Shown: positions 1-22,941 of the stretch, in pieces
How positions within the stretch are numbered: the first letter of the stretch is position 1
How the letters are laid out: every line of letters starts with the position of its first letter
Origin: a virus
Virus record (IMG/VR): IMGVR_UViG_3300035670_001297
Location: 1-22,941 of that record
Length of the DNA stretch: 22,941 nt
Reading direction: 5' to 3' (one strand)
The notes under the pieces: generated by a model
Told to the model about the DNA's origin: nothing
Seen by the model: only the letters and a program-made list of their open reading frames with translations
Databases searched by the model: none
Made by a program: the position numbers and the translations under genes

Positions 1-127
1 CCAGTGCCTCAATGTGGTCGGCTGCTGCTTGGCAATCCTCATCTTCCGTGTAGTAGACGCCGGACAGATCGTGACATCTTTCGCGCTTCAAGCGCAGCCG
101 CTTCACCAGATCGTTGTCTTTGGTCAT
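1..127 (-). CDS. Unknown small phage protein, cut by the left edge
   Basis: The leftward frame starts at the ATG at 127-125 and stays open to the window edge, giving 42 visible residues beginning MTKDNDLVKRLRLKRERC and ending near ADHIEAL. The start overlaps the stop of the upstream gene by four bases (ATGA), so translation is probably coupled. The basic helical start followed by an acidic 'YYTEDEDCQAAADHIEAL' stretch resembles small accessory proteins common in phage early operons, but I recognise no domain. The 3' end lies outside the window. Confidence 0.65.
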   Translation of the reverse strand, partial: MTKDNDLVKRLRLKRERCHDLSGVYYTEDEDCQAAADHIEAL

Positions 128-357
128 TCCTTCTCCTCCTCAATGAACTGCGCGGGGTCTAGGGCGCGGATGTCTTGACTGCACCCGCACGACCCCCACG
201 GGGAAGATACGTCCGCCGCCGCATCCAGCGCCCGCTTGATCGCAGCCTCCACCAGATCGGCGCGGATGTATTCGACGTCGTTTGGAAACGCGGTCTGGTC
301 GGTTACAATTGCATTACCGCACTCACTCACCATAATCCGTTTCGGTGCTTCACTCAT
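124..357 (-). CDS. Unknown small phage protein, 77 aa
   Basis: This leftward gene begins MSEAPKRIMVSECGNAIVTD. I chose the ATG at 357-355, not the GTG just before it, because an AAGGGGGAG ribosome site lies about 4-5 bases upstream of the ATG. The 'EYIRADLVEAAIKRAL' helix in the middle is a stretch I associate with small phage accessory proteins. A CGC pair follows near residue 58, and the C-terminus is acidic (EEEKE). It overlaps the upstream gene by 8 bases and the downstream one by 4, so it belongs to the compact leftward operon. Function unknown. Confidence 0.75.
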   Translation of the reverse strand: MSEAPKRIMVSECGNAIVTDQTAFPNDVEYIRADLVEAAIKRALDAAADVSSPWGSCGCSQDIRALDPAQFIEEEKE

Positions 358-526
358 CACACTCCCCCTTCCATGCCCACTTGCCGTTGTGAGGGCAGTA
401 TTGTCCTAGACCACGCTCAATTGTCTCTTTTCGCCAGTTGCTATTTACATCATGCACCACAAGCAAAAAGGTTATAAGCATACCAATAATAAGCCCGAAC
501 ACTAACCCAGCCCATCCAGAATCCAT
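350..526 (-). CDS. Small single-pass membrane protein, 58 aa
   Basis: The protein starts MDSGWAGLVFGLIIGMLITF, and residues 5-24 form one clear transmembrane segment. A charged tail of about 34 residues follows, ending QYCPHNGKWAWKGECDE. A longer frame exists upstream, but the ATG at 526 has a GGAGGGGGTG ribosome site just before it and overlaps the previous stop as TGATG, so I place the start there. The tail holds two cysteines and two tryptophans. Its position among early-type small genes suggests a host-interaction role, but that is inference. It lies far from the recognisable lysis genes, so I do not call it a holin. Confidence 0.72.
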   Translation of the reverse strand: MDSGWAGLVFGLIIGMLITFLLVVHDVNSNWRKETIERGLGQYCPHNGKWAWKGECDE

Positions 527-894
527 CACACCCCCTCCGTAAAATACTGCGGCAGTTGGCCTTCGACCCACTCGCGGCGGATCACGGCAACACGATCTTC
601 GTCAGCATAGTTGTCAGCTTGACTGCGAGCACGCCACCAAGTGGGTTCAGTTAGCCATTTGTAATCATTCGCCCAATGCACTTGCTTCTTGGACGCGTCT
701 TCCTCAATCGCGGCGATCTCATCCAGCGCGCGCTCCCGCTCCAGCACCTCGACCCGCTCTTGCAACGGCTTGATGTGCGCGTCGTAGATGTGCTCGATGA
801 CGAGCGCGATCCTCTGCGCGATGGCGTCCTCGATCACGCTGTTACGGATCAGGTCGCGCGCCATCTCTCTCATCTGTGCGTGCTTGTCACTCAC
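526..894 (-). CDS. Unknown helical protein, 122 aa
   Basis: The product begins with a GTG-coded Met, VSDKHAQMREMARDLIRNSV, and the GTGA overlaps the stop of the 26-residue ORF upstream. Residues 1-70 are strongly helical with heptad-like spacing (IKPLQERVEVLERERALDEI), so a coiled coil is likely. The C-terminal half is tryptophan-rich (VHWANDYKWLTEPTWWRARS). I recognise no family. The coupling at both ends marks it as a genuine member of the leftward operon. Confidence 0.75.
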   Translation of the reverse strand: MSDKHAQMREMARDLIRNSVIEDAIAQRIALVIEHIYDAHIKPLQERVEVLERERALDEIAAIEEDASKKQVHWANDYKWLTEPTWWRARSQADNYADEDRVAVIRREWVEGQLPQYFTEGV

Positions 895-971
895 AGCTTC
901 CCCTCCCGCATCTTCCGAAAGACCACCTTGAACGCCTCGATCACGGCCCGCTCTACTTGCGCCTCGGTCAT
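891..971 (-). CDS. Micro-ORF of 26 aa in the leftward operon
   Basis: A short leftward frame starts at the ATG at 971-969 and reads MTEAQVERAVIEAFKVVFRK, then six more residues ending GKL. It begins in an ATGA overlap with the gene before it and ends in a GTGA overlap with the gene after it. It therefore fills exactly the 73-base gap that would otherwise be the only break in an overlapping series. GGGGCTGAAGGG lies directly upstream as a possible ribosome site. The peptide is an amphipathic helix. It is either a real small protein or a coupling ORF that carries ribosomes to the 122-aa gene. Confidence 0.55.
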   Translation of the reverse strand: MTEAQVERAVIEAFKVVFRKMREGKL

Positions 972-1219
972 CCCTTCAGCCCCTGCAAAAGTTCAATCGC
1001 TCTTTTCTCAGCGTCATCAGCAGCGCGCCAAGCCTGCGCTAGCTGGTTGGCTCGTCTGGTGTTGAGATCGAGAGCCTCGTTGCGCTCGGCGGTATGATGC
1101 TCAAGCATCAGCACCATCGTTGCCAGCGCGTCCTCCATGCTCACTCCCTCGACATGGCCGAAGGCCCGCATAGCCTGCTCCTTCACGCGCTCGATCTCTT
1201 GCTTGTGTGCCGGTGTCAT
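968..1219 (-). CDS. Unknown helical protein, 83 aa
   Basis: I start this at MTPAHKQEIERVKEQAMRAF (ATG 1219-1217). GGAGGCGAGACA lies directly upstream, and the ATG overlaps the previous stop by four bases. A longer in-frame version reaches back into the neighbouring gene and is less likely. The sequence is almost entirely helical (DALATMVLMLEHHTAERNEA, AQAWRAADDAEKRAIELLQG) and is probably a coiled coil. No family recognised. Its stop overlaps the start of the 26-residue ORF. Confidence 0.72.
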   Translation of the reverse strand: MTPAHKQEIERVKEQAMRAFGHVEGVSMEDALATMVLMLEHHTAERNEALDLNTRRANQLAQAWRAADDAEKRAIELLQGLKG

Positions 1220-1422
1220 TGTCTCGCCTCCATCGGGTAAAGCCGGCCCTCTCTCAGGTTCCCATCCCGGTCGAGATGGAACGCAGGGATCTCGACCCAC
1301 TGCCCGTCAATGAACTGCTCAAGACGCCAGCGGAAATTGTTGTTCAGAATCAGCGGCCCAGCATCGTAGTCGAGCATCCACTCGACCACGCGGATCGTTC
1401 CCTCTTTCACTGCCTCGGTCAT
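1216..1422 (-). CDS. Unknown small protein, 68 aa
   Basis: The protein begins MTEAVKEGTIRVVEWMLDYD and looks like a mixed alpha/beta fold with strands such as 'FRWRLEQFIDGQWVEIPAFHLD'. A GGGGGTGAGCCA stretch precedes the ATG, and both ends overlap neighbours by four bases. I recognise no family. The 'W.LE.FIDG.W' stretch could be a small barrel, but this cannot be decided by reading. Confidence 0.7.
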   Translation of the reverse strand: MTEAVKEGTIRVVEWMLDYDAGPLILNNNFRWRLEQFIDGQWVEIPAFHLDRDGNLREGRLYPMEARQ

Positions 1423-1685
1423 TGGCTCACCCCCAGATTGCTCGGCCTCGGCGGTGGGATCAACACAGGCTCACGAACCGCACGCAAACCAGCAGGCCTC
1501 GGCGGCGGACGCAGCACAGGCTCATACAGCCTATGCGTCTCACACACAGTCACCGCACCGGGCTCCTCATGCGCGATCAGCGCCTGCACATCACGGCAGT
1601 GATCCATCTCGGCGTAGACACCGACGTAGCCTTGCCAACCTGTGGACAGCCCCACAGTCAGAATTGTCACACTCAGCACGCTCAT
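1419..1685 (-). CDS. Small secreted or anchored protein with PPPRP motifs, 88 aa
   Basis: Residues 1-20 (MSVLSVTILTVGLSTGWQGY) look like a signal peptide or N-terminal membrane anchor. Two cysteines follow near residues 30 and 48. The C-terminal third carries two proline-arginine motifs, PVLRPPPRP and PVLIPPPRP. Very similar motifs occur in two rightward genes at 8494-8808 and 8808-9413, which is unusual for genes on opposite strands. AGGTGAG upstream serves as the ribosome site, and both ends overlap neighbours. Function unknown; the motif could bind a shared partner. Confidence 0.72.
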   Translation of the reverse strand: MSVLSVTILTVGLSTGWQGYVGVYAEMDHCRDVQALIAHEEPGAVTVCETHRLYEPVLRPPPRPAGLRAVREPVLIPPPRPSNLGVSQ

Positions 1686-1876
1686 GGTCTCACCTGTCCA
1701 GTTTGCCGCGCCAGATGCAGCATCACGCGCGTCAGCGCAGCACTCACACTCGGCGGGATTACATCTCGATGCTCCTGCATCGTCAGCACAACGCCAACGC
1801 TCGGGAACGGCAACTGCCAGATAACCTGTCCGTCATCCTGTGCCGTCACCGACGCTTCCATCCTCAGAATGGGCAT
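1682..1876 (-). CDS. Unknown small protein, 64 aa
   Basis: It starts MPILRMEASVTAQDDGQVIW behind a purine-rich GGGAGGGGAGAGGA site. The product appears to be a short beta-rich segment followed by a helix (PPSVSAALTRVMLHLARQTG). Its stop overlaps the start of the signal-peptide gene by four bases. No family recognised; operon position is the main support. Confidence 0.7.
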   Translation of the reverse strand: MPILRMEASVTAQDDGQVIWQLPFPSVGVVLTMQEHRDVIPPSVSAALTRVMLHLARQTGQVRP

Positions 1877-2034
1877 TCCTCTCCCCTCCCATACGCAGGC
1901 TTGCTCACCTCGCTCGGGTCGCGCTTGTCTGGCTTCTGCAAGAAAGACTCACGCTCCCGCAGCTTGGTACCTAAACCCTGCTGCCGCAGCTCCTCTTCCA
2001 GCCACGAAGGCAGCGGCTCTTCATGCGTTGCCAT
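1864..2034 (-). CDS. Unknown basic/acidic small protein, 56 aa
   Basis: I take the start as MATHEEPLPSWLEEELRQQG (ATG 2034-2032) because GGGGAGG sits six bases before it. The longer form beginning five residues upstream places its start inside that ribosome site. The protein is hydrophilic and charged and lacks hydrophobic segments. It overlaps the gene before it by 14 bases and the one after it by 13. No family recognised. Confidence 0.68.
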   Translation of the reverse strand: MATHEEPLPSWLEEELRQQGLGTKLRERESFLQKPDKRDPSEVSKPAYGRGEECPF

Positions 2035-2230
2035 GACCATCCTCCCCATTGTTCAACGGCTCCTGCACCATCCGCGCAGCCATCTGCGCCAGCGTCTTGA
2101 TCTCATGAGCACGGGCCTCGTGCCACTGATGCCCGCTCGTCTTGTCGTTGCGGATGATCTCAGCAACACGCTCAATCCGCTGCAACGCAGACAACAAGTC
2201 CGCGATCCTCGGCTCACCCCACCTTGCCAT
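2021..2230 (-). CDS. Unknown helical protein, 69 aa
   Basis: The product starts MARWGEPRIADLLSALQRIE and continues as amphipathic helices (RVAEIIRNDKTSGHQWHEAR, EIKTLAQMAARMVQEPL). A run of six G residues a few bases before the ATG can act as a ribosome site. It overlaps the coiled-coil gene upstream by 17 bases. It may be a small DNA- or protein-binding helical bundle; function unknown. Confidence 0.7.
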   Translation of the reverse strand: MARWGEPRIADLLSALQRIERVAEIIRNDKTSGHQWHEARAHEIKTLAQMAARMVQEPLNNGEDGHGNA

Positions 2231-2405
2231 GACGACCCCCCAACATCTCGTCCCGCTCCTCGAGCATCAGACGCAGGCTCCGCACGTCCAGCAATAACTC
2301 CGCCTTCTCACCAGCCAGACGCGCAACCACCTGCTCCAGACGCATGATCTCGTTGCGCTGCCGCGCAACCTTCGAACGCAACACGTCAACCTCACTCGTC
2401 GCCAT
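2214..2405 (-). CDS. Short coiled-coil protein, 63 aa
   Basis: The preferred start is MATSEVDVLRSKVARQRNEI (ATG 2405-2403), with GAGGAGG nine bases upstream. The longer in-frame ORF reaching 2534 lies over the 52-aa CxxC gene and reads as low-quality sequence there. Residues 5-55 show regular hydrophobic heptads (IMRLEQVVARLAGEKAELLL), so it is probably one continuous coiled coil that forms dimers. It overlaps the upstream gene by 14 bases. Partner unknown. Confidence 0.7.
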   Translation of the reverse strand: MATSEVDVLRSKVARQRNEIMRLEQVVARLAGEKAELLLDVRSLRLMLEERDEMLGGRHGKVG

Positions 2406-2550
2406 CCTCATCGTCCTCCTCGGCCACCGAACCTCGGCCACCACAATCCTCACACACATCCCAGCGATAGGCCAAGTACGCGTTGGGCCCGTACCCACGC
2501 ACATACTCAACCTCCACACGGCCCTCACCGTCACACTCAGGACACCGCAT
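2392..2550 (-). CDS. DnaJ-type CxxC zinc-binding miniprotein, 52 aa
   Basis: A leftward frame begins at the ATG at 2550-2548 and reads MRCPECDGEGRVEVEYVRGY. It then contains a second motif, CEDCGGRGS, and ends in an acidic tail (EEDDEDGDE). The two CxxCxGxG-like motifs (C3/C6 and C33/C36) match the paired zinc-binding motifs of the DnaJ cysteine-rich domain, so one zinc ion is probably bound. The start overlaps the previous stop as TGATG. Similar free-standing CxxCxGxG miniproteins are common in phages. The client or partner is unknown. Confidence 0.72.
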   Translation of the reverse strand: MRCPECDGEGRVEVEYVRGYGPNAYLAYRWDVCEDCGGRGSVAEEDDEDGDE

Positions 2551-2753
2551 CAGTGCTTCACCTCCCCAATCGTGCTCACGTTGTACCGGCCAGACTCAAC
2601 CGACTCAGTCAGTAGACGCAGCGCAGCAGACAACTCATCAGGCGACAGACGATACGCAATCGCCATCACCATCCACATCGATGCCAGATCGCCAACACTC
2701 ACGCGCGCAGGCAAACCACGCATGAACACACGCTTCTCTTCCTCAGTAAGCAT
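2550..2753 (-). CDS. Unknown small protein, first gene of the leftward operon, 67 aa
   Basis: I start this at MLTEEEKRVFMRGLPARVSV (ATG 2753-2751). AAGGAG lies ten bases upstream, and the extra 14 residues of the longer frame look non-coding. The protein is mostly helical with a methionine-rich hydrophobic patch (LASMWMVMAIAYRLS). It is the promoter-proximal gene of the leftward train and abuts the repeat-rich region at 2754-3331. No family recognised. Confidence 0.68.
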   Translation of the reverse strand: MLTEEEKRVFMRGLPARVSVGDLASMWMVMAIAYRLSPDELSAALRLLTESVESGRYNVSTIGEVKH

Positions 2754-2782
2754 CCGATCCCATCTCCTTGTTGGTTTCGTAC

Positions 2783-2811
2783 AACCTAACCACAAGCAGG
2801 GAGGATTGCAA
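2783..2811 (-). promoter_or_regulatory. Candidate leftward promoter
   Basis: Reading leftward, TTGCAA (2811-2806) and TAGGTT (2788-2783) are separated by 17 bases and lie about 30 bases before the first gene of the leftward operon. The -35 matches the sigma-70 consensus at four of six bases, but the -10 is weak. Position is the main argument. Confidence 0.3.
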
Positions 2812-2839
2812 GAGGGTTCTCGAGGCGCGGACCTCGGAC

Positions 2840-3188
2840 CTTTACACTTTACGAAAGGGCTTGCAGAGGGGGAGGGGATGTGCTAAGTAGTTGTTAATCC
2901 AGAAGAAATCTATACGCTCTATACAAAATGAGAGAGCGTTGTAAAGGCATCTGTAAAGGTGCCTTCTTCTGCGTTTTCAATGGGTTAGCAGCCAAAAACA
3001 AATCCCTATATAGGACCTGTGGCCACAGGATTTGTGGCGAAAAATTTCTCACACAAAAAACCTGTATAGAATGTAAAGAGGTGGGGTTTGGGTGCGCTAA
3101 CCTATTGTATTTGCTCTCGGATCTTGGACCTTGGGTCTTTACAAACGCCTTTACAGAGGGGTTTTGAAATGTAAAGAGTGTATAGAGC
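2840..3188. promoter_or_regulatory. Repeat-rich control region with TGTAAAG and TGTATAGAGC sites
   Basis: The 578-base gap from 2754 to 3331 has no gene I can support and is clearly richer in A and T than its surroundings. TGTAAAG occurs at 2940, 2952, 3072 and 3170, and its reverse complement CTTTACA at 2840, 3137 and 3149. TGTATAGAGC at 3179-3188 has an exact inverted copy at 2916-2925. The sites lie between the leftward operon and the rightward terminase genes. They could be operators for a phage regulator or iterons of an origin. Which it is cannot be told by reading. Confidence 0.5.
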
Positions 3189-3279
3189 TGGTGTGCAGAT
3201 GCCCGATGCTGCCCTCGTCCGCAGTTTTGGTCTGAGATTTTCGAAAATCCTGTGGCAGAAAGTCCTATATAGGGATTTG
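2999..3279. repeat. 18-bp perfect inverted repeat plus a 14-bp palindrome
   Basis: The sequence CAAATCCCTATATAGGAC at 2999-3016 recurs exactly as its reverse complement at 3262-3279, with about 245 bases between the arms. The left arm runs directly into the perfect palindrome CCTGTGGCCACAGG at 3016-3029. The right arm has a related CCTGTGGC at 3249-3256. The CTATATAG core is itself palindromic, so each arm could also be a separate protein-binding site. Confidence 0.6.
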
Positions 3280-3331
3280 CAACGGCGGCTGGGCTGTTGT
3301 ACGTTGCGAACAAGTAAACGTGGGGGTCACC

Positions 3332-3943
3332 ATGCTGGAACAGGCGAAGCCCCGGGGCAGGACCCGGGCGAAGGCCAAGTCTGAGATCATTGCGGATGAG
3401 ATCGAGAAGGAACACGGTCGCATCCTGACCAACCGGCAGAAGGAGTTCGCCCGGCTCATCGTCGAGGGCAGGTACTCCAACACCGAGTGCGCCCGCCGAG
3501 CGGGCTACGCCATCCCGGAGAACCACGCTGCGGTGCTGCTCAACGGCAGGAACTATCCTCACGTGGTCGAGTATGTCCAAGAGCTGCGCGCCGAGCGCGA
3601 GCGGCTCTACGGTGTGACGCTGGTCGGCCAGCTGCAACGGTTCCACGAACTGTCGAGGAGCGCCGAGGAGGCAGGTCAGTTCTCGGCGGCGGTGAACGCT
3701 GAGAAGATCAGGTCTGCGCTGGGTGGGTTGACCATCGACCGGCGAGAGAACATCAACACGCTGGACCAGCTGTCCCGGGATGAGATCGTCGCCCGCTTGG
3801 CTGCCTTGCAGAAACAGTACCCCGGCCTGACCATCGACGGGAGCATGAAGGACGTCACCAATGGCAGGGCCAGAAGCAAACCTGTGGCAGCGATTCAAGG
3901 CAAACCAACCGCCGAAGACGTTCTTGACACGGATCGAGAATAA
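3332..3943 (+). CDS. terS: Terminase small subunit
   Basis: This is the DNA-recognition subunit of the packaging motor. The product has a basic start (MLEQAKPRGRTRAKAKSEII), then the typical 'ILTNRQKEFARLIVEGRYSNTECARRAGYA' region at about residues 31-60. That pattern is the helix-turn-helix entry seen in many phage small terminases. A helical oligomerisation region with coiled-coil character follows ('YVQELRAERERLYGV'). At 203 aa the length suits the family. I chose the ATG at 3332, preceded by GGGGGTCACC, over the GTG at 3320. It overlaps the nuclease gene downstream by 83 bases. It lies about 10 kb from the large subunit, which is unusual because the two are normally neighbours. Confidence 0.8.
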   Translation: MLEQAKPRGRTRAKAKSEIIADEIEKEHGRILTNRQKEFARLIVEGRYSNTECARRAGYAIPENHAAVLLNGRNYPHVVEYVQELRAERERLYGVTLVGQLQRFHELSRSAEEAGQFSAAVNAEKIRSALGGLTIDRRENINTLDQLSRDEIVARLAALQKQYPGLTIDGSMKDVTNGRARSKPVAAIQGKPTAEDVLDTDRE

Positions 3944-4292
3944 GCACGGCGGCGGCATCCCCGATGTGTTCCTGACCCTCGAAGGGATGCCCCTCTGGAT
4001 CGAATTGAAGATAGGCAAGGGTGGCAGTGTTGTACTTTCGCCACACCAAGTTGCGTGGCATACAGCCTACAATGCGCACGGTGGCCTGAGTTTTTTCTTG
4101 GTATCAGACCCCCGGTCCAAGAACCTAGGTCTTATCAATGGGTTACGCGCGGTCGAGTTGCACCGTGGAACTTGGGCTCCGCTTGCGTGTGGCATTTATG
4201 CCACAATGGCCGAGGTCTGGGTTGCAATTATGCAACAGTCCGTCGACCACTACAAGAGCCTTGCGGCCTTGCGTCCTCGTGCCCTGACATAG
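3861..4292 (+). CDS. VRR-NUC-type PD-(D/E)XK nuclease
   Basis: The 143-aa product carries the ordered active-site set of the VRR-NUC family: E26 in 'RIENKHGGGIPDV', the G-x-PD turn with D35, E48-x-K50 in 'LWIELKIG', and Q63 in 'SPHQVAWH'. Such phage proteins are Mg-dependent endonucleases, often proposed to resolve branched DNA before packaging. Its location after terS fits that idea. It overlaps terS by 83 bases. The last residues (SLAALRPRALT) are encoded by the first copy of a 27-bp GC-rich repeat, so the original stop was probably lost and the C-terminus extended by repeat insertion. Confidence 0.8.
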   Translation: MAGPEANLWQRFKANQPPKTFLTRIENKHGGGIPDVFLTLEGMPLWIELKIGKGGSVVLSPHQVAWHTAYNAHGGLSFFLVSDPRSKNLGLINGLRAVELHRGTWAPLACGIYATMAEVWVAIMQQSVDHYKSLAALRPRALT

Positions 4293-4352
4293 GGCCGAGC
4301 CTTGCGGCCTTGCGTCCTCGTGCCCAGCCTTGCGGCCTTGCGTCCTCGTGCC
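4257..4352. repeat. Three copies of a 27-bp GC-rich repeat
   Basis: A 27-bp unit beginning AGCCTTGCGGCCTTGCG and ending TCCTCGTGCC occurs at 4257-4283, 4298-4324 and 4326-4352. The first copy is inside the 3' end of the nuclease gene. The core CCTTGCGGCCTTGCG also appears twice at 5232-5297, on the other side of the leftward gene at 4450-5157. The 157-base gap 4293-4449 otherwise holds a CCGTGG/CCACGG hairpin at 4351-4370 and the terminator below. Confidence 0.75.
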
Positions 4353-4378
4353 GTGGACCGGGGACCACGGGCGCAGGG

Positions 4379-4407
4379 AAAAGGCCCCCGACCCGAAGGC
4401 CGGGGGC
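4379..4407 (-). terminator. Rho-independent terminator with UUCG loop, leftward
   Basis: Reading leftward, a 10-bp stem (GCCCCCGGCC pairing with GGTCGGGGGC, one G-T wobble) closes a TTCG tetraloop. The stem is followed by C and TTTT. It lies 43 bases past the stop of the leftward gene at 4450. The same hairpin faces the end of the rightward nuclease gene, so it separates two convergent transcripts. Confidence 0.75.
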
Positions 4408-4449
4408 AAGTGAGCCGCACCCGGAGACAGCACAGGTGCGGCGCGGCAA

Positions 4450-5157
4450 CTAGTGCATGACGATGGCCACGGATTTAGGCGAGCGGGTGGCGGCGCCAGC
4501 GCAGAGCTTGCACGCGTCGCATGTAGTGCGGCGCCCGGCTTCCTTGCTGGCGGGGCATAGGACCTCGCGCCTTGGGTCTATGTCCCCGAGATCGATCAGC
4601 ACGCGGAACGTGCGGCGCCCTTCGGACCAATGCGCTTGCGCTTGCGCCAGCGTGTCGGCGCTTTGCATTGCGAGATCGGGGCGCCAGCCGGTGCGGTGCG
4701 TGTATGCGGTCCAACCTTGCGCGTCGGAGATCAGGTCATCCCATACCTCAGACGGCGCCGCGCCCGGGTCCCCGTAAGTACCGATGCGCACCATGCGACC
4801 GCGCCCGATCTCGCGCCTTGCGGCTGGCGTGGTGGCGTCGGGATACACGCCGCGCAGGAACGCGCGGTAGGTGATCAGCACGCCTTGCCCGAGCAGCACG
4901 TAGCAGGTGCGGTCCTTCGCTTGCTTTCGCTTTGGGTCCGCCGTCGGAATGCCACGGTGTGGACAGTCGCCGCAGATGGACACGTCCGCGCCCGTCTTGC
5001 TGGCGTCGCGCGGGTCCATGTCGGCGCGCAGAATGTAGGTCTGCACCATAGTTCCCGTCTTGCTGTTGGCTTTGGAATAGGTGGCGATCACGACGATAGG
5101 CGCGCCGTCGATTAGCGACGGCCCCCGGTAGATGATTCCTGCGGTTTGCTGTTTCAT
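4450..5157 (-). CDS. Conserved phage protein with two Cys clusters, 235 aa
   Basis: I start at MKQQTAGIIYRGPSLIDGAP (ATG 5157-5155), with AAGAGGA seven bases upstream. The longer frame to 5268 only adds repeat-derived residues. The sequence 'GPSLIDGAPIVVIATYSKAN', 'GTMVQTYILRADMDP' and the cluster 'CGDCPHRG' are familiar from hypothetical proteins found in many phages and prophages (a DUF family whose number I will not guess). A second cluster CDACKLC occurs near the C-terminus, so zinc or iron-sulphur binding is likely. Function unknown. It is flanked on both sides by the same GC-rich repeat core and ends at the UUCG-loop terminator. Confidence 0.75.
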   Translation of the reverse strand: MKQQTAGIIYRGPSLIDGAPIVVIATYSKANSKTGTMVQTYILRADMDPRDASKTGADVSICGDCPHRGIPTADPKRKQAKDRTCYVLLGQGVLITYRAFLRGVYPDATTPAARREIGRGRMVRIGTYGDPGAAPSEVWDDLISDAQGWTAYTHRTGWRPDLAMQSADTLAQAQAHWSEGRRTFRVLIDLGDIDPRREVLCPASKEAGRRTTCDACKLCAGAATRSPKSVAIVMH

Positions 5158-5231
5158 TGCCGATCCTCTTCTTAGTTGATGTCCCTGCATAGCATGGCCA
5201 CAAGTAAAGCACAAGCGGAAAACAACCCATG

Positions 5232-5297
5232 CCTTGCGGCCTTGCGGCCGCCCGGCCCCTTGCGCCAAGGCCGAAGGCCTTGCGGCCTTGCGGCCGC
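5232..5297. repeat. Two 20-bp GC-rich repeats in a 296-base gap
   Basis: A 20-bp sequence made of CCTTGCGG, CCTTGCGG and CCGC occurs at 5232-5251 and 5278-5297. It shares the CCTTGCGGCCTTGCG core with the 27-bp units at 4257-4352. The gap 5158-5453 also contains small self-complementary blocks, such as AAGGCCGAAGGCCTT near 5267-5281 and related GCGAGC-rich dyads at 5320-5400. I see no gene in it; the ORFs crossing it are repeat translations. Confidence 0.7.
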
Positions 5298-5422
5298 GCG
5301 CGCCCCTTTACGAGGAAGAGTGCGAGCGGAGCGAGCTCCGAGTCCACCGACCCAAGGCCGAAGGCCGTGGGTCATATCGCGTGCGAGCAAAGCGAGCGCC
5401 GTTTCAATGGGCTTGGCTGGTT

Positions 5423-5446
5423 GGGGCGGCCCCTGTGGACCGCCCC
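5423..5446 (-). terminator. Candidate hairpin terminator after the 98-aa gene
   Basis: A 7-bp perfect stem (GGGGCGG with CCGCCCC) lies just past the leftward stop at 5454. No T-run follows in the leftward direction, so it may be only an attenuating or RNA-stabilising hairpin. Confidence 0.35.
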
Positions 5447-5453
5447 CGCTTAG

Positions 5454-5750
5454 TTACTTGAGCTCGGCTGGTGTGGGCAGCGGCGTCGTGATGCCGTATG
5501 CCTCTAGCCACTCGGGCTCGGCTGCGACGAGCCGCGCGTATTGCGTGACCTCGCGCTTGTAGGTGTCGCCATACTCGAACGAACCCCACGTGTGCGGCGA
5601 CCGTGCTGCGACCATCCAGCGCGCGTAGCTATCCTTCGCCTCCGACGCTGGCGTCTTATACGTCTTCAGGATGCGCCACTCCCAATCTCCTGCGCGATAC
5701 ACCGCGTAAGGCTTCTCGAGCGAGCGCGATTTGCTAAAACGGTTAGGCAT
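5454..5750 (-). CDS. Unknown phage protein, 98 aa
   Basis: The protein begins MPNRFSKSRSLEKPYAVYRA and contains 'GDWEWRILKTYKTPASEAKD' followed by 'YARWMVAARSPHTWGSFEYG', rich in aromatic residues. The ending 'WLEAYGITTPLPTPAELK' is typical of small soluble phage proteins. AAAGGAGAG lies about ten bases upstream of the ATG. It overlaps the previous gene by eight bases. No family recognised; I would expect a replication- or host-related accessory role, but that is only from its location. Confidence 0.75.
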   Translation of the reverse strand: MPNRFSKSRSLEKPYAVYRAGDWEWRILKTYKTPASEAKDSYARWMVAARSPHTWGSFEYGDTYKREVTQYARLVAAEPEWLEAYGITTPLPTPAELK

Positions 5751-5958
5751 GTGCTGTCTCTCCTTTGATGATGACGTTGAGGTCGTCGATGGCCTTCTGA
5801 TACTGGCCTCGCTTGTAGTGCTGGCCGGTTACCTCGCTGGCCTTGGCGAGGATCTGGGTGCCGCTGAGACGGCTGTTCTTCATGCCCAACTCGAGCATCT
5901 TGAGGTGCGCTCGCAAGAACAGCGCGGCGATCTTCGGTTGGTCTAGGTCTAGCAGCAT
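5743..5958 (-). CDS. Unknown helical phage protein, 71 aa
   Basis: The product begins MLLDLDQPKIAALFLRAHLK. It is a chain of amphipathic helices with 'SGTQILAKASEVTGQHYKRG' in the middle, possibly a helix-turn-helix. AAGGAGAGACA precedes the ATG. It sits just after one copy of the 31-bp hairpin repeat at 5977-6007 and overlaps the next gene by eight bases. A small DNA-binding regulator is possible but not shown. Confidence 0.72.
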   Translation of the reverse strand: MLLDLDQPKIAALFLRAHLKMLELGMKNSRLSGTQILAKASEVTGQHYKRGQYQKAIDDLNVIIKGETAHA

Positions 5959-5976
5959 GTGTCTCTCCTTGGGTGA

Positions 5977-6007
5977 GGTGGGGCGCCATTGCTGACGCCC
6001 CGGTTGA
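5977..6007 (-). repeat. 31-bp intergenic hairpin unit, copy 1
   Basis: This unit is identical over 31 bp to 6319-6349. Each holds a 6-bp stem (GGGGCG/CGCCCC) with a ten-base loop. It lies between the 95-aa and 71-aa genes, so the mRNA of the leftward operon would carry the hairpin just before the ribosome site. It could be a processing or stability element. Confidence 0.65.
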
Positions 6008-6295
6008 TTACCACGGCAGTTCGTCGTCGAGGACGTTCGGCTGGATCCTCTTTAGCCGACGGATCCAACTGTCGAAGTGCGAGTATTTCTCGACGAGCTC
6101 CGGGCTCTTGCCGTGCGTCGCCTCGTATGCGCGCAGGAAGATCGATGCATCGCAGTCTTCCTCGAGGTAGACGACGCTGCCTTGCTGGTAGCTGTAGCCC
6201 GAGAAGTCGCCGGGCATGAGACCGACCTTCTGCAACTCGGTGAACGAAACCTCGAGCCAAGCGTGGCCGGGATCGGTGTGGAACGTGAACGCCAT
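6008..6295 (-). CDS. Conserved phage protein, 95 aa
   Basis: I start at MAFTFHTDPGHAWLEVSFTE (ATG 6295-6293), with AAGGAG about eight to nine bases upstream. The longer frame reads through the hairpin repeat. The opening 'FHTDPGHAWLEV' and the later 'GYSYQQGSVVYLEEDCDASI' are familiar from hypothetical proteins in many phage and plasmid genomes. It appears to be a compact alpha/beta domain ending in a tryptophan-rich tail ('FDSWIRRLKRIQPNVLDDEL'). Function unknown. Copies of the 31-bp hairpin flank it on both sides. Confidence 0.78.
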   Translation of the reverse strand: MAFTFHTDPGHAWLEVSFTELQKVGLMPGDFSGYSYQQGSVVYLEEDCDASIFLRAYEATHGKSPELVEKYSHFDSWIRRLKRIQPNVLDDELPW

Positions 6296-6318
6296 GTCAG
6301 TTACTCCTTGCTGGGTGT

Positions 6319-6349
6319 GGTGGGGCGCCATTGCTGACGCCCCGGTTGA
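6319..6349 (-). repeat. 31-bp intergenic hairpin unit, copy 2
   Basis: This is the second exact copy of the unit at 5977-6007, lying between the 135-aa and 95-aa genes. Similar sequence continues past the repeat to the ribosome site (TGGGT, then AAGGAG), so the whole intergenic segment looks duplicated. Confidence 0.65.
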
Positions 6350-6350
6350 G

Positions 6351-6758
6351 TTACTTGTGATGCGTGAGCGCGTTGGTGGCCAGCTTCTGCATCAAGGCTG
6401 CGAGCGGGTTGACGAAGTCCGCATCGATCTCAAGATCCTCGGCCTTCGACTTGAGATCCTCGAGCGAGTTCACGAACTCCTTGATCTGAGCCTCTCGCAC
6501 GGTCGGCATCTCGCCGATGCGCTTCATCGCCTCGCGGAAGAAGTCAGCCGGGTCGGCGCTCCAGTCGACGTGCGAGTCTCTCACGAACTCGTATTCCGTG
6601 CTCGCAGCTTCCGTGAGGCGGTAGGCATACTCGAGCCGCGTCTGCGTGTAGGACTCACTATCTCGCACAACCAAGTCCGCGTTCGGCTGGTTGTACCCTT
6701 TCGCAGTGAGCGCCGCGACGATGGCATCGAGCTGGTTCCGAATCTCTTGAACGTCCAT
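6351..6758 (-). CDS. Unknown helical protein, 135 aa, first gene of second leftward operon
   Basis: I start at MDVQEIRNQLDAIVAALTAK (ATG 6758-6756), preceded by ACGGAGACAGCT. A longer form from a GTG at 6791 is possible. The product is helical and acidic, with 'SLEDLKSKAEDLEIDADFVN' near the C-terminus suggesting a coiled coil. It is first in the group of five leftward genes and next to the large divergent gap, so its promoter must lie in 6759-7035. No family recognised. Confidence 0.72.
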   Translation of the reverse strand: MDVQEIRNQLDAIVAALTAKGYNQPNADLVVRDSESYTQTRLEYAYRLTEAASTEYEFVRDSHVDWSADPADFFREAMKRIGEMPTVREAQIKEFVNSLEDLKSKAEDLEIDADFVNPLAALMQKLATNALTHHK

Positions 6759-6876
6759 AGCTGTCTCCGTGGGTTGAGTTACTTTCTTCACGCGCGCAAC
6801 GGCTCCACCGCCTACCGCGCGAGGAGGGGCGGAGCGGCAAACCCGCTCGCAGTCAACGCCCCGAAGCCCGGAGGGT

Positions 6877-7032
6877 CAAAGTTTTTCCAGAGCGGTTGGG
6901 ACGCCAGCGCTGTAATAATTGGTGATCGAAGCTCGGTGGCTGAACGCAACGCCGAGACGCCCGACCTTCGATCAGGAATTGTTACAGCGCGGGCTAAGAG
7001 AGCCAAGCAGCAGTCGCTCTGGAAAAAGTTTG
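6877..7032. repeat. Nested long inverted repeat, possible cruciform or RNA structure
   Basis: Outer arms of 18 bp (6877-6894 and 7015-7032) match with one mismatch. Inner arms of 25 bp (6907-6931 and 6966-6990) match at 22 positions, one more being a G-T wobble. Inside lies a perfect 5-bp stem, CTCGG (6932-6936) with CCGAG (6952-6956). A side hairpin GGCT/AGCC sits at 6992-7004. Together these can fold as a branched structure in DNA or RNA. The element lies between divergent transcription units, so it is not an ordinary terminator. An origin, operator cluster or attachment site are open possibilities. Confidence 0.65.
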
Positions 7033-7037
7033 AGGGC

Positions 7038-7080
7038 TTGACGGAGAGTCGGGTTTGATCGCTATAATGACGCGATCAAG
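7038..7080 (+). promoter_or_regulatory. Sigma-70-like promoter with -10 inside a palindromic operator
   Basis: TTGACG (7038-7043) and a perfect TATAAT (7063-7068) are separated by 19 bases, longer than ideal. The -10 lies in the loop of a perfect dyad: TTGATCGC (7055-7062) and GCGATCAA (7072-7079). A repressor bound to this dyad would cover the -10 and start site. Transcription would begin near 7075 and run into the structured region. Confidence 0.55.
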
Positions 7081-7443
7081 CCGGTCGGCGCGTGGAGGCG
7101 CTGTGTGTGTGTAAGGTCTCAGCGGTGTGCAACGGGAACAGCAACGGTGCATCAAGAGCTGAGGTCCGATGCAACCTAGACTTGCGTCAGGGACACTCAC
7201 CCGTAAGGGCCGAGACCGAAGGGCTCGGTTCATGAGTGGCCCGCCCGGACGCCCAGAAATCCTAGGGCATGACCCCTAAAATATCTGCGAGCGCTGGCCC
7301 ATCCATGCAGCCAGCAGCGCACCTGACCACGGGCCACGGTCTGAGCAGCTCGATGCCCGGCCCGCTGACCGCGCGCCTCGGGGTTACTGGAACGGATCCG
7401 GGGCATCAATTGCACACCACCGGGGAGGGGGACCCCCCTTTTT
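7075..7443 (+). ncRNA. Candidate structured non-coding RNA, about 370 nt, unknown class
   Basis: The stretch starts at a promoter and ends at a terminator-like hairpin, and has no supported gene. Helices that can be read directly: GAGGCGC (7095-7101) with GCGCCTC (7373-7379); CTCAGC (7118-7123) with GCTGAG (7158-7163); GGTGTGCAA (7124-7132) with TTGCACACC (7410-7418), which would make a pseudoknot with the previous helix; GATGCAA (7168-7174) with TTGCGTC (7182-7188). There is also a three-way junction, where the stem 7190-7199/7233-7242 encloses CCC-GTAA-GGG (GNRA-type loop) and CCGAG/CTCGG. I cannot match it to tmRNA, 6S, RNase P or a group I intron. It could be a regulatory RNA or the leader of the gapR-like gene. 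Confidence 0.5.
7426..7443 (+). terminator. Candidate Rho-independent terminator
   Basis: A 5-bp stem AGGGG/CCCCT with a GACC loop is followed by TTTT. The stem is short but nearly all G-C. It would end the transcript from the promoter at 7038-7080 before the gapR-like gene. Confidence 0.45.
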
Positions 7444-7580
7444 CCGGGCGGGTTGTTCTGCGTGCGACCTTTATTGTTAGGTCGGCAAAAAATTTCGGGT
7501 GTAATTTCATTTGACTTGTTGGTAACCCCCAAGTACCAAGGTCCGAGGATCAAGCAACGACGGCAACGGTCCACGAACCA

Positions 7581-7620
7581 CCCACGTTTGACCCACGACT
7601 TTCCCACGTTTGACCCACGA
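7581..7620 (+). repeat. Two 18-bp direct repeats upstream of the gapR-like gene
   Basis: CCCACGTTTGACCCACGA occurs at 7581-7598 and 7603-7620, a 22-bp period of two helical turns. Each repeat contains CCCACG and CCCACGA half-sites. They end 19 bases before the ATG of the gapR-like gene, so they probably form an operator for it, possibly autoregulatory. The stretch 7444-7580 holds a CGACCT/AGGTCG hairpin (7464-7483) and nothing else I can name. Confidence 0.55.
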
Positions 7621-7638
7621 GCTGAGGAGCGAGCAGAG

Positions 7639-7929
7639 ATGGCAGTGATACCGATGAAGATGGACCCTGATTTTGCGGAGATGGAGAGCAAGGCGCTTTC
7701 GACGATTGAGGCGGATTTGCGGTTGATGGTTGCGGAGATAGAGGCTGGTGAGGCTGCGAAGGCGGATGCGGCACGGGATGTGAAGGATTCGTATTTGGTT
7801 GCGAAGTCGAAGGGGTTTAATGTGAAGGCGCTGCGTCGGTTGATTGCGTTACGGAGGAAGGATGCTGCTGCGGAGGCGGAGATTGAGGACGCGGTAAGGC
7901 TTTACAAGCGCTGCATGAGTATGCTATAG
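7639..7929 (+). CDS. gapR: GapR-like (DUF2312) DNA-binding protein
   Basis: The 96-aa product ends with 'ARDVKDSYLVAKSKGFNVKALRRLIALRRKD' (about residues 45-75) and 'RLYKRCMSML'. This matches the pattern of Caulobacter GapR, where a long helix is followed by 'I.EVYAEAKGNGFDVK.L....R.RK.D'. GapR is a nucleoid protein that clamps overtwisted DNA and helps topoisomerases. I chose the ATG at 7639, with GAGGAG nine bases upstream. A shorter start at 7654 is possible. The gene stands alone between a direct-repeat operator and a strong terminator. A phage copy could manage supercoiling during replication or compete with the host protein. This gene is the best clue to an alphaproteobacterial host. 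Confidence 0.82.
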   Translation: MAVIPMKMDPDFAEMESKALSTIEADLRLMVAEIEAGEAAKADAARDVKDSYLVAKSKGFNVKALRRLIALRRKDAAAEAEIEDAVRLYKRCMSML

Positions 7930-7993
7930 GTTGTGAGCAAGTGGCTGATTGGGGTTGGTGGGCCTTGCTGCACTGACGCCTGATCTGGTCCCG

Positions 7994-8053
7994 GGCCCAA
8001 GGTCCACGGCAGGCCCTCCCCCGTGCCGTGGCCCTTGGGCCTGTCTTGTTTTT
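7994..8053 (+). terminator. Strong Rho-independent terminator after the gapR-like gene
   Basis: An 18-bp stem with one mismatch (7994-8011 pairing with 8024-8041) and a 12-base loop is followed by TGTC and TTGTTTTT. The left arm contains CCAAGGTCC, a 9-mer repeated in other gaps of this window. Confidence 0.8.
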
Positions 8054-8082
8054 GTGCGGTTTTTCTGGTTTAGTCCGTCGTC

Positions 8083-8448
8083 ATGGAGACGGTGGATATC
8101 TCACGTGGTGGGGAGTATCTGGTTGCGCATGTCTTGGAGACGTGCGGTGTGCGGGTTATTCGGGTTGATTTGAGTGGTCATGACTTGTGGTGTCGGACGC
8201 CGAGCAACCGCCTTGTGACGGTACAGGTGAAGGCGTCTGCGAAGGCTCGGGACGGGCAGAATGGTTCTGCTTCGCGGTATGAGTTTTACGACCGGCAGGG
8301 TGGGATGAAGCCGGACGTGTATGGGTTTGTGGCGTTGGATTTGGGGTTGGTGTTGTTTACGGCGGAGATGGGGAAGCGGCGGAGTATTGTGGCGTCGTCG
8401 TTTACGGATGAGGCGATGCTGGCTTCGGTTGCGAGATTCTTCTACTGA
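8083..8448 (+). CDS. PD-(D/E)XK-like nuclease, 121 aa
   Basis: The sequence 'SRGGEYLVAHVLETCGVRVI' (E11), 'SGHDLWCRTPSNRLVTVQVK' (D34 and Q48-x-K50) has the layout of small PD-(D/E)XK nucleases in which the third motif is QxK instead of ExK. The C-terminal half, 'DVYGFVALDLGLVLFTAEMG', also fits this group. These proteins usually act as endonucleases on duplex or branched DNA, but the role here is unknown. No clear ribosome site precedes the ATG. TTGTTT and TTTAGT 17 bases apart lie directly upstream, so a leaderless transcript is possible. It follows the terminator at 7994-8053. Confidence 0.65.
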   Translation: METVDISRGGEYLVAHVLETCGVRVIRVDLSGHDLWCRTPSNRLVTVQVKASAKARDGQNGSASRYEFYDRQGGMKPDVYGFVALDLGLVLFTAEMGKRRSIVASSFTDEAMLASVARFFY

Positions 8449-8465
8449 GGGTATAGTTCCGTGGT

Positions 8466-8478
8466 CCGTGGACCTTGG
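8466..8478 (+). promoter_or_regulatory. CCGTGGACCTTGG motif, shared with other gaps
   Basis: These 13 bases are the exact reverse complement of 7997-8009, in the terminator stem. The inner GGACCTTGG also occurs at 3126-3134 and, inverted, at 7536-7544. All four lie between genes. Here the motif lies just upstream of the ribosome site of the first late gene. Confidence 0.4.
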
Positions 8479-8493
8479 CCCTAGGAGGGTATG

Positions 8494-8808
8494 ATGCCGA
8501 AGAAGATGAATGCGATGTCGAGGGGCCGAGCTGCGAAGGGTTCGCGGGAGTTGCGTGAGATGCGCAATGTCCGTGAGAGTTCGGATGCGGCGATGCGGTT
8601 TCAGGGCGAGGAGTTGGAGCGTGAGCGGATGCTCATGAAGGAGCCTGTTCTGATCCCTCCGATGCGCCCGAAGAAGTTCAAGGCTGGTGGGATGGTTGAC
8701 TACGACGCCAAGATGGCGATGCTGGACTATCCCGGGACCAAGGGTGTGAGCATGCCGGATGCTGGGAAGCAGCAGCTGACGGGTAAGGGTTTCCGGGGCA
8801 CGTTCTGA
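8494..8808 (+). CDS. Unknown virion-region protein, 104 aa
   Basis: TAGGAGG lies five bases before the ATG at 8494; an ATG at 8491 is also possible but very close to the ribosome site. The N-terminal half is basic and helical (SRGRAAKGSRELREMRNVRE). Residue 51 onward has the motif EPVLIPPMRP, then KKFKAGGMVDYD, and the protein ends GKGFRGTF. The first motif is shared with the genes at 1419 and 8808. The GGMV...F.G.F ending resembles the small protein at 19032-19235. It overlaps the transglycosylase gene as TGATG. It is the first gene of the late operon; function unknown. Confidence 0.75.
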   Translation: MPKKMNAMSRGRAAKGSRELREMRNVRESSDAAMRFQGEELERERMLMKEPVLIPPMRPKKFKAGGMVDYDAKMAMLDYPGTKGVSMPDAGKQQLTGKGFRGTF

Positions 8809-9413
8809 TGAACGAGCGTCAGCTGTACGATCTGGCGGAGCAGATGGCTAACCGGTACGGGGTTAGCCCTGATGTGTATCGTCGGATGATACAGCAGGAG
8901 AGCGGGTTCAACCCGAAGGCTGTGAACAAGCGGACGGGTGCGACGGGCATTGCGCAGGTTATGTCGGGGACGGCCCGAGATCCGGGGTACGGGGTCAAAC
9001 CGCTGGAGGATCGGTTTGATCCTGTAGACAGTTTGCGGTTTGGCGCTGAGTACTTGGCGGCGATGCTGAAGAAGTTTGACGGGGACTACCGGCTGGCGTT
9101 GGCGGCGTACAACGCTGGACCGGGCACTGTGGAGAAGGCTGGTGGGGTTCCTCAGATCGATGAGACGCAGGCTTACGTCCAGAGCATCCTTTCTACTAAG
9201 ATACCGCCTCAGCGTCCTGCTGGTCTTGTTCCGAGTACGCCTCGAGGCCCTGTTCCGATCCCTCCGCCGAGGCCTTCTGAGCCTGAAATTGAGGACGAGA
9301 TCGAGTCTGTCCCGATTCCGCCGCCTCGTCCGGTGGGCATAGCGCAGATTCGGACGCCTCAGATGGCTGCGAGGCCTGTGATGACGGCGATGGAGCGTCT
9401 TCAGCGTGGATAG
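8808..9413 (+). CDS. Lytic transglycosylase (SLT domain) with Pro-rich tail
   Basis: Residues 1-125 form a family 1 SLT domain. The catalytic glutamate is E31 in 'RRMIQQESGFNPKAVN', followed by 'GATGIAQVM' and 'LALAAYNAGPGTVEK'. The enzyme cleaves the glycan strand of peptidoglycan, forming anhydro ends. In a late operon it most likely acts as a virion-associated enzyme opening the wall during DNA entry. The tail (about residues 130-201) carries GPVPIPPPRP and SVPIPPPRP, the same motif as two other proteins here, and may tether the enzyme to a partner. No signal peptide is visible. Confidence 0.88.
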   Translation: MNERQLYDLAEQMANRYGVSPDVYRRMIQQESGFNPKAVNKRTGATGIAQVMSGTARDPGYGVKPLEDRFDPVDSLRFGAEYLAAMLKKFDGDYRLALAAYNAGPGTVEKAGGVPQIDETQAYVQSILSTKIPPQRPAGLVPSTPRGPVPIPPPRPSEPEIEDEIESVPIPPPRPVGIAQIRTPQMAARPVMTAMERLQRG

Positions 9414-9594
9414 ATGCCTGTTTTGCGGGGCATTTGCGGCCAAAATCCACGTGCATGGGCATTTTCAGTGTGCTAGTTGTGGGCAGAATGTGGATCCATG
9501 CTGCTCCGGAGAGGTTTGTGACCCCGAAGAACGCATTTTTGGACGCGGTGAGGTTGTGGACAACGACGGAACCGTACTCGAAGTACCCGAGTGA
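9406..9594 (+). CDS. Zinc-ribbon miniprotein, 62 aa
   Basis: A GTG at 9406 starts a frame reading VDRCLFCGAFAAKIHVHGHF, then QCASCGQNVDPCCSGEVCDP. The C4-x2-C7 and C22-x2-C25 pairs form a classic zinc ribbon, with extra cysteines at 32, 33 and 38. GGAG lies about ten bases upstream. The gene overlaps the transglycosylase stop by 8 bases, and its last third overlaps the start of the next gene in another frame by about 107 bases. I favour it as real because the cysteine spacing is too regular for chance. Function unknown. Confidence 0.6.
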   Translation: MDRCLFCGAFAAKIHVHGHFQCASCGQNVDPCCSGEVCDPEERIFGRGEVVDNDGTVLEVPE

Positions 9595-9919
9595 GCGCAT
9601 TGGGTGGCAGTTGGTCCCTGCTTTTGAGCATGGGAAGCTGCGAGTGTACTACCGAGGGGACGATCCGGTCGGTTTTGTGACGTGGACGTGGCTCACGAGG
9701 CGTGAGTTCGAGACGCGTGACTACTCTGGAGTGAAGGTTTTCGCCCGAGAGGGTGGCGAAGTGCTCTACATCCCCAACATGATTGCGCCTTACGGGCGTT
9801 CTGATGTATTCTTCATCGCGAAAGACATCCGGCGGCACTTGTCGGAGCTCTATCCGGAGGCCCCCGTGGCGTTGTCTCGGCGTCGGGAGCGTGTTGGCAG
9901 CTACGCTAGGAGAGACTGA
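9488..9919 (+). CDS. HlyC-type toxin acyltransferase family protein, probably lacking catalytic residues
   Basis: From about residue 16 the sequence follows the RTX toxin lysine-acyltransferase (HlyC) pattern: 'NAFLDAVRLWTTTEPYSKYP', 'WQLVPAFEHGKLRVYYRGDDP', 'VGFVTWTWLTRREFE', 'LYIPNMIAPYGRSDVFFIAK'. HlyC enzymes acylate lysines of pore-forming toxins. From memory, HlyC uses His23 in 'NSPLHRNWP' and Asp92 in 'FIDWIAPFG'. By-eye alignment puts Tyr30 and Asn97 in those places, so this member may be inactive or have a new role. I use the ATG at 9488 (143 aa); earlier starts at 9455 or a TTG at 9434 are possible. The gene ends in a TGATG overlap with the 1415-aa gene. Confidence 0.62.
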   Translation: MWIHAAPERFVTPKNAFLDAVRLWTTTEPYSKYPSERIGWQLVPAFEHGKLRVYYRGDDPVGFVTWTWLTRREFETRDYSGVKVFAREGGEVLYIPNMIAPYGRSDVFFIAKDIRRHLSELYPEAPVALSRRRERVGSYARRD

Positions 9920-12900
9920 TGCTGAGACTGCTGGGTTTTGGTGCGGATCGCCGGGTTTTCGGGGGTGGGAGCGAGGGTTCGGGGGCTTCATCTGATGCTC
10001 CGGCTCCCGCTCCTCCACCTGCTCCCGCCCCTCAGGCGATGACGTCACAGGTTTCCAGCGGTCGCGGAACCATTCAGGCCACTGCTCCTCCCACGACGAC
10101 GACGATAAACACGCCTGCAGGGCCAAAAACCGTCTCGACGGCTCCAGCTCCTCCGAGCACGACAGTTCAGGTCAAGACCACGGCGGAGCTTCGCGCGGAA
10201 AAAGAGGCCAAGGATGCCGCTGCGGCGAAGGCGGCGCAGGATAGGGTCAATGAGATCCTCGCCCAGCAGAACGACCGCGACGACCGAGCCCCTGCCGGGA
10301 CGTATACGGGGACGGGAACCACGGCCAAACCGCCGACTCCGAGCACAACGACCGGATCGGGGACGGGAACTACGACGTCTTCGGTCCCCAAAACGTCTAC
10401 GGACAGGGCTGTCGCAGAGATGATTGCTGGCAGGGGAACTACCCCCGTCGTAGGCAACTTCGACGACGAGTACGCGCGTCTGAACCTGCTGGGCGGCATC
10501 CCTGACTACGCGATCAAGGAGTACACGACGACGGGCAGGGTCATTCCCGGATACGAGACGCTGGTCAGCAACTACAACGCGGATCGGCAGAGAGAGAGTG
10601 ACCTTCAACGTCAGCAGGAGGAGCAGGCGAGGGCGGCTGAGGCACTTCGTCAGCAGCAAGCTGAGGCGGCTCGACAGGCGGAGTTGAAGCGTCAGCAGGA
10701 GGAGCAGGCGAGGGCGGCTGAAGCCCTTCGTCAGCAGCAAGCTGAGGCGGCTCGACAGGCGGAGTTGAAGCGTCAGCAGGAGGAGCAGGCGAGGGCGGCT
10801 GAAGCCCTTCGTCAGCAACAACTTGAGGCGGCTCGACAGGCGGAGTTGAGACGTCAGCAGGAGGAGCAGGCGAGGGCGGCTGAAGCCCTTCGTCAGCAAC
10901 AACTTGAGGCGGCTCGACAGGCGGAGTTGAGACGTCAGCAGGAGGAGCAGGCGAGGGCGGCTGAAGCCCTTCGTCAACAGCAGGTGGCAGCGGCGAGAGA
11001 GGCCGCAGAGCGCGCTGCACAAGAGGCGGCACAACTGACGCGAGAGCCTACGCCGTATACTTCTCCTTCGGGGATTGACTATAGCGTCACGGCCACTGGT
11101 CGTCCGTATGGTGAACCCGGGGGTATGGACGGTTCGTTGGGGCTCTACGTCAGCGGGGCAGAGGCTGCGCTGGGACCGGATACGGGAATACTGTACGGGG
11201 ATCTGCCTGATTACTACGGGTCGTATGGGGCGGATCTTGGGGTCACCCCGGGCTACAGCTTTAACCCGGCGACAGGCCGCGTTGAGCCCAACCCGGTCGT
11301 GGACCTCGGTGAGATCAGCATTCCGCCGGAGGAGCAGGACCCATTCGACTTCTCGAATGTGGAGCTTCCTAGGGACTGGGTTGAATCCGTTGAACAGAAC
11401 CTTGTTCGAAACCCAGAGACGGGACGACTTGAGCCGTCAGAATCCCCCACAATGGAGAGCCTGTACGACACGCTCTACGAGAACTTGGTGGGCGTTGGCG
11501 AGGCCGACACGTTCGGCGAGCGCCTAGGTCAGGGGATCAATGACCTAGGCACGCAGTTCGTGTCTGGTGTTGCGACGACGGCTGCAAACACGGTTTCGAC
11601 GCTGGGCAACATCGCGAACTACCTGTCGGACGGCGGCACTAAAAGCATCGAGATGGACACCGATCCGGTGACCGGGGAGACCTTCTTCAGGGAAGTGACG
11701 GGGCCGGTGACGGGCAACCCGCTTCAGAGCGTCTACGACGAGCTGATGCAGTTCTCGCAGGACTTCAAGGCGGAGAACCTGAGCGAGACGGCGAAGGCGG
11801 CGCTGAGGGGGACGGTTATCTCGGGGGACATCTTCAACCCCAGCGCTGGCATAAGCCTCGGCGACGACCCGAGCATGTTCGGTTTGATCTTGCAGGTTGC
11901 CGAGGTTGTTCCGTCGCTGCTGGGTCCGTTGGCCGTGAGCCGGTACAGCACGATTGCTGGCATGGGAACCGCCGGGGTGATTGCGGCGGGCGACCTCGAG
12001 CAAGATGCGCGGACCTACATGCGTGAACTGGCCAGCAGTGGCCAGATGCAGAACCTGCCTGCGTATCAGGAACTGATCGACCAAGGATTCAGCCCTGCTG
12101 AGGCTGCTCAAGCGCTGGAGAACAACGCGTCGCAGTGGGCGGCTACGGTTGGCGCGCCGATTGCGGCGCTGGCTGGCGGTGCGTTCAATAAGGTTGCGAG
12201 CACCACCTTCACGCGTGGGCTCCTTTCGAAGGGTCTTGTTGACGGGACGCTGGCCAAGGGCGCGAATATCGCCGGGAAGGCGGCGGCTGGTTCGGCCATC
12301 GAGAGCGTGACGGAGGTTCTGGAGAACACGAGCGCGAAGCTCGCCACGAACTTGGGCGTTGGGACTGACCGTAACATCACCGAGAACAGCTTCCGAGAGG
12401 CGGTCCTTGGTGCGATGGGCGGTCTCACCGCGTCGGTTGGCGGGTCTGGCGCTGTTCCGGTGGACCCCGGAACGGGCGCCCCGCCTGCTCCGTACACGGC
12501 TCTTTCTTCGATCAACAACCCGCTGCTGGATCAGGCGGACAAGTCGAGGGTCCAGACCCTGCTGGACACGTCCGGGCCTGCTGCGTCGGCGGGTACGGGC
12601 CTTACCTTCAATCAGGACACCGGCCAGTACGAGGAGGTCACGCGCGGGCTTGACCTGATTGGGGACTATGTCAGGCAAGGGGACGGGACGTTCGATCTGC
12701 TGTTCCCGGACACAGAGACGGCGCGGAATGTTGCGGACGATCTCGGCATCAGCACGGCTGGCCTGTCTGGGGATCAGATCGCCAAGTCGATTGCTGACAA
12801 GTTCGGCGCGGCGGGCGGAAACATCGGGCCGGGCGAGGCGCTGCTTGGGACTACAGAGCCTGTCACGGGAGAAGCCGGAGCTGGGACGACTGGCGCGGGC

Positions 12901-14166
12901 ACGCCCTCAACTGGCGCGGGCACGCCCTCAACTGGCGCGACCGGCGCGGGCACGCCTTCTACCGGTACCGAAACCCTCTTCGCGGAACCCGATCTTGGGC
13001 TCGGAGATCCGCTGTCCGACCCTGCGTTCACATGGGCTGCGGATCTTGTGAGCGAGGTCGATCAGCTTGGCACGGTCAGCGACATCACGCTGCAGCGGCT
13101 GAATGCTGACCCTGCGATCTCCAACACGGCGGTGGCGTCTGAGCTCAACGCCTTGGGCATCCCAGCGACGGTTGATCCCACGACGGGGCGCGTTGTTCTA
13201 GGCACGGGAACCGCGCAGCCTACTGCGGATACCACGGGAATTGGCACTCTTCCGGGTGCGTCTGTGGTTACTGGCGCTCCTCTCCCTGCGGAAGTGGTGA
13301 TGGACTCGGTCGGCAACACGGTGGTTCTGACCAACACCACCACGGGCGAGTCACGCACGGTGCAGAAGGACGCGTCGGTTGCCCAAGAGGTGGAGGCGCT
13401 GGCCAACAACCAGCCATCTCCGAGCGGGGCGACGTCCACGTTCACCACTACGGGCACAGGTACTGGAACGGATACGACCGGTACAACCACAACTGGAACA
13501 ACTACAGGCACTACAACCACGGGCACCACGACCGGTACGACCGGCACAACTACCACGGGAACCACCGGCACAACCACTGGACCCACGACGGACGACACGA
13601 CCGGACCGGGGGACGAGTCCGTTACGGGTCCCGCTACGGAGCCCGGCGCTGGGACTCCTACCACTCCGCCTCCTCCGGGCGACAGCGGTGGTACGCCCCC
13701 CGGCGCTCCTCCGGAAGAACCTGCTGGTACGCCTCCCGGAACGCCGTCTGGAACTCCTCCGGAAGAACCACCCGAGGAGACGCCGGAGACGCCGGAGACG
13801 CCCGAGGTTCCCGACATCACCGGAGAGGCCGTCCCTGATTACACCGGAACGCAGGCCCCGTCCCCCATGACGGGCCGCATGCGCCCGGTCATAGGTCCGA
13901 GATACGTGCCGGTACCGACGGGGGGCTACTACCAGTACTCCCCGGAGCTGGTGGGCGGCGTTTCGACGTTCGAGCTGCTGTATCCCGGAGGCTACGGGGC
14001 CCCGGTTCCGAGCGCGCCGAACTACGCGGCTGCGCCTCCGCCTGACCGTGTTGTTTTTGCAACACCTCCGGTTCCGGAGCAGAACTACTATGTCCAGCAG
14101 GGCATAGGTTCTGTGACCCCGGAGCAGGTTCTCGAGCTACAACGGCGTCTTGGCTACATTAGATGA
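9919..14166 (+). CDS. Large repeat-containing virion protein, 1415 aa
   Basis: AGGAGA precedes the ATG closely. Residues 25-180 are Pro/Thr/Ala-rich and probably disordered. Residues 231-365 hold five near-identical 27-residue units (RQQEEQARAAEALRQQQ...), certainly a long helix or coiled coil. Residues about 440-860 look folded and include Ala/Gly-rich hydrophobic stretches (QVAEVVPSLLGPLAVSRYST; VGAPIAALAGGAFNKVA). Residues about 1140-1320 are Thr/Gly- then Pro/Glu-rich, and the protein ends 'VTPEQVLELQRRLGYIR'. Its size, its place between the cell-wall enzyme and the terminase, and the mix of coil and Ala/Gly-rich segments suggest an internal core or DNA-ejection protein. I recognise no family, so this is inference. 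Its stop overlaps the terL start as ATGA. Confidence 0.75.
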   Translation: MLRLLGFGADRRVFGGGSEGSGASSDAPAPAPPPAPAPQAMTSQVSSGRGTIQATAPPTTTTINTPAGPKTVSTAPAPPSTTVQVKTTAELRAEKEAKDAAAAKAAQDRVNEILAQQNDRDDRAPAGTYTGTGTTAKPPTPSTTTGSGTGTTTSSVPKTSTDRAVAEMIAGRGTTPVVGNFDDEYARLNLLGGIPDYAIKEYTTTGRVIPGYETLVSNYNADRQRESDLQRQQEEQARAAEALRQQQAEAARQAELKRQQEEQARAAEALRQQQAEAARQAELKRQQEEQARAAEALRQQQLEAARQAELRRQQEEQARAAEALRQQQLEAARQAELRRQQEEQARAAEALRQQQVAAAREAAERAAQEAAQLTREPTPYTSPSGIDYSVTATGRPYGEPGGMDGSLGLYVSGAEAALGPDTGILYGDLPDYYGSYGADLGVTPGYSFNPATGRVEPNPVVDLGEISIPPEEQDPFDFSNVELPRDWVESVEQNLVRNPETGRLEPSESPTMESLYDTLYENLVGVGEADTFGERLGQGINDLGTQFVSGVATTAANTVSTLGNIANYLSDGGTKSIEMDTDPVTGETFFREVTGPVTGNPLQSVYDELMQFSQDFKAENLSETAKAALRGTVISGDIFNPSAGISLGDDPSMFGLILQVAEVVPSLLGPLAVSRYSTIAGMGTAGVIAAGDLEQDARTYMRELASSGQMQNLPAYQELIDQGFSPAEAAQALENNASQWAATVGAPIAALAGGAFNKVASTTFTRGLLSKGLVDGTLAKGANIAGKAAAGSAIESVTEVLENTSAKLATNLGVGTDRNITENSFREAVLGAMGGLTASVGGSGAVPVDPGTGAPPAPYTALSSINNPLLDQADKSRVQTLLDTSGPAASAGTGLTFNQDTGQYEEVTRGLDLIGDYVRQGDGTFDLLFPDTETARNVADDLGISTAGLSGDQIAKSIADKFGAAGGNIGPGEALLGTTEPVTGEAGAGTTGAGTPSTGAGTPSTGATGAGTPSTGTETLFAEPDLGLGDPLSDPAFTWAADLVSEVDQLGTVSDITLQRLNADPAISNTAVASELNALGIPATVDPTTGRVVLGTGTAQPTADTTGIGTLPGASVVTGAPLPAEVVMDSVGNTVVLTNTTTGESRTVQKDASVAQEVEALANNQPSPSGATSTFTTTGTGTGTDTTGTTTTGTTTGTTTTGTTTGTTGTTTTGTTGTTTGPTTDDTTGPGDESVTGPATEPGAGTPTTPPPPGDSGGTPPGAPPEEPAGTPPGTPSGTPPEEPPEETPETPETPEVPDITGEAVPDYTGTQAPSPMTGRMRPVIGPRYVPVPTGGYYQYSPELVGGVSTFELLYPGGYGAPVPSAPNYAAAPPPDRVVFATPPVPEQNYYVQQGIGSVTPEQVLELQRRLGYIR
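10609..11010 (+). repeat. 81-bp tandem repeat, five copies, in frame
   Basis: Units start at 10609, 10690, 10771, 10852 and 10933. The first four are full and nearly identical at the DNA level; the fifth diverges after about 50 bases. They encode the 27-residue coiled-coil unit of the 1415-aa protein. High DNA identity suggests recent expansion and possible copy-number change. Confidence 0.9.
13430..13610 (+). repeat. Thr-Gly coding low-complexity tract
   Basis: The tract alternates ACC/ACG/ACA/ACT and GGC/GGA/GGT codons, so the peptide repeats TTGT-like units while synonymous codons vary. A smaller repeat coding for GAGTPST lies at about 12893-12965. Varied codons indicate selection for the peptide, not simple slippage. 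Confidence 0.75.
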
Positions 14167-16562
14167 ACATTCACGCGCTGCCTGATGACGTGCTCCGTGA
14201 GCTGTTGATGCTCACGGAGGCGAAGTATCGCCTTGAGATCCGGGAGAAGGCGAGCGAGAACTTCATGCCGTTCGTGCACCACGTGTACGACAACTTCATC
14301 GAGGGCCAGCACCATCGGATCATTGCCGAGAAGCTGGAGCGTGTGGCTCGAGGGGAGTTGAAGCGGCTGATCATCAACATGCCGCCTCGACACTCGAAGT
14401 CGGAGTTTGCCAGCTACCTGATGCCTGCGTGGTTTCTGGGGCGGAACCCGAAGCTGAAGATCATTCAGGCCACGCACAACACCGAGCTGGCGGTTCGGTT
14501 TGGCCGCAAGGTCCGAGATCTGCTGGACGATCCCCGGTATCGGGAGATCTTCCCGAACACGACGCTGAAGGAAGACAACAAGGGCGCTGGCAAGTGGGGC
14601 ACTGACAAGGGCGGCGAGTACTTCGCTGCGGGTGTTGGCGCTGCGGTGACGGGCCGTGGCGCGGACCTGTTCATCATCGATGACCCGCACTCGGAGCAGG
14701 ACGCGTTGAGCGACACTGCGTTCGACCATGCGTACGAATGGTACACGTCCGGTCCTCGGCAGCGTCTGCAGCCGGGCGGCGCGATCATTCTGGTCATGAC
14801 GCGCTGGGGCAAGAAGGATCTGACGGGTCGGCTGATCGAGGCGCAGGCTTCGGACGTGATGGCGGATCAGTGGGAGGTCGTGGAGTTCCCTGCGATCATG
14901 CCGAGCGGCAAGCCGCTGTGGCCTGAGTTCTGGGAGAAGGACGAGCTGCTGCGGATCAAGGCGGCTCTCCCGGTCGCCAAGTGGAGCGCGCAGTGGCAGC
15001 AGCTGCCGACGGGCAGCGAGTCTGCGATCATCAAGCGCGAGTGGTGGCAGGACTGGGAGAAGGAAGACATCCCGAAGGTGGACTACATCCTTCAGGCGTA
15101 TGACACGGCGTACTCGAAGAAGGAGACGGCGGACTTCTCGGCAATCACGACTTGGGGGATCTTCAAGCCGAAGGAGGGAGGTCCGGATCACATCATCCTG
15201 CTGGACGCGCAGCGCGGGCGATGGAGTTTTCCGGAGCTGAAGGAGCTGGCGTATGAGGAGTTCAAGTACTGGGAGCCGGACATGGTCTTGGTCGAGGCCA
15301 AGGCGTCCGGTCGTCCGCTGATCGACGAGCTCCGATTGCGTGGCATCCCGGCGCTGGGGTTTTCACCGGGCAAGCGCGCGGGTGGGGGCGGCGTGGACAA
15401 GACGACGCGGATGCACATGGTTGCGCCGATGTTCGAGGCGGGGCTGGTTTGGGCGCCGAAGAGCAAGAAGTTCTCGGACGAGGTCATCGAAGAGGTTGCA
15501 TCCTTTCCATATGGAGACCATGACGACTTCTGCTTGGCTGAGGGCACACAGGTCCTTATGGCAGACGGATCTCTTGTCTCCGTAGAACAGGTTCGGGCAG
15601 GTGATCTGGTTCACACGCCCGCCGGGCCTAAGCCGGTTCTTGCTGCTCAGCTCACCGGGGTAAAACCGGTGTTGAAGCTGACGGCAGGAGACAACGTCTT
15701 ACTGGGTACAGCAAACCATCGCGTGGCCACCACTTCCGGGTGGAAACGCCTTGACACAATAAGCGTGTCTGATACAGTGAAGCTTGCACCACCTAAGGAG
15801 CTGCTTCTATGCCGTTTGAAACAGATGCAAGTGTGCTGTCCGAACTTGTCGTCTTTGGCGGCAGAAGCTATCGCCGCTACCCGAGTTCTCGCCACCGGCA
15901 TCTTCGAGAATACTTCTCCCGTTCTGGTGGGCGACGGTTTCTCCACCAAGATGTCTGGGAGCGCTACAATGGTCCCATTCCAGAAGGACATCACATCCAC
16001 CACGTGGACGGTAACAGCCGGAACAACGCCCCGGAAAACCTCGTTTGTATCCCGGCTGATGACCACTGGAAGGAGCATCAGGAAGACCGGCAAGAGCACG
16101 GCTTTTCTGAAAGGAACCTCGAGCATCTGGCACGTTGCCGCGAGAAAGCTGCCGACTGGCATAGAAGCGAGGAAGGAAGGCTTTGGCACCGAGACGTTTC
16201 CGCTGGATTTCTTGAGGCTGCCCGTGCCCGCCTTCGGGAAAAACGCGCTGTTCAACGCGCTGACCCCCAGCTTGCGACGTGCGAAGAATGCGGCTGCTCG
16301 TTTCCTTCGCCAACAGGTCGTGCAAAGCTCTGTTCTGCGACGTGCGCCAGTCGAAAGAGTCGTCGAAACCGGCGAGAGCGCAAGGGTGTATGACCTGAAG
16401 GTTGCGGACGCTCACTGTTTTTATGCCAATGGCTTTCTGGTCCACAACTGTGATAGCATGACGCTAGCTTTGATGCGGTTTCGTCAGGGCGGCTTTATCG
16501 CGCTTGCCGGGGAAGAAGAGCCGGAGGGCAAAGAGTTCCGGCGCAAGAAGGAGTACTACTGA
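14163..16562 (+). CDS. terL: Terminase large subunit interrupted by an intein
   Basis: The 799-aa ORF contains a 493-aa terminase plus a 306-aa intein (residues 457-762). The ATPase part has the Walker A-like 'PPRHSKS' (74-80) and Walker B 'LFIIDDPH' (169-176). The RNase H-like nuclease has D314 in 'AYDTAY', E378 in 'VLVEAK' and the third motif 'DHDDF' (D452, D454, D455). The intein splits this third motif: after splicing it would read DHDDF-CDSMTLAL. Unspliced protein should therefore lack nuclease activity and possibly a proper fold. The enzyme translocates and cuts phage DNA at the portal. It starts in an ATGA overlap with the 1415-aa gene and ends in a TGATG overlap with the portal gene. 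Confidence 0.93.
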   Translation: MNIHALPDDVLRELLMLTEAKYRLEIREKASENFMPFVHHVYDNFIEGQHHRIIAEKLERVARGELKRLIINMPPRHSKSEFASYLMPAWFLGRNPKLKIIQATHNTELAVRFGRKVRDLLDDPRYREIFPNTTLKEDNKGAGKWGTDKGGEYFAAGVGAAVTGRGADLFIIDDPHSEQDALSDTAFDHAYEWYTSGPRQRLQPGGAIILVMTRWGKKDLTGRLIEAQASDVMADQWEVVEFPAIMPSGKPLWPEFWEKDELLRIKAALPVAKWSAQWQQLPTGSESAIIKREWWQDWEKEDIPKVDYILQAYDTAYSKKETADFSAITTWGIFKPKEGGPDHIILLDAQRGRWSFPELKELAYEEFKYWEPDMVLVEAKASGRPLIDELRLRGIPALGFSPGKRAGGGGVDKTTRMHMVAPMFEAGLVWAPKSKKFSDEVIEEVASFPYGDHDDFCLAEGTQVLMADGSLVSVEQVRAGDLVHTPAGPKPVLAAQLTGVKPVLKLTAGDNVLLGTANHRVATTSGWKRLDTISVSDTVKLAPPKELLLCRLKQMQVCCPNLSSLAAEAIAATRVLATGIFENTSPVLVGDGFSTKMSGSATMVPFQKDITSTTWTVTAGTTPRKTSFVSRLMTTGRSIRKTGKSTAFLKGTSSIWHVAARKLPTGIEARKEGFGTETFPLDFLRLPVPAFGKNALFNALTPSLRRAKNAAARFLRQQVVQSSVLRRAPVERVVETGESARVYDLKVADAHCFYANGFLVHNCDSMTLALMRFRQGGFIALAGEEEPEGKEFRRKKEYY
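15794..15800 (+). promoter_or_regulatory. Shine-Dalgarno sequence for the nested HNH gene
   Basis: TAAGGAG lies eight bases before the ATG at 15809. In the terL frame the same bases encode P-K-E of the intein. It supports independent translation of the HNH gene from the terL message. Confidence 0.75.
15809..16393 (+). CDS. HNH homing endonuclease nested out of frame inside the intein
   Basis: The 194-aa product is a full HNH endonuclease read in the -1 frame relative to terL. It opens with 'VVFGGRSYRRYPSSRHRHLR' and has the HNH core 'GPIPEGHHIHHVDGNSRNN' (residues 55-73), then 'NLVCIPADDHWKEH' (78-90) with H86 and H90. It ends with a second metal site, C158-x2-C161 and C175-x3-C179, and a basic tail. 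TAAGGAG stands eight bases before its ATG. Its stop lies inside the VYD codons of intein block F, so the gene exactly fills the space where an in-frame endonuclease would be. It should cut intein-less terL alleles and so spread the intein. No frameshift is needed to make either product. Confidence 0.9.
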   Translation: MPFETDASVLSELVVFGGRSYRRYPSSRHRHLREYFSRSGGRRFLHQDVWERYNGPIPEGHHIHHVDGNSRNNAPENLVCIPADDHWKEHQEDRQEHGFSERNLEHLARCREKAADWHRSEEGRLWHRDVSAGFLEAARARLREKRAVQRADPQLATCEECGCSFPSPTGRAKLCSATCASRKSRRNRRERKGV

Positions 16563-19051
16563 TGGCTCTGCCTCCCATTCCGTTTGGCGCGCAGATGGAC
16601 CTGCCTCTTCCTGCCGCGCAGCCGGAGCTTGAGGGCGTTGACGTATCTGTCCCCGAGGTCAACGACTTCGAGGGCGGCGTTGAGATCATCGAGCAGCCGG
16701 ACGGCAGCGTCATTCTGCGAGAGCCGATGGACGAGGGCATCGGAGAGGTGCCGCACACTGCAAACCTCGCCGAGTACATGGACGAGGATGAGCTGCAGCG
16801 GATTTCGACGGAGCTGCGCGCGTCGTACCAAGACGACATCATGTCTCGCAAGGAGTGGGAGGAGGCCTACACGAACGGCCTCAACCTGCTGGGCATCAAG
16901 CACGAGGAGCGCTCGGAGCCGTTCGAGGGCGCGTCGGGTGTGACGCACCCGCTCATCAGCGAGAGTGTAACCCAGTTCCAAGCTCAAGCGTACAAGGAGC
17001 TGCTGCCGTCTGGTGGGCCTGTGAAGACCCAGATCCTAGGTGCGGTGACCAAGGAGCGTGAGGAGCAGGCGCAGCGGGTCAAGGAGTTCATGAACTACCA
17101 GACCACGGAGGTGATGGAGGAGTACGATCCGGATATGGATCAGCTCCTGTTCTACCTGCCGCTGTCGGGGTCTGCGTTCAAGAAGGTCTACTTCGACGAG
17201 TCACTGCAGCGCGCGGTGTCGAAGTTTATCCCTGCGCAGGATCTGGTTGTTCCGTACTCGGCCACGGATCTCCTGACGTCGCCGCGTGTGACGCATGTCC
17301 TGCGGATGGACGAGAACGACCTGCGGAAGATGCAGGTTGCCGGGTTCTACCGGGACATCGACCTGACGCCGGACGGGAACGAGAAGCGCGATCAGGTTCG
17401 CGAGAAGGTTGACGATATTCAGGGCACGACGCCCTCGACGCAGGACACGACGTTTGTTCTGCTCGAGATGCACGTTGCGCTCGATCTCGAGGACTTTCCG
17501 GACCTTTCCCCTATGGGAGAACCCACGGGCATCAAGCTGCCCTACATCGTGACGATTGACGAGTTGTCCGGGGAGATCCTGTCGATCCGGCGCAACTTCG
17601 ACGAGGGCGCGGAGCTTGCGAGGAAGAAGCAGTACTTCGTCCACTACAAGTTCCTGCCGGGTCTGGGGTTCTACGGCTTCGGCCTGATCCACATGATCGG
17701 CAATCTGGGCCGTGCTTCGACCAGCATTCTTCGCCAGCTGATCGATGCGGGCACGCTGTCGAATCTGCCGGGTGGCTTCAAGGCCAAGGGCATGCGTCTG
17801 CGCGACAGCGACAGCCCGATCCAGCCGGGCGAGTGGCGTGACGTTGACGTGCCGGGCGGGGACCTCCGCAACTCGCTGATGCCGCTGCCATACAAGGAGC
17901 CGTCGGCCACGCTGGCGCAGCTGCTGGGTGCTCTGGTCGAGGCTGGGCGCCGGTTCATTTCGCTGGCTGACGAGCGCGTCAGCAACATGAACCAAGAGAT
18001 GCCGGTGGGCACCACGGTTGCGCTGCTTGAGCGTGGCATGAAGGTGATGTCGGCGATCCACAAGCGCCTGCACTACGCGCAGCGTCAGGAGTTCAAGATC
18101 CTCGCGCGGATCTTCGCGGAGAGCCTGCCGCAGGAGTACCCCTACGAAGTCGCTGGTGGTGACAGGACAATCAAAGCAAGCGACTTTGATGGCAGAATTG
18201 ACGTCATTCCTGTCAGCGACCCGAACATCTTCTCAATGTCGCAGCGGATTGCGCTGGCTCAGACCCAACTGCAGTTGGCACAGTCGAACCCGGACATCCA
18301 CAACCTGCATGCGGCGTATCGACGCATGTATCAGGCGCTCGAGGTCCAGAACATCGACGAGTTGCTGCCGCCTCCGCCGCAGCCTCAGCCGGTTGATGCC
18401 GTTATCGAAAACGGTAAGGCGCTGGCGGGCAATCTGCTGCAGGCGTTCGAGGGCCAGAACCACGACGCGCACATCGAGATCCACATCATGGCGCTGCAGC
18501 TGCCGCTGGTGCAGGCGTCACCTCCGGTCATGGGCGTCCTGATCTCCCACATCATGGAGCACGTCTCGTTGCTTGCGCGTGAGCAGGCGGTTGTCGAGGT
18601 GCAGGGCCTGATCGCACAGACGCAGATGATGGCGCAGACGGGCGCGGTTGATCCGGTGCAAGCGCAGCAGCAGATCATGCAGGTGCAGCAGCAGATGCAG
18701 AACCCGGAAGAGCTCGAGAAGCTGGTGGCCATGCAGCAACTTTCGTTACTGCAAAAGGTAATGGCGCGGATGATGCCGCCGCCTGCGGATCCGATGCAGG
18801 ACCCGCTGGTTCAAATCCGGATGAAGGAAGTCGGGCTCAAGGAGCAGGACATCCTCCGCAAGGCGCAGGCTGATGTTGCTGACAACATGATGGAAGAGAA
18901 GCGCATCCAACAGCAGGCGCTGTCCACGCTGGCTCGGATCGAGAGCCAAGAGCAGATCGCGGACGACCGCAACGCTGTGAACCTGACGCGTATCGACATG
19001 CAGCGGCAGAACATGATGATGAGGAACAACAATGCCCCTCCGAGAAGGTAA
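16562..19051 (+). CDS. Portal protein, 829 aa
   Basis: The protein has a long acidic N-terminus (residues 1-80), then '[20 protein letters not shown]' and '[20 protein letters not shown]', followed by '[20 protein letters not shown]', the usual opening of podovirus-like portals. The later '[20 protein letters not shown]' and '[20 protein letters not shown]' regions match the conserved stem and clip area. The C-terminal 130 residues are Gln- and Met-rich helices. Twelve copies would form the ring for DNA entry and the TerL docking site. AAGGAG lies nine bases before the ATG, and the gene overlaps terL as TGATG. Confidence 0.9.
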
Positions 19052-19235
19052 GTCTCAGAAGGTCATCTCGGAGAACATCCGCACCGAGATGGAAGCTGGC
19101 AGGCCTCAGAAGCAGGCCATCGCAATTGCGTTGTCGAAGGCTGGTAAGTCTAAGCCGCAGAAGAAGGCGGACGGTGGCATGGTCTCGTCGTTCAGCCGGA
19201 TCGCGCGCCCGCAACGGTTTTTAGGAGTGTTCTGA
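19032..19235 (+). CDS. Small conserved phage protein (DUF6496-like), 67 aa
   Basis: The product starts [20 protein letters not shown] and continues '[20 protein letters not shown]'. This is a very common small protein found next to portal genes in marine and freshwater phages; I believe it is the DUF6496 type. Its ending, KKADGGMV then RFLGVF, resembles that of the 104-aa protein at 8494. GAGGAACAACA precedes the ATG. It overlaps the portal gene by 20 bases and the endolysin gene as TGATG. Function unknown. Confidence 0.8.
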
Positions 19236-19870
19236 TGTTGTACAAGCACTGGAAGGACTACCCGCAGAGCAAGTGGCGCTGGTCGAGCTTCAGCCCCCGG
19301 GAGATGGCCTCGAAGCGCGAAGGCGAGTTGATGGTTGACGAGGACGCAATGGACAAGCTCCAAGCGCTTCGGCACAAACTCAACCGTCCTGTGATCATCA
19401 CCTCTGCCTACCGCAGCCGGGCCCACAACAAGGCGGTTGGCGGGGCGGAAGAGAGCCTGCACATGCAGGGCAAGGCCTTCGACATCCGCATGGACAATCA
19501 CGATCCGCAGGAGTTCGAACTGGTGGCTCGTGCTGTCGGGTTTAGCGGATTTGGTTTCTACCCGAAGCAGGGCTTCATGCACATCGACACGGGCCGTTCT
19601 CGGTTCTGGGGAACGCCATTCCCACAAACGGAGACCAAGCTCCCCGCCGAGCAGCCTGTTGGCAAGGAGCGCGAGAGTGTGTCCGAGAGCACGACGGTGC
19701 AGGCCTCGGCAGTCACTATCGCTTCCGGCGCTGGTACAGCGGTGGCAAGCGTGAGTGCGCTGGACGGCAATGCGCAACTGATCGTGGTTGCACTGGCAGC
19801 GATCATTGTTTTGGCTGGGGCCTTCATCATGCGTGAGAGGATCAAGGCGTGGGCGGCTGGCTGGCGCTGA
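19235..19870 (+). CDS. M15-type peptidase endolysin with C-terminal membrane segment
   Basis: Residues 1-125 form a peptidase M15A-like domain that cuts peptide cross-links in peptidoglycan. Zinc ligands can be read as H76 and D83 in 'SLHMQGKAFDIRM' and H116 in 'GFMHIDTG'; 'ITSAYRSRAHN' is the usual preceding strand. After a linker, residues 154-176 are weakly hydrophobic and 181-199 (QLIVVALAAIIVLAGAFIM) are a clear transmembrane segment before a basic tail. The membrane part may hold the enzyme until release or replace a separate holin, which I do not see. AGGAG precedes the ATG. The i-spanin gene overlaps its end by 22 bases. Confidence 0.85.
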   Translation: MLYKHWKDYPQSKWRWSSFSPREMASKREGELMVDEDAMDKLQALRHKLNRPVIITSAYRSRAHNKAVGGAEESLHMQGKAFDIRMDNHDPQEFELVARAVGFSGFGFYPKQGFMHIDTGRSRFWGTPFPQTETKLPAEQPVGKERESVSESTTVQASAVTIASGAGTAVASVSALDGNAQLIVVALAAIIVLAGAFIMRERIKAWAAGWR

Positions 19871-20100
19871 TACCGCTGCGGTGGAAGATCTACGCGCTGG
19901 TCGCGGCAGCGTTCGTTTTCGGGATTTTCGGTATGCGCGCCCGTTGGGTTGATGGCGCGCTTGCCGAGGCCGAGGCGAAGAGGAACGAGGCACGGCTGCG
20001 GGCGGTTAGGGAATCGAACGAGGTGAAGCGAGATGTTGAGAGCATGGACGACGCTGGTCTTGCTGACCGGGCTTCTCGCTGGCTGCGCAAGAAGCCTTGA
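19849..20100 (+). CDS. i-spanin (Rz-like), 83 aa
   Basis: A GTG start inside the endolysin end opens a frame reading VGGWLALIPLRWKIYALVAA. There is one N-terminal transmembrane segment (about residues 13-30) followed by a charged helix (EAEAKRNEARLRAVRESNEV), the standard layout of inner-membrane spanins. The o-spanin gene starts inside it in another frame. The pair bridges the envelope and fuses the membranes in the last step of lysis. Confidence 0.82.
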   Translation: MGGWLALIPLRWKIYALVAAAFVFGIFGMRARWVDGALAEAEAKRNEARLRAVRESNEVKRDVESMDDAGLADRASRWLRKKP

Positions 20101-20254
20101 TGGCGACTACTGCGACATCGCGGTCCCTCACCTCTTCGGCGGTGAGGCGACGATCAAGTGGCTTGTAGCCAACGACCGGCAACTTCTGGTAGATACTGTA
20201 GTTCACAACGAAACCTACGAGCGCCTGTGCGGAGACCACGACCATGCGGATTGA
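20033..20254 (+). CDS. o-spanin (Rz1-like) lipoprotein, 73 aa
   Basis: The product begins MLRAWTTLVLLTGLLAGCAR. A signal peptide ends in the lipobox LLAGC, so Cys18 should be lipid-modified and the protein anchored in the outer membrane. GAGGTGAAGCGAG lies before the ATG. The gene starts within the i-spanin gene in a different frame and extends 154 bases beyond it, the overlapping spanin arrangement. Unlike classical Rz1 it is not proline-rich and has two cysteines in the mature part. Confidence 0.8.
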   Translation: MLRAWTTLVLLTGLLAGCARSLDGDYCDIAVPHLFGGEATIKWLVANDRQLLVDTVVHNETYERLCGDHDHAD

Positions 20255-20621
20255 GATCAAGATCCTTCCTGAAGAAGAGATGGAAGTGGACAAGTACGAA
20301 GAGGACGAGGACGGCGATATGTGCCCCCTCGCCACGATGGACCCTGAGGTCAACGCCGAGAACCGCGAAGAGGCGATGGAGTATGCCAACTATCGCGAGC
20401 CCGAGCCGGGCGCGGCGTTTCGTCAGGATCAGGTCTGCGGCAGCTGCGGCGCCTACAACCAGACCGAAGACATCATGGAGTGCATCGGCGACGAAACGGG
20501 CAACACCGGCTATTGCCAGAAGTGGAAGTTCGTTTGCGAGGCCATGTACACTTGCGATAGCTGGGTGAAGGGCGGTCCAATTACATCCGCTCAACAACAA
20601 AGTTATGGCGAGTTTTTCTGA
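20244..20621 (+). CDS. Cysteine-rich phage protein, possible metal or Fe-S binder, 125 aa
   Basis: The first 60 residues are strongly acidic (EEEMEVDKYEEDEDGD). The second half has six cysteines in the order C65-x2-C68-x11-C80-x10-C91-x6-C98-x5-C104, with 'GYCQKWKFVC' and 'YTCDSWVKGGP'. The C..C...YC..W...C...TCD.W ending resembles phage proteins sometimes compared with high-potential iron-sulphur proteins, but I am not sure of the family. GGAG lies about 10 bases upstream. It overlaps the o-spanin by 11 bases and the next gene as TGATG. Confidence 0.72.
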   Translation: MRIEIKILPEEEMEVDKYEEDEDGDMCPLATMDPEVNAENREEAMEYANYREPEPGAAFRQDQVCGSCGAYNQTEDIMECIGDETGNTGYCQKWKFVCEAMYTCDSWVKGGPITSAQQQSYGEFF

Positions 20622-20833
20622 TGGATGTTGTGGACTTTGCAAAACGTATGTATAGGTTGTTGCGCCAGCGTGAGGAGGAACTCACGGAGATGCTTGCCAA
20701 TGATGGCGCTCTTAACTGGGAGCACTACAAGTCTGTCGTAGGCGAGATACGGGGCCTCGCTTTCGCGCAGGATGAAATAAAGGCCCTGCTGGAGAAGACG
20801 GCAACCGATGTCGAGGACATTATATCTTCCTGA
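20621..20833 (+). CDS. Unknown helical protein, 70 aa
   Basis: The product begins MDVVDFAKRMYRLLRQREEE and is almost completely helical with charged heptads (GEIRGLAFAQDEIKALLEKT). Similar small proteins stand before capsid-assembly genes in related phages, but I do not know the family. It starts in a TGATG overlap and runs 26 bases into the GroES-like gene, so translation is coupled. Confidence 0.75.
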   Translation: MDVVDFAKRMYRLLRQREEELTEMLANDGALNWEHYKSVVGEIRGLAFAQDEIKALLEKTATDVEDIISS

Positions 20834-21293
20834 CCATGTCGCTAAAAAGATCAACGCAGATCGACTTGCGGAGAAAGCCGCAACTTCTGTCGATGCTGCC
20901 TATGTCGAGCCGACGGATCGAGTCCTAGATCCGTCTCTTCTGGACAAATCACTTCTGGATCGTCTGCCTCAGCCCACGGGGTGGCGGATTCTTGTCATGC
21001 CGTACAAGGGCAAGACCCAGACGGAGGGCGGTCTGTTCCTCCCAGATGAGTTTGTCGAGCGTGAAGCGCTGGCCACGGTTGTGGCGTACGTCCTTCGCGT
21101 CGGCCCAGAGGCATACAAATCGGAGAGCAAGTTTGGTCCGGGGGCCGCTCCGTGGTGCAAGCAGGGCGATTGGGTTTGCATTGGCCGGTACTCGGGTTCC
21201 CGGTTCAAGATCGACGGCGGCGAGGTTCGCATCATCAACGACGACGAGGTGATTGCGACCCTGCTGAACCCGGACGACATCAGGCACGTATAG
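20808..21293 (+). CDS. GroES-like co-chaperonin, 161 aa
   Basis: Residues 55-160 form a Cpn10-like domain: 'QPTGWRILVMPYKGKTQTEG' then 'GLFLPDEFVEREALATVVAY' (with the mobile loop that docks onto GroEL), 'GDWVCIGRYSGSRFKIDGGE' and 'IINDDEVIATLLNPDDI'. Phage co-chaperonins, such as T4 gp31, work with host GroEL to fold the capsid protein. The N-terminal 54 residues are an extra segment not found in bacterial GroES. The gene lies just before the scaffold and capsid genes, consistent with that role. Confidence 0.85.
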   Translation: MSRTLYLPDHVAKKINADRLAEKAATSVDAAYVEPTDRVLDPSLLDKSLLDRLPQPTGWRILVMPYKGKTQTEGGLFLPDEFVEREALATVVAYVLRVGPEAYKSESKFGPGAAPWCKQGDWVCIGRYSGSRFKIDGGEVRIINDDEVIATLLNPDDIRHV

Positions 21294-21302
21294 GAGGTGC
21301 AC

Positions 21303-22184
21303 ATGGCAGAAGCCATGCAGGAAGAAAACGATCTCGTAGAGGTCGAACTCGAGGACAGCAGCCCGGCGCAACCGGAGCCCGCTGCTCCTGTGGACACCGG
21401 TTCTGACGACGGGGACGACGATCTTCAGTCCTACAGCAAGAACGTCCAGAACCGCATCCGCAAACTGACCGAGCGCATGCGCAAGGAAGAGCGCGACCGG
21501 CAGGAGGCCACGCGCCTTGCCGAGCAGCTCATGCAGGAAAACCAGCAGCTGAAGACGCGGGTTCAACGTCTGGATACCGGTTACCTGCAGGAGTACGGCG
21601 CCCGCCTCGACACGCAGATGGAAAATGCCCGCCGCGCCTACAAGATGGCGGTTGAGGCGAACGACCCCGATGCGATGCTCAAGGCCCAAGAAGCGCTGTA
21701 CAACCTTGCGGTTCAGAAGCAGCGCTATGATGCGGTGAAGGCTCGCAATGCCGCGCCGCAGGAGCAGCCGGTGCAGCAGCCGCAGGGCCAGCCCGTTGCG
21801 CAGCAACCCGTAGTCCAGCAGCCAAAGCGCCCGGAAGACCCGAAGGCGAGAGCGTGGGCCGATAAGAACAAGTGGTTTGGCGAGGATCGCATGCTGACGT
21901 CGGCTGCGTTTGCCATCCATGCAACGCTCGTCGAAGACGAAGGGTTTGACCCGCAGTCCGATGAGTATTACACTGAGCTCGACCGTCGTATTCGTTCGGA
22001 GTTTCCGAACAAGTTTCGACCGGTCAAATCGGGCGTGGAATCCAGCGTCGCCTCGGCTGGTTCCTCGGCATCCCGCAGCACGAAGCAGGGGCGCGGAACG
22101 GTTAAGCTGACACCTTCGCAGGTAGCGATGGCAAAGCGGTTGAACGTACCGCTTACTGAATACGCGAAGTATGTGAAGGAGTGA
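21303..22184 (+). CDS. Capsid scaffolding protein, 293 aa
   Basis: I start at MAEAMQEENDLVEVELEDSS because AGGAGG stands just before this ATG; the GTG at 21297 lies inside that site. The acidic, disordered N-terminus, coiled-coil centre ('NRIRKLTERMRKEERDRQEA') and Gln/Pro-rich linker ('QPVQQPQGQPVAQQPVVQQP') are typical of phage scaffolds. The basic C-terminal tail ('LTPSQVAMAKRLNVPLTEYA') would bind the capsid shell. It forms the inner core of the procapsid and leaves before packaging. Confidence 0.82.
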   Translation: MAEAMQEENDLVEVELEDSSPAQPEPAAPVDTGSDDGDDDLQSYSKNVQNRIRKLTERMRKEERDRQEATRLAEQLMQENQQLKTRVQRLDTGYLQEYGARLDTQMENARRAYKMAVEANDPDAMLKAQEALYNLAVQKQRYDAVKARNAAPQEQPVQQPQGQPVAQQPVVQQPKRPEDPKARAWADKNKWFGEDRMLTSAAFAIHATLVEDEGFDPQSDEYYTELDRRIRSEFPNKFRPVKSGVESSVASAGSSASRSTKQGRGTVKLTPSQVAMAKRLNVPLTEYAKYVKE

Positions 22185-22189
22185 GAGCG

Positions 22190-22645
22190 ATGACCGATAG
22201 AACACCTCGCGCAAGCGAAACTCGCGAAGCAACTGCGCGCCGTAAACCGTGGGCACCGCCCAGCCGCCTCGATGCTCCCAAGGCCCCTCCGGGGTTTGTG
22301 CATCGCTGGATTCGGATCTCGGTCCGTGGGGAAGACGACAAGACCAACGCCTATCAAAGGCTGCGGGAAGGTTGGGAACCCGTACGGGCCGACGAATACC
22401 CGGACTTCCACGCTCCGGTAATCGATGAAGGCAAGTACACCGGGATCATCGGCAACGGCGGTCTGATGCTGTGCCGCATTCCTGTCGAGACTGCCCAAGA
22501 AAGAGCCGCGTATTACGGGACCCGGACCCGCGAACAGATGGTAGCAGTCGATGAGGACCTGATGAAGGATCAACATCCTTCAATGCCGATCAGTCGTAAT
22601 CGGCAGAGTCGTGTTTCGTTTGGAGGACGCGGAAGCGCCTCCTAG
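22190..22645 (+). CDS. Conserved phage structural-region protein, 151 aa
   Basis: AAGGAG lies eight bases before the ATG at 22190. The product starts MTDRTPRASETREATARRKP. The pattern 'RRKPWAPPSRLDAPKAPPGF' followed by 'HRWIRISVRGEDDKTNAYQR' and 'REGWEPVRADEYPDFHAPVI' is found in proteins lying between scaffold and capsid genes in many environmental podoviruses. It may be a capsid-assembly or decoration factor; function unknown. Confidence 0.78.
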   Translation: MTDRTPRASETREATARRKPWAPPSRLDAPKAPPGFVHRWIRISVRGEDDKTNAYQRLREGWEPVRADEYPDFHAPVIDEGKYTGIIGNGGLMLCRIPVETAQERAAYYGTRTREQMVAVDEDLMKDQHPSMPISRNRQSRVSFGGRGSAS

Positions 22646-22667
22646 TGTCAACTGAAGGAGTAGTACT

Positions 22668-22941
22668 ATGGCAAACGTCAATGTTGCCTTTGGTCTGCGT
22701 CCTGTCGGCGTTGTGGGCTCGGCCTACAACACCACGGGCACGACCGAGTACCGCATCGCTTCGACGAACACCAACGCGATCTATCAGGGTGCTCCCGTCA
22801 TTCCGCTCAACACCGGCTTCATTGACCGTGTGGGCGCTGCGTCGGGCGGCACCGTGGGTATTCTCGGGGTGTTCTGGGGCTGCGAGTACGTTTCGTCCGT
22901 CACCGGAAAACTGACGTTCTCGAACTACTGGCCGGGCTCGG
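22668..22941 (+). CDS. Major capsid protein, 5' end only
   Basis: A frame starts at the ATG at 22668, with GAAGGAG seven bases upstream, and reads MANVNVAFGLRPVGVVGSAY. It continues with 'GGTVGILGVFWGCEYVSSVT' up to the window edge (91 residues seen). The 'MAN...FGLRPV' start and 'G.F.GCEY' stretch are typical of the capsid proteins that follow this scaffold type. The shell fold itself lies outside the window, so the call rests on the N-terminus and gene order. Confidence 0.75.
   Translation, partial: MANVNVAFGLRPVGVVGSAYNTTGTTEYRIASTNTNAIYQGAPVIPLNTGFIDRVGAASGGTVGILGVFWGCEYVSSVTGKLTFSNYWPGS

Follow-up and report, generated by a model that had tools for sequence, protein, structure and literature searches.

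The intergenic gap of this virus record contains a folded element of about 80 nucleotides that is real, covarying, and widespread. This element belongs to a large family that Rfam lacks. Instead of the 370-base RNA gene proposed for the same place, it is probably a signal in folded DNA. The window analyzed here is the entire 22.9-kb virus record (22,941 nucleotides), and the coordinates of the features discussed are collected in Table 1.

Table 1. Positions of the folded element, of neighboring features in the window, and of example cassettes in other phages
Feature	Position	Strand	Remarks
Gap	6792-7638		between minus-strand ORF 6351-6791 and plus-strand ORF 7639-7929
Promoter-like TTGACG-N19-TATAAT	7038-7068	+	TATAAT at 7063-7068; lost in L003
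7-bp helix	7095-7101/7373-7379
TGTGTGTG...TAAG landmark	7102-7116	+	5' mark of non-coding region
9-bp helix	7124-7132/7410-7418
Three-way-junction single-strand motif, type B	7176-7255	+	models R2 and R1
P1 5' side, GCGTC	7184-7188	+	pairs with 7248-7252
P2 5' side, GGG-A-CACTCA	7190-7199	+	pairs with 7233-7242, A.G mismatch
Hairpin a, CCC-GTAA-GGG	7200-7209	+	loop GNA or GNNA in nearly the whole family
Hairpin b, CCGAG-A-CC-GAA-GG-G-CTCGG	7210-7228	+	pair swaps among 133 distinct copies
P2 3' side, TGAGTG-G-CCC	7233-7242	+	double changes in L003 and in alignment A4
P1 3' side, GACGC	7248-7252	+	double change in L003; P1 counts across the family
GGGGTTACT-N-CCCCCC element	7380-7438 (to ~7442)	+	near-constant spacing; earlier read as a terminator
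G/C hairpin + T5	7430-7443
Cassette examples	L092 4368-4751; L091 8259-8852; L113 4757-5431; L147 2081-2519; L288 5563-6066; others

The fold comprises a closing helix (P1), a stem with an A.G mismatch (P2), and two hairpins (a and b). The only close relative that spans the gap, IMGVR_UViG_3300025687_002869 (L003, identical to L004), is 90% identical to the window, and its differences preserve pairing in both helices: P2 changes from CACTCA/TGAGTG to GCCTCA/TGAGGC, and P1 from GCGTC/GACGC to GCGAT/ATCGC. Pair swaps also occur in hairpin b, with C-G replaced by G-C in 5 and G-C by A-T in 34 of 133 distinct copies. The stem of hairpin a is invariant, in part owing to the search pattern.

Homologues were collected by several routes. 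A TerL search led to phages that have parts of the gap in common, and a pattern drawn from their common hairpin matched 84 viral stretches; a plasmid-type variant of the pattern matched 29 viral stretches, two of them in loci found earlier. Bacterial genomes contributed 109 stretches with the motif, mainly from Pseudomonas and Alphaproteobacteria, so that the homologues overall comprise more than 100 phage contigs, these bacterial stretches, 4 Microviridae, and thousands of plasmids. The consensus reads GCGNN/N'N'CGC for P1, GGG-A-UN/N'A-G-CCC for P2, CCC-GN(N)A-GGG for hairpin a, and CCGAG...CUCGG for hairpin b. In type A members P2 is followed by GAAG/ACGA; in type B members, found in viral contigs only, P2 continues as a Watson-Crick extension ending in ACUCA/UGAGU.

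The search pattern partly fixed hairpins a and b and left P1 and P2 free, and the two helices carry the covariation. Against shuffles that ignore the relatedness of the sequences, the N pair of P2 forms in 101 of 105 members (shuffled mean 52, maximum 68), the second P2 pair in 104 of 105 (71.5, maximum 83), and the P1 complement in 67 of 99 (13, maximum 26). In alignment A3, 98.5% of cells are paired, with a one-sided change in 1 of 544 cells and 53 double changes versus 15.2 (sd 2.6) in shuffles of this kind; alignment A4 has 18 double changes versus 5.6. Pairing falls to 23-56% when the A3 partners are slid by one to three columns. Independently, the type B model R2, built without the window and without L003, matches window positions 7176-7245 at E=3.9e-19, its sole match up to E=1, and the type A model R1 matches the window at E=5e-10. 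Searches of Rfam 15 with covariance models, at both gathering and lax thresholds, found no family above the cut-off in the window and no match in the homologous loci. A literature search by motif strings returned unrelated papers only, and the family may bear another name elsewhere.

The earlier note had envisaged a discrete RNA of about 370 nucleotides, with its own promoter and terminator, that matched no known RNA class. All the strings it named are present where it placed them, and a structured element outside Rfam is indeed there, but at about 80 rather than about 370 nucleotides. The larger RNA is not supported because its promoter, U-tract, and 9-bp long-range helix are not conserved. 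In L003, TTGACG becomes TTCACG and TATAAT becomes TACGCT, which abolishes the promoter. Of 31 phage regions arranged in this way, the window alone has a promoter matching at least 10 of 12 positions ahead of the fold; one of the other phages (L089) has TTTACG/TATACT at the same place. A scan for consensus promoters and terminators listed neither signal of the proposed RNA, the promoter having a spacer of 19 where the scan covered 16-18. The hairpin and T5 tract exist, but the T-run after CCCCCC reads TTATTTG or TATATA in most relatives, and GGGGTTACT...CCCCCC was rejected as a terminator on this ground.

The long-range pairing of the proposed RNA fared no better. The 9-bp helix, said to form a pseudoknot, is present unchanged in the window and L003 and absent from all other regions of the same layout, and it was therefore rejected; the 7-bp helix also shows no change between the window and L003. 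Chance pairing is the likeliest origin of both. Covariation over homologues thus bears out the three-way junction with its GTAA loop (7184-7252) and gives the 9-bp helix no support. The span 7075-7443 (369 nt), taken whole, shows no special stability relative to shuffles (MFE z=-0.5; 30 of 100 shuffles equally good). Of the hallmarks of an independent RNA gene, conserved covarying structure was found for 7184-7252 only, and neither a promoter nor an intrinsic terminator proved to be conserved.

Several lines of evidence bear on whether the fold acts as DNA or as RNA. The first comes from plasmids. A consensus query matched 4349 plasmid records, mainly from Escherichia and Klebsiella and mainly conjugative. 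The F plasmid has two copies (58091-58172 and 63479-63560), within a 559-nt repeat, and their settings are upstream of ssbF and between a Hok-family gene and the leading genes that come next. These settings match the locations of Frpo2 and Frpo1 on F given in PMC9849209 (there citing Masai and Arai 1997). In seven plasmids with an identifiable leading region, all 17 copies are opposite to the leading genes and hence on the T-strand, which was assigned on F from the placement of oriT and on the other plasmids from the order of their genes. Copies in pMRAD02 and in plasmids of S. maltophilia and X. campestris are likewise opposite in strand to the adjoining small-gene operon. On plasmids, then, the fold has a strand preference and occupies the strand that passes between cells as single-stranded DNA. 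Identity with the RyfA/PAIR small RNA was rejected because the Escherichia coli F block is mostly plasmid-borne (13452 plasmid versus 157 chromosomal places) and has no Rfam match.

The second line comes from phages that package single-stranded DNA. Four Microviridae (KT264808, MH572438, and the contigs L136 and L307, the latter two assigned to this family from their ORFs) have the fold between genes and on the viral strand. Together, the transferred-strand copies on plasmids and the viral-strand copies in Microviridae favor folded single-stranded DNA over an RNA gene, although the mRNA of Microviridae has the polarity of the viral strand as well. The loops and pairs point the same way. Loop a is C-GNA-G in most copies and C-GNNA-G in most others, and most of the tetraloops are not GNRA; the final A of this loop was fixed by the search pattern, whereas the first G was free. 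C-GNA-G and C-GNNA-G are hyperstable DNA loops. This argument draws on general knowledge of DNA hairpins, and the loops of hairpin b are more mixed. G.T pairs are nearly absent among the covarying pairs.

On these observations, the fold may be a folded single-stranded-DNA site, most likely of the single-strand initiation (ssi) type, a reading that stands about an even chance of being correct. The fold would act in DNA while its own strand is single-stranded. Such states would include the T-strand after conjugation, the viral strand of a microvirus and, in a tailed phage, probably the lagging-strand template during replication. In an ssi-like role, priming or primosome proteins, or else RNA polymerase, would recognize the hairpin array and start the complementary strand there. 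The window copy would lie between genes, in the non-coding DNA that precedes the structural genes; we infer both its single-strandedness and its priming.

Comparison with known sites shows both likenesses and differences. As in the Frpo sites, the same fold occurs in the F repeat blocks at Frpo positions and on the transferred strand, a leading-region comparison that has no application to the phage copy. Unlike in Frpo, the AT-rich hairpin of the F repeat, the presumed promoter, is a separate part more than 200 nt from the fold, which counts against an ssi reading, and the window has no AT-rich hairpin beside its fold. The -35 and -10 that Frpo rebuilds in its folded strand were likewise not located within the 80-nt fold. 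The phiX174 primosome assembly site and other ssi sites are alike in being folded single strands in the intergenic DNA of single-stranded DNA phages. A further pointer to single-stranded DNA is the 13-mer AAGCG(A/G)AGCGCG, which occurs once in phiX174, on the plus strand in the F-G gap, where its primosome assembly site lies. Among 114 distinct bacterial copies of the motif, 42 have the same 13-mer on the 5' side of the fold at a distance of 35-52 nt, and with one mismatch allowed it also stands ahead of all three pWW0 copies. Membership in the primosome assembly site family is not claimed, because R1 finds no match in phiX174, G4, or If1 and the window lacks the 13-mer.

Alternatively, a structured non-coding RNA could have the fold as its core and work in trans or as a leader, which appears unlikely on balance. 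Such an RNA might be modular in phages of the same type as the window and extend between the TGTGTGTG and GGGGTTACT...CCCCC landmarks. About 30 such phages have the fold as one module of a non-coding region in which varied hairpin modules lie between landmarks, and the conservation of landmarks at both ends favors an RNA, as do the strong covariation and the window's own GTAA loop, which is of the GNRA type. The TGTGTGTG landmark is present in about half of the related phages, against a background of ~0.009 per kb. The GGGGTTACT element is conserved also in phages without the fold. Against an RNA stand the unconserved promoter and U-tract, the scarcity of G.T pairs and GNRA loops, the mixed orientation of copies relative to neighboring genes, and the plasmid copies, which are antisense and lie between leading-region genes. 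Some tailed-phage copies lie 17-76 nt ahead of an ORF start, as a leader would, and 19 of 50 paired copies have an ORF start with a Shine-Dalgarno-like box at this distance downstream; a 5'-UTR leader was rejected, given that the remaining paired copies scatter or lack an ORF start and the plasmid copies are antisense.

A different reading is suggested by paired copies, whose occurrence at both ends of single tailed-phage genes is not explained by an ssi role alone. On this reading, which is rather improbable, small mobile gene cassettes would move via single-stranded DNA with the fold as an end or a recombination site, and the window copy would be a remnant or boundary. Outside the group of the window, the copies in tailed phages include 28 opposite-strand neighbors within 1 kb, of which 26 are divergent; both exceptions are in one multi-copy contig (L305). 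In most divergent pairs a single small ORF spans both copies: the antisense copy at its start encodes the N-terminal tail, the sense copy at its end encodes the C-terminal tail, and the frames used differ. The cores of these ORFs are unrelated (HNH, dCMP deaminase, DUF1643, Lar, and unknown). Proteins from these motif-bounded single genes have similar tails despite their unrelated functions.

The motif-bounded genes look like mobile single-gene cassettes. Four relatives of Sphingopyxis phage VSN-002 lack the cassette and its motif upstream of a prtN-like gene, weakly indicating mobility, as these relatives are only ~50% identical in telomere resolvase. The motif is also patchy in Pseudomonas, being present in 20 of 59 genomes, often in two to five copies each. 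Against the cassette-end reading, no recombinase is linked to the fold and the F-type, microvirus, and window copies are unpaired. Integron attC sites and IS200/IS605-type ends also bound cassettes or elements with folded single-stranded DNA. They differ from the present motif, which has divergent copies at both ends of one gene and is linked to no integrase or transposase. HEARO/omega-RNA is similarly structured and often without a neighboring gene; it was rejected, as RF02033 matched 0 of 20 motif-carrying genomes. The sequences upstream of four iscB genes were unrelated to the motif by eye, and a simple motif scan found no IscB-like ORF. A search for RRXRR in 299 genomes of one phylum gave no match anywhere, and the controls were equally silent, which leaves this search uninformative.

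That the gap is an unstructured spacer whose helices are chance pairings in GC-rich sequence is very improbable: the ordinary MFE of the whole region and the unsupported 9-bp helix agree with it, but the covariation counts refute it for 7184-7252 and the independently built model matches there.

The single-stranded-DNA site, RNA, and cassette-end hypotheses may overlap. One combined proposal, possible though doubtful, is that the fold is an unrecognized single-stranded-DNA module shared by tailed phages, microviruses, conjugative plasmids, and genomic islands, which marks the strand that becomes single-stranded in transfer and also bounds mobile single-gene cassettes. The motif is common to the F Frpo1 and Frpo2 blocks, the leading regions of Pseudomonas plasmids, and single-stranded DNA phages, and it provides a searchable signature for single-strand-active sites beyond enterobacterial plasmids. 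It thereby opens to testing, across many hosts, how complementary-strand synthesis or early expression begins on incoming DNA. If the cassette layout of the tailed phages were confirmed, it would reveal a new means of swapping small accessory genes, such as Lar-type and deaminase genes.

The surroundings of the fold have further features. The plus-strand ORF that follows the gap encodes a GapR-like DNA-binding domain. No tRNA or tmRNA was found in the window, GC skew indicates no clear origin at the gap, and a blastn search of the gap against a phage database gave a 30-nt chance match only. The most stable structure in the gap is a 158-bp imperfect palindrome at 6876-7033, which on either strand is much more stable than its shuffles (z=-6.4 and -7.0) and is nearly identical in L003; it could represent an origin or the remnant of a mobile element. 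Downstream of GGGGTTACT-N-CCCCC, a TATAATGTT/TTTCATTGGACTTGT-like stretch at 7470-7525 is conserved in many related phages, including those without the fold; the two together are perhaps the promoter and operator of the structural genes. Two copies of CCCACGTTTGACCCACGA lie in 7580-7620, upstream of the GapR-like gene, and are altered in L003.

Elsewhere in the window, a TGGGGCGCCATTGCTGACGCCCCGGTTGA repeat at 5974-6008 and 6318-6350 precedes two adjacent minus-strand ORFs, and short intergenic repeats of the CTTGCGGCCTTGCG type occur at 4257-4360 and 5229-5400, as they do in L003. The terminase large subunit ORF (14163-16562) shows an apparent intein interruption (CLAEGTQVLMADGS ... YANGFLVHN), and the same region contains an HNH-like frame (15809-16393) in a different reading frame.

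What the first reader, a model, noticed from the sequence alone, without database searches (positions are those of the whole stretch)
15809..16393. A complete HNH endonuclease gene hidden out of frame inside an intein
Seen directly: the terL intein (15531-16448) has complete A, B, F and G blocks, yet its middle contains no in-frame endonuclease motif. In the -1 frame the same bases encode a full 194-aa HNH protein (HHIHHVDGN core, C-x2-C/C-x3-C tail). It has TAAGGAG eight bases before its ATG and a stop in the first codons of block F. Known inteins usually carry the nuclease fused in frame, or are mini-inteins without one. Here splicing and homing functions share DNA but make separate proteins. 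This would keep the intein small in protein function, separate nuclease dose from terminase dose, and place both frames under selection. I do not recall such a nested design as an established class, but cannot check.
Basis: partly seen in the sequence, partly recalled or inferred. Interest (0 to 1): 0.95.

Follow-up and report, generated by a model that had tools for sequence, protein, structure and literature searches.

The report
Out-of-frame nuclease inside a terminase intein
A self-splicing insert in a virus packaging gene also carries a complete gene for a DNA-cutting enzyme, written in another reading frame of the same DNA, and many related viruses are built the same way.

Summary
Confirmed. 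The terminase large subunit gene (terL, 14163-16562) carries an intein (15531-16448); the same DNA in the -1 frame encodes a 194-aa HNH endonuclease (15809-16393; HNH_3 E 3e-15) with its own Shine-Dalgarno, start and stop. It is neither chance nor a sequencing error. Of 170 non-redundant places holding this HNH family, 136 are nested in an open intein frame in the -1 register, 4 in +1 (one clade), none fused in frame; in 16 the intein N-half stops first, in 14 none was detected. The HNH frame is under purifying selection; the intein frame over the same bases shows no amino-acid constraint and is predicted disordered, while HNH folds confidently. Most likely the intein splices out of TerL and a separately initiated HNH drives homing; expression, splicing and cutting are untested. 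Precedents: one 2015 sentence on brucellaphages and out-of-frame HNH insertions without an intein. Ten searches found no description of the class; a possibly relevant 2025 preprint is not held.

The parts
14163..16562 (+). terL: terminase large subunit precursor, 799 aa, containing the intein; stop at 16560-16562
   Evidence: ORF; phrog_38 E 3e-100; TIGR01630
14163..15530 (+). N-extein of TerL, ending ...GDHDDF
   Evidence: three intein-less relatives read through at this point
15531..16448 (+). intein (Cys1 ... His-Asn), 306 aa; splicing blocks at both ends
   Evidence: PF14890, TIGR01443; predicted fold matches the Mtu RecA intein splicing domain
15794..15800 (+). TAAGGAG, likely Shine-Dalgarno of the HNH gene, lying within intein codons (...PPKELL...)
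   Evidence: AAGGAG at the same spacing in L002, L003, L004
15809..16393 (+). nested HNH endonuclease gene, 194 aa, frame -1 relative to terL
   Evidence: PF13392 E 3e-15; model pLDDT 94.7
15998..16066 (+). HNH core (H64, H65, D67, N73, N77, H86)
   Evidence: invariant in the 91 nested HNH proteins aligned, a sample of 132
16280..16345 (+). C-terminal zinc-ribbon-like part (C158, C161, C175, C179)
   Evidence: invariant in the same 91; zinc binding inferred
16350..16448 (+). intein C-terminal splicing blocks F and G; the HNH stop TGA 16391-16393 lies inside
   Evidence: pLDDT 95-98 from residue 271 on
16449..16562 (+). C-extein of TerL, starting with Cys+1 (CDSMTLALMR)

Best explanation
A composite mobile element sits in terL. 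In the terL frame it is an intein that removes itself from TerL. Between its splicing blocks lies a second gene in the -1 frame: a separately initiated HNH endonuclease that most likely cuts intein-less terL so that the whole insert is copied in by repair (homing). Over the shared bases only HNH is a functional protein; the intein frame there is a disordered spacer that must stay free of stops. Shown by sequence analysis: both coding sequences, recurring start and stop placement, purifying selection on HNH, the open spacer, recurrence in TerL genes of several PHROG families. Inferred: splicing, HNH synthesis, cutting of the empty site, homing.
For: Families. Recurrence: 136 of 170 non-redundant places nested in frame -1, 4 in +1, 0 fused in frame; among the 109 places that came only through the HNH-driven scans, 79 are -1, 4 are +1, 15 have a stopped N-half, 11 have none. 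Selection: rates 0.119 (HNH-silent, intein-changing), 0.0445 (both changing), 0.0405 (HNH-changing, intein-silent); HNH-silent changes that alone would put a stop in the intein frame 0.073; HNH identity above intein-frame identity in 55 of 55 nearest-neighbour pairs. Initiation: start candidate in 134 of 135, ATG in 115; five or more Shine-Dalgarno bases in 80 of 134 against 14% of matched internal starts. HNH stops a median 43 nt before the intein end. Structure: intein residues 1-90 and 271-306 above pLDDT 90, residues 101-240 at 42-53, HNH 94.7. Core and Cys residues invariant in 91 of 91 sampled. Empty site in three phages with 58-59% identical TerL, with Val where the occupied site has Cys; their complete genomes hold no relative of this HNH. 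HNH-less mini-intein in an 81% identical TerL.
Against: No expression, splicing or cleavage data. Window alone: open spacer has probability 0.41 and HNH-frame codon usage is not more TerL-like (-0.172 against -0.156). The best solved fold for the HNH model is I-HmuI at only E 0.13. Distances of HNH, intein and TerL correlate about equally (rho 0.40, 0.43, 0.46 on 118 of 135 elements), so frequent movement between distant TerLs is not shown. The 55 pairs share sequences and are not independent. 54 of 134 start candidates have fewer than five Shine-Dalgarno bases. One search kept the best 80 of 237 by a full-intein match, so HNH-less forms are probably under-sampled.
Confidence: 0.82

Rival explanations
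1. HNH is made only as an extension of TerL-IntN by programmed -1 ribosomal frameshifting, not as a separate protein.
For: 136 of 140 nested genes lie in the -1 register.
Against: The HNH frame opens a median 8 codons before the chosen start, leaving little room; canonical slippery heptamers occur in 4 of 135 such zones against 11 of 390 control zones; Shine-Dalgarno matches are enriched; a +1-register clade and free-standing homologues exist. The -1 preference is explained by stops: 2.1 expected in the host frame for this register against 14.3 for the other.
Confidence: 0.05
2. HNH is a DNA-packaging partner of TerL, like the terminase-associated HNH proteins, not a homing nuclease.
For: It is found inside or beside terminase genes in many of the loci; suggested for brucellaphages.
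Against: Three complete relatives with 58-59% identical, intein-less TerL have no relative of this HNH and no PF01844 HNH. L030, with an 81% identical TerL, keeps the mini-intein without HNH, though its contig is a fragment. The family is HNH_3 and the nearest solved fold, weakly, is the homing enzyme I-HmuI.
Confidence: 0.08
3. The nested ORF is a decaying relic with no present function.
For: HNH-less relatives exist.
Against: Purifying selection on the HNH frame, invariant core residues in 91 of 91 sampled, enriched start signals.
Confidence: 0.04

Closest known systems
Brucellaphage HNH ORF 8 inside the terminase gene (PMC4422536, Virol J 2015)
   Different: One phage type. In what I read (passages and section 14 part 1) I saw no analysis of splicing blocks, selection between frames, start signals or wider distribution. 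I could not fetch its sequence, so whether it belongs to this HNH family is not tested.
ShiLan domain and Pacc40 insertion, 'hidden HNH' in phage methylases (PMC11855218, Genes 2025)
   Same: HNH gene out of frame in an insertion that keeps the host ORF open; homing proposed.
   Different: The authors found no intein or intron splicing domain and no ribosome-binding site; here both are present.
Split inteins and 'fractured genes' (Dassa et al. 2009: seen only in a reference list; content recalled)
   Same: Homing gene between intein halves; Vibrio phage 1.245.O and other loci here have the N-half stopped and the C-half on another ORF around this HNH.
   Different: In the window the intein is contiguous and the nuclease gene overlaps it.
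Canonical inteins with a fused endonuclease domain (for example PI-SceI; description recalled)
   Same: Same splicing fold; nuclease placed between N- and C-terminal splicing blocks.
   Different: Here the nuclease is a separate out-of-frame gene.
HNH genes annotated as separate CDS by terminase genes (Pseudomonas PAE1, Sphaerotilus SN1, Lactobacillus CL2, Acinetobacter BP10)
   Same: Related HNH of similar length (205-213 aa).
   Different: Own gene outside the terL ORF.

Membership tests
Intein | N-terminal Cys/Ser, block B T-x2-H, C-terminal His-Asn followed by C/S/T, continuous with the host ORF (criteria recalled) | tested here: met
   C1, T60, H63, VHN|C
Intein | Hint/splicing fold | tested here: met
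   PF14890, TIGR01443; Foldseek 3ifj E 1.1e-6, TMt 0.80, though rmsd 11.9 over the long gapped alignment
Intein | Protein splicing activity | not testable with these tools
   needs expression
Intein with fused homing endonuclease domain | Endonuclease in the same frame as the splicing blocks | tested here: not met
   HNH in frame -1; 0 of 140 non-redundant nested relatives fused in frame
HNH endonuclease (HNH_3) | Profile match and conserved His/Asn/His core | tested here: met
   E 3e-15; invariant residues in 91 of 91 sampled
Homing endonuclease | Cuts the empty allele and promotes its own copying | not testable with these tools
   only presence and absence at one site shown
ShiLan-type hidden HNH insertion | Out-of-frame HNH with no splicing domain | tested here: not met
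   an intein is present
Split intein / fractured gene | Intein halves on separate ORFs | tested here: not met
   window intein is one ORF; met in some relatives
Terminase-associated packaging HNH | Required for packaging | not testable with these tools
   no relative of this HNH and no PF01844 match in three intein-less relatives, which argues against

The most novel reading that the evidence does not exclude
This is the usual state of a widespread, old class of dual-coded mobile elements: an HNH homing gene that settled in a TerL mini-intein in the one register poor in host-frame stops and was kept there across TerL families of phages of bacteria and archaea. A single stop in the spacer frame can then turn a contiguous intein into a split intein with a homing gene between its halves, giving a direct route to 'fractured genes'.
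Probability: 0.5. Interest if true: 0.88.

Novelty: new variant of a known kind. Interest (0 to 1): 0.82.

Why it matters
Inteins are usually described (recalled) as a splicing domain with a fused endonuclease or without one. Here a large group appears to use a third design: two proteins read from the same bases in different frames. Annotation misses it: the records of Acinetobacter Highwayman, Tetrasphaera TJE1 and Rhodobacteraceae LS06 list only a long terminase at the place. It gives a natural dual-coding system with a simple reason for the frame used (stop codons) and a testable path from contiguous to split inteins.

Tried and rejected
Frameshift origin of the HNH protein: slippery heptamers no more common than in control zones. 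A constant HNH stop supplied by a TAT codon at the block F tyrosine: 38 TAT against 62 TAC in the 100 elements where the motif was found, no bias; the stop overlaps that codon in 32, lies after it in 56 and before it in 12. Clear spread of HNH plus intein between very distant TerLs: only 1 pair fits. A statistical proof from open frames: the 135 nested loci were chosen for being open, so their zero stops are by construction; free-standing homologues have no host-register stop in 1 of 10. Sequencing-indel artefact: rejected. PF01844 packaging HNH in the window, L030, L031 and three intein-less relatives: none found in 6 of 6 records; the control rang in 10 of 14 genomes. My first count, 137 of 139, required a detected C-block; I replaced it, which does not, and which revealed three further +1-register loci beside L168 and the loci whose N-half stops. 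Literature: ten searches; the library is open-licence PubMed Central only, so absence from print is not shown.

Full report
WHAT IS THERE. The window is a 22,941-base virus record. Its terL gene (14163-16562) holds an intein at 15531-16448 with Cys1, the block B T-x2-H, a penultimate His, a final Asn and Cys+1 (block names and criteria recalled). Pfam Intein_splicing just passes its cut-off when the intein is given alone (36.2 against 35.8 bits) and TIGR01443 matches the C-terminal block. The -1 frame encodes a 194-aa protein, 15809-16393, with HNH_3 at E 3e-15 and phrog_15471 HNH endonuclease at 6e-19. TAAGGAG ends 8 nt before its ATG; its TGA overlaps the Tyr-Asp codons of block F.

RELATIVES. 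A first scan found three contigs with 75-80% identical HNH (L002, L003, L004), each with an open TerL-intein frame and an HNH in the same relative register, starting with GTG. Named phages show the same: Acinetobacter Highwayman, Tetrasphaera TJE1, Rhodobacteraceae LS06; so does an unannotated record, MT838676, which is not in the counts below. Asking for an HNH match and looking for an intein N-half upstream, without requiring a C-half, and removing near-copies, 212 places reduce to 170: nested -1 136, nested +1 4, N-half ORF stopping before the HNH ends 16, no N-half detected 14 (a few of these at contig ends), fused in frame 0. In two of the 16 (L202, L206) the HNH ORF follows the N-half's stop in the same frame. 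Because intein-driven scans could favour this design, I counted apart the places that came only through the HNH-driven scans: of 109, 79 nested -1, 4 nested +1, 15 stopped, 11 without N-half. Record titles of loci with contiguous nested inteins include Frankia, Glycomyces, Bacteroides, Parabacteroides, Simkania and a Thermoplasmatales chromosome. Of 126 N-exteins of at least 150 aa I scanned 74: the thirteen most frequent PHROG families are all terminase large subunit, the commonest matching 51; the union over families was not counted. One of eight looked at singly, L214, matched nothing. L051, L080 and L113 carry two such inteins in one ORF, each with its own out-of-frame HNH.

WHICH FRAME IS THE REAL PROTEIN. 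In 55 nearest-neighbour pairs drawn from 135 nested elements (nucleotide identity 60-97%), mean identity is 75% for HNH, 54% for the intein frame over the same bases and 71% for the intein N-block. Changes silent in HNH but altering the intein frame occur at 0.119 per weighted opportunity (5838/48923), changes altering both at 0.0445, changes altering HNH but silent in the intein frame at 0.0405. HNH-silent changes that alone would make a stop in the intein frame are rarer (0.073) than other HNH-silent ones. So HNH is conserved; the spacer's amino acids are not, only its openness. Window against L004: 31, 17 and 70 differences at HNH codon positions 1, 2, 3. Synonymous usage is closer to TerL's in the HNH frame in 83 of 115 loci, the window being an exception. 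AlphaFold2, on alignments of 75 inteins and 91 HNH proteins sampled from 132 elements, gives the intein ends pLDDT above 90 but 42-53 for residues 101-240, and 94.7 for HNH. The intein model matches the Mtu RecA splicing domain; the HNH model's best hit is I-HmuI, weakly (E 0.13).

WHY THE -1 REGISTER. Recoding the 135 HNH genes synonymously gives on average 2.1 stops in the host frame for this register and 14.3 for the other; the observed third frame has 14.1. The register used is the one a terminase can be read through. The zero stops observed are by selection of open loci; ten free-standing relatives have 0 to 10 stops in that register, 1 of 10 with none. For the window alone the chance of none is 0.41, so the argument rests on the class: 140 of the 156 intein-associated places are open.

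HOW IT IS LIKELY EXPRESSED. Of 135 nested elements 134 have a start candidate (115 ATG, 15 GTG, 4 TTG), a median 266 nt into the intein; 80 of 134 have five or more matching Shine-Dalgarno bases against 14% of internal terL-frame starts with the same number of candidates (the best candidate was chosen in both sets). HNH stops a median 43 nt before the intein's end, and slippery heptamers are not enriched (4 of 135 against 11 of 390). A separately initiated protein is the simplest reading.

MOBILITY. Three phages with 58-59% identical TerL lack the intein at exactly this point: they read DDL|VDS where the window reads DDF|intein|CDS. Their complete genomes hold no relative of this HNH and no PF01844 HNH. 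L030, a fragment contig with an 81% identical TerL, has a 126-aa mini-intein and no HNH; L031 gave the same match and also no HNH. This pattern fits a homing cycle and argues against an essential packaging role. Acinetobacter BP10 carries an HNH 51% identical to Highwayman's as a separate gene next to its small terminase gene, while the two TerLs are only 28% alike over part of their length. The HNH tree (FastTree; 38 of 167 inner branches strong) makes the +1 register one group (support 92) and scatters the stopped and free forms (8 and 11 changes). In Vibrio phage 1.245.O the N-half stops at 3037, the C-half lies on another ORF and HNH overlaps both. Of the 16 stopped cases 12, this one included, show a separate C-half ORF and two more (L171, L201); L194 looks like a plain frameshift and for L208 none was found.

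PRIOR ART. PMC4422536 (passages and section 14 part 1 read) states that brucellaphages have a putative intein-encoded HNH gene out of frame within terL. PMC11855218 (abstract, passages, Results and Discussion read) describes out-of-frame HNH insertions without splicing domains. PMC12613952 (passages) reports one in phage Applejack's methylase. PMC3670811 (passages) reports a terL intein and separate HNH genes in N4-like Vibrio phages. PMC10448857 (passages) treats phage homing genes; the passages show nothing of this design. The preprint 10.1101/2025.01.02.630785 was seen only as a reference and is not held; its title speaks of non-canonical intein architecture, so it may cover part of this.

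VERDICT. Real, conserved, and common within this HNH family; a new variant of the known intein-plus-homing-nuclease kind rather than a new kind of system.

Noticed in passing
L051, L080, L113 (also L095): One terL ORF carries a second nested HNH intein, inserted after FRG[PA]QFHG[AG]W and before CDELAA, besides the one at the usual site (both seen for L051, L080 and L113; for L095 the second is the match).
   Followed up: partly
L015 158-3889 (Vibrio phage 1.245.O): terL has an additional intein in its N-terminal part and, near its C-terminus, a split intein whose two halves overlap an HNH ORF.
   Followed up: partly
L154, L168, L173, L175: Nested HNH genes in the +1 register, one group in the tree: a register change within the class.
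   Followed up: partly
L241 1381-3768 (Escherichia phage BUCT618): terL with an insert of intein appearance (starts CFPASQIIS, ends VVSN|C) at another site; no HNH seen in the ORFs of 120 aa or more that were printed.
   Followed up: no
window 9919-14163: 1415-aa protein with repeated RQQEEQARAAEAL-type units and a stretch of about 230 residues matching a virion RNA polymerase family (phrog_2206, E 9e-13).
   Followed up: no
window 20808-21293: Phage-encoded GroES-like co-chaperonin (phrog_3188, E 9e-17).
   Followed up: no
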